The notes below the pieces were generated by a model. That model did not search any database. It worked only from the letters and a program-made list of their open reading frames with translations, and was not told the DNA's origin. DNA of 64,000 nucleotides from Chryseobacterium sp. R2A-55. GTDB lineage: Bacteria; Bacteroidota; Bacteroidia; Flavobacteriales; Weeksellaceae. Numbering within the stretch: position 1 is the stretch's first letter; each line of letters opens with the position of its first letter. Shown here one piece after another: positions 1 to 64,000 of this stretch. The stretch is taken from contig NZ_JACBFP010000007.1 in assembly GCF_021401085.1 (NCBI RefSeq), forward strand, positions 62,001 to 126,000, in the 5' to 3' direction. Both the position numbers and the translations under genes were made by a program.

Positions 1-2673
1 ATTGTCTGTTCCATCGACCAACTTAATTCTCATCCTTGTTGTACCAAATTTGGCGTCAGCAGGGATTACAATGGTTGCGATTCCCGGTGTAGTTGCTGAG
101 GCACCTGTAAGCTGAACTCTCTCCGCGTCTTCAAAAACACCATTTTGATTATAATCGATCCACGCAAAATAACTATCACTTGCAAAGTAAGTAGATGCTT
201 TTACTGAAAGCAAGTAAGTTCCTTTTCTATTTACATTTGTGGAAATAGCAGTGAAATCTTCATATCCTGCAGTAGAAGTAGAGTTATTGTTAATGGTTCC
301 AAAAGTAACATTTGAGATCTTTTCAAATGAAGTAGAGGTTGCTCCTGCTGTGCAGTAAACAAATGATCCAGTAGTAATAGCGGTATAGACACAACCGGTG
401 GCATCTCCGATATTATTAGTAGGTACAATTTTCACGTAATAAGTTGAATTACCGATAAGGTTTACTTGGGTGCTCAACGCTGTTGTCAATGTTCCGTTTA
501 CGATATCTGTTCCACCATCAGTGGTTCCAATATATACTTTATAACCTGTAGCTCCATTAGCCAATGCCCACGAAATAGTTGCAGGATTTGGTGCGAGACC
601 AGTGAGATTTCCTGTGAGTGAAGTACATGAAGGAGCGGTTGTAGGGGCAACATAAGTAAACTCATACGCACCTATATCTGGAGTCGCAGCATCTCTAGTT
701 GCGCCCGTGTAATCAGTCGTATAAGCAGCAATCGGTGTTCCTTTGTTATCAAGCAATTCTGTATTTTCAGAACTTGGATTCAATTTAAGGAAATCCGTAG
801 AAGTTCCATTAGTGGAAAGAAAATCTGCACTAATATTCTGGGAATTGGTTTCTCTGACGCCTACATGAGTCTGGAACGCAGACATTGTAGAATAGGCAGT
901 AGCACTGTTATAATAGATATTTTGGTTAGTTCCAGAACCTGTAAAAAAGTTGTTGTTATTTGATGTTACCGCATAATTATTAAGATTAGTAGATGCACTT
1001 CTTCTGAATGCAGATGCATATCCTGTTCCTTTAGGTGTGGAAGTGTTGATCACCATATTGTTTCGCATGTCCAACGTTGCAGTAGTTGAAGTAGTGTTAA
1101 ATGTATGGTAAATACCTGTGGAATTAAAGTTAGCTCCCAAAGATGTACCATTCAAATAGATTGAATTGTAATATACTTTGAGATTTGAAGTGGCACCACT
1201 GGAAGCAAGGTAGATCCCTGCCAAACCAACTGAAGTAGTGCTGCTGTTTGGAACACGCAAATCACCAATTAAATTATTTACAATGTACGTATTGGCAGAA
1301 ACTGTGGTTCCTACAATATAAACACCATAGAGCACACTTGCTCCGCCAGTAGCCTGCACGTTATATACTTTATTTTGCAAAATATTGGTGAGCGCTGTAG
1401 CATTGGCGTAAATCAAGTAGCCATTTGCTGCAATATTGATTCCGCTTACGGTGTTGTCGATAATATCCGTTTGAGGTCCAGAAGCGGTTGTATAAATTCC
1501 ATAGTAGGTACCAAAAGAAGAACCGTTCAATTTATTTTTTGTGGCAGTGAGGGATCCAGTATTCGCAGTACCTGCATAGCCGTGCAAAATTCCATATACG
1601 GATTGGTAAGTTGTACCGGTATGATTTGCTATGGTTCCCAAATTAATCTCATTGTTATTTGCCGTTAAATTTACTGCTGTGGAAGCAGTTGTACTTAAAC
1701 AATAAATACCCGCATAAGTTCCGCTGCTTGTGGAAGTATAATTCAAACGGTTTGGCGCATTCACTTTGTTATTATTTATTGTAAAAGACGTGTTGTCACC
1801 GTAGATATAGATTCCAGCCGCTCCTAAACCTCCGTCTGCAAAATTCATGGTATTGAAAGAAACATTGGAAGATGCCTGATAAGTGCCAAATAAGCCATAT
1901 GCTGTAACATAACCTAATGCACCCAAATTATTGAATGTATTACCAGTGGCAACTGAAGTTCCTCCTACATCATTTCCGGTATCCCTCAATGTGTATGGAG
2001 CAGCAGCTGCATATCCGTTCAGCATTATACCGACTGACAAAGCGTTATTGATGGTGTTCCCGTAAATCTTGTTATTGCTGTTCAGTCCTGAAGTAGCGGT
2101 GGGTATAAGGGCAGTTCCAGATTCCGTGGTATGTGCAAAGTAAACACCGGAAGTAGGAGTAGCTGCGCCACCGTTGATAAAGTTCACCACGTTATTCTGA
2201 ATGGTGTTATTGTTACAACCGTCCGTCGCATCCAAAGGATAAAAATAAAATCCTCTTTCTATTGCCGTAATTGCAGTACTATTACTTGGATTCTCTTGAA
2301 GTGTAAAACCATCAATGGTCATATAATCCACACCCACAAATTTAAAGAAAGCATCATAAGCTGTGGTTCCAACCTGCGCATTAATCACCGGATTTGGCCC
2401 GGATCCACTTTTTTGGATGACAAGTGGATTACTTGAAGAAAGCGATGCATTCAGAATCATAGATCCTAAAGTAAATCCTCCTGAAGGAGCAGTTTCCGCA
2501 TATCCGGCTGGAACCTTGATTGTGGCGCCGCCAGGACCTACCCCACTTGCATTTAGCTCTGTGAACGCTTCAGCCAATGTTAAATAATCTACCCCGATCA
2601 TTTTTGTCCCGGAGACTTGTGCAGAAACACAAATTCCGAAAACTACCCCGCATGCGAGTAAAAGTTTTTTCAT
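1..2673 (-). CDS. Large secreted protein with parallel beta-helix, FN3-like and GEVED domains (C-terminus outside window)
   Basis: The reading frame stays open from an ATG at 2673 to the left edge, 891 codons without a stop, so the C-terminus is missing. Residues 1-19 (MKKLLLACGVVFGICVSAQ) form a Sec signal peptide. Residues of about 30-640 are rich in Asn, Gly and Thr, with recurring N-N-x-I/V-x-N patterns typical of a right-handed parallel beta-helix of the pectate-lyase-like type. An FN3-like stretch follows (YKVYIGTTDGG, STYYVKIVPTNNIGDATGC), then a GEVED-type domain with GYEDFTA and an Asp-rich calcium-loop-like WIDYNQNGVF. The product is probably surface-exposed or secreted by T9SS, with a sorting tail beyond the edge; the tail itself is not seen. 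The FN3/GEVED part closely resembles the gene just downstream. Substrate and function are unknown; adhesion or polysaccharide binding are both possible. Confidence 0.85.
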   Translation of the reverse strand, partial: MKKLLLACGVVFGICVSAQVSGTKMIGVDYLTLAEAFTELNASGVGPGGATIKVPAGYAETAPSGGFTLGSMILNASLSSSNPLVIQKSGSGPNPVINAQVGTTAYDAFFKFVGVDYMTIDGFTLQENPSNSTAITAIERGFYFYPLDATDGCNNNTIQNNVVNFINGGAATPTSGVYFAHTTESGTALIPTATSGLNSNNKIYGNTINNALSVGIMLNGYAAAAPYTLRDTGNDVGGTSVATGNTFNNLGALGYVTAYGLFGTYQASSNVSFNTMNFADGGLGAAGIYIYGDNTSFTINNNKVNAPNRLNYTSTSSGTYAGIYCLSTTASTAVNLTANNNEINLGTIANHTGTTYQSVYGILHGYAGTANTGSLTATKNKLNGSSFGTYYGIYTTASGPQTDIIDNTVSGINIAANGYLIYANATALTNILQNKVYNVQATGGASVLYGVYIVGTTVSANTYIVNNLIGDLRVPNSSTTSVGLAGIYLASSGATSNLKVYYNSIYLNGTSLGANFNSTGIYHTFNTTSTTATLDMRNNMVINTSTPKGTGYASAFRRSASTNLNNYAVTSNNNNFFTGSGTNQNIYYNSATAYSTMSAFQTHVGVRETNSQNISADFLSTNGTSTDFLKLNPSSENTELLDNKGTPIAAYTTDYTGATRDAATPDIGAYEFTYVAPTTAPSCTSLTGNLTGLAPNPATISWALANGATGYKVYIGTTDGGTDIVNGTLTTALSTQVNLIGNSTYYVKIVPTNNIGDATGCVYTAITTGSFVYCTAGATSTSFEKISNVTFGTINNNSTSTAGYEDFTAISTNVNRKGTYLLSVKASTYFASDSYFAWIDYNQNGVFEDAERVQLTGASATTPGIATIVIPADAKFGTTRMRIKLVDGTDN

Positions 2674-2695
2674 GTATATTTTTTTAAATTGTCGC

Positions 2696-2703
2696 CAAAT
2701 ATA
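2696..2703 (-). promoter_or_regulatory. Putative -7 promoter box for the left-edge secreted protein
   Basis: The minus strand reads TATATTTG here, an exact match to the Bacteroidota -7 consensus TAnnTTTG, 22 bases upstream of the ATG at 2673. No TTG is seen at the expected -33 distance, so the call rests on one box plus its position. Confidence 0.4.
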
Positions 2704-2852
2704 GTTTAATTTAGGGTATAAATTATGTGATTCACCAATAAAACAGATTTTTAACATTTTTTTAATCTTAAAACAAGACATCTTTTAATTCAATATTAAG
2801 TCATCATTCAAAATACCCAATTATTTACAATTTGAGCGCAATTCCAATGCAT

Positions 2853-2880
2853 GAAAAAATCGCCCCAAAATTGGGGCGAT
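2853..2880 (-). terminator. Rho-independent terminator after the GEVED/T9SS protein
   Basis: On the minus strand a perfect 10-bp stem (ATCGCCCCAA / TTGGGGCGAT, 2859-2880) is followed by a short T run (2854-2858). It lies 24 bases past the stop of the minus-strand gene at 2904-5156 and separates it from the next secreted-protein gene. Confidence 0.85.
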
Positions 2881-2903
2881 TCGTAAAGGTATCATCTGAG
2901 TAA

Positions 2904-5156
2904 TTACTGCTTGATTGCTTTCACTGTTTTCACAGATCCGTCGTTCATGTGCAATGTTACCAGATACAATCCTGCGTTCAATGAAGAAAGATTAAGTTCT
3001 GCAGCCGGAGCAAGTGTTTTCACCTGTCTTCCAGAAACATCGCTAATGGTGATCGATTTCACATTTTTCACATCAGAGATTCTCAGGATATCTGTGAACG
3101 GGTTTGGATAAACCGATACAGCATCTTTGTTTGCGTTTGAAACGGCTAATGTTTTGTCGATAATATTCAATGTGTAATCGTGTGTTCTACCTTGTGCAGA
3201 AATATTGCCGCAAGCTACGATAGATGCAATGCTGTTTTGTCTGGACATACGAACTCTCATTCTTGTATTTCCGATCGTGGCGTCTGCAGGGATGGCAATT
3301 GTACCTGTTCTTGGACCAGTTCCCGATCCAGTCAAATCGAATCTTTCCGAAGCATCAAACACTCCATTATTATTTAAATCGATCCAAACACTTACTTTAT
3401 CATTGGTATTTGCACTAGCTAAAGTAATGGTCATTGGATAGCTTTGACCCTGAGTTACATTTCCTACTACTGCGGTAAAATCTTCATACCCGTTTGGAAT
3501 TGTGGTAACAGTACTTGGATTGTTAATATCTGCGAAAGTGACATTAGACATTCTATCTGCGTTTACGGTTGAATGTGTTGCTGCACAATAAGTCCAATTT
3601 GCACCTGTGGTGAAAGAAATTTCTGAACAACCTGTTGCATCTCCAATTGGATTTGTTGGCACCACCTTCACAAAATAAGTGGTATTTAATGCAAGACCGT
3701 TTAAGTTAAAACTGTTTGTAGTTGCAATTGTTCCATTTACAACATTGTAATTGTTTGATGCAGTTCCAACATAAACTTTGTACCCACTAGCATTATCATC
3801 TTTAATCCAATTCAATATTGTGGAAGCTGCAGTTACATTTGTTGCCCCGTCCGCTGGAGAAGTAATTGCAGTACAGCTAGGCAGTACTAAATCCTGGATA
3901 TCTACGGTATAATCTTGAACCTGTCCATAAGCATTATTACCGCAAGAAACTGGATCCGCAGAATAAGTCATACTGATTCTCATTCTTGTTGGCCCATTTA
4001 AAGCCGAAGCAGGTATAGTGATATTTCCCGTCGCTGCAGCTGCATTTGATAGTACTGTTTTTTCATTATCTGCAAAAATTCCGTCGTGATTATAATCGAT
4101 CCAAACACTCGTTTTATCTGGGCCGGCAGAATCAAATCCCTTAATATTTACTGTAATTGGATAGGTGAGCTGTTTTTTCACATGGGCAGTTACCGAAGTA
4201 TAATCTAAATATCCAGGGGTATTTGCCACAGTAGGGGTCACATTATTGACATCCGCAAAAACCACGCTGCTGATAATCTCATACGTCGTATTGGTATATG
4301 TTGGCGATGTAGCGTCACAATATCCTAACACGTTATTGGTACTGAAGCTGATTTCTTGACAACCCGTGGCATTGCCAACCAAATTGTAAGGTACAAGTTT
4401 CGCATAATAAGTTTTATTTGGACTCAATGGCACATATTGGTTGGTCAATCCTCCAACAATAGTATTATTAAATACATCATTTCCTCCTGGTGTTGTACCC
4501 ACGCTTAACTGATATCCAACGGCTTTAGGAGTTGCATTCCATTTAAAATTATGTGCACCATAATTAAGAGTAGAACCATCTAGTGGACTAATAAAAGTGC
4601 TACATAATGGTACATCTGTTGCCACATCCTGAACTATTTTATAATCCGTCGTTGTAAAAGTTGCATTTCCAGAAGTCGCAGCATAGAAATATCCATAAGC
4701 ATAATCTGTTGCTCCATCTGTTTTCATAATACCTGCTGGAATAGTTCCTGTAAGTGATGTACATGTGGTTACTGTAGCACTGGTTATGGCGACTTGCGCT
4801 ATTGTATTAATATTCCACGTTGTGTCGCCGTGTGGAGCATCAAATAACACCAAATATAGTGTTCCTGATCCTGTTCCGCTTTTCTTAAAGTTGAGGGAAA
4901 TAGTTGCCGCCTGTCCATTGTTGGTTTGTGGTACAGCAAGTTTATCAAGCTGGATTGCTACTCCAATCTGCGTAGTTAAAGCAGTAGTCGCCTGGCTAAT
5001 ACCGTTGCTGGTGCCACATGCGCCAGTCACATTGCTGGGTGTAGCAGCAAAAAAAATCCTTGCCGGATCATTAAATGGATCAGTAGAAGTGTAATTGTAT
5101 TGGGCACTCATCCCAATTCCAATGGCCAAAAAGCACAATAATAAAAGTTTTTTCAT
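2904..5156 (-). CDS. T9SS-secreted protein with two FN3-like/GEVED modules
   Basis: A 750-residue protein with a signal peptide (MKKLLLLCFLAIGIGMSAQ). After an N-terminal beta-rich region of about 180 residues come two copies of one module: FN3-like (about 200-275 and 430-520), each followed by a GEVED-type domain (about 280-425 and 525-670). Each GEVED copy has a WID-rich loop (SVWIDYNHDGIF, SVWIDLNNNGVF), RMRI/RMRV, and a closing QDYTVDI or HDYTLNI. Residues of about 680-750 are a type A T9SS sorting tail: VSVYPNPFTD, the ISDVSGRQVK strand and a GLYLVTL strand. It should be exported by Sec, moved across the outer membrane by T9SS, and anchored or released. No catalytic residues are recognisable, so a binding or adhesive role is likely but unproven. 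It lies in the same orientation as its paralogue at the left edge, with separate transcription suggested by the terminator between them. Confidence 0.9.
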   Translation of the reverse strand: MKKLLLLCFLAIGIGMSAQYNYTSTDPFNDPARIFFAATPSNVTGACGTSNGISQATTALTTQIGVAIQLDKLAVPQTNNGQAATISLNFKKSGTGSGTLYLVLFDAPHGDTTWNINTIAQVAITSATVTTCTSLTGTIPAGIMKTDGATDYAYGYFYAATSGNATFTTTDYKIVQDVATDVPLCSTFISPLDGSTLNYGAHNFKWNATPKAVGYQLSVGTTPGGNDVFNNTIVGGLTNQYVPLSPNKTYYAKLVPYNLVGNATGCQEISFSTNNVLGYCDATSPTYTNTTYEIISSVVFADVNNVTPTVANTPGYLDYTSVTAHVKKQLTYPITVNIKGFDSAGPDKTSVWIDYNHDGIFADNEKTVLSNAAAATGNITIPASALNGPTRMRISMTYSADPVSCGNNAYGQVQDYTVDIQDLVLPSCTAITSPADGATNVTAASTILNWIKDDNASGYKVYVGTASNNYNVVNGTIATTNSFNLNGLALNTTYFVKVVPTNPIGDATGCSEISFTTGANWTYCAATHSTVNADRMSNVTFADINNPSTVTTIPNGYEDFTAVVGNVTQGQSYPMTITLASANTNDKVSVWIDLNNNGVFDASERFDLTGSGTGPRTGTIAIPADATIGNTRMRVRMSRQNSIASIVACGNISAQGRTHDYTLNIIDKTLAVSNANKDAVSVYPNPFTDILRISDVKNVKSITISDVSGRQVKTLAPAAELNLSSLNAGLYLVTLHMNDGSVKTVKAIKQ

Positions 5157-5349
5157 TAAAAATAAATTAAATTAGTATTCCGGCGAACTTAGTAAATTCT
5201 AATGAACTGTCATAATTTCTTGTTAATCCCGAAATACAATTTAATTTTTTTTTAATAATTTATACAGATAGGGGCATTTGAAATCATAAATGAAAATACC
5301 CAGCAATATACTTCTTGAATCATTTCATTTACAAATCGATGACCATAAT

Positions 5350-5640
5350 CTATTCCTCCATAAAATAAGTCGATAACCGCATCAGTCTCCGGTTTTCTTG
5401 ACTGAGACGCTCCATTTTTTCCAGCAAATGATGAATGACTTCCAGTCCGGGCAGATTCACATCCAAATCATAATGCCAGTTTGCAAACCTTTCAAGTGCG
5501 GGCAGTTCTTCATACAAAAGATACTTCACATCATTTTCGGTCTCCGTTTTCAGCAATCCTGCTTCTTCCAGGGAATCAAAAAAAGTGATTTCAATATCAT
5601 AGATTTTTACAAGTTCTTCTCTTGAAATTCGCTCGCTCAT
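5350..5640 (-). CDS. cbpM: Chaperone modulator CbpM-like, MerR-type helix-turn-helix
   Basis: A 96-residue protein with an N-terminal MerR-like helix-turn-helix ([20 protein letters not shown]) and a C-terminal helical, Glu/Arg-rich tail, the size and form of CbpM. In E. coli, CbpM binds the J-domain of CbpA and inhibits its co-chaperone and DNA-binding activity. The start overlaps the stop of the upstream J-protein gene by 4 bases (ATGA), so the two are almost surely co-translated. That pairing is the strongest support for the call. Whether it binds DNA itself cannot be told from sequence. Confidence 0.85.
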
Positions 5641-6554
5641 TTCTTTAAGTTTTTAAGTTCCTGAAAAAGTTCCTTTTCTCGCTCCGTCAGATGAGTCGGA
5701 AGCTTCACATGGTACGTCACAAACAAATCCCCAAACTCCCCTTCTTTTTTATACACCGGAAATCCTTTACCTTTCAATCTTACTTTGGTATTGTTTTGGG
5801 TTTCTGGCTTCACCATCAGTTTCACACTTCCGTCTAAAGTAGGGATCTTCACCTCTCCCCCCAAAACGGCGGTATATAAATCGATTTCAACTCTTGAATT
5901 CAAATCATCACCATTTCTTTTGAAATGTTGGTCTTCGGAAATATTAAAAGTGATGAATAGATCACCATTTGGACCTCCATTAAATCCAGGATTTCCATGG
6001 CCTTTAAGTTTGATTTTCTGTCCGTCTGCAATTCCTGCCGGAATCGTAATCCTCACCTTTTTACCGTTTATTTCAAAGGTTTTCTGATGTGTTTTGGCAG
6101 CGTCTCTCAAGTGCAGGTTAATTTCCGCCTCCACATCCTGACCCTTAAATTTTCCCGAAGCATTACCTCTGGAACTTCTGCCAAAGCCAGTTCCCGCACC
6201 ACCAAACATGCTTTGGAAAAAATCAGAAAAATCTTCTCCTCCAGAGAAATCCTCTGCTGCAAATCCACCGTAGTTCTGGCTTTGCTGATATGATCTTTGC
6301 TGCTGCTTTGCTTTTTCAAATTCCTCACCTTGCTTCCAGTGCTCCCCGTATTTATCGTACTTTTCACGGTTTTCGGGATTGCTGAGAACTTCATTGGCTT
6401 CATTGATTTCTTTGAATTTCTTCTCAGCTCCTTTGTCGCCAGGATTCATATCTGGGTGATATTTTCGGGCAAGTTTCCGGTACGCCTTTTTTATTTGCTC
6501 GGCGCTCGCCTTTTTATCGACTTCCAGAATTTTGTAATAATCTATGTATGCCAT
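5637..6554 (-). CDS. cbpA: DnaJ-type co-chaperone CbpA (curved-DNA-binding protein)
   Basis: A 305-residue Hsp40. Residues 1-70 are a J-domain with the HPD motif ([10 protein letters not shown]) that stimulates DnaK ATPase. A Gly/Phe-rich linker follows ([27 protein letters not shown]). The rest is the DnaJ C-terminal substrate-binding part ([21 protein letters not shown]). The four CXXCXGXG zinc repeats of true DnaJ are absent, which makes it a type II J-protein such as CbpA rather than DnaJ. It helps DnaK fold or disaggregate proteins in the cytoplasm. It is followed by cbpM with a 4-base overlap and is divergent from the prolyl oligopeptidase gene. Confidence 0.93.
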
Positions 6555-6571
6555 CGAATAAAAGATTTATT

Positions 6572-6579
6572 CAAATTTA
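6572..6579 (-). promoter_or_regulatory. Putative -7 promoter box for cbpA-cbpM
   Basis: The minus strand reads TAAATTTG, matching TAnnTTTG, 17 bases before the cbpA start. A weak TG-type -33 is the best upstream candidate. The 6555-6842 stretch otherwise holds only AT-rich, divergent regulatory sequence; a second match (TAGCTTTG, plus strand, 6747-6754) may serve the prolyl oligopeptidase gene. Confidence 0.4.
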
Positions 6580-6842
6580 ATCAAAAAACGGGCGAAATCA
6601 TTTTATTTGTCCTTAAAAAAAAATTATCCGTACCCAATTATTGGAAAAGCTGATGAAAAGAGTGTTTTCCTGATTTCTAATAGAATAAAAACATCAACAT
6701 AATAAGAAAGGGTGTTTTAACGCTCATATTTTTTCAAAAACCTTCTTAGCTTTGTTAAGTAAATCGCTGCAAAAATAAAATGCGGCGAACAACTTTTTAT
6801 TGTTCTATTTCCTAATCTCCGCAACCCTAAAACACCTAAATC

Positions 6843-8999
6843 ATGAAAAAAGTCACTTTAATTTGTATGAGCGCAGCATTCCAGCTCATCACCGCACAAC
6901 AGTTCATTTATCCACCGACAAAAAAAGCACCGGTAACGGACGAAATTTGGGGCCAGAAAGTCCAAGATGATTACCGCTGGATGGAAGATGTAAAAAACCC
7001 CGAAATGGTTTCTTGGCTAAAATCACAAGCAGATTTCACCAATTCTCAGCTGTCTAAGATTCCTGGTCAAGATCAACTCATTAAGGAATTAAAGCAATAC
7101 GAAAAAATGAACCCAGGAATGAATATTCCTGCCGGAAAATCAGGAAATCGATATTTCTACAATCGGAAAAATGCCGGCGAACAGGTAAGAAAGCTTTATT
7201 ACCGGGATGGTGAAAACGGTGCTGAAAAACTGCTTTTTGATCCCCAAAAATTTATGGCAGGAAAAACGATGGATTATAACACTCAAATAAGTGATGATGG
7301 TTCAAGAATCATCTTTAACCTCAGTGAATCCGGATCGGAACTGGGAGACGTTCGAATTATGGAGGTTTCGACTGGCAAATTCCTGGCAGATGTAATTCCC
7401 CACAGCGAAGGATATTTTTTTGACACCAGTAAATCAGAAATTATTTACAGACAATATAAAAGCTATGACGTTCATGATCCTATGAACAACCTTAATTTAG
7501 CTTTAAAATTACACAAGATTGGAACTCCAATTTCCTCAGACATATTATTGGCGAGTGCCGAAAAATATCCAGAATTAGAAATCAAACCCATGGATTATCT
7601 GGGCATTTCATCCTATAAAAACTCCCCTTATGTTTTCTTGGGGATATTTACAGTAGATCCCAACGCAACTTATTACTATGCGTTAAAATCTGATTTCAAA
7701 AATAAAAAAACAGATTGGAAAAAACTGGTCGACCAAAGTGATGAAATCCATCAAATGTTTGTAGATGGCCACGATGTTTACTTTCAAACACCAAAAGGCA
7801 ATTCAAACTTTAGACTGATCAAAACTTCACTGAAAAATCCAGACATCGCCAATGCGAAAGTAATATTAGACGGAAATAGTGACTGGAAAATTGACAGAGT
7901 TTTCCAGACCAAAGATTTCTTGGTCATTGATCAAGACCATAATGGTATTCAGACCAAAATCGTGACATACAACCTGCGTAATGGCAAGAATGAAAACTTA
8001 AATACAAACATTGAAGGAAACGTAATGTCTATGCCTTTCAACGAAAGACAGGACGACAATGAAATCGTGTTGATCAACACAGGTTGGACAAAACCCTTCA
8101 ATGTCTTCCCATACGATTTGCCCACTAAGAAAAAATGGGAAAACTTTCTAACCGTGAAGTTCAACTTTCCTAATTTGGAAAATCTGGCCTATGAAGAAAT
8201 TGAATATCCTTCTCATGATGGAACCATGGTTCCACTGAGTATCGTTTATGACAAAACAAAACTAAAAAAAGATGGCAGTAACACGGCATTGATGATGGGT
8301 TATGGTTCCTATGGCATGATTGCATATGCACCTGTATTTCAAAGAAATTATCTGCCACTGCTGAACCGGGGTGTGGTTCTCGCTTTCGCTCACGTGAGGG
8401 GCGGTGGCGAAAAAGGAAACGATTGGTACCTTGCCGGAAAAAAAACAACAAAACCCAACACCTGGAAAGATTTCAATGCAGCTGCAGAATATTTAATTAC
8501 AAATAAATTCACTTCTCCAGAGAAACTGGGAATTACCGGAGCAAGTGCAGGTGGAATATTGATTGGAAGAGCCATCACCGAAAGACCAGATCTGTACAAA
8601 GTTGCCATTCCCAAAGTGGGATGCCTAAACACTTTAAGGATGGAATTTTCCGCAAACGGACCGGTAAACATACCCGAATTCGGAACCATCAAAGACGAAA
8701 CCGAGTTTAAAGCACTCTACGAAATGGACGCGTTTCAGCACATCAAAAAAGGAACGAAATATCCTGCACAGCTGATTACAACCGGCTTCAATGATCCGCG
8801 AGTTGACAGTTTCATTCCTGCGAAATTTGCCGCAAAAATGCAGGATCAAACTGATTCCAAAAATCCGGTTTACCTTTATGTGGATTACAAAGCGGGCCAT
8901 TTCGGCGGAAGCACTATGGATGAGCAATTTGCACAATTGTCTAAAGAGTTTGCTTTTCTGCTTAATGAAACTGGAAATCCAGAATTTCAGGTAAAGTAG
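6843..8999 (+). CDS. Prolyl oligopeptidase family serine peptidase (S9A)
   Basis: A 718-residue protein with an N-terminal signal peptide ending near ITAQ, so it is likely periplasmic. Residues of about 20-90 (PPTKKAPVTDEIWG, DDYRWMED) are the family's N-terminal signature, and about 90-430 should form the seven-bladed beta-propeller that screens substrates by size. The C-terminal alpha/beta-hydrolase domain carries the triad: Ser568 in GASAGG, Asp651 in NDPRVD, and His686 in AGHFGG. The family cuts after proline in short peptides. The length matches secreted S9A enzymes of Bacteroidota. The gene stands alone, divergent from cbpA and convergent with an M1 aminopeptidase, with which it could cooperate in peptide use. 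True cleavage preference is inferred from the family. Confidence 0.93.
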   Translation: MKKVTLICMSAAFQLITAQQFIYPPTKKAPVTDEIWGQKVQDDYRWMEDVKNPEMVSWLKSQADFTNSQLSKIPGQDQLIKELKQYEKMNPGMNIPAGKSGNRYFYNRKNAGEQVRKLYYRDGENGAEKLLFDPQKFMAGKTMDYNTQISDDGSRIIFNLSESGSELGDVRIMEVSTGKFLADVIPHSEGYFFDTSKSEIIYRQYKSYDVHDPMNNLNLALKLHKIGTPISSDILLASAEKYPELEIKPMDYLGISSYKNSPYVFLGIFTVDPNATYYYALKSDFKNKKTDWKKLVDQSDEIHQMFVDGHDVYFQTPKGNSNFRLIKTSLKNPDIANAKVILDGNSDWKIDRVFQTKDFLVIDQDHNGIQTKIVTYNLRNGKNENLNTNIEGNVMSMPFNERQDDNEIVLINTGWTKPFNVFPYDLPTKKKWENFLTVKFNFPNLENLAYEEIEYPSHDGTMVPLSIVYDKTKLKKDGSNTALMMGYGSYGMIAYAPVFQRNYLPLLNRGVVLAFAHVRGGGEKGNDWYLAGKKTTKPNTWKDFNAAAEYLITNKFTSPEKLGITGASAGGILIGRAITERPDLYKVAIPKVGCLNTLRMEFSANGPVNIPEFGTIKDETEFKALYEMDAFQHIKKGTKYPAQLITTGFNDPRVDSFIPAKFAAKMQDQTDSKNPVYLYVDYKAGHFGGSTMDEQFAQLSKEFAFLLNETGNPEFQVK

Positions 9000-9007
9000 A
9001 AATATTC

Positions 9008-9047
9008 AAAAAAAGCCACCTCAGTGCGGGTGGCTTTGTTTTTTTTT
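9008..9047. terminator. Bidirectional terminator between two peptidase genes
   Basis: A 9-bp stem (AAAGCCACC 9012-9020 / GGTGGCTTT 9029-9037) has a T run on the plus side (9039-9047) and an A run on the other (9008-9014), which becomes T7 on the minus strand. It sits between convergent genes ending at 8999 and 9065 and can serve both. Confidence 0.85.
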
Positions 9048-9064
9048 CCAGATATCAGATCATC

Positions 9065-11575
9065 TTATTTGTACGCCTCAATCGCCTTATTGATCAGATC
9101 AATCTGCGCATTGATCGTCGGACTTGATGGATTCGCCTTCAAAACCTGCATTTTTTTGCCAAGTCCTTCTTTCAGGATTTGAACGATCATCATTTTTGCC
9201 TGTGGATTTTGCCCGATCTGGCTTTTGACCTGGGTCAAAACCTTTGTCAGATTTTCAGTTGCCTTCAAATTGTCGGAACCCATAATCCAGTTGAAGGCCT
9301 CCTCTGCTGAGGCGCCCAACTCTGGGTTCTGGAATTTGATAAACGGATAAAACGCTGCTGTGGAAGCAATTGCCGGCATCTGCTTTTCAATCTTATTTTT
9401 TACGATGATCGGCAAAAGTTGTGAGATCAGTTCGTCACTTGCGCCTTCCAAATCTATTTTATCAGCTAAAACAGAGACTCTGGCTGGATCAATCAATGAA
9501 ATCGCTCCCAAAGAAGCACCTTTTACCGCATTGGAAACCGCAGACATTCCCTTCTCGAAGACCGGCAGGTATTTTTTATCTTTCATTTTTGCCAAAGCTG
9601 TTATTGCAGCAGACTGCACCAAAGTTTTCGGATCGTTTGCCGCAATTTTCTCCACTTCGGCGAGCGCCGCTTTTTGATGATCCGGTTTTGAGAAATCCAA
9701 TCCGCTCAGTGCCTTCATTCGGATTCTGAAATTACTGTCTTTCAACGCGGCTACCAATGTTTTCAGAGATGTAGCGTTTTTCGCAGCATTATCTACCGCA
9801 TTTTCTACTGCTTTATACCGACTCAAAAATTCTTTGGATCCCGTATACTGCAGAAAATATTGGTCGGGAGTTTTGTTCTCTGTGATTTCGGAAAGCAGAA
9901 TGCCATCTGCATCAATATTCAGCAGGTCCGGACTTTTTGAAACAGGAAACGTGAAATCATTCTTGCTTTTCGCTGCAACCCAAACATTTTGTCTTGAGGG
10001 TTTCCCATTCTCAAACACATCTATCGCCAAAGGAAACTGAAAGTATTGACCCTGATTTTGGATGATGGAAACTGTGACCATCTTTTTCACCGGATCAAAA
10101 GTGGAAGAGTAAGTGAGTTTAGGATTTCCGTTTCCGTAATACCATTGATTGAAGAACCAATTCAAATCTTTTCCTGAGACTTTTTCCAATGAAAGTCGAA
10201 GTTGCTGCGCTTCTCCGGTTCCGTACTCGTTGGTTTTCAGGTAATCCGTTAATCCTGCAAAAAATGCGTCGTCTCCCAAATAATTTCTCAACATGTGAAG
10301 AATTGAACCACCTTTATTATAAGAAACCCCATCGAAAACATCTTCCCTGGAATGATAATTAAACCGCACCAAATCCTTGGAAACATTTGACGGATCGCGG
10401 AAATACCCTTCCCGGGTTTTCATCAAAGTGTAATCCGCGAAATCTTTTCCATATTTATACTCATTCCACAGATATTCCGAATAATTGGCGAAAGACTCAT
10501 TAACGGTGATGTTTGACCAGGATTCCGCGGTCACCAAATCTCCGAACCAGTGGTGGAACAACTCATGGGAAATCACATCCTCCCAACGGTTTTCATCGAT
10601 CAGGTCGCCCGGTTTTTGCTGCGCCATAGCGGAATGAAGCGTGGAAGTGGTATTTTCCATTGCACCGGAAACATAATCAACACCGGTGATTTGAGCGTAT
10701 TTTTGCCAAGGGTAATCGTAATTTAATCTTTTAGAAAAAAATTCCATCATTTCCGGCGTGTTTCCGAAAATCTGTTTTGCATAAGGTTCATATTCTTTTT
10801 CTACGTAATAATCCACCGGAATACTTCTCCATTTATCATTCACCACGGCATATTCACCAACTCCCATAAAGAAAAGGTAAGGCGCATGTTTTTTGTCCAT
10901 CACCCAATGATCTGTGCGGAAATTGTTGCCTTCGTTTTTGGAATCCTTCAAAATTCCGTTGGACAAAGTGACGTACTTCTCCGGAACCGTCATGAAGATT
11001 TCCTGAGTGGTTTTTTGGTTGGGTTTATCAATAGTTGGGAACCAGACCGAGTTCGATTCGGTTTCTCCCTGAGTCCAAATCTGCGTAGCTTTTCCGCTCT
11101 CTTTTCCTTGTGGGTTGATGAAGTAAAGTCCTTTTGCATCGGTAATTGCTGCACTTCCAACCTGTTTTACTTCATTTGGACGGGCTGTATATTTGATGTA
11201 AACCGTGTAATCCTGATTTCTGCTGTAGGTTTTATCAAGATTAATTTTCAGCATATCGTTTTTGTAGTTATACTTCAGCGGTGATTTCGAACCGTTTTTT
11301 TCTAAAGCAACCTCATGAATCAGCATCGCTTTGGCATCTAAAACCAAGGAATCACTAGGATAAAAATGCGGCGAGGCAGAAATCCACGCTTCACCGTTCA
11401 TCTGTTCTTTTTGGTAATCGAAATTCACCTTTAATTTGGTGTGTTTCAGCTCCGTGGTCTTGGTGTGGGTTGCTCTGTAAATTTCAGTTCTACCGGATGT
11501 ATCGGTTTGCCCGAAAACGTTCTGGGATGGTAAGAATGCACTTAGAAAAAGTGCTGCAATTAGGATTTTTTTCAT
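9065..11575 (-). CDS. M1 family zinc aminopeptidase with C-terminal helical repeats
   Basis: An 836-residue exported metallopeptidase. The signal peptide (MKKILIAALFLSAFLPSQNVFGQ) points to the periplasm or surface. The M1 signatures are clear: GAMENTT (substrate N-terminus binding; family form GxMEN) and the zinc site H337-E338-x-x-H341 with Glu360 18 residues after His341. The region of about 590-836 is Ala/Leu/Lys-rich and looks like HEAT-type helical repeats (FRIRMKALSGLD, VQSAAITALAKM). M1 enzymes remove N-terminal residues from peptides. No T9SS tail is seen at the C-terminus. It is convergent with the prolyl oligopeptidase; a -7 box candidate (TAACTTTG, minus strand, 11655-11648) lies about 70 bases upstream. 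Confidence 0.94.
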   Translation of the reverse strand: MKKILIAALFLSAFLPSQNVFGQTDTSGRTEIYRATHTKTTELKHTKLKVNFDYQKEQMNGEAWISASPHFYPSDSLVLDAKAMLIHEVALEKNGSKSPLKYNYKNDMLKINLDKTYSRNQDYTVYIKYTARPNEVKQVGSAAITDAKGLYFINPQGKESGKATQIWTQGETESNSVWFPTIDKPNQKTTQEIFMTVPEKYVTLSNGILKDSKNEGNNFRTDHWVMDKKHAPYLFFMGVGEYAVVNDKWRSIPVDYYVEKEYEPYAKQIFGNTPEMMEFFSKRLNYDYPWQKYAQITGVDYVSGAMENTTSTLHSAMAQQKPGDLIDENRWEDVISHELFHHWFGDLVTAESWSNITVNESFANYSEYLWNEYKYGKDFADYTLMKTREGYFRDPSNVSKDLVRFNYHSREDVFDGVSYNKGGSILHMLRNYLGDDAFFAGLTDYLKTNEYGTGEAQQLRLSLEKVSGKDLNWFFNQWYYGNGNPKLTYSSTFDPVKKMVTVSIIQNQGQYFQFPLAIDVFENGKPSRQNVWVAAKSKNDFTFPVSKSPDLLNIDADGILLSEITENKTPDQYFLQYTGSKEFLSRYKAVENAVDNAAKNATSLKTLVAALKDSNFRIRMKALSGLDFSKPDHQKAALAEVEKIAANDPKTLVQSAAITALAKMKDKKYLPVFEKGMSAVSNAVKGASLGAISLIDPARVSVLADKIDLEGASDELISQLLPIIVKNKIEKQMPAIASTAAFYPFIKFQNPELGASAEEAFNWIMGSDNLKATENLTKVLTQVKSQIGQNPQAKMMIVQILKEGLGKKMQVLKANPSSPTINAQIDLINKAIEAYK

Positions 11576-11659
11576 TTATGATTTAAAAATGAGTTTAAAA
11601 ATTGAGAATAACGGATTTCAAGAAAAGAATATTTTATAAAATGTACTCAAAGTTAAAAA

Positions 11660-11887
11660 TTATTTCGATTTGGGATCGTTGAGCAGGTCGAAAATATCGT
11701 TCACAATGCTTTCGTACTCTCCCTTCTTCAGCTGTTCCTTACTTTTGCGGAACGCCTTCTTCAATTCGCTTTCGGGATTTTCCTCATCAATAATTTCCAC
11801 AGATTTCACACCTCTTATTTGCTCTAAAATGGTTTGGAGCATTTCCGGACTTGCGTTTTCTTCGATATTGATTTTAAGACTTTTCAC
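11660..11887 (-). CDS. Small protein of unknown function, 75 residues
   Basis: I do not recognise this protein. Its first half (MKSLKINIEENASPEMLQ, then GVKSVEIID) looks like a short beta-alpha-beta fold. The second half is helical and very charged (ELKKAFRKSKEQLKKGEYES), ending NDIFDLLNDPKSK. The size and charged C-terminus resemble antitoxins of toxin-antitoxin pairs, but no toxin-like reading frame lies next to it. It is downstream of thyA, beyond a terminator, and 84 bases upstream of the M1 peptidase gene. The reverse strand has an equally long open frame (11670-11894), but the minus frame has better amino-acid composition. Confidence 0.6.
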   Translation of the reverse strand: MKSLKINIEENASPEMLQTILEQIRGVKSVEIIDEENPESELKKAFRKSKEQLKKGEYESIVNDIFDLLNDPKSK

Positions 11888-11922
11888 CGCTTAATAAGTG
11901 TTAGGATTTAACGAAAAGTTAC

Positions 11923-11952
11923 AAAAAAAGCGAAGTAATTTTACTTCACTTT
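11923..11952 (-). terminator. Rho-independent terminator of thyA
   Basis: On the minus strand a 12-bp stem with one wobble (AAAGTGAAGTAA / TTACTTCGCTTT, 11952-11927) runs into T7 (11929-11923), just past the thyA stop at 11960. Confidence 0.8.
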
Positions 11953-11959
11953 TATTGAT

Positions 11960-12754
11960 TTAAACCGCAACCGGTGCTTTAATTCCCGGATACGGATCAT
12001 AATTTTCCAAAGTAAAATCTTCAAAATCAAAATTGAAAATATCTTTGATTTCAGGATTCAGCTTCATCGTCGGCAATGATTTCGGTGTGCGCGAAAGTTG
12101 CCTGTGAACCTGCTCAAAATGGTTATTGTAAATATGTACATCGCCAAAAGTATGCACATAATCACCCACTTCCAAACCACAGACCTGCGCAACCATCATA
12201 CAAAGCAGTGCATAACTCGCAATATTGAACGGTACCCCCAGGAAAACATCTGCACTTCTTTGGTAAAGTTGCAAAGACAATTTTCCATCTGATACATAAA
12301 ACTGAAACATTGCGTGACACGGCGCCAAAGCCATATTCGGAATTTCCGCCACATTCCAGGCAGAAACGATCAATCTTCTGGAATCCGGATTTTTCTTAAT
12401 TTGATCGATCACTTCCGTGATTTGGTCAACCATTTTTCCGTTTGCACCACTCCAACTTCGCCACTGTGCACCGTAAACCGGACCGAGATCTCCTTTTTCA
12501 TCCGCCCATTCATCCCAAATGGAAACGCCGTGATCATTCAGATATTTTACATTGGTGTCGCCTTTCAAAAACCAGAGTAATTCGTAAATAATGGATTTCA
12601 GATGCACTTTTTTGGTCGTCACCAAAGGAAACCCTTTTGACAAATCATACCGGAGTTGATATCCAAAAATGCTGCGTGTTCCGGTTCCTGTGCGGTCGGT
12701 TTTATCGGTTCCGTGGTCTAAAATATGTTGAAGTAAATCGAGATAGTTCTGCAT
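11960..12754 (-). CDS. thyA: Thymidylate synthase
   Basis: A 264-residue enzyme, the same length as E. coli ThyA. It methylates dUMP to dTMP with methylenetetrahydrofolate as carbon donor and reductant. The nucleophile is Cys146 in [12 protein letters not shown], and the dUMP/phosphate-binding [20 protein letters not shown] follows. The C-terminus ends PGIKAPVAV, the usual closing tail. The folate partner dihydrofolate reductase (folA), often next to thyA, is not in this neighbourhood; the upstream gene is a Gre-like protein 58 bases away. A terminator follows directly, so thyA is the last gene of its unit. Confidence 0.97.
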
Positions 12755-12812
12755 TTTCTTAATTAAGGTTTGAAGTATAATATTTGAGGTTTGAGTTTGC
12801 CAATGCTCAAAT

Positions 12813-13253
12813 TTACCAAATATTTTTAAGGGTTTGGGTTACGTCATTCACAATTAAGGTTTCTCCGGCCTTCTTTCCGTGCATTGCTTTTGCCAGTGGA
12901 CTTTCTGTAGAGATGACAAATATTTTTTCACCATCAAGGCTGACTTCACCCAAAGAAACCGAAATGAAAAACTTCCCCTTTTCTGTTTCCACCAAACTCC
13001 CCAAACCGATGGATTGGTGTGGAACTGGATTGATGTTTTTCAGAATATTCAATGAACTTGAAAACCCATTCAGCTGAATCTGAAGATTATTGATTTCCTG
13101 CTGCAGCATTTCTCGGCCGGTTTCGTATTTGTCTCCCATTGAAGATTTGGTATCGTTGTTGGAAGTACGGGTTTCTTCAATTAAGGTTTGAAGGGTCTGG
13201 ATTTTTTCAGATAATTTTTCGCTGATGATTTTGAGCAAAGATGTTTTATCCAT
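12813..13253 (-). CDS. Small Gre-like protein A (coiled coil plus GreA/GreB C-terminal fold)
   Basis: A 146-residue protein with two parts. Residues of about 1-80 are a helical hairpin; its tip region [12 protein letters not shown] has Asp and Glu three apart, matching the spacing of the GreA tip acids in GDLSEN. Residues of about 84-146 match the GreA/GreB C-terminal domain: [17 protein letters not shown], and [21 protein letters not shown] (family form SPLGKALLGKKVGD). GreA/B enter the RNA polymerase secondary channel and trigger transcript cleavage. Similar short proteins in Flavobacteria are sometimes labelled 3-oxoacyl-ACP synthase, which nothing here supports. A paralogue lies at 33139-33588. 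A role at RNA polymerase is inferred from fold only. Confidence 0.7.
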
Positions 13254-13388
13254 TTAATTCTATGTTATTTTGCAACCAGATTTTGACAAAATGACTGCTA
13301 AAAATTTCTCACAGATCACACCGGTTTTCACAAAGTATTTATGCAGTTTTATCTGCTGAAAACCATGCAATCCGTTGGCAATAAAAAA

Positions 13389-14735
13389 TCATTTCACAAA
13401 CACTGCATAATCCCCTGCTTTCATCGAAAACGATTTGCCCGAAGAAAAGTCCCGCGAAGTCTTATCGAAAAGATTCTTAAAAGTACCACCCACATTTCCA
13501 TCTTCGATCGAAAAATCTACCGCGTCTTTTGACATGTTCAAGACAACCAAAACTTCATCATTCCCATTTTTTCTGAGAAAAGCCAGGATTTTGTCGTTCG
13601 CCGAATTGTTCAAAAAATAGGTGGTCACATTCGGATCGCCACCTCGCAATGCAGGGTTAGAAGATTTTAAACTGAATAAAGTTCTGTAAAAATCTGCCAA
13701 CTGGTAATTTCCGGTCCAGTTGATGGCATCTTTTTCAAAAAACTCCAGGCGTTTGAGATTCGGCAGTTCCTGACCGGAATAAATCAAAGGCACACCATTC
13801 CAGGTTGCTGAAAAGACCGCCAAAGGTTTTGCAATCACACCATACTTCTCGTATTCGGTTCCGTTCCAGGAATTTTCGTCATGGTTGGTCGTGAACCACG
13901 CCCTCATCGAATGGTCGCCGATCGCTGAATATTTCATCAGCAAATCTTTCAGTTCCTGCAGAGGCAGATTATTTTTGTAATAATTCTCGGTTTTGTGCAT
14001 CCAGGTCCAGGAATAACTTGCATCGAAAACTTTTCCGTACTCCGGATTTTCGAGTTCGTCAAACTCACCAAGCCAGAAGAGTGGTTTCAGTGCTTCCACT
14101 TTCGGTCTTGCTTCCTGCCAGAAATCGACTTCCACCCAACTTGCGAGATCACATCTGAAACCGTCTATATTGGTTTCCCGAACCCAAAACTTCATGGCTT
14201 CAATCATGGCATTCCGCATATTTTGGTTGCTGTAGTCAAGCTCAATAATATCTTCCATTCCGGAAGCGATATGGAAATTTCCGTCTGGATCGTGCAAATA
14301 AAATTCCGGATTGGTCTTGGTCCATACATGGTTCCAACCAGTGTGATTTGCCACCCAATCGATAATGACTTTAAAGCCGAGTTGATGCGCTTCATCAACA
14401 AGATGTTTGAAATCCTCCATGGTTCCGAATTCAGGATTGATTGAAGTATAGTCCGCTGCTGCGTATGGACTTCCCAAAGTTCCTTTCATTTTTTCGGTGG
14501 CAATCGGCGTAATCGGCATGAACCAAAGCGTTTCCACTCCCATCGCTTTCAGCCGCGGCATTTCCTTTTCGAATGCGCGGAAAGTTCCCTCTTTCGTGTA
14601 TTGTCTTATATTGACTTCATAAATATTCGTGTGGCGTTTCCATTCGCTGGGTGCTTCCATTTTTTTAGTGGCTTTTTGAGTAGTACAGGAAATAATTCCG
14701 AGTGCGATAATCGCTAAAATAACGAATTTTTTCAT
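13389..14735 (-). CDS. Alpha-amylase family (GH13) lipoprotein
   Basis: A 448-residue enzyme with a lipoprotein signal peptide (MKKFVILAIIALGIISC, lipid-bearing Cys17), so it is membrane-anchored. The GH13 barrel shows DWVANHTGW (region I), GFRCDLASWV with nucleophile Asp196 (region II), FWLGEFDE with acid/base Glu224 (region III) and TTNHDENSW with Asp286 (region IV). The C-terminal all-beta domain (about 370-448) is usual. Family members hydrolyse alpha-1,4-glucans or related oligosaccharides. There are no susC/susD-like genes beside it, and its neighbours are a Gre-like gene and divergent exonuclease III. A second GH13 enzyme at 23.5 kb is secreted by T9SS, so the two may act in sequence on outside and envelope-bound glucan; this is inference. 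Confidence 0.9.
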   Translation of the reverse strand: MKKFVILAIIALGIISCTTQKATKKMEAPSEWKRHTNIYEVNIRQYTKEGTFRAFEKEMPRLKAMGVETLWFMPITPIATEKMKGTLGSPYAAADYTSINPEFGTMEDFKHLVDEAHQLGFKVIIDWVANHTGWNHVWTKTNPEFYLHDPDGNFHIASGMEDIIELDYSNQNMRNAMIEAMKFWVRETNIDGFRCDLASWVEVDFWQEARPKVEALKPLFWLGEFDELENPEYGKVFDASYSWTWMHKTENYYKNNLPLQELKDLLMKYSAIGDHSMRAWFTTNHDENSWNGTEYEKYGVIAKPLAVFSATWNGVPLIYSGQELPNLKRLEFFEKDAINWTGNYQLADFYRTLFSLKSSNPALRGGDPNVTTYFLNNSANDKILAFLRKNGNDEVLVVLNMSKDAVDFSIEDGNVGGTFKNLFDKTSRDFSSGKSFSMKAGDYAVFVK

Positions 14736-14871
14736 TGCGGAGATTTAAGGCAAATGTATTGAATTTTATTTCAAAACCGGCTTTGACTATAAGTTTAAAA
14801 TTAGCTATTTTTAATGCAAATCGCCGTTTTAGTTCAAGACAAATTCCCTAATTTTGAGAAAATTAATTTTA

Positions 14872-15633
14872 ATGAAAATAATCAGTTATAATGTGAATGG
14901 GATTCGTGCTGCATTCACCAAAGATTTTGTGGGTTGGCTAAATGCCGCACTTCCGGATGTGATCTGCATCCAGGAAAGCAAAGCTGGAAACGACCAAATC
15001 GACATTGAAGGGTTCGAAAAAATCGGTTATCACAGTTTTTGGCATTCTGCCCAGAAAAAAGGATATTCCGGCGTGGGAATCGCCTCTAAAATGAAACCGA
15101 AACATGTGGAATACGGTTGTGGAATTGAAAATTACGATTCCGAAGGAAGAATCATCCGTGCGGATTTTGAGGAGTTCTCGGTGATTTCGGTTTATGTTCC
15201 GTCTGCGTCGAATATTGACCGACTTGATTTTAAGATGCAGTTTTGCTATGATTTTTTGGAGTATATCAAGGAATTGAGGAAAACGATTCCGAACCTGATT
15301 ATTTCCGGTGATTTTAATATTTGCCACAAACCGATCGACATCCACAATCCGGAAGGCCTGAAAAATGTTTCGGGTTTTTTACCCATCGAAAGGGAATGGC
15401 TGACCAAATTCATTGATGAGTGCGAACTGATCGACAGTTTCCGGTTTTTCAATGACCAACCCGACAATTACACTTGGTGGAGTTACCGGCAAAATTCACG
15501 GGCGCGAAACAAGGGATGGCGATTGGACTACAACTTTGTAAGCTATCCTTTAAAGGAAAAACTGTCCCGCGCCGCGATTCTGAGCGAGGCTTTTCATTCC
15601 GATCATTGTCCGGTTTTGGTGGAACTGCAATAG
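14872..15633 (+). CDS. xth: Exodeoxyribonuclease III
   Basis: Start chosen at the ATG at 14872 (MKIISYNVNGIRAAF), which gives 253 residues, the usual length; an in-frame TTG at 14854 only adds six odd residues. The endonuclease/exonuclease/phosphatase fold is clear: catalytic Glu in CIQESK, GDFNICHKPIDI, WWSYRQNSRARNKGWRLDYN, and the final SDHCPVLVEL with catalytic Asp-His. The enzyme cuts DNA at abasic sites and degrades 3' ends in base excision repair, complementing the uracil-DNA glycosylase at 52 kb. A promoter-like TTTG (14782-14785), 20-base spacer and TATTTTTA (14806-14813) lie upstream. Confidence 0.94.
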   Translation: MKIISYNVNGIRAAFTKDFVGWLNAALPDVICIQESKAGNDQIDIEGFEKIGYHSFWHSAQKKGYSGVGIASKMKPKHVEYGCGIENYDSEGRIIRADFEEFSVISVYVPSASNIDRLDFKMQFCYDFLEYIKELRKTIPNLIISGDFNICHKPIDIHNPEGLKNVSGFLPIEREWLTKFIDECELIDSFRFFNDQPDNYTWWSYRQNSRARNKGWRLDYNFVSYPLKEKLSRAAILSEAFHSDHCPVLVELQ

Positions 15634-15656
15634 TTTTGACAGACCGAGATTAAGCA

Positions 15657-15690
15657 CAAAAAAATCCGTCCTGAGCATTCAAGACGGATT
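15657..15690 (-). terminator. Rho-independent terminator of tig
   Basis: On the minus strand an 8-bp stem (AATCCGTC 15690-15683 / GACGGATT 15670-15663) is followed by a T run (reaching about 15658). It lies 21 bases past the trigger factor stop, between convergent genes. Confidence 0.85.
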
Positions 15691-15710
15691 CAAAATTTAT
15701 TGCTGAAAAA

Positions 15711-17045
15711 TTACTTTTTCAGCTCTTCCAAAAACTCATCATGAGAGATCGGAGTTTCTTTCTTCACTGCTTTTTCCAGAATTACATCTTTCAGTTTTGC
15801 CATTGCAACTTCAGAAGAAATCTGGCGAACCTGCTCTTGATCTTTCAACATTTCCACCGCATATTTCTGAACTTCCTCGTCACTTAAATGGTGGATTCCG
15901 TAAATTGCCAACTGATTTCTAACCAATTGTTCAGCCTGTGCCAAAACATCGGCATAGTCCAATTTGATGTCGTTGTCGTTCATCAGTTTCCCTTCCAGGA
16001 TTTGGTATTTCAAGATGTTCTTTTCTGCTTCCAGGATTTCTTTCGCCTGCTCTTCAGAATTCACATTTTCATTGCTGTAAACCAACCATTTTGTCAGGAA
16101 AGTTTCCGGCAGTTTCACCTCTTCTTTTTCGTTGATTTGGGCCAAAATCTTATTGACGAAATGTACGTCTGCATTTTGCTGGAAGTATTCATCCAGTTCA
16201 GATTTTACTTTTGCTTTCAGTTCCTCTTCAGATTTGATGTTTCCTTCGCCATACACTTTGTCAAACAAATCCTGGTTCAGCTCAGCCAAATCCAATCCGT
16301 AGAAATCTTTCACTTTCACTTCCAGTTCTTCATGGTGAAGGTGCTCCACTTCTTCTTTTCCGAAACCTAGTTCTTTTGCCAAATCTTCATTGTTCTGCAA
16401 ATCTGCTTTGGTCACTTTCACAGTTCCGTCCATCGCCAAATCTTTCACCAATTTGAAAGCTTCCTTTTTATCCGCGTTAACCACGGTTTGTTTTGGATGG
16501 TGGTGATGTTCACCTTCAGCATTTTCTTCAACAATCTGCGAAATTTCCAATGCCACATGGGAATCTTTTCCGATTTTATCTTGTGGAACCTGAGTTGCGA
16601 ATCGTTTCTGCATGTTTTCTATGCTCTGTCCGATTTCCTTGTCAGAAGCTTCCACCTTAAAATGAGGCGCTTCATATTTCGACAAATCCACCGTGAAGTT
16701 TGGTTCGTACCCTACTTCAAAAGCCACAGAAAGCTGATCTGCATTGTGGTTGAAATCCTCTACCGGCTGTGGAACCGGTTGACCAACCAATCTCAGATTA
16801 TTTTCGTTGATGTAATTATTGAGCGCATCAGAAACCTGTTTGTTGATTTCCTCAAAAGCGATCCCTGCTTCATATTGCTTTCTCACCATGCTCAAAGGCA
16901 CTTTTCCCTTTCTGAATCCAGGAACCTGTGCGTTTTTCGCAAAATTGAGAAGTTGCTTTTCCACATTATCTTTGTAATCTGACTTATCTAAAGTAACTGT
17001 AAGCAATGCACTTACATCATCATGGTTTGTCGCTGTAACGTTCAT
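15711..17045 (-). CDS. tig: Trigger factor, ribosome-associated chaperone
   Basis: A 444-residue protein. The N-terminal domain carries the ribosome-docking signature Gly43-Phe44-Arg45-Lys46 in VPGFRKGKVP. The C-terminal half is long, helical and Glu/Lys-rich, as expected for the substrate-cradling arms. The middle part, where a FKBP-type prolyl isomerase sits in many trigger factors, is poorly conserved here and carries an odd His run (EGEHHHHPKQ, near residues 177-186); isomerase activity is uncertain. The protein shields nascent chains at the exit tunnel. It is transcribed alone, with a TATTTTTG box 23 bases upstream and a terminator downstream. Confidence 0.95.
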   Translation of the reverse strand: MNVTATNHDDVSALLTVTLDKSDYKDNVEKQLLNFAKNAQVPGFRKGKVPLSMVRKQYEAGIAFEEINKQVSDALNNYINENNLRLVGQPVPQPVEDFNHNADQLSVAFEVGYEPNFTVDLSKYEAPHFKVEASDKEIGQSIENMQKRFATQVPQDKIGKDSHVALEISQIVEENAEGEHHHHPKQTVVNADKKEAFKLVKDLAMDGTVKVTKADLQNNEDLAKELGFGKEEVEHLHHEELEVKVKDFYGLDLAELNQDLFDKVYGEGNIKSEEELKAKVKSELDEYFQQNADVHFVNKILAQINEKEEVKLPETFLTKWLVYSNENVNSEEQAKEILEAEKNILKYQILEGKLMNDNDIKLDYADVLAQAEQLVRNQLAIYGIHHLSDEEVQKYAVEMLKDQEQVRQISSEVAMAKLKDVILEKAVKKETPISHDEFLEELKK

Positions 17046-17068
17046 TTTTCTATTAAAATTTTAGGTTG

Positions 17069-17076
17069 CAAAAATA
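17069..17076 (-). promoter_or_regulatory. Putative -7 promoter box for tig
   Basis: The minus strand reads TATTTTTG, an exact TAnnTTTG match 23 bases before the tig ATG. No clear TTG is found at -33. Confidence 0.4.
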
Positions 17077-17115
17077 GGATTTTTTTTTGACTTTTTGGCT
17101 TTGAAAAATTCGCTG

Positions 17116-17676
17116 CTAATTTGATATCCCGAAAGTTGCCACCGCATCGGTCTCTCCACCGGTTGCACTTCCAAAAGCGGTACCGTTTTGTGCCTCACTA
17201 ACTGAAATGGCGTCATGGATCAAGGACAGTGTCAGTTCCGGTCCTGGAGCATTCACAGCTTTCACCACTTCCCATTTTGTGATTAATCCCAGCTTTTTTT
17301 CGTCCGTTCTCGTGGAGGAAGCATCGTCAATTCTCGTGAAATTGATGTGCGAACCTTGAAAATCAAAAATTAGAAAGTGTTCATCTTTTGCGGCTTTGAT
17401 GCTTTCGGTTTCGTCTTCATTTCCGTTGAGAAAAATTGTTTTTACGGTATATGTTTTTCCGTCTGTAAGTTTAATGACGGGATTTGTCGCAGAATTCACT
17501 GTGTAATTATAAGTTTGGGTTATTCCAGTAGCATCATCGGTGACATTCAGGATGATATTGGAGATATCTTCCTGCGAAAGCACGTCTAAATCTTCATCTG
17601 ATCTTGAGCAGGTTAAAGTGAAGGTTGAAGTGAAGATTAAGGTTGTGAAAAGTATGATATTTTTTAAATGTTTCAT
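17116..17676 (-). CDS. Lipoprotein of unknown function, downstream of a TonB receptor
   Basis: Start set at the ATG at 17676 (MKHLKNIILF), because it gives a proper lipoprotein signal with Cys23 in TLTCSRSDED; upstream codons are just read-through. The mature 160-residue part is beta-rich and acidic, with VLSQEDISNIILNVTDD, TYTVKTIFLNG and a Gly/Ala-rich end. I recognise no catalytic or metal motif. It is 116 bases downstream of the ZnuD-like TonB receptor in the same orientation, with a palindromic element between. Such lipoproteins next to receptors often help capture the ligand at the cell surface; that role is inferred from position only. Confidence 0.8.
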   Translation of the reverse strand: MKHLKNIILFTTLIFTSTFTLTCSRSDEDLDVLSQEDISNIILNVTDDATGITQTYNYTVNSATNPVIKLTDGKTYTVKTIFLNGNEDETESIKAAKDEHFLIFDFQGSHINFTRIDDASSTRTDEKKLGLITKWEVVKAVNAPGPELTLSLIHDAISVSEAQNGTAFGSATGGETDAVATFGISN

Positions 17677-17714
17677 TTTATATTCTTTGTTTGATAAAGT
17701 TTGATTACTAAAAA

Positions 17715-17789
17715 CCACCCCGTTTACTCCTTCGGCGAAGACACCTCTCCAAAGTAAGGCGATTCCCTGCTTCGAAGTAACGGAGGTGT
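17715..17789. repeat. REP-like palindromic element
   Basis: About 75 bases of unusually GC-rich intergenic DNA with nested symmetry. The ends form an imperfect inverted pair (CACCCCGTTTAC at 17716-17727 against GTAACGGAGGTG at 17777-17788). Inside are CTTCGGCGAAG (17730-17740), CTTCGAAG (17770-17777) and CACCTC/GAGGTG (17742-17747 / 17783-17788). It fills the gap between the TonB receptor and lipoprotein genes and looks like the short scattered palindromes of many flavobacterial genomes. No second full copy is in this window. Confidence 0.55.
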
Positions 17790-17792
17790 GAT

Positions 17793-20177
17793 TTAGAAAC
17801 TGTATTTAATATTTAAAATAATATTTCTCCCCATCTCATAAGAGAAAAACCGCATCCGGTTCAGATAGTCTTTGTAATTCAGATTAAAAAGATTGGTGAT
17901 TTTCACACCTGCTGAAAAATTTTTGCCAAAATCAATCCCGGTTTGGATGCTCCATAAAGAATAAGTCGGCGGTGGTGTGGATAAGTCTAATATTTTTTCC
18001 ACTTCTACCCCATTTTCATAAATCTGGATGGACGGATTATAGTCGGGAAATCTTGATTGATGAAGGAAAGTCTGATTTTCCACCTTAAAATAGAAATTTT
18101 GCCATTCCGCTTTCGAAAACTCCAAACTATTGGCAAAATTCGGCGGAAGCATCAGAATCAACGGTTGGTCATTCGTCAAATCCTGACCATAAACATAAGA
18201 GAATCTTCCTTTATAAGAGAAGTTGGAACTTAATTTCAAATTTGCATCCACATCGAGTCCATACATTTTCGCGTCAATTTGCTGATAACTCCAAACCGGG
18301 TAAACGCCCCGAATCGTGTTCTGAATCCCAGTTGGCACCTCGGTGATGAAATTTTTCGTCAAAAACAGATAAGGATTTACAGAAATCTGCAGACCATCCA
18401 GCACATTGAGTTTTGAATCGATATACATATTGAATTGGTTTCCGTCCTCATTTTTCATGCCCAAATGTCCCACTTCGATAATGGCTGCAGAATGGTGAAG
18501 TCCATCTGCGAAAAGTTCAGCAATATTTGGAGTTCTACCCACTTTCGCATAATTAAATTTCAGATCAAATGCACTTGAAGGTTTATATTGAAATCCTGCA
18601 TTGAACGAAAGATTTTTGTAGGTCAACACCGGATTGGTGAAAACTCGGTTTCCATCGGTCTTTACATAGAACTGGGAATAATTTTCTGAAAAAAGATTTT
18701 CCCAGGTATTTTGGTCATACCATTTTTTTACATTGTATCTGGTTGCATCATATCGAAGGCCTGCTTCAACACTAAATTTCGGAGTGAATTTATATTTCAG
18801 AACAGAATAAACTCCGCCAGAATATTTGGAATAATTCGGCACCAATCTTCTCGCCTGCGTTTCAGGGGTGGAATAATTGTATTGGTAAACCAAGTCAATC
18901 CCGGTTTCCAGATTCCAGAACTGCCTTTCAATTAAATCGTTGATATTGAATTGATTGGTAAACAATTCCAGATCAAGCGACGGAATGCGGGCAAGTTCGC
19001 CGCGGCGCACATCAAACTCCTTCCTGTGATTGTATTGGAAACTGTAATCCACCGAAATTTTCCCAAAATCTTTAAACCTCCTGAAAGCAGAAATCTTTGC
19101 CAAATGATGCTGCACATCCTGTTTCGGAGTATCTATCGAATAAGAGAAATCCCGCCGGTAAATAGGAATATCCATCGTCAAAGCTTTATAGAAATCCTCG
19201 AGATTTCCCAAATCCGAACCTCGGTAAATCCCAATTTGTTGATTGGTCAGGCTGTAATCAAAAGAAATTCCCTGAAGAAAAGTATTGTGCTGCAAAGTGA
19301 AATTAAATGAATTCGCCTGCAATCCGGTATTCATCAGATTGTAATCCGGCGTGTTCAGATCACCCCATTTTTTAAAACCTCCATTCGTTTTCACGGCCCA
19401 TCCGTTTTCCCAGGTTTTCAAGAGATTCAAGTCGAAACCTATTCCGCGACCGTTTGAAATTCCGGAAAGATTCGCCGCACCTTTCAAGGTATCTTTTTTA
19501 GGAAAAAACTCGGGCTCCATCACCACTACTCCGCCAATTGCGTCGCTTCCGTATTTCAAAGCAGACGCTCCTTTGATCACGTCGATATGTTCAAAATTGT
19601 TGATATCCACATTCGGAGCATGTTCCACTCCCCATTCCTGTTCCGCCATTTTCACCCCGTTGTTGATGATGGGAACCCTACTTCCATAAAGTCCATGAAT
19701 AATGGGTTTCGAAATATTATTTCCCGTTTTCAGTGCGCCGACTCCCGAAATATTAGACAGCACATTCCCTAAATTTTCGGTGAAATTTCTGGCGATCGTC
19801 TCCTGATCCAGAGTTTTCAGAATCATAGACGCATTGGTTTTATGCACGCGGTGAAAGGTGATGGTTTCGATTTCTTCAATATGGTGTTCCAAATTAATGG
19901 TGATTTCCAAATCTTTGTCCACTACCAAATTTTCTGTAAAAGTCGAGCAGTCTGGATGATTTGCAGTTAAAATATAGCTTCCTTTTTTTATATTTTTAAA
20001 AGAAAATTTTCCGTTTTCATCAGAAATTGCAGTGTTGTTTCCAATTTTTATGGAAGCTTGAGCCAAAGGAACTTTGTCATGAAAATCAATGATTTTTCCC
20101 TTGATATGATAATTGTTTTGGGCATTAAAGAAAGCGAGCCCGAAAAAGACCAGAATTATATTCAGATTAAATTTCAT
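17793..20177 (-). CDS. TonB-dependent outer membrane receptor, ZnuD-like (probable metal uptake)
   Basis: Start set at the ATG at 20177 (MKFNLNIILVFFGLAFFNAQ, a signal peptide), giving 794 residues. A carboxypeptidase-D-like regulatory domain follows (about 25-105; IKGKIIDFHDKVPLAQASI). Then comes the plug (about 120-230; GNVLSNISGVGALKTG, VIKGASALKYGSDAIGG), and a 22-strand barrel ending NIILNIKYSF with terminal Phe. The stretch NIAELFADGLHHSAAIIEVG resembles the His-bearing segment of ZnuD-type zinc receptors, and MAEQEWGVEHAPNVDI follows the plug's start. Together with the Cys/His-rich small protein upstream, this favours zinc or copper rather than siderophore uptake. Ligand is inferred. 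Confidence 0.85.
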   Translation of the reverse strand: MKFNLNIILVFFGLAFFNAQNNYHIKGKIIDFHDKVPLAQASIKIGNNTAISDENGKFSFKNIKKGSYILTANHPDCSTFTENLVVDKDLEITINLEHHIEEIETITFHRVHKTNASMILKTLDQETIARNFTENLGNVLSNISGVGALKTGNNISKPIIHGLYGSRVPIINNGVKMAEQEWGVEHAPNVDINNFEHIDVIKGASALKYGSDAIGGVVVMEPEFFPKKDTLKGAANLSGISNGRGIGFDLNLLKTWENGWAVKTNGGFKKWGDLNTPDYNLMNTGLQANSFNFTLQHNTFLQGISFDYSLTNQQIGIYRGSDLGNLEDFYKALTMDIPIYRRDFSYSIDTPKQDVQHHLAKISAFRRFKDFGKISVDYSFQYNHRKEFDVRRGELARIPSLDLELFTNQFNINDLIERQFWNLETGIDLVYQYNYSTPETQARRLVPNYSKYSGGVYSVLKYKFTPKFSVEAGLRYDATRYNVKKWYDQNTWENLFSENYSQFYVKTDGNRVFTNPVLTYKNLSFNAGFQYKPSSAFDLKFNYAKVGRTPNIAELFADGLHHSAAIIEVGHLGMKNEDGNQFNMYIDSKLNVLDGLQISVNPYLFLTKNFITEVPTGIQNTIRGVYPVWSYQQIDAKMYGLDVDANLKLSSNFSYKGRFSYVYGQDLTNDQPLILMLPPNFANSLEFSKAEWQNFYFKVENQTFLHQSRFPDYNPSIQIYENGVEVEKILDLSTPPPTYSLWSIQTGIDFGKNFSAGVKITNLFNLNYKDYLNRMRFFSYEMGRNIILNIKYSF

Positions 20178-20288
20178 TAAGATTAAATTTTGAATTAATG
20201 ATACACGAAATTGCAAAACCTTAAGAACCAAATATTAATGATTGGATTAAAAGGCTTATTACAACATTTTCATCAGAAATGTTTCGTC

Positions 20289-20645
20289 TTAAATGAAATT
20301 TGAAGGTGGACCGCGAAGCTGGAAATAGAATAGCTTAAATTTTGAAATCCACTGCTGATCATTGAAAATCCCTTCTTTTAAATCCAAAAACGTGGAGTAC
20401 TCAAAACTGAAATTTTGTGGAACCAGCGTTTTGCCACCATGGAGAAAATGACAGGAAAGACAATCTGTAAAATCTTGAGAAAGATGACTTGTGGTGAAGG
20501 TTTTTTCGGTTTTTTGAAAATGAAAATCCTTAAAAACCTCACCACTTCCGTGATGGTGAAAATTTTGAGAAAACAGGGCCACAAAAAGATAAACCCCTGC
20601 AAAAAGGGTCGAAAGCACTTTTCGAAAAGCCTGATTTCTTAACAC
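20289..20645 (-). CDS. Small Cys/His-rich membrane protein, DUF2946-like
   Basis: A 118-residue protein with one N-terminal hydrophobic segment (about 8-27, LSTLFAGVYLFVALFS). Next come FHHHGSG and a second cluster, DCLSCHFLHG, that is CxxCH plus another His, a plausible metal site. The C-terminus ends LRGPPSNFI. This order (membrane segment, His, Cys-x-x-Cys, a closing R-x-P-P) is like the DUF2946 proteins that accompany copper or other metal TonB receptors in Proteobacteria; the match is by pattern, not by search. It lies 111 bases upstream of the ZnuD-like receptor, same strand, so the two probably share regulation. The opposite-strand frame at 20415-20642 is a shadow. Confidence 0.7.
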   Translation of the reverse strand: MLRNQAFRKVLSTLFAGVYLFVALFSQNFHHHGSGEVFKDFHFQKTEKTFTTSHLSQDFTDCLSCHFLHGGKTLVPQNFSFEYSTFLDLKEGIFNDQQWISKFKLFYFQLRGPPSNFI

Positions 20646-20779
20646 GCTGCGAAAATACTGAAATTCCTATAATTCAAACTGCCTTTTCAAGAATTTTAAA
20701 AATTTCATCTGCCAGTTTAATTTCTAGACCCCATCTAAATCTTCGGGTTTTTCGATTCTGTTAATTGGCGGAGTTTTCG

Positions 20780-20787
20780 TAAATTTG
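20780..20787 (+). promoter_or_regulatory. Putative -7 promoter box for pfkA
   Basis: TAAATTTG matches TAnnTTTG exactly and lies 17 bases before the ATG at 20805. It overlaps an in-frame GTG at 20787, which argues that translation starts at 20805 and not at that GTG. Confidence 0.45.
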
Positions 20788-20804
20788 TGCTGAAATTTTC
20801 ATAT

Positions 20805-21791
20805 ATGTCAGAAAGTTTGATCAGCAAGATTGGCGTATTGACTTCCGGTGGTGATTCACCCGGAATGAACGCTGCAATCCGAGCGGTAGTTAGAACCGCA
20901 TGCCACTTCAATATAGAGTGTTACGGAATCCGGGAAGGTTACAACGGATTAATCCATGACGATTTCACAAGAATGGGAGCCAGATCGGTGAAAAACATCA
21001 TTACCGCAGGTGGAACCATTTTGAAATCTGCCCGTTCATTGGAATTCAAAACCACAGAAGGTAGAAAAAAAGCATATGAAAACCTGGAAAAGCGGGGAAT
21101 CGACGCTTTGGTCTGCATTGGTGGAGACGGTACTTTCAGAGGCGCCAATATTTTCAGCGATGAATACGGAATCAGGGTCATCGGTGTTCCGGGAACCATT
21201 GACAACGATATTTTCGGGACCGATAATACGATTGGTTATGATACCGCTCTGAATACTGCAATGGACGCGATCGACAAGATTCGTGATACCGCCACTTCCC
21301 ACAACCGTGTTTTTTTCGTGGAGGTGATGGGAAGAGACGCCGGATTTATCGCCCTGAACAGCGGCATTGCAACCGGCGCTTTAGACATCCTGATTCCAGA
21401 AAAAAAAGACAGCATCGAAGAACTTTTCGCGACTTTTGAAAAAGCCGAAAAGGCAGGCAAATCATCGAGTATTGTAGTTGTTGCAGAAGGGGAACAGCTC
21501 GGAAGCATCTATGATTTGGCAAAAGCCACGAAAAATGGTTTTCCGGAATATGATATCCGTGTGGTGGTTTTGGGACACATTCAAAGAGGTGGTTCGCCGA
21601 GCTGCGCAGACCGCGTTTTGGCGAGTCAGCTTGGTTATGGTGCGGTAATCGGTTTGATGGAAGGTAAATCCAAAGTAATGGCGGGAATGCAATCCAATAA
21701 ATTGGTGTACACTCCTATTCAGGAAGCCATCAAGAAACACAATGAAATAGACAAAAATCTTCTGACGATTGCGGAGATTTTGGCGATTTAA
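20805..21791 (+). CDS. pfkA: ATP-dependent 6-phosphofructokinase
   Basis: Start taken at the ATG at 20805, giving 328 residues, about the family length. The enzyme phosphorylates fructose 6-phosphate to fructose 1,6-bisphosphate. The motifs are complete: ATP site GVLTSGGDSPGMNAAIRAVV and CIGGDGTFRGA, the catalytic loop GTIDNDIFGTDNTIGYDTA, the sugar-phosphate segment EVMGRDAGFIAL, and HIQRGGSPSCADR. Gly in the GGDGT context points to use of ATP rather than pyrophosphate. It is followed 52 bases later by gap, placing two glycolytic genes together. Confidence 0.97.
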   Translation: MSESLISKIGVLTSGGDSPGMNAAIRAVVRTACHFNIECYGIREGYNGLIHDDFTRMGARSVKNIITAGGTILKSARSLEFKTTEGRKKAYENLEKRGIDALVCIGGDGTFRGANIFSDEYGIRVIGVPGTIDNDIFGTDNTIGYDTALNTAMDAIDKIRDTATSHNRVFFVEVMGRDAGFIALNSGIATGALDILIPEKKDSIEELFATFEKAEKAGKSSSIVVVAEGEQLGSIYDLAKATKNGFPEYDIRVVVLGHIQRGGSPSCADRVLASQLGYGAVIGLMEGKSKVMAGMQSNKLVYTPIQEAIKKHNEIDKNLLTIAEILAI

Positions 21792-21828
21792 TTTTCACAA
21801 TGATTAAAAGAACTAACTATAAATTTAA

Positions 21829-22848
<1,020 letters not shown>

Positions 22849-22881
22849 TGGACTATAATTAATCAGCATAGAGCAATATGA

Positions 22882-22906
22882 AACCTTCCGATTGGGAGGT
22901 TTTTTT
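22882..22906 (+). terminator. Rho-independent terminator of gap
   Basis: The stem AACCTTCC (22882-22889) pairs with GGGAGGTT (22894-22901) with one wobble, and a T run continues to 22906. It lies 33 bases after the gap stop. Confidence 0.85.
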
Positions 22907-22934
22907 GTGGAATACATTTAGCTTCATTAAAATC

Positions 22935-23453
22935 ATGAAAACCATTTTCACCATAGGTCACTCCACACATCCTTTTGAAGAATTTTTAGAAATGCTGAAA
23001 TCCTTTGAAATAGAGCTTTTGGCAGATATCAGAAGACATCCTGGTTCCAAAAAATATCCGCAATTCAAAAAAGAATCTTTACAGATAACTTTACCCGAAA
23101 ACGCAATTGAATACCTGCATTTTGAAGATTTGGGCGGAAGAAGAAAAGTGCAGCCACATTCGAAAAATACCGCTTGGAGACTCGATGCCTTCAAAGGTTA
23201 TGCCGATTACATGGAAACCGCAAGTTTTAAAAAAGCAGTCAAAGAATTGGAAAAAATCGCCATCCAAAAAAGGGTTTGCTGCATGTGTTCAGAGGCGGTT
23301 TGGTGGAGTTGCCACCGTTCGCTGGTTTCCGATTACCTGAAAAACGAGGGTTGGAATGTGCAGCATATTATGGGAATTGGGAAAAGCACGGAACATCCTT
23401 TTACGAAACCGGCGCGAATCGAAGACGGAAAACTAGTTTATATTCAGATTTAA
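22935..23453 (+). CDS. DUF488 family protein
   Basis: Start set at the ATG at 22935 (MKTIFTIGHSTHPFEEF), because the longer frame would read through the gap terminator. The 172-residue product has the family marks: TIGHSTH at the N-terminus, LLADIRRHPGSKKYPQF, and the Cys-rich CCMCSEAVWWSCHRSLVSDYL, where Cys and His residues may bind metal or act in chemistry. DUF488 proteins are widespread and lack a settled function. It is cytoplasmic and monocistronic, just after gap and convergent with a GH13 gene. Confidence 0.88.
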   Translation: MKTIFTIGHSTHPFEEFLEMLKSFEIELLADIRRHPGSKKYPQFKKESLQITLPENAIEYLHFEDLGGRRKVQPHSKNTAWRLDAFKGYADYMETASFKKAVKELEKIAIQKRVCCMCSEAVWWSCHRSLVSDYLKNEGWNVQHIMGIGKSTEHPFTKPARIEDGKLVYIQI

Positions 23454-23460
23454 CCCAAAA

Positions 23461-23488
23461 GAAAAACGGCCCGCAAACACGAGCCGTT
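23461..23488 (-). terminator. Rho-independent terminator of the secreted GH13 gene
   Basis: On the minus strand AACGGC (23488-23483) pairs with GCCGTT (23470-23465) and TTTTTC follows. It sits between convergent stops at 23453 and 23513. Confidence 0.6.
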
Positions 23489-23512
23489 CATGAGTTCAAA
23501 TTCGAGAAAGAA

Positions 23513-26350
23513 TTACTTCACGATCATTTTTGCTACGGCAACACCTTTGTCCGATTTCAGTTGAATCAGATAAGTCCCTGAAGTCAATCCGTTGACGGAG
23601 ACTTCCTGGTCACCATTGGAATGCTTGGTTTTCACTGTTTTCACCTCCTTTCCGGAAAGGTCATAAATTGCCAAAGTTCCATGATCTGCATTGGTATAGC
23701 GAAGACTTGCGACTCCATTGATCACCGGGTTTTGAGTGACGGTTAAAGTCACTGCGTTTTTAACGGCCGCATTTTCGTTCGTGGACAAAGCAGCTCCATC
23801 ACCAAAGATTCTGAAACCACCAGCTTCAATCGTGATCGGAGCAGCGGTGTCTGATACAAATATAGAGGTATTATCCATCAGATTAATCCAGTTGATGTTT
23901 CCCATCGGAAAATTCGGAACGATATTCTGCGTAGAGGTCGTGAAATTGGCCAAAATTACTACATTCTTCAATGCAGTTGGTGCAGAATTATTGGTAATGA
24001 AAATTCTCGGCATGAGGTTACCGGATTCCACAGTGAAGTTCTTAGTCCCGAAAACGGCAGGATTTGCCAAACGGATTTCCAGGATTTTCGCCCAGGTGTC
24101 GTAAACAGATTTTCTTGCGGCATCGGTATCGTAACTCAATGCAAATGCAGAAGGTTTTGGATCAAGTTTACAGTTAGGACTTACCGTAGTTCCATCTGAA
24201 CAAAGGTTGATGCTCTTATCAAATCCCAGTTCTGCAAACTGCCAAATCATTTTCGGTCCCGGAACAGTGAGGGAAACTGCTGCGAGCGATTTCTGTCTTT
24301 GCAATGCAGCTGAAAGCGTGTTTGCGCCGGAAGCTCCGTAAGTCAGGTTTTTGTACATGATTCGTTCTTCATCATGACTTTCAGGATAACTTAAAGCCCT
24401 CAAATCAGTGAATCCGTGCGCACTGTATTTCACCCTGTTGAAATTGCTTCCTGTGGCGAATCCCATGGTATTCTGGTTATAAGGATCGGTTTCTTTATCC
24501 CACATCATCACGCCTTTTCCTTCTGAAACCCTGTAGTTGGCCCACTGTGCTTCCTCAGAATCCGTACCCAAATGTTCAAAAATAATGTAGGATGTAGGAT
24601 CCCAATTCCATTGATAATCAGCATATCCTTTTAAAATATTCACCCGGTCCTGCTGATAAGCGTTGGTACAGGTTTCGTCGGTATTGGTGCAAGCTTGGGT
24701 AAATCCTTTGGTCAAATCCCACCGGAAACCATCTATTTTGTATTCCTTGATCCACTGTTCCAGAACACGGTTTACATAATATTTGGTATCTGGTGAAGAA
24801 TGGTTAAAGTCATTAAAAACACTGTAGGTATGTTTTGCCACGGTATTAAAATAGGGGTTGCTCGGTGAAGGGTCGCCATATCCGTCACCATCCGGATCCA
24901 CACACCACATTCTCTCGATCGGACTTCTTCCGGTGGCATGATTCAGTGCGATATCTAAAATCACTGCAATTCCATTTTGGTGGCAAGTATCGATAAATTC
25001 CTTGAATTTTTCTGGAGTTCCATAGGCTTTATCCAATGCATAATGAAAACCAGTATTGTATCCCCATGAACTGTTCCCATCAAATTCCATGACCGGCATT
25101 AATTCCACAGCATTGATTTTCAACGACTTTAAATAAGGTACCTTATCTATCATCGATTGCCAATTTTGCTGAGAGGTGAAATCCCTGACCAAAAGTTCAT
25201 AGACCATCAAATTCTCTTTTGCCGGTTTTGTGAAGTTGGTCACCGTCCAGTTATAGGCTGGCTTAGCAGTCTGAATCATAGAAACTTCAAAATCTTGACC
25301 CACCGGATATGGAGGAAGATTCGGAAAGGTATTTGGTGAAATATACTGATCGTCATACGGCGACAAAACCATTGGCGAATACGGATCTGCTACTTTGATT
25401 CCATCTGCCGTTCTGTATTGGAAGGTATAAACTTGTTGCGGAGTGAGTCCTGTAATTTCAATCCAGTAAAGGTTGGTATTGGCGGTATCGCGGTTCATCA
25501 GATAATTTCCACTTACCGTCCAGTTGTTGAAACTTCCAATTACGTGCACATAAGGTTTTCCCGGAGCATAAAGCGCCAAACCAACTTTGGTGGGATCTGC
25601 AGGATCATAGCTGATTCCCTGTCTCATATAAGCCGGAATCGGTGCGCTTGGAACCGGCGCTGCTACATTCACGGTGAAAGATTTGGTCACCGTCGAGGCA
25701 TCCACCGGATTCGTAGCCACCACATCCACAGTTGCATCCTGAGTCACCGTGTAGTTATAATTCAAACTTGTGGAAGGTGATGAACTTGTGTAAACAGGAT
25801 TTCCGTTAGATTTCACCACATAGTTTGCAGCAAGTGAAGCCGTTCCCGTAATATTCAGCACGGTACCGGAACTCACCACATTCACACTTCCTGCAAGAGG
25901 ATTGGTGAGCGTAAACTGAAATTTCCCAACATTGACAATGATGTCCTGAGATTGCACGGAACCGTTGAGCGTTTTAACCAAAAATCCAATTTTTGTCAAG
26001 GGATTCGGACGGTTTCCGTAGAATGATTTCACGGTGTTCATTGTGAAAGTATAAGTTCCGGTACCTCCTGAGCTAGAAACATAGGTCAGTTTGTTGGCCG
26101 GATTGGAAGCGTTCCAGGTTCCGTTCGTCGGACAATCCATACTGGTGTTTGTGGTATCAAAGGACCACGCCCAAAGATATAACGCATGAGAACTTGCAAC
26201 GCCATAAGCATTTTCATTCAATGTGAAAGTGATGGTAATCGCTTCAGTTTCATCAAAACTTGGCGGGTTGATGGAAGAAGTAACCGTAGTCTGTCCAATT
26301 GCAAGAAAAGGAATCAACCAGGCCAAAACCAAAGTATAAAAATATTTCAT
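23513..26350 (-). CDS. T9SS-secreted GH13 alpha-amylase family enzyme
   Basis: A 945-residue multidomain enzyme. A signal peptide (to about residue 19, LAIGQ) is followed by beta-sandwich domains to about 235, then a CBM48/isoamylase-type N-domain (about 240-330; YVHVIGSFNNWTVSG). The GH13 barrel follows: AVILDIALNHATG (region I), GFRWDLTKGF with nucleophile Asp545, IIFEHLG with acid/base Glu592, and ESHDEER with Asp660. After the C-domain, the last 75 residues form a T9SS type A tail (LAIYDLSGKEVKTV, GTYLIQLKSDKG). It probably breaks down alpha-glucans or branched alpha-glucans outside the cell. An Asp-rich loop (CVDPDGDGYGD) looks calcium-binding. No sus-type genes are near, and it is transcribed alone. 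Confidence 0.93.
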   Translation of the reverse strand: MKYFYTLVLAWLIPFLAIGQTTVTSSINPPSFDETEAITITFTLNENAYGVASSHALYLWAWSFDTTNTSMDCPTNGTWNASNPANKLTYVSSSGGTGTYTFTMNTVKSFYGNRPNPLTKIGFLVKTLNGSVQSQDIIVNVGKFQFTLTNPLAGSVNVVSSGTVLNITGTASLAANYVVKSNGNPVYTSSSPSTSLNYNYTVTQDATVDVVATNPVDASTVTKSFTVNVAAPVPSAPIPAYMRQGISYDPADPTKVGLALYAPGKPYVHVIGSFNNWTVSGNYLMNRDTANTNLYWIEITGLTPQQVYTFQYRTADGIKVADPYSPMVLSPYDDQYISPNTFPNLPPYPVGQDFEVSMIQTAKPAYNWTVTNFTKPAKENLMVYELLVRDFTSQQNWQSMIDKVPYLKSLKINAVELMPVMEFDGNSSWGYNTGFHYALDKAYGTPEKFKEFIDTCHQNGIAVILDIALNHATGRSPIERMWCVDPDGDGYGDPSPSNPYFNTVAKHTYSVFNDFNHSSPDTKYYVNRVLEQWIKEYKIDGFRWDLTKGFTQACTNTDETCTNAYQQDRVNILKGYADYQWNWDPTSYIIFEHLGTDSEEAQWANYRVSEGKGVMMWDKETDPYNQNTMGFATGSNFNRVKYSAHGFTDLRALSYPESHDEERIMYKNLTYGASGANTLSAALQRQKSLAAVSLTVPGPKMIWQFAELGFDKSINLCSDGTTVSPNCKLDPKPSAFALSYDTDAARKSVYDTWAKILEIRLANPAVFGTKNFTVESGNLMPRIFITNNSAPTALKNVVILANFTTSTQNIVPNFPMGNINWINLMDNTSIFVSDTAAPITIEAGGFRIFGDGAALSTNENAAVKNAVTLTVTQNPVINGVASLRYTNADHGTLAIYDLSGKEVKTVKTKHSNGDQEVSVNGLTSGTYLIQLKSDKGVAVAKMIVK

Positions 26351-26559
26351 AACATCTTAATTTATTATAAGACTGTAAAATTAGAAAAACTTAAGGACAA
26401 AATACGATTTGACCTGATTTATATCTGTCCAAAAAAAAAGGGTACATCCCCCATCATATGTTCTGTTTAAAATAAACCAAAACAACTGCCGATGAAAAAA
26501 AACAGAAATAAAACCAAAGCCAACTAAGAACTCATTATAAAAATCTTTAAATCAAACAG

Positions 26560-26588
26560 TTGAATCATTTAAAAAAATCTTAAATTTG
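26560..26588 (+). promoter_or_regulatory. Promoter of aqpZ, near-perfect Bacteroidota consensus
   Basis: TTG (26560-26562), an 18-base spacer and TAAATTTG (26581-26588) fit the TTG / TAnnTTTG promoter of Bacteroidota, whose usual spacer is about 19. The box ends 24 bases before the ATG at 26613. This is the clearest promoter in the window. The rest of 26351-26559 holds only AT-rich intergenic sequence. Confidence 0.65.
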
Positions 26589-26612
26589 AATAGAGTTAAA
26601 AACTAAACGATT

Positions 26613-27365
26613 ATGGCAAAAAAATTAATTGCTGAATTTTTCGGCACGTTTTGGTTGGTATTTGGAGGTTGTGGCGCCGCCATATTTGCTTCCCAGATTG
26701 CACCTTCCGCAGATTCCGGACAGATCGGGATTTTGCTTCTCGGCGTTGCATTGGCGTTCGGGCTTACTGTTCTCACCATGGCGTATGCGGTGGGACACAT
26801 TTCCGGCGGTCATTTTAATCCGGCGGTTTCTTTCGGATTAGCTGCAGGCGGCAGACTTCCGTGGAAAGATTTATTACCTTACGTGGTTGCCCAATGTGTC
26901 GGTGCGCTGGCTGCAGCGGCTTGTCTTTTCCTGATTCTAAAGGGCGCAAATAATGGAGAACTGGTGCAATTCCAGGGAAAAGGCGGCGAGTTTGCAACCA
27001 ATTTTTACGGGGAAGCGGTTTACTTCGGAAGGAGTTATAGCATGTTTGCAGCTTTCTTGGCAGAGACTTTATTGACTATGTTCTTCATCATCGTCATCAT
27101 GGGTGCCACAGATAAATTTGCTAACGGAAAATTTGCCGGAATCGCTATCGGGTTGTGTCTCACTTTGATCCACCTCATCTGCATCCCAATTACCAACACT
27201 TCTGTAAATCCTGCCCGTTCACTTTCTCAGGCGGTTTTCGTGGGAGGTGAGGCAATTTCTCAGCTTTGGCTGTTCTGGGTGGCCCCGATTTTAGGCGGAG
27301 TAATCGGCGGAGTAATTTACAGCAGACTTCTTCAGAGAACTCACGCAGAAGCTGCAGCAGCTTAA
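26613..27365 (+). CDS. aqpZ: Aquaporin Z (water channel)
   Basis: A 250-residue inner membrane protein with six membrane segments and two half-helices. The two NPA boxes are present: [17 protein letters not shown] in the first half and [18 protein letters not shown] in the second. The Arg after the second box and the narrow-filter context favour water rather than glycerol. A longer than usual loop ([20 protein letters not shown]) lies between segments 3 and 4. The gene is monocistronic, flanked by its own promoter and terminator. Confidence 0.95.
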
Positions 27366-27389
27366 TCTTAAATTAAAAATATCTGAAAG

Positions 27390-27419
27390 CCTTCAGAAAG
27401 ATTTTTCTGGAGGTTTTTT
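27390..27419 (+). terminator. Rho-independent terminator of aqpZ
   Basis: CCTTCAGAAA (27390-27399) pairs with TTTCTGGAGG (27404-27413) with one wobble, and T6 follows. It abuts the stop of the convergent LuxE-like gene. Confidence 0.85.
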
Positions 27420-28432
27420 CATGAAACCAGCAAAGAGCAACCGCGAATATCAGAATGGTCAATCCGCCCCAAAACCTGGAATGCATTTCCCAAAATGCCA
27501 TTTGTATGGGGTTTTTTAAAGATTTTCCCTAAATCCTGGGTTGCAATAAATGAGCAGGAATGCCTGTTCGCCAAATCAATAATATTAACCGCGCCAGTTC
27601 TTCCTTCTTCCAAAAATGAAAACGGATCTTCGGTATTCCTGATCAAAACGCGCATCCAGTTTGGACTTTCATAAATATTTTTGCCTAAAGAATAAGCCTG
27701 CGAAAGCAATTCTGTCATAGAATATTCCGAAAAAATCCGCTCGGTACCAAAACCTTTCTTGAAAATTTCCAGCAACTCGTCCTTGGTCATTTCTGATTTT
27801 CTGCCCTTCATTCCACCCGTTTCAATTACTGTTAAAGTGGACAAGTGTTTTATTGGTTTAGTGCTCGATTTCAGAAAATCCAGAAAATCGAGCAATGCGA
27901 ATGAAACACCGAACAGGATTACTTTCTTATCATTTAAAGTTTGCAGGAGTTCAAAAAGTTCAGAATGGTTGTACAGAAAATACCCATTCTCCGGCTTTCC
28001 TGATTTCTTCATCAGAAAATCAACCATATAAATCAATGAAGAATGTGAATTTTCTGAATAATTGGGCAATAAGCCCAGAAAAATAAAGTCCTCTGGATTT
28101 CCGATAAACTGTTCAAAACTCCGGTAAATACTTTCCTCATACAAAGAAAAATCTGCAATAAAATGTTTCGATCGAGTCTGAATCTGGGTTGTTCCCGAAC
28201 TTTGAAAGAAATGTTCCGTTGTAGAATTTTGGTCTAAAACCAAATGATTTTTAAACACCTCAATCGGGAGAAATGGAATTTTCTCAACCTCATCAACTTC
28301 TTTAGGATTTTTTTTCAAATAGTCACAAAACCGTCGGTAAACTTCCACGTTTTCATATTGATAACGGAAAGTTTCCAAACATGCGGCGTGGAAATCAGTT
28401 TCGGTTTTGATGTTGAAAATTGAGTTGGTCAT
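27419..28432 (-). CDS. LuxE-like acyl-protein synthetase / acyl transferase
   Basis: A 337-residue protein of the LuxE type, related to the AMP-forming ligases. HFFQSSGTTQIQTRSKHF holds the Ser/Thr/Gly-rich phosphate loop and VIETGGMKGRKSEMTKDELL is the second family block; FGTERIFSEYSMTELLSQA holds the Tyr-x-Met-Thr-Glu element typical of adenylate binding. In bioluminescence LuxE activates fatty acid and hands it to LuxC, but no luxC-like gene is here. Its start overlaps the stop of lpxH by 4 bases, so it is translated with a lipid A enzyme; a role in envelope lipid or surface glycan acylation is a fair guess, not shown. Substrate unknown. Confidence 0.8.
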   Translation of the reverse strand: MTNSIFNIKTETDFHAACLETFRYQYENVEVYRRFCDYLKKNPKEVDEVEKIPFLPIEVFKNHLVLDQNSTTEHFFQSSGTTQIQTRSKHFIADFSLYEESIYRSFEQFIGNPEDFIFLGLLPNYSENSHSSLIYMVDFLMKKSGKPENGYFLYNHSELFELLQTLNDKKVILFGVSFALLDFLDFLKSSTKPIKHLSTLTVIETGGMKGRKSEMTKDELLEIFKKGFGTERIFSEYSMTELLSQAYSLGKNIYESPNWMRVLIRNTEDPFSFLEEGRTGAVNIIDLANRHSCSFIATQDLGKIFKKPHTNGILGNAFQVLGRIDHSDIRGCSLLVS

Positions 28433-29193
28433 TTTTCAAATTCCTTCAAAAGAAATTCATCTTGAAACTCACCATACGTAAAATAGGAAATCCAGTCACC
28501 AAGATTGATGTACTGCGCTTTTCCCTCTAAATCCAGTACCATCGGAAGATGGCGGTGTCCGTAAATGAAATAGTCAATCTCTTCCGATTTCAGTTTTTCT
28601 TTGGAATAAATGATGAGATATTCTTTGTCTTCGCCTAAAAAAGCTTTGTCTTCTTCGCCCGAAATCATCTTGTTTTTAGTGGAAAGGTAAATCGCAACTT
28701 TCATCGCAATATCGGGATGAAGCCACTTGAAAGCCCATTGAGCGGCGGGATTCGTGAACAGCTTCTTCATGCGTTTATAACCTTTGTCTCCCGGACCAAG
28801 TCCGTCTCCGTGTGCAAGCAGAAACTTCTTCCCATTGATTTGGAAAAACTGCTTTTCGAAGAAAACCTGGCAACCAATTTCCTCCTCAAAATAATTTTTC
28901 ATCCACAAATCGTGGTTCCCAACGAACATATACAAATCAATTCCGGAATCTTTCAGTTCGGCGAGTTTTCCCAAAACCCGCACATAGCCTTTTGGAATCA
29001 CATGTTTCCATTCATGCCAAAAATCGAACAAGTCGCCCATCAAAAACAAAACTTGGGCATCGCTCTTGATCTCATCCAGCCAACGGATAAATTTCTCCTC
29101 ACGCTTCCTGCTTTCTGCTGCAGTGGGCGCACCAAAATGCTGATCGGAGCAGAAATAGATTTTCTTACCGGGTTGTAATAGTATTTGTTTCAA
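28429..29193 (-). CDS. lpxH: UDP-2,3-diacylglucosamine diphosphatase (LpxH type)
   Basis: A 254-residue calcineurin-like phosphoesterase. Metal ligands appear in order: SDQHFG (Asp17, His19), MGDLFDFWHEW, FVGNHDLWM, LAHGDGLGPGD and YGHRHLPMVL. The GDLFDFW block and the overall length fit LpxH, which removes UMP from UDP-diacylglucosamine to give lipid X in lipid A synthesis, acting as a peripheral enzyme on the inner membrane. The other lpx genes are elsewhere. The next gene, a LuxE-like protein, overlaps it by 4 bases. queD lies 81 bases upstream on the same strand. Confidence 0.88.
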   Translation of the reverse strand: MKQILLQPGKKIYFCSDQHFGAPTAAESRKREEKFIRWLDEIKSDAQVLFLMGDLFDFWHEWKHVIPKGYVRVLGKLAELKDSGIDLYMFVGNHDLWMKNYFEEEIGCQVFFEKQFFQINGKKFLLAHGDGLGPGDKGYKRMKKLFTNPAAQWAFKWLHPDIAMKVAIYLSTKNKMISGEEDKAFLGEDKEYLIIYSKEKLKSEEIDYFIYGHRHLPMVLDLEGKAQYINLGDWISYFTYGEFQDEFLLKEFEK

Positions 29194-29274
29194 GTTTTAA
29201 GTTTCAAGTTGATCAGTTTAAAAACTCGCTCGAAGAATTCACTGCGAAGCAAATTCACTCGAATTCATTTTTCT

Positions 29275-29718
29275 TCAATTTTCTTCCGCCACCCATTCTC
29301 CATAGGAGTTTTCAGTTTCATGAAGTTTTAAATAAGCCAGCTGCACATGATTCGGCAAACGGTTTTTTATTTTATCTGCAATTTCATAAAGCATATTTTC
29401 GCACGTTGGCTGAAAGTTGCAATAGATGACTTTATGTCCCTTTTGTTCCAAATCTTCACCGAGTTCTTTGTGCGGCGAAAGCGCATTAATCAAAACGGCA
29501 TGGTCCCAAACATCAACGATTTCTTGCTTCACGATTTTCTTGATGTCTCCAAAATCTACCACCATTCCGTTCTTTGGGTTTTCCAAATCACGGATGGGAT
29601 TACCTTTCACCGTGACAAAAAGTTTGTAGGAATGTCCGTGCATATTTTTGCATTTCCCATCATAATTATAGAGAACATGCGCCGTTTCAAAAGTGAAGAT
29701 TTTGGTGATTCGTATCAT
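29275..29718 (-). CDS. queD: 6-carboxytetrahydropterin synthase
   Basis: A 147-residue enzyme of the PTPS/QueD family. Zinc ligands His14 (FETAHVLYN), His27 and His29 (CKNMHGHSYKL) are present, and Cys23 is the catalytic Cys of the CxxxHGH motif that marks QueD. The C-terminal LHETENSYGEW holds the pterin-anchoring Glu. It converts dihydroneopterin triphosphate to 6-carboxytetrahydropterin, the second step toward queuosine. Other que genes are not adjacent. Its likely promoter ends 4 bases before the ATG, so the message may be leaderless. Confidence 0.94.
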   Translation of the reverse strand: MIRITKIFTFETAHVLYNYDGKCKNMHGHSYKLFVTVKGNPIRDLENPKNGMVVDFGDIKKIVKQEIVDVWDHAVLINALSPHKELGEDLEQKGHKVIYCNFQPTCENMLYEIADKIKNRLPNHVQLAYLKLHETENSYGEWVAEEN

Positions 29719-29722
29719 GTGG

Positions 29723-29752
29723 CAAAGATAATTTATTTGCCGCGAAGTTGAA
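29723..29752 (-). promoter_or_regulatory. Putative queD promoter placed at the start codon
   Basis: On the minus strand, TTC (29752-29750), 19 bases and TATCTTTG (29730-29723) resemble the TTG-N19-TAnnTTTG promoter. Only CCAC separates the box from the ATG at 29718, so transcription should begin at or next to the start codon. Confidence 0.5.
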
Positions 29753-29799
29753 AAAAGTGGGAATTAACAAAAAATTGTACCTTTCAATAAATTTCAACC

Positions 29800-30453
29800 A
29801 TGTTTCTTAATTTGCTTTTTCCCAACCGGTGCATTGAATGCAGCAAAATTATTTCTGCTGAGGATTTGGTTTGCGAATTGTGCTTTAGAAAAATTAATTT
29901 TACCCATCATCAATTCGGAGAAGAAAATCAATTGAAACAGGAATGTAAACTACTATTCCCCATTGAAAATGCTTTTGCGCTCATGCAGTTTGAAAAGGAA
30001 AGTTTAAGCCGAAAAATCGTTCATTCCTTAAAATATGGAAACCGTGAGAAGGTCGGGAAAATATTGGCTGACTGGACTAAAGAACGAATTTCATTTGGAC
30101 AAGAACGACCCGATTTAATCACCACCGTTCCGCTCCACCCGAAAAAACTGAAAGAACGAGGTTACAACCAGCTTCATCTTTTCGCAGATGTGCTTTCCCA
30201 GAATTTTAAAATTCCTTGTGACCATCAGTTATTGAGAAGAAACCTTTACAAAAAGGCTCAGGCAAAAAAATCCAAATCTGAGAGAGTGGTTACAGACGAC
30301 CTATTCTCTGTGAGGAAAGCAATTTCGGGAAAACACATTTTGATTATCGACGACGTTTTCACCACCGGTAACACCATGAGTTCCGTGGCTTGGGAAATCT
30401 TGAAAAATTCAGGAAATCGCGTGTCGATTCTGGTCATCGCGCTGGATGAATAA
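29800..30453 (+). CDS. comF: ComF family phosphoribosyltransferase-like protein
   Basis: A 217-residue protein. The N-terminus carries a four-Cys zinc motif (Cys11, Cys14, Cys25, Cys28 in NRCIEC and VCELC). The C-terminal half is a type I phosphoribosyltransferase domain with ITTVPLHPKKLKERGYNQ and the PRPP-binding loop ILIIDDVFTTGNTMSSV. In Bacillus and Haemophilus, ComF is needed for DNA uptake, where it is thought to act on the incoming strand inside the cell. In Bacteroidota the family is general and natural competence cannot be claimed from this gene alone. Divergent from queD, convergent with the PhnA-type gene (8-base gap). Confidence 0.9.
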   Translation: MFLNLLFPNRCIECSKIISAEDLVCELCFRKINFTHHQFGEENQLKQECKLLFPIENAFALMQFEKESLSRKIVHSLKYGNREKVGKILADWTKERISFGQERPDLITTVPLHPKKLKERGYNQLHLFADVLSQNFKIPCDHQLLRRNLYKKAQAKKSKSERVVTDDLFSVRKAISGKHILIIDDVFTTGNTMSSVAWEILKNSGNRVSILVIALDE

Positions 30454-30460
30454 ACGCAGA

Positions 30461-30793
30461 TTATGCCTTCTTCACAAATTCAGATTTCAACGCCATAGAA
30501 CCAAATCCATCGATTTTGCAGTCGATATTGTGATCAGAATCCGGACGAAGGCGGATGTTTTTTACTTTCGTTCCAGCTTTTACAGGTTTGGGAGCACCTT
30601 TTACCGGCAAATCTTTGATAACCACCACGGAGTCTCCATTCTGCAACTCATTTCCATTGGCATCCAGAATCTTATCAGATTGATCAATTTCATTAGGATC
30701 CCACTCGTGAAAACATTGCGAACAGACCATCATATGATCCTGTTCATAGGTGAATTCCGATTGGCATTTCGGGCAAAGTAGGGTGTCACTCAT
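30461..30793 (-). CDS. yjdM: PhnA/YjdM-type zinc ribbon protein
   Basis: Start set at the ATG at 30793 ([10 protein letters not shown]), which gives 110 residues, the family length; the longer frame only adds upstream noise. The N-terminal zinc ribbon has Cys7, Cys10, Cys24 and Cys27. The C-terminal domain (about 48-110) is an SH3-like barrel with [17 protein letters not shown] and the end [15 protein letters not shown]. The old name phnA suggests alkylphosphonate use, but the family is not a phosphonoacetate hydrolase and its real role is unknown. It has its own promoter. Confidence 0.9.
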
Positions 30794-30807
30794 TTTATTT
30801 ATTTGTG

Positions 30808-30837
30808 CAAAGATAGGGATTGATTTTGGCTTTTGAA
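30808..30837 (-). promoter_or_regulatory. Putative promoter of the PhnA/YjdM-type gene
   Basis: On the minus strand, TTC (30837-30835), a 19-base spacer and TATCTTTG (30815-30808) follow the Bacteroidota promoter pattern, 14 bases before the ATG. It uses the same TTC and TATCTTTG boxes as queD. Confidence 0.5.
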
Positions 30838-30940
30838 ACTGATCAGCGGCAGTCATCAAATGTGCAAAACCCAACAAATTCCATTAAAAACCCTATTTTT
30901 GCATCGCCAATAGCCAAATGCTATTCGCCAAAAACAAACA

Positions 30941-32146
30941 ATGGAACTCATCCACAGAAACCTCCTCATCGGAATACACGATGCGCTTCAGGAAACTTTT
31001 TTCCAGGAAAAGAAATATGCAGATAAAGTGATCGAAAGACTTTTGAAGGCCCACAGAAAATGGGGAAGCGAAGACAGGAAAGTGGTTTCCGAGATTTTCT
31101 ACAACATCATCCGCTGGAAAAAACGGCTGGAATATTATATGGGAGAAGGCGTGAAACCCAACAATGTTTACAAGCTCATTCTTGCTTATCTGCTATGGAG
31201 CAAGACCCATTACAAAAAATTTGAAGAGTTTGACGGGATCAAAATTGCTGATATCTTGACCAAACTGAAAAAAGGAACTGTACCCACAAAAGCGATTGAA
31301 TACTCGATCCCCGAATGGTTGGCAGAAACTTTGGAAAAGGAATTGGGAAATACCTGGGAAAAGGAAATGCAGGCACTCAACGAACAGGCTCCGACGATTC
31401 TTCGTGCAAATACCTTGAAAACTACCGCCAAACATCTGATAGACGAACTTCATGAAGAAAATGTGGATTGTTTCCCAATCAGAAATTATCCAGACGCAGT
31501 ACAATTGGAGGAAAAGAAAAACGTATTCCTTACTTCTGCCTTCAAGGAAGGTTTATTTGAAGTTCAGGATGCGTCTTCCCAAAAAATTGGAGAATTCCTG
31601 GATGTCCGTGAAGGAATGCGCGTGGTGGATGCGTGTGCAGGTGCCGGTGGAAAAACTTTGCATTTGGCTGCACTGATGAAAAATAAAGGTCAGATTATCG
31701 CACTAGATATTTTCGAATGGAAACTGGCTGAACTGAAACGACGTGCAAAAAGAGCTGGAGCCCACAATATTGAAACCAGATTCATTGAAGACAATAAAGT
31801 CATCAAACGGCTCCATGAAAAGGCGGACCGACTGTTGATCGATGCTCCTTGTTCCGGATTGGGAGTGCTGAAAAGAAATCCAGACTCCAAATGGAAAATC
31901 GATGCCGAATTCATTGAGAGAATCAAAAAGGAGCAACAGCAAATTCTGCAGGATTACTCTAGAATTTTGAAAAAAGGCGGAAAAATGATTTATGCAACGT
32001 GCTCTATTTTACCTTCTGAAAACAGCGAACAGGTAAAAATTTTCCTTGAAAACAACGCCGAATTTTCATTAATCAAAGACCAAAAAATAATGCCGAGCGA
32101 AGGATTTGACGGGTTTTATATGGCGCTGATCGAGCGGAAAAATTAA
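30941..32146 (+). CDS. RsmB/NOP family RNA (cytosine-C5) methyltransferase
   Basis: A 401-residue SAM-dependent enzyme. The N-terminal part (about 1-150) is helical and NusB-like, as in RsmB. The Rossmann domain has the SAM site VVDACAGAGGKTLHLAALM. The two family Cys residues are Cys304 in DAPCSGLGVLKRNPD and Cys354 in YATCSILPSEN; the second is the nucleophile on cytosine and the first helps release product. RsmB makes m5C967 in 16S rRNA; the exact target here could differ, so no symbol is given. A -7 box (TATTTTTG, 30894-30901) lies 39 bases upstream. Confidence 0.92.
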   Translation: MELIHRNLLIGIHDALQETFFQEKKYADKVIERLLKAHRKWGSEDRKVVSEIFYNIIRWKKRLEYYMGEGVKPNNVYKLILAYLLWSKTHYKKFEEFDGIKIADILTKLKKGTVPTKAIEYSIPEWLAETLEKELGNTWEKEMQALNEQAPTILRANTLKTTAKHLIDELHEENVDCFPIRNYPDAVQLEEKKNVFLTSAFKEGLFEVQDASSQKIGEFLDVREGMRVVDACAGAGGKTLHLAALMKNKGQIIALDIFEWKLAELKRRAKRAGAHNIETRFIEDNKVIKRLHEKADRLLIDAPCSGLGVLKRNPDSKWKIDAEFIERIKKEQQQILQDYSRILKKGGKMIYATCSILPSENSEQVKIFLENNAEFSLIKDQKIMPSEGFDGFYMALIERKN

Positions 32147-32150
32147 AAAA

Positions 32151-32200
32151 ATCACCACGAAACTCGCGAAAAAAAATCATTCGGACATTCGTGGTGTTTT
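32151..32200 (+). repeat. Inverted repeat, terminator and possible REP-like element
   Basis: CACCACGAA (32153-32161) pairs perfectly with TTCGTGGTG (32188-32196), with T4 after it and a 26-base loop containing TCGCGA and an eight-A run. It lies 6 bases after the methyltransferase stop and likely ends that transcript. The long loop and the wording of the arms resemble scattered palindromes in flavobacterial genomes more than a plain terminator. Confidence 0.55.
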
Positions 32201-32249
32201 AATATTTAAAAAACCAATTCCGGGTTCAATTCAAAAAAAACCGGTCGGT

Positions 32250-32546
32250 TTAGAACCAAGCCTTTTTGTTCTGCACATAAGTTTGGTCAAACTGTTCATC
32301 GCTCATTGTCAAATAAATGATTCCTTCGATAAAGGGTATAATCGTTGCCATTCCACAAGTCACAATATTCAAAACAATCTGGATGATTCCTTCGTTGATG
32401 TATCCCAGGTAAAACTTGTTCGCACCGAATGCACCAACTAAAATACCCAAAAGTCCTGCTGCGAGCTTTTTCTGGGATTTGTAGTTTGGGTTTTGGGAAT
32501 TTTGATTTTGCTGTGATTGCGGATGATTATAGCCGTAAGTTTCCAT
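32250..32546 (-). CDS. TM2 domain-containing membrane protein
   Basis: A 98-residue protein. A Gln/Asn-rich N-terminus (about 1-27, HPQSQQNQNSQNPNY) is followed by the TM2 domain: two membrane helices (LAAGLLGILVGAFGANKFYLG and IIQIVLNIVTCGMATIIPFIEG) joined by a short turn with the Gly-x-x-x-x-Phe-Tyr-Leu-Gly element typical of the family. The function of bacterial TM2 proteins is unknown. It is in the same direction as the nitroreductase gene 49 bases upstream. Confidence 0.88.
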   Translation of the reverse strand: METYGYNHPQSQQNQNSQNPNYKSQKKLAAGLLGILVGAFGANKFYLGYINEGIIQIVLNIVTCGMATIIPFIEGIIYLTMSDEQFDQTYVQNKKAWF

Positions 32547-32595
32547 AGTTTATGCCAATTTTATTTAGAAATAAGTCGGCAAACTGCGAAGAACG

Positions 32596-33117
32596 TTACA
32601 GTTCCGGTTTCAGTTTTCCCATGTAGAAAAGTCCGTAGCATTTTTGGTTTTCTTTTAATCCGAGAAAACCTCCAAGATAGCGAATCATCGCCGGAGTACT
32701 CCAATAGCATCCTATTCCGTTCACCGCACAAGTCAAATACATATTTTCTACGGCAGCTGCGGTGGAGGCAATTTCTTCCCACTCTGGAACTTTTCCGCTG
32801 AAATCGATGCAGATTGCAATTACCGTATCCGCCATGGATATTTTGTGCGGAATATCTTCAAATTTTTTAGCGATGAAAGTTTCAGGAGCCGTGGTTTCCT
32901 GATAGATTTTTGCAAGCTGATTTCCGAGCTGAACTTTTTCCTCACCCCGGAAAACCTTAAAACGGGCGGGATAGGTTTTTTTGTGGCTCGGAACATACTT
33001 CGTGGATTCCAAAATCTCAGACAGCACAGAATCTTCAATTTTTTCCGTGGAGTAATTTTGGGGAAAAGTACTTTTTCTACTTTGTAGAATTTCTTTTAAT
33101 ATTTTAGATTTATCCAT
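32596..33117 (-). CDS. Nitroreductase family protein (FMN-dependent)
   Basis: A 173-residue member of the nitroreductase fold, a bit shorter than usual (about 190-220). The N-terminal RKSTFPQNYSTEKIEDSVLSEIL corresponds to the family's R-x-S/T-x-R FMN-binding start, though the second Arg is not obvious. The central WEEIASTAAAVENMYLTCAVNGIGCYW matches the A-x-Q-N-x-x-L-x-A-x-x-x-G-x-G-x-x-W block. The YGLFYMGKL end contacts FMN. Family members reduce nitro compounds, quinones or other electrophiles with NAD(P)H; substrate unknown. It lies 21 bases downstream of a Gre-like gene, so they may be co-transcribed. Confidence 0.85.
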   Translation of the reverse strand: MDKSKILKEILQSRKSTFPQNYSTEKIEDSVLSEILESTKYVPSHKKTYPARFKVFRGEEKVQLGNQLAKIYQETTAPETFIAKKFEDIPHKISMADTVIAICIDFSGKVPEWEEIASTAAAVENMYLTCAVNGIGCYWSTPAMIRYLGGFLGLKENQKCYGLFYMGKLKPEL

Positions 33118-33138
33118 TTTCTTATATTCAAGAATCAG

Positions 33139-33588
33139 TTACATCACAGATTCGATGGTCTGACTGATATTATTAAGGACGAAGGAATCCCCTGTTTTTT
33201 TCCCAAACATGATTTTCGCCATCGGACTTTCCTCGGAAATGGCGTAGAAGCGGTCTCCTTCAAAGAAAAACTCACCCAAGGAAACTGAAATGTAAAATCT
33301 CGCCTTGTTGGTGAAAACCACCGAACCGAGCTGCACCGTGTCAGTGGGCGTGTTTAAAACTCTGGTTAAATTGCTACGCAAATCGTTTAATGCAGCAAGT
33401 TGCTTCTGCATCTGGTAAATCTCTTCCTGCATTTCTTCACGAATCGAGTCATATTTCGGGGTTTTCTTCACTTCCCTACTCGCTTCAATGGTGAATTCTA
33501 TAAACTTTTCAAGTTTTTTTATCTTGGTAATGATCGTATCGCGAACAAAATTGCGCACTTCATTTTTAAGTAACATATTCTTCTGCAT
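33139..33588 (-). CDS. Small Gre-like protein B (coiled coil plus GreA/GreB C-terminal fold)
   Basis: A 149-residue paralogue of the protein at 12813-13253. Residues of about 1-85 are a charged helical hairpin. Residues of about 88-149 match the GreA/GreB C-terminal fold: VQLGSVVFTN, FYISVSLGE, SEESPMAKIMFGKKTGDSFV. At the hairpin tip the sequence is TPKYDSIREEM: the first acid seen in copy A (Gly-Asp) is replaced by Thr-Pro, and Asp replaces Glu at the second, so the acidic pair that chelates magnesium in GreA is incomplete. It may bind RNA polymerase without cleavage, but that is inferred. The nitroreductase gene follows 21 bases downstream. Confidence 0.68.
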   Translation of the reverse strand: MQKNMLLKNEVRNFVRDTIITKIKKLEKFIEFTIEASREVKKTPKYDSIREEMQEEIYQMQKQLAALNDLRSNLTRVLNTPTDTVQLGSVVFTNKARFYISVSLGEFFFEGDRFYAISEESPMAKIMFGKKTGDSFVLNNISQTIESVM

Positions 33589-33642
33589 AAGCCAAATTTT
33601 AAATAAAGATAAAAATCTTTTTTAATTTCTGGTTCACGCAGT

Positions 33643-33690
33643 GATGAATCGGATTATGACATTTCCGTTGTGAGTGAAACCCGATTCATC
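33643..33690. repeat. Inverted repeat at the 3' end of rlmB
   Basis: GATGAATCGG (33643-33652) and CCGATTCATC (33681-33690) are a perfect 10-bp inverted pair 28 bases apart. The right arm overlaps the rlmB stop codon (33686-33688). No T run is present on the minus side, so it is not a standard terminator; it may act in transcript stability or be a scattered repeat. Confidence 0.5.
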
Positions 33691-34423
33691 CTTGAAATCG
33701 CTGACGAACCGCTTCATACAAAATCGCGCCACACGCCACGGAAACATTCAGTGATTGGGTTTTTCCCTTAATCGGCAATTTAATTTTTTCGTCGGAATGG
33801 TGCAGCACCTCCTTAGAAATCCCCGTTTCTTCATTTCCCAACACCAAAGCACAAGGTTGGGAAAAATCCACATCATACACTAATTTTTGGGCTTTTTCTG
33901 TTGCTGCAAAAACCTGAACTCCAGACTGTTGAAGGAAATCAACGGCGTGTGCCAAGTTTTTCTCCTTGCAGATCTTAATGTTGTAAATCGCACCTGCCGA
34001 AGTTTTTATCGCATCTGAATTAATGGGCGACGCTCCTTTTTCCGGAATGATCACGGCATCAATCCCCACACATTCGGCAGTTCTGCAAATCGCACCGAAA
34101 TTTCGAACATCAGTCAAACGGTCCAGAATCAATAGAAACGGGGTATTTCCTGCTTCAAAAATCTCAGGTAAAATATTTTCAATAGAATGAAATGGAACAT
34201 CCGAAATAAAGGCCACCACTCCCTGGTGATTTTTCCGGGTAAACCGGTTCAGCTTCTCGATAGGAACGTAATTTGGTCGGATTTTGTGTTTGCTCAAAAG
34301 CGCTTTCAACTCTGCATAAATCGGACCCTGAAGAGCATTCTGCAAAAATATTTTGTCGATGGTTTTACCTGCCTCAATAGCTTCGATGACCGGGCGCAAA
34401 CCAAATATAAAGTCGTCTTTCAT
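33686..34423 (-). CDS. rlmB: 23S rRNA (guanosine-2'-O)-methyltransferase, RlmB type
   Basis: A 245-residue SpoU-family (SPOUT, knotted) methyltransferase. The N-terminal MKDDFIFGLRPVIEAIEAGK is the RlmB/TrmH substrate-binding start. The three SpoU motifs are visible: LTDVRNFGAICRTAECVGIDA (I), CALVLGNEETGIS (II) and IKLPIKGKTQSLNVSVACGA (III), which together form the knot and bind SAM. RlmB methylates G2251 in the 23S P-loop. It is separate from the DinB gene upstream (38-base gap) and may be transcribed with it. Confidence 0.93.
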   Translation of the reverse strand: MKDDFIFGLRPVIEAIEAGKTIDKIFLQNALQGPIYAELKALLSKHKIRPNYVPIEKLNRFTRKNHQGVVAFISDVPFHSIENILPEIFEAGNTPFLLILDRLTDVRNFGAICRTAECVGIDAVIIPEKGASPINSDAIKTSAGAIYNIKICKEKNLAHAVDFLQQSGVQVFAATEKAQKLVYDVDFSQPCALVLGNEETGISKEVLHHSDEKIKLPIKGKTQSLNVSVACGAILYEAVRQRFQG

Positions 34424-34461
34424 AATTTTAAATGAAATAGGAATAATTAGTAATGAATAAC

Positions 34462-34932
34462 TTAAAACTGTTCGCCTAATATAGCTCGTTTCTGCGCCAT
34501 TGCATAACCAAAATGCAGGCTTTCATGCATATTGTTGAAAATAATAGCATCCTGGATATTTTTTAAATCCAAACCAAAACTCGTGGTATAAGGCGTGTAC
34601 TCTGAAAAGAAATCGGCATCATAATCTTTCAGTAAAATTTTTGAAGTTTCGATGAGGAGAAATGCCAAATCATCTACTTCAGACTGCTGCACATTCAGGT
34701 TAGGAAGGGTACCTTTTTTATAGGTTTCAATCCAATATTTGTCAATTCTAAAAGGGTTTCCGCTGAGATAGTAACAAAGAAGCTGCTGGGTGGCAACGGC
34801 ATGCGCGATGTTCCAGTAAATATTATTATTGAAACCATCCGGAATCAGCATCAAATCCTGCATGGAACAATTCTGCAAAATTTCCAGAAGGTTTTTTCGA
34901 ACCTGTCGGTGCGCCTGAAAATGATAGTTCAT
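34462..34932 (-). CDS. DinB family protein
   Basis: Start taken at the ATG at 34932 (MNYHFQAHRQVRKNLLEI), giving 156 residues, the usual length for a DinB four-helix bundle; the longer frame to 35067 adds a sequence with no family resemblance. The visible helix 2 has WNIAHAVATQQLLCYYLSG with the first conserved His, and helix 4 has NNMHESLHFGYAMAQKRAI with two more, the usual three-His metal site. DinB-like proteins include thiol S-transferases and stress proteins; function here is unknown. A TATTTTTG box (minus strand, 35021-35014) lies about 80 bases upstream, inside the discarded N-terminal extension. Confidence 0.82.
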   Translation of the reverse strand: MNYHFQAHRQVRKNLLEILQNCSMQDLMLIPDGFNNNIYWNIAHAVATQQLLCYYLSGNPFRIDKYWIETYKKGTLPNLNVQQSEVDDLAFLLIETSKILLKDYDADFFSEYTPYTTSFGLDLKNIQDAIIFNNMHESLHFGYAMAQKRAILGEQF

Positions 34933-35202
34933 TCTGAATAAATTAGTTTCCAAAGGTACGGAAAAAGATGGAAGCGCCGAGCCAAATGACAGAAGAGGCA
35001 TTTTTGCAAAATTCAAAAATAAATCACAACAAATGCGAGATGCTCCGGTGAAGAAGCTTGCCTTCATTTGATCCGTGCCCTTCTTTGATTTTAAGTCTTC
35101 CAGCGCTCGCCTTTTAACAAACTTTAACTCACTGTTGGCATTAATTGTGTTGATTGGTGTCGGTATTTATTAGAAATTTACCGATTAAATCCAGAAGAAA
35201 CT

Positions 35203-36207
35203 ATGGCGGAACTACATCAAGCAGAAGATATCAGACAATTGACAGAAAAAGTAAAGGAGCTGAATTACTTTTTTTCGCTTTTAAAACAGGAGATCAACAA
35301 AGCAATCATCGGTCAGGAATACATGGTGGATCGCCTGTTGATTGGACTTTTAGGGAACGGTCACGTCTTACTGGAAGGCGTGCCTGGATTAGCAAAAACA
35401 TTAGCAATCAGAACTTTGGCAGATGCGGTACACGGCGATTTCTCCAGAATTCAGTTTACCCCCGATCTTCTTCCTGCCGATGTGGTGGGAACCATGATGT
35501 ATAACATTAAAGACAATGATTTCTCCATTAAGCGAGGACCGATTTTTGCCAATTTTGTTTTAGCAGATGAAATCAATAGGGCTCCATCGAAAGTGCAGTC
35601 TGCACTATTGGAAGCAATGCAGGAAAAGCAAGTGACCATCGGTGACGAAACCATGCAGCTTCCTAAACCCTTCCTCGTTTTGGCGACGCAAAACCCGATC
35701 GACCAGGAAGGGACCTACCTTTTGCCAGAAGCACAAAGCGACCGTTTCATGCTGAAATGCACCATCACTTATCCCGAATTCGAGGACGAAAGAAAGATCA
35801 TGCAAATGGTTGCCACCTCGCACCAACCGGAGATCCGCTCCGTCATTTCTATGCAGAATGTTTTGGATGCGAAGGAGCTCATCAACCAAATTTATGTGGA
35901 CGAAAAAATTGAGAAATATATTCTAGATATGGTTTTCGCGACACGTTTCCCTGAAAAATACGGACTTTCTGAACTTAAAAATTATTTGAGTTTTGGTGCT
36001 TCGCCTAGAGCTTCTATTAATTTGGCGATCGCATCCAGAGCTTTAGCATTTTTGAAAAACCGTGCGTTTGTGATTCCGGAAGATGTGAAAGAAATCGCCA
36101 AAGATGTCCTTCGGCATAGAATCGGTCTGAGTTTCGAGGCAGAAGCGGAAGAAATCACCGCAGACGAAATCGTGAATAAAATTCTGGGGAAAATCCAGGC
36201 ACCTTGA
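35203..36207 (+). CDS. moxR: MoxR family AAA+ ATPase
   Basis: A 334-residue ATPase with Walker A GVPGLAKT and, in the MoxR block, GPIFANFVLADEINRAPSKV holding Walker B. LLEAMQEKQVTIGDE and ATQNPIDQEGTYLLPEAQSDRF (sensor 1 and the family's signature loop) follow. A helical lid domain (about 250-334) closes the protein. MoxR proteins act as chaperone-like helpers for von Willebrand A domain proteins, here encoded right after it. It is the first gene of a seven-gene stretch (35.2-42.8 kb). The 34933-35202 gap upstream is AT-rich and holds no recognised element beyond the DinB promoter box. Confidence 0.95.
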   Translation: MAELHQAEDIRQLTEKVKELNYFFSLLKQEINKAIIGQEYMVDRLLIGLLGNGHVLLEGVPGLAKTLAIRTLADAVHGDFSRIQFTPDLLPADVVGTMMYNIKDNDFSIKRGPIFANFVLADEINRAPSKVQSALLEAMQEKQVTIGDETMQLPKPFLVLATQNPIDQEGTYLLPEAQSDRFMLKCTITYPEFEDERKIMQMVATSHQPEIRSVISMQNVLDAKELINQIYVDEKIEKYILDMVFATRFPEKYGLSELKNYLSFGASPRASINLAIASRALAFLKNRAFVIPEDVKEIAKDVLRHRIGLSFEAEAEEITADEIVNKILGKIQAP

Positions 36208-36372
36208 TTAACGTAACAATGAGAAAATGTAAGAATAGACCCATTTTGTACTCCGAATCATTTTTCCCCAGAGATTTTTTTCTGGAATGATCAATCTGCA
36301 AAATCAAAAATTTTCGCATTTTCATATTGATAAATTGCTACCTTGATAAATTATTAAACTGCTGCATTAAAA

Positions 36373-37236
36373 TTGGAAATTAAAGACATTATCAAAAAAG
36401 TCAAGCAGATTGAAATCCGTACTAAAAAAAAGACGGAATCCACTTTGATGGGGCAATATCACAGCGCCTTCAAAGGACAGGGAATGACTTTCTCAGAGGT
36501 TAGAAGGTATCAGTTTGGTGACGACATCCGTAGAATCGATTGGAACAAAACCGCCCGGTTCAGGGAACCTTTTGTGAAACTGATGGAAGAAGAGCGTGAA
36601 CTGACACTGATGCTTCTGGTGGATATTTCCGCATCTATGGATTATGGCACAAAAAATCAGTTAAAAAGAGAATATGTAGCCGAAATCTGCGCAAGTCTGG
36701 GATTTTCCGCCACGGGAAATAACGATAAAGTAGGATTAATTCTTTTTGCGGACAAAGTCTATAAAGTGATTCCGCCCCAAAAAGGAAAAAAACATATCTT
36801 GGCGATGCTCAGCACCATTTTGAGTGCGGACTACATCCCTGCCGAATCAAATATAGATGAAGCTTTGCAATTGATGATGAGTGTCTTTAAGAGGAAATCA
36901 ATGGTTTTTTTGTTTTCAGATTTTGAGGATGAATATGACTTGAAAATTTTGAGGGTTGCCTCTAAAAAGCACCAATTGCTGGGGATGAGAATTTTTGACG
37001 ATAAAGACAACGAGATTCCGGATATCGGTTATGCACTTTTTCGGGACGCAGAAACCGGAAAACAAGTTTGGGCAAACACCTCCAGCGCAAGATGGCGCTA
37101 TCATTTTGCTGAAAATCAAAAACAGAAAATTAGAAAAGTCACAGAAGATTTTGAGAATTCCTCGGCAACATTCATGAATGTGAATACCGCGGATGATTAT
37201 TCCAAGCACCTTTACCAATATTTTAGAAAAAGATAG
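36373..37236 (+). CDS. DUF58 domain-containing protein, TTG start
   Basis: A 287-residue protein. Start is TTG at 36373 (read MEIKDIIKKVKQIEIRTKKK): the start region matches the family N-terminus, an in-frame stop lies a few codons upstream, and no ATG fits. The DUF58 core GMTFSEVRRYQFGDDIRRIDWNKTAR is complete. It is followed by a von Willebrand A-like fold, where VDISASMDYG keeps an Asp-x-Ser-x-Ser MIDAS sequence. It is the usual partner of MoxR. The weak start codon may lower its expression relative to moxR. The gene is 165 bases downstream of moxR, and its stop abuts the next ATG. Confidence 0.9.
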   Translation: MEIKDIIKKVKQIEIRTKKKTESTLMGQYHSAFKGQGMTFSEVRRYQFGDDIRRIDWNKTARFREPFVKLMEEERELTLMLLVDISASMDYGTKNQLKREYVAEICASLGFSATGNNDKVGLILFADKVYKVIPPQKGKKHILAMLSTILSADYIPAESNIDEALQLMMSVFKRKSMVFLFSDFEDEYDLKILRVASKKHQLLGMRIFDDKDNEIPDIGYALFRDAETGKQVWANTSSARWRYHFAENQKQKIRKVTEDFENSSATFMNVNTADDYSKHLYQYFRKR

Positions 37237-38136
37237 ATGTTCAAAAAAACATTTTTAATCATAATAACTTTACTCAGTACTTTAGTTCAATCGCAAATAC
37301 TGGGCTCCAGACTTGATAAGAAGACTTTGGCTTTGGGAGAAGTCGGAGTTTTCGAGATCAACATTACCAATCTTCAGGGAAAAGACGTGGTTTCTGCGCC
37401 GAAGAACGAATTGCTCCCATTCCACTTCGAAGAGGTGAAAGACAGCATCAGTAAACAGCAGAATTCATATGAAAGAATCATCGAATTTCAGGTATTTGAG
37501 GAAGGTAAATTTAAAATTCCCGCGCTGGATTTCAAAATTGGCGGACAGATTTACCACACCATTCCCTACGAAGTGGAGGTAGTGAACACCGCCCAAAAAG
37601 GTGATCAGATCAATGACATCATGAAAAACAAAGAGATCCCTCTTGATGTTCAGGATTATTGGCAACTTTACAAATGGTACATCCTGGGAATTTTAACATT
37701 ATTCGCAATAATTTTCGTCATCTGGCAAATTCTGAAATATCTCAAGCGACGAAAAAACTCGCCCATTGTAATGACTAACCAGACTTTGCGAGAGTTAGAG
37801 GGTCTGAAAAAGAAAAAATATATCGAATCCGGAAATTACCGTTCGTTTTATGTGGAACTCATCGATATTTCGAGAAACTTTCTCGCCAAGCAGTACCGGA
37901 TTCCGGCGGATGTTTTGCTCACTGATGATCTTATAGACGTATTGAAAACCAACAATACCATTTCCAAAGAAAACGAGAAAGTCGTGGAAGAAGTCTTTCT
38001 GCGAAGTGACTTGGTGAAATTTGCCAAAACATTTCCGGACGAGCCGACCATGTCAAAAGATTTCGAAGATATCCGTGCTTTCGTAAAAAGATCCTCTAAA
38101 GATTTGGAAGCCGAACATTTAAGAACAGGAGTATAA
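37237..38136 (+). CDS. Bat-operon membrane protein, BatD/DUF4381-like
   Basis: A 299-residue protein that begins right after the DUF58 stop. The signal peptide (about 1-19) is followed by a periplasmic beta-rich domain (about 20-140; ILGSRLDKKTLALGEVGVFE, resembling the immunoglobulin-like parts of BatD), one membrane helix (about 146-168, YILGILTLFAIIFVIW), then a cytoplasmic helical domain (about 175-299; SFYVELIDISRNFLAKQYRIPAD). The topology fits the DUF4381-type proteins between DUF58 and the batA genes. Its exact role is unknown; the location argues for membership of the Bat complex. Confidence 0.8.
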   Translation: MFKKTFLIIITLLSTLVQSQILGSRLDKKTLALGEVGVFEINITNLQGKDVVSAPKNELLPFHFEEVKDSISKQQNSYERIIEFQVFEEGKFKIPALDFKIGGQIYHTIPYEVEVVNTAQKGDQINDIMKNKEIPLDVQDYWQLYKWYILGILTLFAIIFVIWQILKYLKRRKNSPIVMTNQTLRELEGLKKKKYIESGNYRSFYVELIDISRNFLAKQYRIPADVLLTDDLIDVLKTNNTISKENEKVVEEVFLRSDLVKFAKTFPDEPTMSKDFEDIRAFVKRSSKDLEAEHLRTGV

Positions 38137-38139
38137 ATT

Positions 38140-39144
38140 ATGGAGACCGTCTTTCCCAATTTCGAGTTTTACAGTCCGTGGTTACTGATGCTGTTTTTGG
38201 CGTTTATTCCGCTTTTGATTTTCGATCTTAAAAATAAGAAACGAACCGGAATCAAAGTTCCTTCCACCAGTAACATGGGAGAAAGCAAAGGAATCCTGTT
38301 TGTTCTATTTCTGCTGAAAATATCGAAATACATTATCTTATCGGCATTGATCATCGCGATTGCGCGTCCCAGAACTTTCACGATTTCTCAAAACAGTGAC
38401 GACTCAAAGGGAATAGACATCATGCTTTCTGTGGATGTTTCCCTCAGTATGTTGGCTAAAGATTTGGAACCGGATCGATTGACCGCATTGAAAAAAATTG
38501 CAAAAAATTTCGTGATGCAAAGACCCGCCGACAGAATTGGTCTTGTGGCTTATTCCGGCGAAGCTTTCACGAAAGTTCCCGTCACCTCCGATCATGCCGT
38601 TATTTTAGATGAACTCGATAACCTAAACACTTTGGAACTGCAACCCGGAACCGCAATCGGCGAAGGACTATCAGTGGCAGTGAGCCATTTGAAAAACTCA
38701 AAAGCAAAATCAAAAATCATTATTTTAATGACGGACGGCGTCAATACGATCGAAAATGCAATGCCACCTCAAGTCGGCGCACAACTCGCCAAGGCAAACG
38801 GAATAAAAGTGTACTCGATTGGAATTGGCACCAACGGATATGCGTTAATGCCTACAAATATTGATATTTTTGGAGATTTGATATTCAATGAGGTGGAAGT
38901 CAAAATTGACGAACCCGTTCTGAGAGAAATTGCACAAACTACAGGTGGAAAATACTTTAGGGCAACTTCGGTGCAAAGTCTGGAAGAAGTGTACAACGAA
39001 ATCAATCAACTCGAAAAATCAGAGCTGAAAACTTCAAAATTATATAATTATCAGGAATATTTCAGAACGTTTTTGTGGATTGCGCTCGGTGTTTTGTTGC
39101 TGGATGCGCTTTTGAGATGGGTTTTTTATAAGTTCCTGAACTAA
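38140..39144 (+). CDS. batA: BatA, von Willebrand A domain membrane protein
   Basis: A 334-residue inner membrane protein. N-terminal helices (about 10-30 and 55-80) precede the vWA domain, with MIDAS Asp-x-Ser-x-Ser in MLSVDVSLSMLAK, the Thr in KVPVTSD and the Asp of MTDGVNT. A C-terminal helix (about 310-330, TFLWIALGVLLLDALL) closes it, so the vWA domain is held between membrane anchors. Bat proteins were named from Bacteroides aerotolerance; in other bacteria they help survival under envelope or oxidative stress. Four bases after the preceding gene, 91 before batB. Confidence 0.93.
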   Translation: METVFPNFEFYSPWLLMLFLAFIPLLIFDLKNKKRTGIKVPSTSNMGESKGILFVLFLLKISKYIILSALIIAIARPRTFTISQNSDDSKGIDIMLSVDVSLSMLAKDLEPDRLTALKKIAKNFVMQRPADRIGLVAYSGEAFTKVPVTSDHAVILDELDNLNTLELQPGTAIGEGLSVAVSHLKNSKAKSKIIILMTDGVNTIENAMPPQVGAQLAKANGIKVYSIGIGTNGYALMPTNIDIFGDLIFNEVEVKIDEPVLREIAQTTGGKYFRATSVQSLEEVYNEINQLEKSELKTSKLYNYQEYFRTFLWIALGVLLLDALLRWVFYKFLN

Positions 39145-39235
39145 TAAACGATGTCTGAGCGAAGACAGAGTGATTTGTTGATTTAAACTTGAAATCAAAC
39201 AATCTCAAATAACTTTAAACTATAAACAAAATTTT

Positions 39236-40243
39236 GTGAATTGGTATTTAGGAAATAATTGGTATCTATTGCTGCTGTTGCTTTTGCCGCTGCTCGGATT
39301 GATCATGTTCGCTTATGCGAAGTGGAAAATCAAGAGGAAAAACGTTTTTGCCGAGTCCAAATTTCAGGAGCAACTTTTCGAGAAAAAATCTCGGTTTTCA
39401 AAAATTTTACCGATACTCTATTTAATCGCGACCTTATTCCTGATCCTTTCCATCGTAGATGTCCTGAGCGGATCCGAAGAAATAGAATCCAGACAAAAAA
39501 TGAACAACGTGATTTTCTTGCTCGATGTTTCCAACTCCATGAATGCACAGGACATCAATCCCAACCGACTGGACATGGCAAAAAACATCATGGTTCAAAC
39601 CATGGCCAAAATGAAGAACGACAAAGTCGGAATTGTGGTTTTCGCAGGTGAAGCATCTTCCATCATGCCTTTGACGACCGATTTCACCGCAGCCGAAACA
39701 TATATTGGCGGAATTGAAACCAATGTGATGAAAATTCAGGGAACCGACTTTCTGAACGGGATAAAGACCGTAGCCGAAAAATTCAAAAACGTGGCAAAAG
39801 GTTCCAGAAAAGTCGTTTTACTGAGTGATGGTGAAGATAATGAAGGAAATGAAAAAGCAGCGATCCGACTGGCAAAGAAAGAAGGCATTTCGGTAGTAAG
39901 TGTGGGAATCGGAACCGAGGAAGGCGCACCAATTCCGGAATATGTTTTCGGTCAATTGATGGGCTATAAAACCGATCGGAACGGACAAACCGTGATCTCT
40001 AAAAGACAAATTAATGCGTTGCAAAATATCGCTCAGGAAACCGGCGGAACTTATGTGGACGGAAATAATCTGGACAGTGCAACCGCTCAAATCATCGAAG
40101 GATTAAAGAAAACTTCCACGTCTTCAGAAAGTGTGGTGAAATCCCAAAATTCCATTCATTATTACCAATATCTTCTGGGCATTTCCCTCTTTTTCTTTCT
40201 GTTAATTTTTTTGCTTAATCCAAAGAGGGAATTCAACCTTTAA
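39236..40243 (+). CDS. batB: BatB, von Willebrand A domain membrane protein, GTG start
   Basis: A 335-residue paralogue of BatA starting with GTG at 39236 (read MNWYLGNNWYLLLLLLLPLLG); no upstream ATG fits. Helices at about 8-27 and 57-77 are followed by the vWA domain with MIDAS LLDVSNSMNAQD, MPLTTD and LSDGEDNEGN. The C-terminal helix is LLGISLFFFLLIFLL. The 91-base gap from batA has no terminator. BatA and BatB are usually found together and may pair in the membrane. Confidence 0.93.
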   Translation: MNWYLGNNWYLLLLLLLPLLGLIMFAYAKWKIKRKNVFAESKFQEQLFEKKSRFSKILPILYLIATLFLILSIVDVLSGSEEIESRQKMNNVIFLLDVSNSMNAQDINPNRLDMAKNIMVQTMAKMKNDKVGIVVFAGEASSIMPLTTDFTAAETYIGGIETNVMKIQGTDFLNGIKTVAEKFKNVAKGSRKVVLLSDGEDNEGNEKAAIRLAKKEGISVVSVGIGTEEGAPIPEYVFGQLMGYKTDRNGQTVISKRQINALQNIAQETGGTYVDGNNLDSATAQIIEGLKKTSTSSESVVKSQNSIHYYQYLLGISLFFFLLIFLLNPKREFNL

Positions 40244-40321
40244 ATGCATATCAGCGTATTTTCACCCCCATTTTAACCGAAATTTAACAATTCCTCATTA
40301 CCTCCTTAACAATTAAAGGAA

Positions 40322-40329
40322 TAATTTTG
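40322..40329 (+). promoter_or_regulatory. Possible internal -7 box just before batC
   Basis: TAATTTTG matches TAnnTTTG, with only 5 bases between it and the batC ATG at 40335. If used, the message would be nearly leaderless. No TTG is at the -33 distance, so read-through from batB remains at least as likely. Confidence 0.3.
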
Positions 40330-40334
40330 CAGTA

Positions 40335-41078
40335 ATGAACACGAATGTTATTTTTTCGGCAATTCTTGCAATTGCAGGTTTTATTTTTACATCAGCTCAG
40401 GAAAATTACAATACCCTTATTTATGAGGGAAACCAGCAGTTTGATAAAAAAAACTACGAATCTGCTTCCTCTAAATTTATGAATGCCGCAAAATTGAACG
40501 ATAAGGATTTTACCGGACATTACAATCTAGGAAATTCGCTGTACAAAAGCGGCAAATTCGAAGAAGCCAGAGCAGAATTCGAAAAAGCTGAAAAACTTTC
40601 AACCACTATTGCGGACAAAAAAGCAGCCCTATATAATTTGGGGAATGCCTATATGCAGAAAAATGATTCCAAGAAAGCAGCTGAACTCTTCAAACAGGCT
40701 TTGAAGCAGGATCCATACAACGAAACCATCCGAAAAAATTACGAAATTGCGATGCTGAAAGAAAAAGAAAAACAGCAGCAAAAAGACCAAAAAAACAATT
40801 CCGGTGGAGGTGGTGGAAATGACCAGAATAAAGACCAGAACAAAGGAAATGACCAAGGAAATACTCCAAAGCAGGAACAGGGAAATGGTCAGCAGGGAAA
40901 AGAAAACGGTACGGGAAACGACCCGAACCGAAACCAGCCTAATAACGAAAACCAAATGCCAAAAGACCTGGAAAACTCCATCCTGAACCGGGTTGAAAAT
41001 AAAGAACGTGAAACCGCAAAGCGGATACTCAACAAAAACTCCTATTCTATGCCCCAAAGCAATGAAAAGGATTGGTGA
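40335..41078 (+). CDS. batC: BatC, tetratricopeptide repeat protein
   Basis: A 247-residue exported protein (signal peptide to about residue 21, FTSAQ). Residues of about 22-150 carry three TPR-like repeats (YNTLIYEGNQQFDKKNYESA; GHYNLGNSLYKSGKFEEARA; LYNLGNAYMQKNDSKKAAEL). Residues of about 150-225 form an Asn/Gln/Gly/Lys-rich low-complexity linker (NNSGGGGGNDQNKDQNKG), and the end is charged. TPR proteins hold partners together; in the Bat set it likely links BatA/BatB with BatD. Its stop TGA overlaps the batD ATG by one base. Confidence 0.92.
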   Translation: MNTNVIFSAILAIAGFIFTSAQENYNTLIYEGNQQFDKKNYESASSKFMNAAKLNDKDFTGHYNLGNSLYKSGKFEEARAEFEKAEKLSTTIADKKAALYNLGNAYMQKNDSKKAAELFKQALKQDPYNETIRKNYEIAMLKEKEKQQQKDQKNNSGGGGGNDQNKDQNKGNDQGNTPKQEQGNGQQGKENGTGNDPNRNQPNNENQMPKDLENSILNRVENKERETAKRILNKNSYSMPQSNEKDW

Positions 41079-42820
41079 TGAAAAAGAAAATTCCATTCAT
41101 ATTGTCTTTATTCTCCGTGCTTTTAGCTTACGGACAGGTCACACTGGCTGTTTCGGAAGTAAAAGAGGCCAAAATGAACCAACGGTTCAAACTGACGGTT
41201 TTGTTGGAAATCAGCGGTGAAAATATGATGCAGGAAACGCCGCTGAGAATGCCCGATTTATCTAAATTTGACATTATCGGAACTGCTTCAGATCAAAATA
41301 CCGTGGTACTGGATGCAAAAAAAGGGGATGCGGTGAACCAAATGGTTTACCAACTGGTATTGAGTCCGAAACAAGCAGGGAAGATCAAATTCGGCTCCGT
41401 TTTGGTGACGGTCAACGGAAAAATATACAAAACCGAACCTTTCGACATCAACGTCCGTGAACAGGAAAAAAAATCTTCCATGGCGGTAAACACGGATACC
41501 GATGACATTTATCTGAATCTCGAAATCCAGGATCGCGAAGTTTATAAAAACGAATCCACTATTGCAGTTCTGCGAGCTTACAGCAAAGATTACGGAAGTT
41601 TCAGAAAAGTGGGCAACATACAGATTCCGCGGCAGCGAAATGCAAATTTCAGGACCGTAAGTTTTGCAAAGTCTGAAATCGAAACCTCGGCTGGTATGAA
41701 TTCGCAGGTAATCGCGGTGTTCATGGTGTTCCCATCGGAATCCGGAAATGTAGAGATCAACCCTATTGCAGCATCTGTTTCCAATGCTGACAAAGTTGAA
41801 AAGATCAAATCCAATACTGTTCGCCTTAATGTAAAAAAACTACCCGGTGGAATGCCCGAGAACTTCAAAAATGCAGTCGGCAACTTTGAGGTATCTGTAG
41901 TCAACAAGAATGATTCGGAACACTCTGAAATTGACAAAGCTGTCATGGTTTCGTTAAAAGTTTCCGGAGTAGGTAATTTCGAGTCACTGCATTTGCCAAA
42001 AATCCAGGAATCAAACAATTATATTTCATATCCTCCCAAAATCAGCAGCAAAACCGTTGCAAGCCGCAATGGCTTACACGGATCTGTCACGGCGGATTAT
42101 GTGGTGGTTCCAAAAAAAGCGGGTCCACTTTCGATTACATTTGAAGACTTTTCTTTTTTTGATCCTACGGAAGAAAAATATGTGGATTTAGGTGCAAAAT
42201 CGATCACCCTGGATGTGAAAACCCCACAAGAAATAGCGAATGCGAAATCCACCTTGGAAAAAGTGAACGATTACACAAACACCGTTCTGGAAACCGTAAA
42301 CACACCAGTTCTGCAAACCCAGAATCTGAAAATAAAAGACACCGAAAAAAACAAGATCAACTGGAATATTGTTTTTGCAAATATGGCTTTGCTTTTTGGG
42401 TTTGTTTCGCTGCTTTTCGTGGTCCTTAAAAAAAGAGGAAAACGAAAATTGCAACCTCAAATAGCCAGTAAAAATTTTGTTTCCATCGCAGAAACAGAAG
42501 ATCTGATCAGAGAAAATTTAGGGAACCGCTTTGAGGAAAATATCGAATATCTAAAAAAATTAAAAGAAAATAATGATTTCGAAAAGTTCTTCACCGCATA
42601 TGAAGACCTTAAAAATGAAACCAAAAAAGCGAATTCTCTCACAACGGAATCAGAATTCAATCAGTTCATCGAACAATCAAAAGGGCAATTGTTAGCTGAA
42701 AAATACAGGGCACTTTCGGAGCAAATCCAGTTTGAAAAATACGCCCCCGTTCCTTCTGAAGAAAGTTTGGATGAACTTCTCAATACCATTATTGCGGTTT
42801 ATTCAGAGATTAACAAATAA
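41078..42820 (+). CDS. batD: BatD, large periplasmic Bat protein
   Basis: Start set at the ATG at 41078 (MKKKIPFILSLFSVLLAYGQ), one base overlapping the batC stop (TGATG), 580 residues; an upstream TTG/GTG would only add two residues. After the signal peptide, about 20-400 is a chain of immunoglobulin-like beta domains (RFKLTVLLEISGENM; YKNESTIAVLRAYSKD; VTADYVVVPKKAGPLSITF). One membrane helix (about 432-452, NIVFANMALLFGFVSLLFVVL) is followed by a cytoplasmic helical tail. It should be the big periplasmic arm of the Bat complex. It ends the stretch; marC follows 35 bases later. Confidence 0.92.
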   Translation: MKKKIPFILSLFSVLLAYGQVTLAVSEVKEAKMNQRFKLTVLLEISGENMMQETPLRMPDLSKFDIIGTASDQNTVVLDAKKGDAVNQMVYQLVLSPKQAGKIKFGSVLVTVNGKIYKTEPFDINVREQEKKSSMAVNTDTDDIYLNLEIQDREVYKNESTIAVLRAYSKDYGSFRKVGNIQIPRQRNANFRTVSFAKSEIETSAGMNSQVIAVFMVFPSESGNVEINPIAASVSNADKVEKIKSNTVRLNVKKLPGGMPENFKNAVGNFEVSVVNKNDSEHSEIDKAVMVSLKVSGVGNFESLHLPKIQESNNYISYPPKISSKTVASRNGLHGSVTADYVVVPKKAGPLSITFEDFSFFDPTEEKYVDLGAKSITLDVKTPQEIANAKSTLEKVNDYTNTVLETVNTPVLQTQNLKIKDTEKNKINWNIVFANMALLFGFVSLLFVVLKKRGKRKLQPQIASKNFVSIAETEDLIRENLGNRFEENIEYLKKLKENNDFEKFFTAYEDLKNETKKANSLTTESEFNQFIEQSKGQLLAEKYRALSEQIQFEKYAPVPSEESLDELLNTIIAVYSEINK

Positions 42821-42855
42821 TCAATTATTTTTTATATTTTTGTCAAATTATTAAT

Positions 42856-43461
42856 TTGAAAAAAATGTTTGAATTTTTCTCCATTAAAGAAACACTTACT
42901 ACTGCGATGGTTTTGTTTGCGGTGATAGACATCGTGGGATCACTTCCTGTAATCGTCGGCTTAAAACAAAAGTTTGGAAAAATAGAGTCTGAAAGAGCAG
43001 CGATCGTAGCAGGTGCATTAATGCTTGCATTTCTTTTCATCGGAAACAAAATCCTGAAATTCATCGGGGTAGATGTATATTCATTTGCCATTGCCGGTGC
43101 TTTGGTCATCTTCATTATCGCTTTGGAAATGATTTTGGGAATTGAAATCCACAAACACACCGAGGCAAAAGCAGCATCCATAGTTCCCATCGCGTTTCCA
43201 CTGGTGGCAGGTGCGGGAACTTTGACCACGTTACTTTCGCTTCGTGCCAATTATCATGATATCAATATTATTTCCGCTATACTTCTGAATACGCTATTTG
43301 TTTATCTGGTTTTAAAATCAGCAAACTGGCTCGAAAGGAAATTAGGTCCCACGACACTTCAGATATTACAAAAAGTTTTCGGAATTGTGCTTCTGGCGAT
43401 TGCCATTAAATTATTTACCGCTAACTTTGCGCAGTTATTTACAACGTACGTGAAATTCTAA
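42856..43461 (+). CDS. MarC family integral membrane protein
   Basis: A 201-residue protein with about six hydrophobic segments: ALMLAFLFIGNKILKF, SFAIAGALVIFIIALEMILG, IVPIAFPLVAGAGTLTTLL, and others. The family mark P-x-A-x-P-L-V/I-A-G-x-G is in PIAFPLVAGAGTLTTLL. MarC was once linked to multiple antibiotic resistance, but that is not supported, and its role is unknown. A -7 box (TATTTTTG, 42835-42842) is close to the start and could drive it separately from batD. Confidence 0.9.
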   Translation: MKKMFEFFSIKETLTTAMVLFAVIDIVGSLPVIVGLKQKFGKIESERAAIVAGALMLAFLFIGNKILKFIGVDVYSFAIAGALVIFIIALEMILGIEIHKHTEAKAASIVPIAFPLVAGAGTLTTLLSLRANYHDINIISAILLNTLFVYLVLKSANWLERKLGPTTLQILQKVFGIVLLAIAIKLFTANFAQLFTTYVKF

Positions 43462-43472
43462 ACCAGGCAAAA

Positions 43473-43664
43473 ATGCAGCGATTTTATAAAATATTCCTAG
43501 CTCTTTTCATCATTTTCATCGGCTTTAACCTTTATGTAATCGAATGGGACTTAGGATTTTGGCATGAAGAAAACGCCAAATACATCCTTTCACTTTCTGC
43601 AGGAATTTTGGGAGTGGTCATTATTTTTGTGCTCCACTATATGAGCAAATTGGTGAGAAAGTAG
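43473..43664 (+). CDS. Small two-helix membrane protein of unknown function
   Basis: A 63-residue protein beginning 12 bases after marC. It has two hydrophobic helices (about 8-25, LALFIIFIGFNLYVIEW, and about 41-57, LSLSAGILGVVIIFVL) and a basic C-terminus (KLVRK). I recognise no family. Its place and direction argue for co-transcription with marC. The composition is that of a real membrane protein, but coding status is not proven. Confidence 0.7.
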   Translation: MQRFYKIFLALFIIFIGFNLYVIEWDLGFWHEENAKYILSLSAGILGVVIIFVLHYMSKLVRK

Positions 43665-43717
43665 AATGATTAGCTTAAGGTTTCAAAGGATCAGATACCC
43701 GCAAAGCAAATCCAGCT

Positions 43718-44773
43718 CTAAAACCTCATCTCATCCTTCACTACTCCTCCATTTTGGGTATGTTGCAACAATTCTTTCACAATAAATTCGCGGATTTTGT
43801 CCGCATCGGAATTTTCGGGAAAAAGCAAATGCACATTCGCACCTGCATCTAAAGTAAAGAACAAGTTCAGTCTGGTCTCCTTTCGGAAATTCCAGATTTT
43901 GTGGATGACATCCAAAGTGCCCGTTTTCATTAAGATAAACGCCGGTTCACTCATCATCATCATCGCGTGAAGCGTCAATGCTTCATGTTCAACGAGTCGG
44001 ATGAACCTGGAAATTTCGCCGGTTTTCAGAATTTCTCTTAATGAAAAAAAGTTTTCATGTGCTTCCTGGAACCTTCTTTCCGCATACGGATTGGTTTTCA
44101 TCAAACCATGTCCCACCGTGGAACTCACCGATTTTTCACCTTCGTGAATCAATAAAACCCAATCATTGAAATTCTTGAAAACAGAATGAATTTCATCAGT
44201 AGGATAAGGAACCGCAAAAAGGTCCGAACTTCCGGGAACTTCTTGGGTTTCGCCCCAAACAACAAGTCCGCCATACAGACTTCTGCATGCGCTTCCGCTT
44301 CCCAATCGAGCGAGGAAACTAGCTTTTTTTAACGTAAAGTCTTTCTCTAACTTTCCCGAAAACTCTTCATCCAGATTCATCAGACATTTTGCGATGGCGC
44401 CGAAACCTGATGCTGAACTGGCAATTCCCGAACTGTGCGGAAATGTATTTTCGGTTTTAATAACGTATCTGCCTTTTAAAATCCAGGGCAAAAATGGCTC
44501 AATGTCTTTAAAATATTTCTCGATTTTTTCGGCAAACTTCTTTTCTTCATTTCCGCCGAGAAAAGTCTGGACAGAAAATTTTTCATCTGCCACAAACTCC
44601 AGTGCAGTATTGGTTCTGCAGTGGTTTAAAGTGTAACTAATACTTGGATTTGCCGGGATCTGGCTTTCGTATTTTCCCCAATATTTGATGAGGGCGATGT
44701 TTGACGGACAACTCGCTGAAACGGTTTGCGCTGAAATATTGAAATTGGGATTTCCTAAAAATTCGTTTACCAT
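43718..44773 (-). CDS. mvaD: Diphosphomevalonate decarboxylase
   Basis: A 351-residue GHMP-family enzyme that turns mevalonate diphosphate into isopentenyl diphosphate, using ATP, the last step of the mevalonate pathway. The N-terminal SASCPSNIALIKYWGKYE contains the substrate-binding block, and ENTFPHSSGIASSASGFGAI is the ATP-binding Ser/Gly loop, followed by RLGSGSACRSLYGGLVVW. Mevalonate-based isoprenoid synthesis is expected in Flavobacteriia. Other mevalonate genes are not here. It lies 121 bases downstream of the acyl-CoA ligase gene; that gap holds a bit of AT-rich sequence. Confidence 0.95.
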   Translation of the reverse strand: MVNEFLGNPNFNISAQTVSASCPSNIALIKYWGKYESQIPANPSISYTLNHCRTNTALEFVADEKFSVQTFLGGNEEKKFAEKIEKYFKDIEPFLPWILKGRYVIKTENTFPHSSGIASSASGFGAIAKCLMNLDEEFSGKLEKDFTLKKASFLARLGSGSACRSLYGGLVVWGETQEVPGSSDLFAVPYPTDEIHSVFKNFNDWVLLIHEGEKSVSSTVGHGLMKTNPYAERRFQEAHENFFSLREILKTGEISRFIRLVEHEALTLHAMMMMSEPAFILMKTGTLDVIHKIWNFRKETRLNLFFTLDAGANVHLLFPENSDADKIREFIVKELLQHTQNGGVVKDEMRF

Positions 44774-44894
44774 AATTATTATTTAACACAGAGGAAAAAG
44801 AGTTTCATAATGTACTTGGAATTCGGTTCTAAAATGAATGCGGATAAATTGAGATTTGACTGCCTTCGACGGTCGGACCATTCTTGACCTGTAC

Positions 44895-46655
44895 TTACGA
44901 ATACATTTTATCAATTAAACCAACATATTTCGCCAAAACCACATTTCGTTTGACTTTCAAAGTAGGGGTAATTTCACCCGTGGTGATTTCAAATTCTGCC
45001 GGCATCAAAACGAATTTTTTCACTTTTTCAAAACCGGAAAGCTGTTTTTGGATTTCGTCAATTTTTTGATGATAAAAATCCCTGATTTTATCTGATTTTA
45101 CTATTTCTTCCCAATTGGTGAACGGAATATTCAGTTTTGGCAACTGCTCTTTTAACGCTTCGAAATTAGGAATAATCAATGCGGTGACAAAAGGTTTTCC
45201 CTCTGCAATCACCATGGCTTGAGTGATGAAATTATTATTGGACAAAAGATTTTCAATCGGTTGTGGTGCGACGTATTTCCCGTTCGAAGTCTTCATCAAA
45301 TCCTTAATTCTATCAGTAATTACGAGATTTCCATTTTCGTCAAATTTTCCGGCATCCCCGGTTTTGAACCAACCATCCTCGGTGAAAACTTCAGCGGTTT
45401 CACTTGGTTTTTTATAGTAACCTTGCATGATTCCGCTTCCTTTAGCCTGGATTTCATCGTTTTCGCCGATCCTGATTTTGGTGTCACCCAAAGTAACTCC
45501 CGCTGTACCGTGTTCATAATTCCGGAACGGAAAAGCAGTCAAAGTAGCAGTGGTTTCTGTCAATCCATAACCCACGGTAATGTGGATTCCCATGGAGTCA
45601 AAAAATCTGGTCACTTCAGAAGAAATCGATGCACCTCCGCACGGCATGAACCAAAGGTTTCCACCCATTTTGTTCTTGATCTTTTTGAAAACTAAAATAT
45701 TGGCGATATTATTTTTCAGTTTTAAGGAAAATGAAACGGATTTCCCGGTCCGTTTTAACTCGGCAACCTCACCACCGATTTTCATCGCCCAGTTGAAAAT
45801 CTTCCTTTTGGACTCAGAACCTTCTGAAACCATTTCCTGAATTCCCGCATAGATTTTTTGGTAGAATCTCGGAACGGAGCACATCATGGTCGGTTTCACT
45901 TCCGTCAAGGTACTCGCAATGAGTTTGGTATTTTCCAGAAAAGATACTTTTGCGCCACCATACAGGCAAAGCAAAGTCCAGCTTCTTTCAAAAACGTGTG
46001 TCAATGGCAAAAATGCGAGAGAATGTTCGTTTTCAAAATTTTTAAATTGAAAGAAATCAAAGTGTGCATCAAAACATTTATGGAAATTCCCATGAGTCAG
46101 CATCACGCCTTTCGGAACGCCGGTTGTTCCTGAAGTATAAATAATAGTGGCTAAATCTTCATCATTCTTTTCCACAATATCCAGATATTCTCCGCTTTTT
46201 TTGATGAAATCTTCCAGATATTGTGAATTTTCCTTTTTGATCCAAACCGATTTTTTAGCAACGATGATTTGCTTCAGCACTTTGCTTTTGCCCAAAAGTT
46301 CAAACGCGGCGTCATATTGTTCCTGATTACCGACCAAAATAATTTTTGACTCGGAATCTTCGAGAATATATTCTGCCTGTTCCAGGTTGTTCGTGGAATA
46401 GATGGGAACCGTGACCGCACCGATCGAGAGCACCGCCAAATCGAAAATAATCCACTCCGCAGAATTGTCGGAATAAATCGCAACCTTATCATTTTCATTG
46501 ATTCCGGCAGCTTTCAGGGCATTTGCAGTCTTGAAAACTATCCGCCGCAAATTCGTCCAGTTGAGTTCCTTCCATTCCTCCTTTTTCTTGAAACCGATGG
46601 CGGGTTTTAGGGGAAATTTCTGAGTATTATCGTTAAGGAAATGAGTGATATTCAT
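44895..46655 (-). CDS. AMP-forming long-chain acyl-CoA synthetase
   Basis: Start set at the ATG at 46655 (MNITHFLNDNTQKFPLKPAI), giving 586 residues; the longer frame to 46721 would overlap the upstream SDR gene. The ANL-family motifs are present in order: ATIIYTSGTTGVPKGVMLTHGN (P-loop), VGYGLTETTATL, WFKTGDAGKFDENGNL and the C-terminal KYVAPQPIENLLSNN. It forms acyl-adenylate then acyl-CoA. The size and the long insertion before YGLTETT fit the FadD/FAA group of long-chain enzymes. It likely feeds exogenous or recycled fatty acids into metabolism. It follows the SDR gene by 46 bases on the same strand. Confidence 0.93.
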   Translation of the reverse strand: MNITHFLNDNTQKFPLKPAIGFKKKEEWKELNWTNLRRIVFKTANALKAAGINENDKVAIYSDNSAEWIIFDLAVLSIGAVTVPIYSTNNLEQAEYILEDSESKIILVGNQEQYDAAFELLGKSKVLKQIIVAKKSVWIKKENSQYLEDFIKKSGEYLDIVEKNDEDLATIIYTSGTTGVPKGVMLTHGNFHKCFDAHFDFFQFKNFENEHSLAFLPLTHVFERSWTLLCLYGGAKVSFLENTKLIASTLTEVKPTMMCSVPRFYQKIYAGIQEMVSEGSESKRKIFNWAMKIGGEVAELKRTGKSVSFSLKLKNNIANILVFKKIKNKMGGNLWFMPCGGASISSEVTRFFDSMGIHITVGYGLTETTATLTAFPFRNYEHGTAGVTLGDTKIRIGENDEIQAKGSGIMQGYYKKPSETAEVFTEDGWFKTGDAGKFDENGNLVITDRIKDLMKTSNGKYVAPQPIENLLSNNNFITQAMVIAEGKPFVTALIIPNFEALKEQLPKLNIPFTNWEEIVKSDKIRDFYHQKIDEIQKQLSGFEKVKKFVLMPAEFEITTGEITPTLKVKRNVVLAKYVGLIDKMYS

Positions 46656-46701
46656 AATATATTGAGACGAATGAAGTGAATTACCGAAAGAAAGATATGT
46701 A

Positions 46702-47709
46702 TTAATTCTTTCTTTGGTCATTTAAATAATTATTCAGATGGAAATCGAGGCTTTCTTCGACAGGAAGAAATTCAAACCCGAGTTTTTCCTTTATTTTTTG
46801 ATTTGAAATCTTATTGAAAGTCGTCACCGATTCGATATTTACTTTATTGGCTATTCTTAAAGGTGGAAGCAGCCATCCTAAAAAAAGATTCAAAACCTGG
46901 CCGACTTGCAACACTGATTTTGCAATCACTTTCGGTGCGGGTTTTCCCAATTTTTTTCGGACAAAATCCGTCATTTGCTGATAGCTCTTATTTTCGGAAA
47001 TCAAGATAAATCTTTCGCCGAAAATATTTTTATCCATCAAATCCACCGAAATTTTCGCCACATCACGAACATCCACGTAGGATGTGCCGCCGGAAAAAGT
47101 GAGGCCTTTGGAAAAATTCTTGAAAATCAATCCGCTGCTTTCGTTCCAATTTCCACTTCCGATGATGATTCCGGGATTGATGATGACCACCTTCAAACCT
47201 TCCGCAGCGGCGCGCCAAACTTCCATTTCCGAAAAATGTTTAGAAACCGCATATGGCGAATGATCCAGCTTGGGATTGTAGTCGGAGTTTTCATCCATTT
47301 CCCCATTTTCGTTAAGTCCATCCAAAACTGCGATAGAGCTCACAAAACAGAATTTTTTCACCGAAGAATTCTCACACGCATACAGGAGGTTTCTTGTTCC
47401 CTCAATATTGGTATGATACATTTTTTTACTGGAACTGGGATGGAAACTGACTTTCGCGGCGCAGTGATAAACTTCCACAATGTCATTCAAAACCGTTCTC
47501 AGAGAATCGATATCGTCAAAATCCACATCAACCCATTCAATCCGGTTGAAAAATTCATTGGGATTTTCGGTATAAAACTTTAAGGAATTGCAGACTTCGT
47601 CAAGGTTACTGAACTTTCTTTTGGTGGCGCGCACGGATTTTCCGCGTTTGAGAAGCTCCAAAACGATGACTCTTCCAAGGATTCCTGTGGCGCCAGTTAC
47701 TAAAACCAT
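46702..47709 (-). CDS. NAD-dependent epimerase/dehydratase (extended SDR)
   Basis: A 335-residue extended short-chain dehydrogenase. The NAD(P)-binding loop is VTGATGILGRVIVLELLK, then VYHCAAKVSFHP, FVSSIAVL and the active-site pair Tyr-x-x-x-Lys in SPYAVSKHFSEMEVWRA. The C-terminal half differs among members and fixes the substrate, which is unknown here; candidates are nucleotide sugars, dihydroflavonol-like or 3-beta-hydroxy compounds. It precedes the acyl-CoA ligase on the same strand. NAD or NADP preference cannot be fixed by eye. Confidence 0.88.
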   Translation of the reverse strand: MVLVTGATGILGRVIVLELLKRGKSVRATKRKFSNLDEVCNSLKFYTENPNEFFNRIEWVDVDFDDIDSLRTVLNDIVEVYHCAAKVSFHPSSSKKMYHTNIEGTRNLLYACENSSVKKFCFVSSIAVLDGLNENGEMDENSDYNPKLDHSPYAVSKHFSEMEVWRAAAEGLKVVIINPGIIIGSGNWNESSGLIFKNFSKGLTFSGGTSYVDVRDVAKISVDLMDKNIFGERFILISENKSYQQMTDFVRKKLGKPAPKVIAKSVLQVGQVLNLFLGWLLPPLRIANKVNIESVTTFNKISNQKIKEKLGFEFLPVEESLDFHLNNYLNDQRKN

Positions 47710-47764
47710 GATTGATGAATGATAATTTACAAAAATACGCTTTAATTGTGCGTTTTCAAAAATA

Positions 47765-48553
47765 TCAACTGAGGAATTTATGCATGATAAAATCCTTCAC
47801 CACCTCATTGAAATCCTTAGGATTTTCCGCCTGAACCCAATGTCCTGCGTTTTTAATGGTCACGATGGAGGAATTCGGAAATTGCTGCTTGATTTGAAAT
47901 TCGTCCTGCGGAAGAATATAATTGGATTTTGCACCTGCGACAAATAAAGTTTCGCCCGTAAAAACCCCATATTTTATGGCATTTGAAACAAACTCGCTGT
48001 ATTTTTCGGACAATGTTTTCAGATTGAATCTCCAATCCAGTTTTTTATCATCTTTCCAATAAAGATTCTTGGTGAGAAACTGAATGACGGATTTTTCTGG
48101 GATAAACTGATGGAGAAGCTCTTCCACTTCCTGCCTGGAATTCACTTTTTCGAAATCCACACTTTCCAGCGCCTTCATAATTCCTTGATGATGCGGGGGA
48201 TAAGCTTTAGGACCGATATCTACGACGATCAGTTTTTCCACTTTGAGCGGATATTTTATAGCGAACTGCATCACTGCTTTTCCGCCGAGAGAATGACCGA
48301 GCAAATTCGCTTTTGCAATCCCGTAATGTTCCATGTAATGCGTAATGTCATGCGCCAAATCGTCGTGGGACATTTCTTCGGAATGGAAACTTTTGCCGTG
48401 ATTCCGTAAATCAATCAGATGAACCGGGAAAAGCTCGCCCATTTCTTTACCGAAACTTCCCCAGTTATCGAGCATTCCAAAAAGCCCATGAAAAACCAAA
48501 AGTGGAGTTCCCGATTTTTCCTGTCCGTATATTTTTGAGTGGAGGATTTGCAT
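47765..48553 (-). CDS. Alpha/beta hydrolase, YbfF-like esterase
   Basis: A 262-residue hydrolase. The N-terminal LLVFHGLFGMLDNWGSFGKE is the oxyanion-hole HGL block of the YbfF group. The nucleophile Ser is in NLLGHSLGGKAVMQFA, the catalytic His is in VTIKNAGHWVQAENP, and the acid is probably the Asp around VVDIGPKAY or a later loop. Members hydrolyse short acyl-CoA or ester substrates; the true one is not known. It is 55 bases upstream of the SDR gene, same strand, and may form a unit with it and the ligase. Confidence 0.9.
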   Translation of the reverse strand: MQILHSKIYGQEKSGTPLLVFHGLFGMLDNWGSFGKEMGELFPVHLIDLRNHGKSFHSEEMSHDDLAHDITHYMEHYGIAKANLLGHSLGGKAVMQFAIKYPLKVEKLIVVDIGPKAYPPHHQGIMKALESVDFEKVNSRQEVEELLHQFIPEKSVIQFLTKNLYWKDDKKLDWRFNLKTLSEKYSEFVSNAIKYGVFTGETLFVAGAKSNYILPQDEFQIKQQFPNSSIVTIKNAGHWVQAENPKDFNEVVKDFIMHKFLS

Positions 48554-48557
48554 TAAA

Positions 48558-48686
48558 TTAGATTTTAGGTTTTTTGTGTTCTTCTCTTATGATTTCCTCA
48601 TATTCTAACCAATTAAAGTCCTTAAAAATAATGGTTATTGGCGTCATTTCGGTATCTCTAAAATAATTTATGGACTTAAGCATCAT
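48558..48686 (-). CDS. Possible small protein, 42 residues, unproven
   Basis: The gap between pdxJ and the hydrolase contains a 43-codon frame on the minus strand starting with two Met codons at 48686 and ending TAA at 48558. The translation begins MMLKSINYFRDTEM and ends REEHKKPKI; it is charged with no hydrophobic helix, signal or known motif. The frame ends 5 bases before the next gene's ATG, which is tight enough for co-translation, and a chance frame of this length is common. It could also be part of a broken gene. Confidence 0.3.
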   Translation of the reverse strand: MMLKSINYFRDTEMTPITIIFKDFNWLEYEEIIREEHKKPKI

Positions 48687-48723
48687 AAAAGGAATCTGAT
48701 GAGGATATTATTGTCGGTAAAAT

Positions 48724-49443
48724 CTACCATTTCGCCAGTCGTTTCAGATACGCCTGAACGGTATTTTCCAATCCCATATAAAGCGCTTCGGAAATCAAAG
48801 CGTGACCAATGGAAACTTCCAGTAAATTGGGAATATGGTCTGCAAAATATTTCAGATTATCCAGACTCAAATCATGACCGGCATTGATTCCCAAACCAAT
48901 TTTTGTTGCTTCCAAAGCCGTTTCATAATACGGTTGGATGGCTGATTCTTTGTTGACCGTATAATTTTTTGCAAATGCTTCTGTATAAAGTTCGATTCGA
49001 TCTGTTCCGGTTTCTGCGGCAAATTTCACCATTTCCGGATTGGGGTCCAGGAAAATGGAAGTCCTTATTCCGGCGTTTTTCAGTTCAGCGATAACCAATT
49101 TCAGAAAATCCAGATTCTTTTCGCAATCCCAACCAGCATTGGAAGTAATCGCATCATCCGCATCGGGAACCAAAGTCACCTGTTCCGGTTTGATTTCCAG
49201 AACCATGTCCAGGAAGGGACGATGTGGATTTCCTTCAATATTGAACTCGGTGCTAATCAAAGGCTTCAAATCATAGACATCTTTTCTTGTGATATGTCTT
49301 TCGTCCGGACGAGGATGAACGGTAATTCCCTGCGCACCAAATTCCTGCAATTTTATCGCCGCTGCGGTCACACTTGGAATTTCGCCACCTCTTGCATTTC
49401 TGATGGTGGCAATTTTGTTTATATTTACGCTGAGTTTCGTCAT
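48724..49443 (-). CDS. pdxJ: Pyridoxine 5'-phosphate synthase
   Basis: A 239-residue TIM-barrel enzyme that condenses 1-deoxyxylulose 5-phosphate with 3-amino-2-oxopropyl phosphate into pyridoxine 5'-phosphate (vitamin B6, DXP-dependent route). The N-terminal KLSVNINKIATIRNARGG holds the phosphate and substrate contacts (Asn, Arg), then QGITVHPRPDERHI with the catalytic His and the conserved Arg. The C-terminal GLGINAGHDLSLDNL and VSIGHALISEAL complete the family. The length is standard. The start lies 23 bases from the stop of the mechanosensitive channel gene upstream, so they may be co-transcribed. Confidence 0.96.
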   Translation of the reverse strand: MTKLSVNINKIATIRNARGGEIPSVTAAAIKLQEFGAQGITVHPRPDERHITRKDVYDLKPLISTEFNIEGNPHRPFLDMVLEIKPEQVTLVPDADDAITSNAGWDCEKNLDFLKLVIAELKNAGIRTSIFLDPNPEMVKFAAETGTDRIELYTEAFAKNYTVNKESAIQPYYETALEATKIGLGINAGHDLSLDNLKYFADHIPNLLEVSIGHALISEALYMGLENTVQAYLKRLAKW

Positions 49444-49466
49444 TATTTATTGTTCAGATTAGTCAT

Positions 49467-50726
49467 TCATATTTTTGAAAACTGCATCACTTCCAAATCA
49501 AACTCCTTGGAAGCCACCAAAAGATGGTCGAAAATATCGGCAAGAATATCTTCATAATTCGCCCAAACAGAACTATTGGTGAAGCAGTAAATTTCAAGCG
49601 GCATTCCTTGGGGCGTATTCTCCAGCTGTCTTACGATGATGGTTCCTTGCTGGTCTATCGATTCATTGTTTTTTAAATAATTAAAGACATATTCCCGAAA
49701 AACCCCGATATTGGTCAGTTGCCGGCCATTGATCAAAAGTTCAGGATTCGGCATTGTGGTTCTGCTTTTGATTAATTCATCCCTTTTCGTTTCAATATAA
49801 TCGGTAATGAGATTGATTTTTGCCAGCTTATCCAGATTTTCTCTGTCCAGAAATTTGAAAGACTTGATGTTGAAAATAATGGAACGCTTGATGCGTCTGG
49901 TATTGCTTTCGGTCATGACCTGTAGATTCTTGATCTCAGTGGTCAAAAGATCGTAAGTAGGAATTGTAGAGATCGTTTTATCGAAATTTTGAATTTTAGT
50001 CGTCAGCAGATTAAGATCCAGGATATTTCCCTCCAGATTGTACTTCGGTATTCCGATCCAGTCACCGACTTTCAGATTTTTGGAAGTCGCCACGTGCATT
50101 CCGGTCACAAATCCCAAAATCATATCCCGGAAAATCAAAACCAAAACTGCGGTGATCGCACCCAAACTTCCTACAATCGCAGAACCGCTGATGCCGAATA
50201 TGACACAAACCGCCACCACTGCGGAAATAAAAACCCCAAAAATCCGAACCGTTTGCGAAACCGCATTCAGCGCAATGATTCTGTAATGGTTTTTCATGAT
50301 GATGTAATAGTTCCGAAATGCCGCCAAACCACGATAAAGCATTCCCGCTACCACGAATACGATGATCAGTCCGATCATTCTTTCCAAAAATGTGAAACTT
50401 TTCGGATGCCGGTAAAAAATGGAAAACAGCGCATAACTCCCGAACAGAAGCGCAATCAGATTTGCAAAAGAATTGGTAATCCTCGATTGGTAAACCGATT
50501 TTAAAACGGGATATTTATCCTTGTAAAAAAACACCCGGAAAACTCCATTCACCAACATTTTCACCAAAAAACTAACCAGGAAAATAACCAGAAAAAGAAA
50601 CAGAAGTTTCAGCACGATCTGCCAAAACAGAACCCAACTGTCGGGTAAGTTTTCCCGTACCCAATAATGGATGGAATCGCTAATGTTTTGCAGAAAATCT
50701 TTAGTATCTTTCAGTTCGGTGTTCAT
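49467..50726 (-). CDS. Small-conductance mechanosensitive channel (MscS family)
   Basis: Start set at the ATG at 50726 (MNTELKDTKDFLQNISD), 419 residues; the longer frame adds a Met-poor tail with no support. The N-terminal half has several membrane helices (VLFWQIVLKLLFLFLVIFLV; FVVAGMLYRGL; VFISAVVAVCVIFG). The MscS core follows: GSAIVGSLGAITAVLVLIFRD (pore helix, small residues and Gly-rich packing), then the cytoplasmic beta-domain GDWIGIPKYNLEGNILDLNL. MscS channels release solutes on hypo-osmotic shock. It is divergent from the DUF456 gene and upstream of pdxJ. Confidence 0.92.
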   Translation of the reverse strand: MNTELKDTKDFLQNISDSIHYWVRENLPDSWVLFWQIVLKLLFLFLVIFLVSFLVKMLVNGVFRVFFYKDKYPVLKSVYQSRITNSFANLIALLFGSYALFSIFYRHPKSFTFLERMIGLIIVFVVAGMLYRGLAAFRNYYIIMKNHYRIIALNAVSQTVRIFGVFISAVVAVCVIFGISGSAIVGSLGAITAVLVLIFRDMILGFVTGMHVATSKNLKVGDWIGIPKYNLEGNILDLNLLTTKIQNFDKTISTIPTYDLLTTEIKNLQVMTESNTRRIKRSIIFNIKSFKFLDRENLDKLAKINLITDYIETKRDELIKSRTTMPNPELLINGRQLTNIGVFREYVFNYLKNNESIDQQGTIIVRQLENTPQGMPLEIYCFTNSSVWANYEDILADIFDHLLVASKEFDLEVMQFSKI

Positions 50727-50791
50727 CAGCACAAAATTAATAAAACTGTTTGTCATTCGCGGATTAATAATTATTTTTAACAAAAAAAGAA

Positions 50792-51277
50792 ATGGACAAC
50801 AGTTTGATTTACCTCGTCGTGATGATTCTGCTGGTATTGGGGATTTTAGGAACCTTTATTCCCGTTTTACCTGGACTACTGCTGAGTTTATGCGGATTGT
50901 TGATTTATAAATTCGGGACAGATGCTCCGCTTTCAATGATTTATGTCTGGATTTTTGTGGTATTGACCGGCATATCTGTAATTCTGAATTATGTAATTCC
51001 CGCCCGAACCAACCGAAAATACGGTGGAACACGATGGGGAAGCGTCGGTTCGGTACTCGGAACATTCGCCGGTATGATCTTCATTCCAATTCCATTTGGA
51101 TTCTTGATCGGGATGTTTTTGGGCGTGTTTATCGGTGAATTACTGCATGATGTTAATGACAAGAAAAAAGCTTGGAATTCCACAAAAGGCGCACTGATAG
51201 GCTTTTTATACGGAACAGGATTTAATTTCATCGTTGCTTTGGCAATGTTTTTGGTAGTATTATTTGACCTATTTTAA
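50792..51277 (+). CDS. DUF456 family membrane protein
   Basis: A 161-residue integral membrane protein. Hydrophobic segments lie at about 5-38, 45-66, 85-120 and 135-160. The Gly-rich second part GGTRWGSVGSVLGTFAGMIF and PIPFGFLIGMFLGVFIGELL is the family core. The role of DUF456 is unknown; the repeated small-residue pattern suggests tightly packed helices. It is followed 10 bases later by a lipoprotein gene on the same strand. Divergent from mscS with a 65-base gap. Confidence 0.9.
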   Translation: MDNSLIYLVVMILLVLGILGTFIPVLPGLLLSLCGLLIYKFGTDAPLSMIYVWIFVVLTGISVILNYVIPARTNRKYGGTRWGSVGSVLGTFAGMIFIPIPFGFLIGMFLGVFIGELLHDVNDKKKAWNSTKGALIGFLYGTGFNFIVALAMFLVVLFDLF

Positions 51278-51287
51278 AATCAACACG

Positions 51288-51977
51288 ATGCATCATCCTA
51301 TCCTCATTACCACATTTGGTTTGCTAACTTTGGCAACCTGTAAAAATCCTGAAACAAAGAACGGGATTACAAACACAGAAACTTCTGTGAACACCACCTC
51401 CACTTCAACTGCGGAAGACCATCACACAAACACTGTCTATTCAACAGATAGCATAAGCAATTCTTCAACCGTTACCACCATGCAAGAACACACCACTCCT
51501 CCAAAAAAAGGCAACCCCAAAATGGCACCAGGATTACCACCCGATAAAGCGGCGATAGATCAGGCAAAAAAAGAAGCCGCCAGAAGTTCAGCAAATTCGG
51601 AGAAAGACGGCGTCATCTATTTAAAAGAAGGCGAAAGAAGATTTCTGAAGGAATATGAAATGAATGTAACCTTCAAGAAAATGCTTGAAGATAGCCGCTG
51701 TCCGGAAGGCGTTGAATGTATCTGGGCTGGAAATGCTACTGCCGAAATTGAATTTATGGGAACTTATACCCGTCCGATGACTTTTCAGCTAAGCACTACC
51801 AATGACACCAGACGTGGCACTACCACGAGCGGAAATTTCAATGGTTACAGTATTTCGTTGGTTGAAGTTTATCCTCAAACTACTTCTGATAAAGGATTTA
51901 AAGCACTTCAGGGGAATTATAAAATCGGGTTGAAATTCTCGAAGAGTTCAAACGGAGACGGAGTTACCACGAAATAA
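51288..51977 (+). CDS. Lipoprotein with a conserved DSRCPxGVxCxWAG domain
   Basis: Start set at the ATG at 51288 (MHHPILITTFGLLTLATC), which gives a lipoprotein signal with Cys18; a TTG further upstream overlaps DUF456 and does not. 229 residues. Residues of about 19-110 are Ser/Thr-rich and low in complexity (likely a flexible spacer). Residues of about 110-229 are a beta-rich domain with the widespread but unassigned sequence LEDSRCPEGVECIWAGNATA, probably disulfide-bonded by its two Cys. I know no function for that domain. It is 10 bases after DUF456; its 3' end overlaps the convergent ung gene by 14 bases. Confidence 0.85.
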   Translation: MHHPILITTFGLLTLATCKNPETKNGITNTETSVNTTSTSTAEDHHTNTVYSTDSISNSSTVTTMQEHTTPPKKGNPKMAPGLPPDKAAIDQAKKEAARSSANSEKDGVIYLKEGERRFLKEYEMNVTFKKMLEDSRCPEGVECIWAGNATAEIEFMGTYTRPMTFQLSTTNDTRRGTTTSGNFNGYSISLVEVYPQTTSDKGFKALQGNYKIGLKFSKSSNGDGVTTK

Positions 51978-52605
51978 TCTGCAGATTTTTTGATGCTAAA
52001 TAGTCATTAATTTTAGAAAATGGCTTGCTGCCGTAAAATCCGCGGTAAACCGAAAACGGTGATGGATGAGCAGATTTAATGATAAAATGTTTGGAGGAAT
52101 CAATGAGTTCCTCCTTTTTTTGTGCAAATGCGCCCCACAAAACGAAAACCACATTTTCTTTCTTATCCGAAATCTCCTTGATTACGAAATCTGTAAATTT
52201 TTCCCAGCCCAAATATTTATGCGAATTTGGAGCATGAGCTTTCACTGACAAAGTTGCATTCAAAAGCAATACACCCTGTTTTGCCCAATCGTCGAGTTCA
52301 GTTTTGGTTCGCTCTATTCCTAGATCGGCTTTCAGTTCAGCAAAAATATTTTTTAAAGAAGGTGGCGCAGAAACTTCTTCTGAAACAGAAAAACAAAGCC
52401 CATTCGCCTGAAAATAATTATGATAAGGATCTTGCCCAATAATCACCACTTTCACTTCCTCAAACGGAGTCAGTTCCAAAGCACGGAAAATCTGATTTTT
52501 CGGCGGGAAACAATCTCCGGATGAATATTCCTCCTCCAATTTTCGGCAGAGATTTTCATAATATTCCGAATGAACGACGGGTGCTACAATTTCGGACCAA
52601 GTCAT
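51964..52605 (-). CDS. ung: Uracil-DNA glycosylase, family 1
   Basis: A 213-residue enzyme that removes uracil from DNA. The catalytic block VVIIGQDPYH with Asp and His of the water-activating loop is intact, and the C-terminal AHPSPFSVYRGFYGSKPFS holds the minor-groove His loop (HPSPLS form, with Phe for Leu). The stretch after GQDPYH reads NYFQANGLCFSV, where most members have GxxQAHGLxFSV; a local deviation, not a loss of active-site residues. The middle LLNATLSVKAHAPNSHKYLGW is typical. Its last 14 bases overlap the end of the lipoprotein gene convergently. It complements exonuclease III in base excision repair. Confidence 0.94.
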   Translation of the reverse strand: MTWSEIVAPVVHSEYYENLCRKLEEEYSSGDCFPPKNQIFRALELTPFEEVKVVIIGQDPYHNYFQANGLCFSVSEEVSAPPSLKNIFAELKADLGIERTKTELDDWAKQGVLLLNATLSVKAHAPNSHKYLGWEKFTDFVIKEISDKKENVVFVLWGAFAQKKEELIDSSKHFIIKSAHPSPFSVYRGFYGSKPFSKINDYLASKNLQIISW

Positions 52606-52703
52606 AAATGATGAATAATGAGTAATTGCAAAATTAAAACAATATTACCGTTTTCAAATTATGATGTACACACCACCACACATCTTCACATCAACAAATT
52701 GAT

Positions 52704-52711
52704 TATTTTTG
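52704..52711 (+). promoter_or_regulatory. Putative -7 box next to the mutS2 GTG start
   Basis: TATTTTTG matches TAnnTTTG, and 4 bases separate it from the GTG at 52716. The transcript would begin close to or at the start codon. No good TTG lies at -33. Confidence 0.4.
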
Positions 52712-52715
52712 CAGG

Positions 52716-54866
52716 GTGCATATACAAAAAGAAGATTTAAACGAACTCGAATTTCCCGAACTGTTGTCGGAAATAGCTCCATTTGCCTTTTCACCGAAGA
52801 TGGCGGAAAAAATTCTTGCACTTCAACCGATGGAAATTGACGAGGCTGAACTTTCACTAAAAAAGGCAGCGGAATTTCTATCGAGTTTTGAAAGCGAAAA
52901 TGCTATTCCATTCAGCGAATATGAAGATATTGAACAGGAACTGAAACTGATGATGATCGAAAATTTTCGGTTAGAAAATGCGGCCTTTATCAAAATAAAA
53001 AGCTTGACTGAGCAAATCGGAAAACTACAAAAATTTTTTCCGCCATTTGAAGAGTTATTTCACAACCTGAATAATGATGTGAAAGTCTTGGAATTCAAGA
53101 AAGAAATCATAGACAAGATCGATCATGTTTTCAACCGTTTCGGTGAAGTGAAAAGTGAGGCTTCCCCATTTTTAAAAACCCTTCGAACGGAAATCCAACA
53201 TGCCAGAAAAGCCATTCAAGAGAACTTCAACCGCACTTTGAGCGCGCTCTCCACCACTGATTTTCTGGATGATATTAAAGAAAGCATCATCGATGACCAA
53301 AGGGTTTTGGCAGTGAAATCCGGATACAAAAAAAGAGTTTCTGGAAGAGTTTTGGGGGTTTCAAAAACAGGGTCGATTACCTATATTCAACCTGAATCGG
53401 TGGTGAAACATCAGTTTAAACTTCGGGAAGACCTGGAGGAAGAAAAGAAAGAAGTCGATAAAATACTAAGAAAACTTACTGCAGAAATTTCTGAATTCCA
53501 GCCCGAACTTTCTGACTATCAAAGTTATATTTTCGATTTGGACCTAACAAGGGCGAAAGCAAAATTCGCCGAAAAAATCGGTGGTGTTTTACCTAAAATC
53601 AACCGGCATAAGACTTTACGACTGGTCAATGCATTCCACCCGCTATTGCTGATCCGCAACCGGGAAGCCCAAAAAAAGATTTTTCCCCAAACTTTGACTT
53701 TGACGGAACACAACCGAATCATTTGTATTTCGGGACCAAATGCAGGCGGAAAATCCATTACCTTAAAAACCGTCGGATTACTTCAACTGATGATTCAAAG
53801 CGGAATCCTGGTTCCGGTACATCCAAAATCGGAAATGTTTTTCTTTAAAAAATTAATGACCGATATCGGTGACAACCAGTCAATTGAAAACCATCTTTCC
53901 ACGTACTCTTCCCGGTTAAAAAAAATGTCGCAGATCATCCGCGAAGCCAATTCCGATACCCTTTTACTGATTGACGAATTCGGGACTGGATCTGATCCGG
54001 AATTAGGAGGCGCATTGGCGGAAAGTTTTCTGGAATTTTTTTACGAAAAGAAATCTTTCGCAATTATTACCACGCATTACACGAACATTAAACTGGTGAT
54101 TGAACAACTTCCGAACGCCCAGAATGCGGCGATGCTTTTCGACGAAAACTCCCTGGAACCACTTTATAAACTGGAAGTTGGACAAGCCGGAAGTTCTTTC
54201 ACTTTTGAAGTTGCAGAGAAAAACAAGATTCCAAGATTCATCATTAATTCTGCCAAGAAAAAGGTGGAACACGACATTGTGAACCTGGATAAAACCATCG
54301 TTAAGCTGCAGCAGGAAAAATTTGAGGTCGAGAAACTGAAATCCAATTTAACCGAGCAAAAAGAATCCACCCAAAACAAGCGTGAAAATCTGGAAAAACT
54401 CAACGAGCAGCTTCAGCAGAAACTCTTCAACTTCCAGAAACTTTACGAAGACGAACACCGAAAACTGCAATTCGGGAACAAGATTGAAAGTTTCATCGAT
54501 TCTTATGTGAAAGGAAAATCCAGAAAAGATGTAGTGCGGGATTTCGTAAAAATTCTGGAACAGGAGAAATTCCGAAAACTTGGCTCTGATAAAGATGAAA
54601 CCAAAAAACTGCAGGTGATCAAGAGAAAAATCACCCAGCAACTCAAAAAGGAAAACGTTCAGGAAAAAATCGCGGAGACCCACGAAAAATTAGAAGACCG
54701 AAAAAAGAAAGAGCGCGCAGTTTGGTTGAAAATCGGTCAGCGTGTGAGAATTTCGGGTTCAACTTCTGTGGGAACCATTGAAAAAATAGACAAGAACCAA
54801 AAGGTGACGGTGAATTATGGAACGTTTAAGACCCAGATTTCCGGGGACGAACTGGAACGGATTTAA
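52716..54866 (+). CDS. MutS2-type ATPase lacking the Smr domain
   Basis: A 716-residue MutS homologue starting with GTG at 52716 (read MHIQKEDLNELEF). Residues of about 1-330 are the helical core and clamp (QPMEIDEAELSLKKAAEFL; long coiled coil). The ATPase domain has Walker A CISGPNAGGKSITLKTVGL, the SIENHLSTYSSRL block, and Walker B LLIDEFGTGSDPELGGALAE. A second coiled coil (about 510-690) is followed by a KOW-like end (GQRVRISGSTSVGTIEKI). The C-terminal Smr endonuclease domain of the usual MutS2 (about 780 residues) is missing. MutS2 limits recombination in some bacteria and rescues collided ribosomes in others; the Smr-less form probably keeps only the clamp/ATPase function. Confidence 0.92.
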   Translation: MHIQKEDLNELEFPELLSEIAPFAFSPKMAEKILALQPMEIDEAELSLKKAAEFLSSFESENAIPFSEYEDIEQELKLMMIENFRLENAAFIKIKSLTEQIGKLQKFFPPFEELFHNLNNDVKVLEFKKEIIDKIDHVFNRFGEVKSEASPFLKTLRTEIQHARKAIQENFNRTLSALSTTDFLDDIKESIIDDQRVLAVKSGYKKRVSGRVLGVSKTGSITYIQPESVVKHQFKLREDLEEEKKEVDKILRKLTAEISEFQPELSDYQSYIFDLDLTRAKAKFAEKIGGVLPKINRHKTLRLVNAFHPLLLIRNREAQKKIFPQTLTLTEHNRIICISGPNAGGKSITLKTVGLLQLMIQSGILVPVHPKSEMFFFKKLMTDIGDNQSIENHLSTYSSRLKKMSQIIREANSDTLLLIDEFGTGSDPELGGALAESFLEFFYEKKSFAIITTHYTNIKLVIEQLPNAQNAAMLFDENSLEPLYKLEVGQAGSSFTFEVAEKNKIPRFIINSAKKKVEHDIVNLDKTIVKLQQEKFEVEKLKSNLTEQKESTQNKRENLEKLNEQLQQKLFNFQKLYEDEHRKLQFGNKIESFIDSYVKGKSRKDVVRDFVKILEQEKFRKLGSDKDETKKLQVIKRKITQQLKKENVQEKIAETHEKLEDRKKKERAVWLKIGQRVRISGSTSVGTIEKIDKNQKVTVNYGTFKTQISGDELERI

Positions 54867-54960
54867 TCGTCTGATTTTCTCACGCAGAGGAACTGCTGGA
54901 ATCAGCAAGAAATTCTCAAAACATTTATGTCCGTTCAATACGAATTTGAAATCATAAGAA

Positions 54961-54992
54961 AAGTCCTTCCAAAAACTTGAAAGGACTTTTTT
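54961..54992. terminator. Terminator after mutS2, possibly bidirectional with rny
   Basis: AAGTCCTT (54961-54968) pairs with AAGGACTT (54981-54988), followed by a T run to 54992; on the other strand a short T run also follows the stem. It lies between convergent stops at 54866 and 55024. Confidence 0.8.
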
Positions 54993-55023
54993 AATTCTGA
55001 GATTTCAGCCAGTTACCGCTGCA

Positions 55024-56595
55024 TTATCTTGCGATATTCACCGCTCTGGTTTCACGGATCACTGTGATTCTGACTTGACCCGGATAAGTGAGTTCATTTT
55101 GGATTTTTTCAGAAATATCATAAGAAAGCTGTGCGCTTTGGTCATCGCTAACTTTACCGCTTTCCACCATCACACGGAGTTCACGACCCGCCTGAATTGC
55201 GTATGCACTGGAAACCCCGTCAAAACTCAATGCGGCGGATTCCAAATCTTTTAGTCTTTGGATATAAGATTCCAAAACCTGTCTTCTAGCTCCTGGTCTT
55301 GCTCCGGAAATTCCGTCGGCAACTTGGATGATTGGCGAAAGAAGTGAAGTCATTTCAATCTCGTCATGGTGTGCTCCAATTGCGTTAACAACTTCTGGAT
55401 TTTCACCGAATTTTTCTGCCCACTGCATTCCGAGAAGCGCGTGTGGAAGTTCGGATTCCTGTTCCGGAACTTTTCCGATATCATGGAGTAAACCGGCTCT
55501 TTTCGCCAATTTCACATTGAGTCCCAGTTCTGCAGCCATCGTTGCAGCGATGTTGGCAACTTCTCTGGAGTGCTGCAAAAGGTTTTGTCCATAAGAAGAA
55601 CGGAATTTCATTCTTCCCACGATTTTCACCAGTTCCGGGTGCAGTCCGTGGATTCCCAGATCGATGATGGTTCTTTTACCCACTTCGATGATTTCTTCCT
55701 CGATATGTTTTCTGGTTTTTTCCACCACTTCCTCAATTCTTGCGGGGTGAATTCGTCCGTCGGTTACCAATCGGTGCAGCGATAATCTGGCGATTTCTCT
55801 GCGGACCGGATCGAAGCATGAAAGCAGGATTGCTTCAGGAGTATCATCCACAATGATTTCTACACCGGTTGCAGCTTCCAAAGCACGGATATTTCTACCT
55901 TCTCTACCGATGATTCTTCCTTTCACTTCGTCGGATTCAATATTGAAGACAGAAACCGAGTTTTCGATGGCCTGTTCCGTTCCGATTCTCTGAATGGTTT
56001 GAATGACGATTTTTTTGGCTTCCTGTTTTGCATTGAGATTGGCTTCTTCCATGATGCTTTGAACATGAGCTTGCGCTTTTGTTTTCGCTTCGGCTTTCAT
56101 GGCTTCCACGAGTTCGTTCTTGGCATCCTCTGCGGAATATCCAGAAATTTTCTCCAGGATTTCTACTTTTTGGGCAGTGATGGCATCCAATTCCTGTTGT
56201 TTTCTTTCCAGAATTTCGTGTTTTTTGCCGTAGTCTGCGATTTGTCTTTCCAGATCCTTTTCCAGTTTTCCGGTTTTGCTCAGTTCGTCATTGAGTTTGT
56301 GCTCTTTGTCTTTGAGGCTTTTCTCGGATTCCTGCATTTTCTTTTCTCTCTGCTGAATATCGGCATCATGTTGCGATTTCAGTTCCAGGAATTTTTCTTT
56401 GGCCTGAAGATGTTTTTCCTTCTTCACGGCTTCTGCTTGAACCGTGGCTTTCTCTATAAGATTTTCGGCGTTTTTCTTGGCATCATTAATGATGAATTGT
56501 GCCTTTGAATTCAGCGAGCTTTTGGAAAAAACAAGTCCCAAAACCGCACCGATTCCCAGACAAACCATGCCGATGATAATTGTAATTAAGTCCAT
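55024..56595 (-). CDS. rny: Ribonuclease Y
   Basis: A 523-residue endoribonuclease that starts mRNA decay. The N-terminal helix (about 1-22, [20 protein letters not shown]) anchors it in the membrane. Residues of about 25-200 form a long Lys/Glu-rich coiled coil. A KH RNA-binding domain follows ([20 protein letters not shown], about 225-290), then the HD catalytic domain with [13 protein letters not shown] and [13 protein letters not shown] (metal-binding His-Asp pair) and AIGAHHDE. The length equals family members of about 520. It is downstream of zapA and a structured RNA on the same strand. Confidence 0.96.
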
Positions 56596-56625
56596 ATATA
56601 TCTATGTTTATTTTTGTTTTAGTTC

Positions 56626-56793
56626 AAAAAAAGCCTACAACAATTCCGGATTAGAGTAAACTCCTAATCTACACGATTTGAACTGATTTTCATTTTCTGT
56701 AATCCGAGCAAGTCGGCGCGCCATCAAATGAACTTTCGTCCGGTTATTGTTTAGCGTTGAGTTTACCTTTAATGTGTTAGAACTATTGTAGGC
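56626..56793 (-). ncRNA. Structured RNA between zapA and rny, 6S-like candidate
   Basis: On the minus strand a long rod closes with a 14-bp stem (56793-56780 with 56646-56633, G-U pairs included), ending in T7 (56632-56626) as an intrinsic terminator. Inside is a 13/9-base bubble, then a second perfect 8-bp stem (GTAAACTC 56766-56759 / GAGTTTAC 56663-56656). The apical hairpin CCGACTTGCTCGG (56716-56704) lies further in. This is the shape of 6S RNA, which mimics an open promoter and binds RNA polymerase. The gene sits just after zapA, as ssrS does in Proteobacteria, and a 6S-type RNA is known in Flavobacteria. A possible -7-like TAGATTTT overlaps the zapA stop. No protein of the usual kind fits this stretch. 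Identity as 6S is inferred from shape and place. Confidence 0.65.
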
Positions 56794-56817
56794 AGTTGTT
56801 TCCCGGAAAAGAAAAAT

Positions 56818-57105
56818 CTACTTTTCCAGCGCTTCCAAGATCCGGTTGAGCTGTAGCAACCTTTCATTGGAGGCATTGATATTCTTTTCGTTCGTGATTT
56901 GTGAGACTTCCGCGTTGGTTCCCATTTTCAGGGCGCACATCGCCAAAGCATCCTGTTTGTCTCTCACGTCAAAATTTTGTTCAAAATCTTTAATCATGGC
57001 TTCAATCTGTTTCCCCACTTTTCGCAGTGTTTCTTCTTCTGCAGCGGGCACATTCAGCGGATAATTTCTTCCGGCGATGGTGATGGTAATCCTCCTCACT
57101 TCCAT
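56818..57105 (-). CDS. zapA: Cell division protein ZapA
   Basis: A 95-residue protein that binds FtsZ and bundles its filaments at mid-cell. The N-terminal RRITITIAGRNYPLNVPAAEEETLRKVGKQI is the globular FtsZ-binding head (the YPL and the acidic AEEEE run match the family), and about 40-95 is the coiled coil. It is 1 base overlapping (TAATG) with the upstream coiled-coil gene, a usual pair. Downstream on the same strand come the structured RNA and rny. Confidence 0.93.
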   Translation of the reverse strand: MEVRRITITIAGRNYPLNVPAAEEETLRKVGKQIEAMIKDFEQNFDVRDKQDALAMCALKMGTNAEVSQITNEKNINASNERLLQLNRILEALEK

Positions 57106-57407
57106 TACAATCCGTTGTTTTGAAGTTCTGCAATACAGTTATCCACCTCTTTGATCAACCGGTTGATGTGCGTTTTCATCAATCGGTTGTGGTCTGGATT
57201 CCCGGATATTGCCGAGTAAAGCTTAATATTTTTTTGTTCTTCTGCTAATGCCTGACTTTTTCTTCTTTCCTCATCATACTTTGCCTTCAGCTCTTCGTGT
57301 TCTCGACTTAGTTCCAAATACTTTTCGCTTAAGTTCTGATAATCTTTTCTGAAGTTCAGAACCCTTTTCTCCAAAAGCGAAAAATTATTCTCTAAATCTC
57401 GAAGCAT
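57105..57407 (-). CDS. Coiled-coil protein upstream of zapA, ZapB-like in form
   Basis: A 100-residue protein. Residues of about 1-65 are a highly charged coiled coil (LEKRVLNFRKDYQNLSEKYL, then EELKAKYDEERRKSQ), and the end is DHNRLMKTHINRLIKEVDNCIAEL. The size, coiled coil and fused position with zapA fit the ZapB-like division partner found in Bacteroidota, but the sequence alone does not separate it from other short coiled coils. Stop and zapA start overlap by 1 base. Confidence 0.82.
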   Translation of the reverse strand: MLRDLENNFSLLEKRVLNFRKDYQNLSEKYLELSREHEELKAKYDEERRKSQALAEEQKNIKLYSAISGNPDHNRLMKTHINRLIKEVDNCIAELQNNGL

Positions 57408-57490
57408 TTTCAGGTGTTGTTATTCTAACTATTGTACAAAAATATAAAAATTTAATTTGAATTGGAGTTTTCTCGCAGATTTATTTGGAT

Positions 57491-57523
57491 AAAAAAAGAG
57501 AAGACCTAATCAGCCTTCTCTTT
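57491..57523 (-). terminator. Rho-independent terminator of porT
   Basis: On the minus strand AAAGAGAAG (57523-57515) pairs with CTTCTCTTT (57503-57495), and T7 follows (57497-57491, partly shared with the stem). It is just past the porT stop at 57544. Confidence 0.82.
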
Positions 57524-57543
57524 ATGAAATATTTAAATATAAT

Positions 57544-58329
57544 TTATTCGAATTTCAGCACGAACATAAACGCTCTGGTTTTTGCAGAGGAAATTGCCGA
57601 GGTCCAATATGGTGGCGTTTCTGCATTATCTGCAACCATCTCGTCATTGATCATAAATGTTCCACGGAATCCCGGAGTCAGTTTGAATCTGCTGAAATAG
57701 AACTGAATCCCGATTTCTGCGGTCCAGGCAAAATTACTGGATGTGGTGCGGAAAATCCCGTTTGAATTGTCATCCACCGAACTGCTATTGGATTGCAAAT
57801 TCATCATCCAGTTGACCCCTGCAGCGGCGTAAGGTCTTGAATTGTACCATCTGTCACCATGAACTTCCAATAACAAAGGTACGTCCAAATAAGTGGATTT
57901 CACCGTTCTCAGCTTGTCTGCTTCCGTCAAAGCCCGCGGTGTGAAAGGTGCATTGGCTGTAGTTCCACCAGAATATTGATCATTTGATTGGGTATTAAAG
58001 GTAATTTCTCTGGACATGAACTGAAGTCCCGGTTCCAATCTTAAATCAAAATTGTCATTAAGACGCATCTTTCCAATTAATCCGGCTCCGAAACTGTATG
58101 AGGACTTGGTTTGCACCAGGTTTCTCTGCCCATCCATCCCAAACATGGGGTGCAGCACGAGTTTGTAGTCAAAATTATTTGCTGCAAGGTAAAAACCGTA
58201 GCTGAATTTTTGGCCATCAAAACCTTCCAGACGGTCCATTCTGTCTTTGGTTCTGAAAAGCTGCGCATTGAAAAGTCCCGCAAAGAAGATTGCTATGAGT
58301 ACCTTGATTTTCAGTGTGTTATTCCCCAT
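57544..58329 (-). CDS. porT: PorT-type outer membrane beta-barrel protein (T9SS component)
   Basis: A 261-residue protein with a signal peptide (to about residue 22, GLFNAQ) and an eight-strand outer membrane barrel of the OMP_b-brl type: alternating hydrophobic strands FSYGFYLAANNFDYKLVL, YSFGAGLIGKMRLNDNFDL, LDVPLLLEV, PYAAAGVNWMMNL, and the end AFMFVLKFE with a terminal aromatic. The DLRLEPGLQF block and the position right after menG fit PorT/SprT of Flavobacteria, which is essential for type IX secretion. Function is taken from the family; the cargo proteins at 1-5 and 23-26 kb need this machine. It begins 1 base after menG. Confidence 0.85.
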   Translation of the reverse strand: MGNNTLKIKVLIAIFFAGLFNAQLFRTKDRMDRLEGFDGQKFSYGFYLAANNFDYKLVLHPMFGMDGQRNLVQTKSSYSFGAGLIGKMRLNDNFDLRLEPGLQFMSREITFNTQSNDQYSGGTTANAPFTPRALTEADKLRTVKSTYLDVPLLLEVHGDRWYNSRPYAAAGVNWMMNLQSNSSSVDDNSNGIFRTTSSNFAWTAEIGIQFYFSRFKLTPGFRGTFMINDEMVADNAETPPYWTSAISSAKTRAFMFVLKFE

Positions 58330-58330
58330 A

Positions 58331-59050
58331 TTATTTGGTTGCCTTGTAAATAGTTGCGATTCCTAGACTTAGTTTCTTGTATTCTACTTTCTGGAACCCT
58401 GTCTTCAACAGTATGTTTTTCATTTTCTCGCCAAACGGAAAAGCGTTCACAGAATCCGGAAGATAGGTATAAGCTCTGTTATCTTTGGAAACCAGTTTCC
58501 CGATTTGGGGCAGAATATTTTTAAAATAAAACATATAGAACGGTCCCAAAAACCCTTCCACTTTAGAAAATTCCAGAATATATACGCTCGCATTTTCTTT
58601 CACTACCCTTCTGAGTTCCGACAAACCTTTCTCCAGATTCTCAAAATTTCTTACTCCAAAAGCAACGGAAACCGCATCGAATTTATTGTCATCAAACGGC
58701 AGGTTTTCAGCATCGCCTTTTTCCATAGAAATTTCGGCATCTAATTTAAGTTTTTTTATTTTATCGATCCCTACATTCAACATTTGCTGTGAAAGGTCCA
58801 AGCCAACCACTTTCGCACCGGTTCCTTTTTGCACGGCAATCGCCAGATCGCCGGTTCCGGTTGCCACATCAAGCACCAGTTTTGGTTGGTCTTTGTTCAT
58901 CCATTTTACCAAAGTGTTTCGCCACAGCACATCAATTTTCATGGAAAGCACATGATTCAGCAGATCGTATTTCGGCGCGATATTGTCGAACATATCTTCC
59001 ACTTCCTTTTTTTTCCCGGCTTCTGTATTGTAGGGTGTAACTTGGCTCAC
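58331..59050 (-). CDS. menG: Demethylmenaquinone methyltransferase
   Basis: A 239-residue SAM-dependent enzyme of the UbiE/MenG family: VEDMFDNIAPKYDLLNHVLS is the family N-terminal signature, VLDVATGTGDLAIAV the SAM-binding loop, and ISMEKGDAENLPFDDNKFD and VAFGVRNFENLEKGLSEL the later motifs. In Bacteroidota, which make menaquinone, it methylates demethylmenaquinone; a ubiquinone role is unlikely. The gene is between a small membrane protein and porT, all on the minus strand with gaps of 10 and 1 bases, so the three are one unit. Confidence 0.94.
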   Translation of the reverse strand: MSQVTPYNTEAGKKKEVEDMFDNIAPKYDLLNHVLSMKIDVLWRNTLVKWMNKDQPKLVLDVATGTGDLAIAVQKGTGAKVVGLDLSQQMLNVGIDKIKKLKLDAEISMEKGDAENLPFDDNKFDAVSVAFGVRNFENLEKGLSELRRVVKENASVYILEFSKVEGFLGPFYMFYFKNILPQIGKLVSKDNRAYTYLPDSVNAFPFGEKMKNILLKTGFQKVEYKKLSLGIATIYKATK

Positions 59051-59060
59051 AATCTTTGAT

Positions 59061-59630
59061 TTAAAATTTGTAATATTCTTGGTAATACTTAAGAAAATCC
59101 TCTTTTCTGAAAATCTTCGTTCTGGATTCCACTTTTTGGATGTTTTTCACCACCTGGTCGTAATTTTCGTCCAAATTATAGTAAAAATCATCAGTGTATA
59201 ATTTATTGAAATGGACCGGTTTGTTCAGGTAATTCTTTCCGTCGATTTCGGTGGCACCTCTTGCGGCGATCAGCGAATCTTTATTTAGTCCGTATCCGTA
59301 AAACTGTTCGTTGATATAATAATCCTGATGTGAAATATTCAGCAAACCACGGTCTTTATTGACATTAAAGGAAGAATCATACAAAAGTTTCCTTTGGTCA
59401 TCAAAAACAACAATCTTATTTTTTCCCTTTTTCAAATCAATCCTGAAATTTTGTCCGGACGAAATAATCTTTTCCGCTCCATTATTGATTTTAAAAAAAT
59501 AAGTATTTTTTGTAGGATTGTCAACCAAATAATAATTTTTTTTTGCCAAAAAGACGAAATAAATCCCAAATGCGACGATCACAGCAAAAACCGAGAAGAG
59601 CAAACCTTTGGTGGATGGACTTAATTTCAT
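59061..59630 (-). CDS. Single-pass membrane protein of unknown function
   Basis: A 189-residue protein with one N-terminal membrane helix (about 9-28, GLLFSVFAVIVAFGIYFVF) and a mostly hydrophilic, Tyr/Lys/Asn-rich domain outside (KKNYYLVDNPTKNTYFFKIN; RKLLYDSSFNV; DDFYYNLDENYDQ). I know no family. It begins the unit with menG and porT and thus may relate to envelope functions, by position only. A TAAATTTG box lies 24 bases upstream. Confidence 0.8.
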   Translation of the reverse strand: MKLSPSTKGLLFSVFAVIVAFGIYFVFLAKKNYYLVDNPTKNTYFFKINNGAEKIISSGQNFRIDLKKGKNKIVVFDDQRKLLYDSSFNVNKDRGLLNISHQDYYINEQFYGYGLNKDSLIAARGATEIDGKNYLNKPVHFNKLYTDDFYYNLDENYDQVVKNIQKVESRTKIFRKEDFLKYYQEYYKF

Positions 59631-59653
59631 AATAGTTGGCGTAAAAAACTTTG

Positions 59654-59661
59654 CAAATTTA
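59654..59661 (-). promoter_or_regulatory. Putative -7 box for the 59061-57544 unit (menG-porT)
   Basis: The minus strand reads TAAATTTG, matching TAnnTTTG, 23 bases before the ATG at 59630. No TTG is at the -33 distance. Confidence 0.4.
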
Positions 59662-59814
59662 GGGAATATTTTTTTTGTTGGGAATGATTTATCGATAGAT
59701 CATATAAGGAAATGCGATTCATCTAAAGTTCAATTTGGAAAAGGCGCTTTAAGCTTTAGGAAAACCTTTAAATTTCTAAATTAATTTCATTTCCTATATT
59801 TTTGGATTATTTCT

Positions 59815-59822
59815 TAACTTTG
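59815..59822 (+). promoter_or_regulatory. Putative -7 box for the KAS III-like gene
   Basis: TAACTTTG matches TAnnTTTG and lies 21 bases before the ATG at 59844. It overlaps the longer frame upstream, which supports the shorter start. Confidence 0.4.
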
Positions 59823-59843
59823 CCTAAATTTTCCAGAAAAAAA

Positions 59844-60911
59844 ATGCCCAATACAATTATTATAGGATCAGGAAGTTATATTCCCTCAAAAGTTATCGGT
59901 AAAGAACACTTCATGGATTCGGTTTTTTTTACCGACGAAGGTGACAAAATCAATAAACCGAATGAGGAAATCTTCCAGAAATTCGTAGAAATCACAGAAA
60001 TCGAGGAAAGAAGATATCTTGAAGATGATGAATTCAATTCAGACCTCGGTTACCACGCTGCAAAAGAAGCCATCTACGATGCAGAGATTGATCAGGAAGA
60101 ATTGGACTATATTATTTACGCCAGTAATTTCGGGGAAGTTGACAAAAACGGGATGACCAATTTCATGCCCTCCATGTCTGCAAGAGTGAAAAACAAACTC
60201 GGCATCAAAAACAGAAAATGCATCAATTACGACATGATTTTCGGTTGTCCGGGTTGGGTGGAAGCAATGATTTTGGCAGACACTTTAATTAAAGCCAAAA
60301 AAGCAAAACTGATTTTGGTGGTAGGTTCTGAGACTTTAAGCAGAGTCACCGACCCTTTTGACAGAAACAAAATGATCTTTGCTGACGGAGCCGGAGCAGT
60401 GGTGGTAAAAGCAACAGACGAAGAAAATGTAGGAATCATAGCCGATTCCACAGTTTGCGACAATGATGTGGAATTAACTTATCTGGAAAACTCGCCATCA
60501 TTAAACAAAAATGCAGACCAAAAACCACTCTACATCAGAATGATCGGCAGGAAAATCTATGAATACGCTCTGAAAAATGTTCCCATCGCCATCAAGGAGA
60601 CCATTGACCAAGCTGGTTTGACCATTGATGATATCGACAAAATCCTGATCCATCAAGCCAACGCAAAAATGGATTACGCCATGATTTCCAGACTTCATAA
60701 ACTATATGGAAAAACAAATTACAGCCACGATATCGCACCGATGACCATTCAGCAATTCGGTAATTCATCAGTCGCCACCATTCCTACGATGTTTGACCTC
60801 ATCATCAAAGGTGAAATGAAAGGCCAGAAATTCAAAGAAAAAGGAAATATCGTTTTCGCTTCCGTGGGCGCTGGAATGAACATTAACGCGATTGTTTATC
60901 GCTTTCCATAA
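59844..60911 (+). CDS. 3-oxoacyl-ACP synthase III-like enzyme
   Basis: Start set at the ATG at 59844 (MPNTIIIGSGSYIPSKVIG); 355 residues. A thiolase-fold condensing enzyme of the FabH group with the full triad: Cys135 in FGCPGWVEA, His270 in ILIHQANAKMD and Asn307 in FGNSSVATIP. It probably starts a fatty acid or specialised acyl chain by joining an acyl-CoA to malonyl-ACP. It departs from textbook FabH in an N-terminal insertion (DEGDKINKPNEEI) and the unusual FGCPGWV in place of AxCxGF, so it may be a specialised homologue. No acyl carrier or other fab genes are adjacent. Confidence 0.88.
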   Translation: MPNTIIIGSGSYIPSKVIGKEHFMDSVFFTDEGDKINKPNEEIFQKFVEITEIEERRYLEDDEFNSDLGYHAAKEAIYDAEIDQEELDYIIYASNFGEVDKNGMTNFMPSMSARVKNKLGIKNRKCINYDMIFGCPGWVEAMILADTLIKAKKAKLILVVGSETLSRVTDPFDRNKMIFADGAGAVVVKATDEENVGIIADSTVCDNDVELTYLENSPSLNKNADQKPLYIRMIGRKIYEYALKNVPIAIKETIDQAGLTIDDIDKILIHQANAKMDYAMISRLHKLYGKTNYSHDIAPMTIQQFGNSSVATIPTMFDLIIKGEMKGQKFKEKGNIVFASVGAGMNINAIVYRFP

Positions 60912-60922
60912 AAATCATCAAG

Positions 60923-60948
60923 TCCTTCAAAAAGAAGGATTTTTTTTT
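60923..60948 (+). terminator. Rho-independent terminator of the KAS III-like gene
   Basis: TCCTTC (60923-60928) pairs with GAAGGA (60934-60939), followed by T9 (60940-60948). The metallophosphoesterase ATG is 5 bases beyond. Confidence 0.8.
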
Positions 60949-60952
60949 AAAA

Positions 60953-62158
60953 ATGCAGAAAAACATTCTCATCTTCACAGGAATTATTTTTGTTCTCGAA
61001 TTCTATGTTTATCAGGCTTTTAAAACCGTAACTTCAAACCAATGGTTAAGAGTCGGTTACTGGCTGGTTACTATTTTGGTCTATGGATTTTTCATCTATG
61101 AACTATTGGGATTTTCGCGCAGTGAAAGGGATCATCATAGAATTCAGATCCTCGCGTCGATATTTTTAATCTTTCTGATTCCAAAACTCTTCATCGTCTT
61201 TTTTCTGATTTTGGAAGATATCGGCCGGTTTTTCAGGTACCTGTTCACTTTTTATGCAAAGCCGGATTCCTATTTTCCTGAAAGGCGAAGATTCATCAGT
61301 CTGCTCGGATTCGGAATCGCAGGAATTTTTTCTGCTTTGATCATTGACGGAATCATCTTTGGGAAATACCGGCATTGGGTGAGACAGGTGAAATTGAAAA
61401 TTCCGGGTTTACCAAATAGTTTTAAAGGCTACAGAATCATTCAAATCTCCGATGTGCATTCCGGGAGTTTTTTTCATCCCGAAAAATTGCAGCACGCCAT
61501 CAATTTAATCAATAAACAAAAGCCGGATTTGGTAGTTTTTACGGGAGATATGGTGAATAATTTCGCGAGTGAGTTTGAACCTTTCGTTGCATTGTTTTCT
61601 TCGATAAAATCAAAAGACGGAAAATTCTCAATCCTCGGAAACCACGATTATGGCGATTATGCCGAATGGAAGTCGCCCGCAGAAAAAGCCCATAACATCC
61701 TGAATCTTATTGAACTCCAAAAGAAGGCAGGTTTCGAAATGCTCAGAAACGAACACCGCGTCATCGAAAAAAATGGCGAGAAACTCTACATTTTGGGTGT
61801 AGAAAACTGGGGCGAAAAACCGTTTCCGCAATACGGAGATTTGGATAAAGCAGCAGCAGGAATTCCGGCAGAAGCTGCAAAAATCCTGATGAGCCACGAT
61901 CCTTCCCATTTCGATGCCATCGTGAAAAAACATCCCTCAAACGTGCAACTCACGCTTTCCGGACATACCCACGGAATGCAATTCGGAATCGACCTTAAGA
62001 ACATCCGCTGGAGTCCTGCTCAATACCGTTATAAAAAATGGGCGGATCTGTATGAAAGTGAAGGAAAATACTTGTATGTAAACAGGGGCTTCGGCGTAAT
62101 TGGCTTTCCCGGAAGAGTGGGAATTGAACCGGAGATTACTCTGCTTGAACTATCTTAA
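60953..62158 (+). CDS. Membrane-anchored metallophosphoesterase
   Basis: A 401-residue protein. The first 140 residues carry about four membrane segments (ILIFTGIIFVLEFYVY; LVTILVYGFFIYELL; ILASIFLIFLIPKLFIVFFL; SLLGFGIAGIFSALII). The rest is a calcineurin-like phosphoesterase with metal motifs ISDVHSGSFF, FTGDMVNN, LGNHDYGDY, MSHDPSHFD and LSGHTHGMQ. The order fits the YkuE/YaeI group, thought to act on lipid- or membrane-linked phosphoesters. Substrate unknown. Followed by a GNAT gene 13 bases later on the same strand. Confidence 0.9.
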   Translation: MQKNILIFTGIIFVLEFYVYQAFKTVTSNQWLRVGYWLVTILVYGFFIYELLGFSRSERDHHRIQILASIFLIFLIPKLFIVFFLILEDIGRFFRYLFTFYAKPDSYFPERRRFISLLGFGIAGIFSALIIDGIIFGKYRHWVRQVKLKIPGLPNSFKGYRIIQISDVHSGSFFHPEKLQHAINLINKQKPDLVVFTGDMVNNFASEFEPFVALFSSIKSKDGKFSILGNHDYGDYAEWKSPAEKAHNILNLIELQKKAGFEMLRNEHRVIEKNGEKLYILGVENWGEKPFPQYGDLDKAAAGIPAEAAKILMSHDPSHFDAIVKKHPSNVQLTLSGHTHGMQFGIDLKNIRWSPAQYRYKKWADLYESEGKYLYVNRGFGVIGFPGRVGIEPEITLLELS

Positions 62159-62171
62159 TTTTTGAAAATTA

Positions 62172-62669
62172 ATGACGGCAACTTTCAAAAGAGCATCAGA
62201 AAACGATATCGGAATGATCAGAGATTTGGCGAAAAAATCCTGGAATTCTGCGTATGCAGAGATTCTCAGTCCGGAGCAAATCGATTATATGTTAGGCGAA
62301 ATGTATTCGGTGGATGAACTGATGAGGCACCTACAGAATCCCGGGTTTCCCTATTATTTAATTTTTGTTGACGAAAAACCGGCGGGATTTATAGGCTTTG
62401 AATTTAATTATGAAAAAGACACCACCAAACTTCACCGGATTTATTTATTAGCGGAAACCCACGGAAAGGGAATAGGAAAAACGGCCATTAATTTTTTGAA
62501 AGACGAGGTTAAAAAAATCGGAAATCACCGCATCATTTTGAATGTGAACAAAATAAACAATGCAAAAAACGTCTATGAATCACAAGGTTTCCAGATCTAC
62601 GACGAAGGCGTTTTCGACATTGGTAACGGATATGTGATGGATGATTACTTGATGGAATTTTTATTTTAA
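62172..62669 (+). CDS. GNAT family N-acetyltransferase
   Basis: A 165-residue enzyme of the Gcn5 fold. The acetyl-CoA pyrophosphate loop is in LAETHGKGIGKTAINFL, preceded by the beta strand KLHRIYLL and followed by ILNVNKINNAKNVYESQGF. The acceptor is not known; members acetylate amino groups on small molecules or proteins, and the ISPEQIDYML-type stretch (ILSPEQIDYMLGE) is common in Bacteroidota homologues. It is 13 bases after the metallophosphoesterase gene, likely one unit. Confidence 0.9.
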   Translation: MTATFKRASENDIGMIRDLAKKSWNSAYAEILSPEQIDYMLGEMYSVDELMRHLQNPGFPYYLIFVDEKPAGFIGFEFNYEKDTTKLHRIYLLAETHGKGIGKTAINFLKDEVKKIGNHRIILNVNKINNAKNVYESQGFQIYDEGVFDIGNGYVMDDYLMEFLF

Positions 62670-62749
62670 TTCGGTTTGAAAATTCAGATCCCTATTTTTT
62701 TGGTACAATTTTAGAATTGGAAGAAATAGAACACCAAAAAAATATTATT

Positions 62750-62989
62750 ATGACACGCGCTAACTTGACTTCGAAAATTCAACTGTTTGTTTTGGCACTG
62801 ATGGCCAATTTCGCAACACTTATTGTAAAAGCACAGGAAAAAGCACCCGACCTGAAAGTGGATGTGGACGTCAACAAAGGCGGAAACGCGATGGGCAGCG
62901 ACTGGATGAGCAATCCACTGGTTTGGGTAATCGGAGCTTTGGTCGTCATTCTATTGGTTGCATTGGTCGCAAAAGGTGGAAGCAAATAG
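62750..62989 (+). CDS. Tiny exported or membrane protein of unknown function
   Basis: Start set at the ATG at 62750 (MTRANLTSKIQLFVLALMAN), 79 residues; an in-frame start at 62717 gives only a charged extension. There is a signal-like stretch (about 9-29, ending VKAQ), an acidic/Asn-Gly-rich middle (DLKVDVDVNKGGNAMGSDW), and a C-terminal helix (about 55-74, VWVIGALVVILLVALVA) with KGGSK at the end. I do not recognise it. It ends with a strong terminator 17 bases after its stop. Confidence 0.72.
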   Translation: MTRANLTSKIQLFVLALMANFATLIVKAQEKAPDLKVDVDVNKGGNAMGSDWMSNPLVWVIGALVVILLVALVAKGGSK

Positions 62990-63005
62990 AAATTTTCGCC
63001 ATTAA

Positions 63006-63047
63006 TCAAGAAAAATCCCGAATCAGCTGAATCGGGATTTTTCTTGA
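63006..63047. terminator. Strong symmetric terminator (16-bp perfect stem)
   Basis: TCAAGAAAAATCCCGA (63006-63021) and TCGGGATTTTTCTTGA (63032-63047) are perfect inverted repeats around a 10-base loop. Each strand has a T5 run inside the stem's outer part. It separates the 62989 stop from the convergent alaS stop at 63144. Confidence 0.8.
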
Positions 63048-63143
63048 TCAAGTTCGTTGGTGTAAACTGAAATTCTCGTAAAAATAAAAGAAGTTAAAAC
63101 AGCAATTAAACTTGGTTAAAGTCATTTAAGAATTTGGGGACTT

Positions 63144-64000
63144 CTACACTGTTCTTGCTTTTTCCACCGCCGCATCAATTCCAGCAAGGTTTTTTCCACC
63201 CGCAGTGGCGAAGCCCGGATTTCCTCCTCCTCCGCCCTGGATTTCTTTAGCCAATTCCTTCACAATATTTCCGGCGTGGTATTTCGATTCTAAATCCGCA
63301 GAAACGCCCACCGTGATCACCGGTTTCTGATCAGCATCGGAAATAATGATGGTGATGGAATTCGGGATTTCCTTCTTCAGCTGGAACACAATGTCCTTCA
63401 CGCTTCCAGCATCCATCGTTACTTTTTTCACCAGAAGTTTTTTGCCTCCGCTTTCCGTGAATTCGTTTTTCCAGTTGGCAGTTTGGGATTTTGCTTTTTC
63501 AGCTTTTAATGATTCCAGTTCTGATTTTAAAAAAGCATTTTCTTCGAGTAATTTCTCTACGGATTTTGCCAAATCTTTCGACTTTAATAAAGTGGAAATT
63601 TCTTTTAATTGCTTTTCCAGATTCGCAAAATATTTGGAGGACTGTTCACCTGAAATCGCTTCGATTCTTCGGATTCCGGCTGCAGTTGAACTTTCGCTCT
63701 GAATCTTGAAATGACCGATTTCCCCGGTTGATTTCACATGGGTTCCACCACACAATTCGCGCGAACTTCCAAACTGGATCATTCTTACATGGTCGCCGTA
63801 TTTTTCGCCAAAAAGCGCCATCGCTCCTTTTTCCATCGCTTCGGCAATCGGAATTTCGCGGAATTCCTGCAACGCAATATTCTGTTTGATTTTCGCATTC
63901 ACTTTATCTTCGACCAATTTCAACTCCTCTTCGCTCATTTTTGTGAAATGCGAGAAGTCAAAACGCAGATAATCAGGCCCCACAAACGAACCTTTCTGTT
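63144..64000 (-). CDS. alaS: Alanyl-tRNA synthetase, C-terminal part (rest outside window)
   Basis: The frame runs from the stop at 63144 to the right edge with no start (an in-frame GTG at 63983 is internal), so the N-terminal catalytic and tRNA-recognition domains lie outside. The visible part starts near FVGPDYLRFDFSHFTK, the editing-domain entry. It holds the editing site with its zinc ligands, CGGTHVKSTGEIGHFKI, then RRIEAISGEQ. A coiled coil follows (about 100 residues), and the C-Ala domain ends GGGGNPGFATAGGKN. The enzyme charges tRNA-Ala and removes wrongly attached Ser or Gly. Confidence 0.95.
   Translation of the reverse strand, partial: QKGSFVGPDYLRFDFSHFTKMSEEELKLVEDKVNAKIKQNIALQEFREIPIAEAMEKGAMALFGEKYGDHVRMIQFGSSRELCGGTHVKSTGEIGHFKIQSESSTAAGIRRIEAISGEQSSKYFANLEKQLKEISTLLKSKDLAKSVEKLLEENAFLKSELESLKAEKAKSQTANWKNEFTESGGKKLLVKKVTMDAGSVKDIVFQLKKEIPNSITIIISDADQKPVITVGVSADLESKYHAGNIVKELAKEIQGGGGGNPGFATAGGKNLAGIDAAVEKARTV

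Follow-up and report, generated by a model that had tools for sequence, protein, structure and literature searches.

pRNAs are a hallmark of 6S RNA function. In Bacteroidota, 6S-Flavo RNA (Rfam RF01685) was listed, and said to perform the function of the known class, in the part of PMC2864571 available to us, and 6S RNA was among the RNAs detected in Flavobacterium psychrophilum according to the accessible text of PMC9723704. For Bacteroides, the excerpted text of PMC7366714 reported a 6S RNA with two pRNA classes seen by dRNA-seq and quoted TAnnTTTG as the promoter consensus. The 6S RNA in that work on B. thetaiotaomicron is suggested to be the same as Bacteroidales-1 RNA (RF01693), as Rfam labels the latter '6S-Bacteroidales RNA suggested' and it occurs in Bacteroides; Rfam shows no clan for RF01685 or RF01693. 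The order ZapB-ZapA-SsrS in beta- and gamma-proteobacteria was described in the portion of PMC7641849 at hand, and, according to the available text of PMC9130861, none of the gene orders around 6S RNA holds across all bacteria. The same text presented Ms1 RNA of Actinobacteria, which was sought via gene order, as a structured, polymerase-binding RNA of roughly 300 nt that carries additional hairpins at its ends, the binding partner being core polymerase.

The RNA described here is located between zapA and rny of Chryseobacterium sp. R2A-55, in an analysed stretch of 64,000 nucleotides referred to as the window. It resembled 6S-Flavo RNA at all 108 positions of the RF01685 model and in the order zapA-RNA-rny, which was the same in the genomes scoring above the cut-off of that model, whereas the model as printed leaves the closing stem and the second stem (P2) unpaired, both of which covaried in RNAs of the window type. 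The rod with a central bubble and zapA upstream were shared with the proteobacterial 6S RNA (SsrS, RF00013), but the downstream gene is ygfA (FAU1) or EVE there and rny here, and RF00013 had no match at this locus. Ms1, compared by its description in the available text, is likewise structured but longer, and acts on core polymerase. The zapA-6S-rny order in Bacteroidota was not found stated in the accessible portions of the literature searched; it may be given by Wehner et al. (2014), who treated the distribution of 6S RNA. Based on the fold, the covariation, the homology to 6S-Flavo and Bacteroidales-1, the gene order and the single significant match in the genome, we consider the element, with a probability of roughly 93%, to be the 6S RNA of this organism, about 160 nt long, acting in trans and predicted from its sequence to regulate RNA polymerase.

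Position and fold of the RNA

The gap between the stop codon of zapA and the start of rny measured 222 bases in the window, and zapA, the RNA and rny were all located on the minus strand, in agreement with the original prediction. The features are listed below.

57105–57407, minus strand: coiled-coil protein of 100 aa, encoded ahead of zapA in the same operon, ZapB-like in place only
56818–57105, minus strand: zapA, upstream neighbour (PF05164, E 3.3e-16)
56626–56793, minus strand: whole predicted 6S RNA of the 6S-Flavo type, about 161 nt plus the T7 tail, ends placed from the fold
56779–56793 (5' arm) with 56633–56647 (3' arm), minus strand: P1 closing stem, 15 bp (fold, covariation)
56770–56773 with 56650–56653, minus strand: extra 4-bp helix (fold)
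56759–56767 (5' arm) with 56655–56663 (3' arm), minus strand: P2 second stem, 9 bp (fold, covariation)
56742–56758, minus strand: 5' side of the central bubble, beginning with AACGCUAAAC, the putative pRNA template side
56738–56741 (5' arm) with 56680–56683 (3' arm), minus strand: P3, 4 bp (fold, covariation)
56689–56732, minus strand: apical arm, with 7 bp (56726–56732 with 56689–56695) and 2 bp (56722–56723 with 56698–56699)
56713–56716 with 56704–56707, minus strand: apical tip, 4 bp (fold)
56664–56679, minus strand: 3' side of the central bubble, containing most of the conserved CAAATCGTGT block (fold)
56626–56632, minus strand: T7 run adjoining the closing stem on its 3' side, a probable terminator of the RNA itself (T-run conservation)
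55024–56595, minus strand: rny, downstream neighbour (TIGR03319, 630.6 bits, cut-off 454.35)

The minimum free energy (MFE) of the RNA strand of 56626–56793 was -48.2 kcal/mol, compared with a mean of -31.01 kcal/mol (sd 3.65) for shuffled sequences (z = -4.71), and none of 200 shuffles folded as well as the native sequence; the plus strand of the same segment gave -40.3 kcal/mol. The fold predicts an RNA of 161–168 nt. The closing stem, for which 14 bp had been claimed, was present and comprised 15 pairs including G-U, while the perfect 8-bp stem GUAAACUC/GAGUUUAC was recovered as described within the 9-pair second helix, and the internal bubble and the T7 (U7) tail were likewise seen in the fold. 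Two weak helices of 2 and 3 bp were drawn by the MFE fold inside the central bubble. The motif CTCAAC, of which CTC belongs to P2 and AAC to the bubble, was invariant across the 68 sequences of alignment A1 described below. The rod, closing stem, large central bubble and apical stem that characterize 6S RNA were all observed in the fold and in the covariation. An alternative 3' hairpin pairing GAUUAG with CUAAUC was considered and rejected; it amounted to -4.0 kcal/mol in the window, and the CTAATC arm was present in few rows of the alignment.

No open reading frame of at least 60 aa with a start codon was listed on the minus strand of 56600–56818. Several stops were present in frames 0 and 2, and some 60 codons of frame 1 were free of them; a coding function of the gap is disfavoured by the covariation. 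The coiled-coil protein preceding zapA scored 15.8 bits (E 0.02) against ZapB (PF06005), below the cut-off of 31.5. Relatives within the family also keep a coiled-coil protein ahead of zapA, at the place occupied by ZapB in Proteobacteria.

Covariance-model matches and gene order in relatives

No Rfam family reached its cut-off anywhere in the 64-kb window. When the region 56300–57100 was searched with permissive filters, RF01685 matched 56658–56762 over 108/108 positions with 48.8 bits (E 1.4e-6), below the gathering score of 85. The scan with 6S covariance models proposed with the original prediction was accordingly positive as to a full-length 6S-Flavo match and negative as to the curated cut-off. 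RF01693 matched 56638–56784 with 34.3 bits (E 6.7e-4), not reaching its cut-off of 60, and the general 6S model RF00013 left the same region unmatched at E<=10 under permissive filters and was nowhere above its cut-off in the window. The match of RF01685 was the only one in the genome of the organism at E<=10; among 14 control genomes, four had a match at E<=10 and none at E<=0.01. Judged from sequence, the window RNA reads as a divergent homologue of RF01685 that strict Rfam rules would exclude.

The same situation was found throughout the GTDB family of the organism. Of the 120 genomes sampled from this family, 119 had an RF01685 match at E<=0.01, none of them above the cut-off, and the sole genome without a match was 81% complete. 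The RNA was single-copy in 118 of the 120 genomes, and one more had a second weak match. This second match, in genome G101 (L082; 34.2 bits, E 0.00317), had neither zapA nor rny nearby, and could be a decayed paralogue or a chance hit. RF01685 also matched 68 of the 148 genomes sampled from the order, and 10 were above the cut-off, all of which belonged to one other family (f3); the cut-off reads as suited to that related family. As 0/120 genomes of the window's family reach it, pipelines using the 6S-Flavo cut-off would omit the 6S RNA of these bacteria, whose family includes species of Chryseobacterium, Kaistella and Riemerella. The missing annotation is a family-wide gap, and the RNA itself is an ordinary one missed by the cut-off of the standard library.

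The gene order was examined in 99 loci (L001 and L010–L107). The family contributed loci from 71 of its 119 matching genomes, with one genome represented twice, and 27 others of the order supplied the rest. The arrangement zapA-RNA-rny on one strand was observed in all 96 loci that had both genes in reach, including 10 of the 10 genomes above the RF01685 cut-off (L040–L049). Of the remaining three loci, L036 (at a contig end) and L102 held one of the two genes and L082 was the weak second match mentioned above. Among the named loci listed, zapA of Chryseobacterium koreense CCUG 49689 came closest (97.9%).

We also built a covariance model, R1, from the 68 family sequences of alignment A1 alone. 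R1 scored the window RNA, itself one row of the model, at 177.2 bits over all 170 positions. At E<=0.01 it matched 83 of the 148 genomes of the order sample, with 18 candidates scored per genome, and 49 of the 295 of the class sample, with 9 scored per genome, so that a miss is not proof of absence. Among 20 of the 65 order genomes without an R1 match that were examined, 14 had rny, and with the filters off the RNA was detected directly before rny in nine of these 14 loci (E<=0.0012). The other five rny loci had no RNA before rny with the filters off; two of them (L182 and L186) were from order family f6 and three (L175, L177 and L178) from 0.6-Mb genomes, and their 6S RNA was possibly lost or moved elsewhere. 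Among 18 class loci examined from outside the order, zapA and rny surrounded the RNA in 12 and not in the other six. In the phylum sample, 20 of 148 genomes matched R1 with 18 candidates per genome scored, and all 20 belonged to the window's class, which points weakly to absence of the RNA outside the class. Near the zapA-6S-rny locus of another class member, a match to Acido-Lenti-1 below its threshold (30.7 of 37 bits) was noticed at L159:626-671 on the minus strand.

Covariation and the relation to Bacteroidales-1

Alignment A1 consisted of the 68 family sequences (64 distinct, after removal of one duplicate gap), and was made without structure, the structure being derived afterwards from the same alignment. 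In A1, 96.6% of cells could pair, and changes on both sides were found in 30 of 40 pairs. The covariation score was 0.417, compared with 0.195 for shuffled alignments, a value that 0/500 shuffles brought up to the observed one, and at most 0.091 when the structure was slid. Alignment A2 contained 57 homologues outside R1, namely 27 from other Flavobacteriales and 30 from the wider class, with loci repeating the same place and L149 (E 1.3e-4) left out. Here 89.0% of cells paired, both sides had changed in 38 of 40 pairs, and the score was 0.630 against 0.232 for shuffles; as A2 was fitted to the structure and its sources were picked by their match, these numbers lean upward. Both-side changes were observed in 11/13 modelled pairs of P1, 3/9 pairs of P2 and 3/4 pairs of P3 in A1, and in 13/13, 7/9 and 4/4 of them, respectively, in A2, whereas the apical region showed them in 9/9 pairs of the arm and 2/3 of the tip in A1. 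The compensatory changes that had been proposed as a check on both stems in relatives were thus abundant in P1 and P2 of the two alignments.

RF01693 was detected in 13 of 198 genomes of the class sample, and five of the loci found there passed its cut-off. R1 matched all 11 of the RF01693 loci given to it (L138–L145 and L148–L150), five of them above the RF01693 cut-off, with E values from 1.1e-11 to 1.3e-4. In addition, a pattern with 27 fixed letters drawn from the apical arm and the 3' side of the bubble (ATGGCG.GCC / GGATTACA.A / CAAATC.TGT) fitted 6S-Flavo-type and Bacteroidales-1 RNAs exactly in many genomes. Scanning of named genomes with this pattern gave at least 119 stretches, all from Bacteroidota among the matches listed, and no match was obtained in viral contigs. 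Among the matches listed, zapA and rny were present in 24 of the 24 stretches from Weeksellaceae. The 95 other listed stretches, 93 from Bacteroidales and two without an assigned order, contained zapA or rny in none (tblastn, E<=1e-3, in stretches of at most 8 kb with the RNA sometimes near the edge); rplT was present in 48 of them, of which 46 had the RNA downstream of this gene and in the same orientation. The Bacteroidales-1 RNA has the same core and stems and was found by R1, but in Bacteroidales it is located after rplT or elsewhere, in contrast to its position between zapA and rny here. As the RNA is kept where its neighbours differ, it is unlikely to act on rny in cis and likely to act in trans. 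A wider model including the closing stems and the terminator would recover the RNA and link the two families listed separately in Rfam. It would also help to study how 6S RNA operates alongside a primary sigma factor that reads different promoter boxes.

Transcript ends, proposed mechanism and alternatives

A T run of at least five within two bases of the end of the stem was found in 95 of 96 loci; the exception was L084, in which the tail reads TTTATTT, while L089, with T6 two bases on, was counted. This common occurrence of the run suggests that the closing stem probably ends the transcript, so that the built-in terminator of the original prediction is a probable one. An exact TAnnTTTG before the RNA was found in 12 of 95 loci only (L061, which had no anchor word, was left out), at scattered positions with none common to more than three loci, which does not support a promoter of this type upstream of the RNA. 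Transcription may begin within zapA, or the RNA may be released from a longer transcript by cleavage. The heptamer GTTCTTT, which resembles an antitermination boxA, was located just after the zapA stop (within 40 bases) and ahead of the 6S RNA in 20 of 27 loci of other families of the order (L040–L066); in the window's family, 4 of 70 loci had it after the zapA stop, which makes 24 of 97 overall. It was absent from the gap in the window and from the examined 16S leader stretch of the same genome, and the idea of a boxA role was dropped for the window.

By homology to 6S RNA, the closing stems and the central bubble would imitate an open promoter. The RNA is predicted to capture the RNA polymerase holoenzyme that carries the housekeeping sigma factor of the ABfr type and to reduce transcription, chiefly in stationary phase. 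Once nucleotides are available again, the 5' side of the bubble would serve the polymerase as template for a short pRNA, and this synthesis would set the enzyme free. The closing stem with T7 would probably serve as the RNA's own terminator, and the RNA would be controlled by growth phase.

Three other explanations were weighed. The structure might be a Bacteroidota RNA homologous to 6S-Flavo and Bacteroidales-1 that does not bind polymerase, the 6S name being a guess. The lack of a match to RF00013 at E<=10 agrees with this, as does the literature search, which in the accessible text of the sources turned up no binding experiment on a Bacteroidota member; but pRNAs were reported for the Bacteroides 6S RNA (available text of PMC7366714), the rod is closed around a large central bubble as in 6S RNA, and the RNA is single-copy in nearly all family genomes (118/120), which makes this explanation very unlikely. 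Also very unlikely, and slightly less credible than the preceding one, is a cis-acting leader or attenuator of rny, in which the stem and T7 would terminate transcription in the zapA-rny gap, with RNase Y exerting feedback on its own message. Such a role, to which the original prediction had turned as its fallback, fits the location of the RNA, which immediately precedes rny in the same orientation in 96/96 loci with both genes in reach, and its terminator-like end in 95/96 loci, but not the homologous RNA of Bacteroidales, which retains the core and stems in stretches where neither gene was found (0/95 listed, at most 8 kb each and the RNA sometimes near the edge) and which follows rplT in 46 of the 95.

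The long stem and T7 could also be nothing but the intergenic terminator of zapA with additional structure by chance. This is the least probable of the three, to the point of being negligible, and is refuted by the covariation, as the rod is conserved and covaries throughout, the apical arm included. The 6S identity claimed in the original prediction was upheld, in our judgement, by the RF01685 homology, the covariation, the gene order and the rod with its central bubble.

A broader proposal is much more tentative, and we regard it as doubtful at present. It holds that 6S-Flavo and Bacteroidales-1 are one Bacteroidia-wide 6S family, that the zapA link outside Bacteroidales, matching zapA-ssrS of Proteobacteria, could reflect an ancient coupling of cell division and polymerase control rather than coincidence, and that the strand complementary to the 5' side of the bubble would contain a copy of the unusual sigma ABfr -7 box (TAnnTTTG), mimicking Bacteroidota promoters. 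On this complement, a TAnnTTTG-like word with at least five of six letters stood at one offset: within the family, 26 of the 44 distinct segments carried it, as did 15 of 19 segments of other Flavobacteriales and 4 of 10 belonging to other class members; the Bacteroidales bubble carried such a word in 20 of 61, with the offset shifted by 3. The mimicry is regarded as a lead only, because the word had been seen before testing and the groups are related. Among 1000 column shuffles of the 5' side, 17 (family), 16 (other Flavobacteriales) and 189 (Bacteroidales) reached the observed mean, and the corresponding numbers for the 3' side were 242, 492 and 666.
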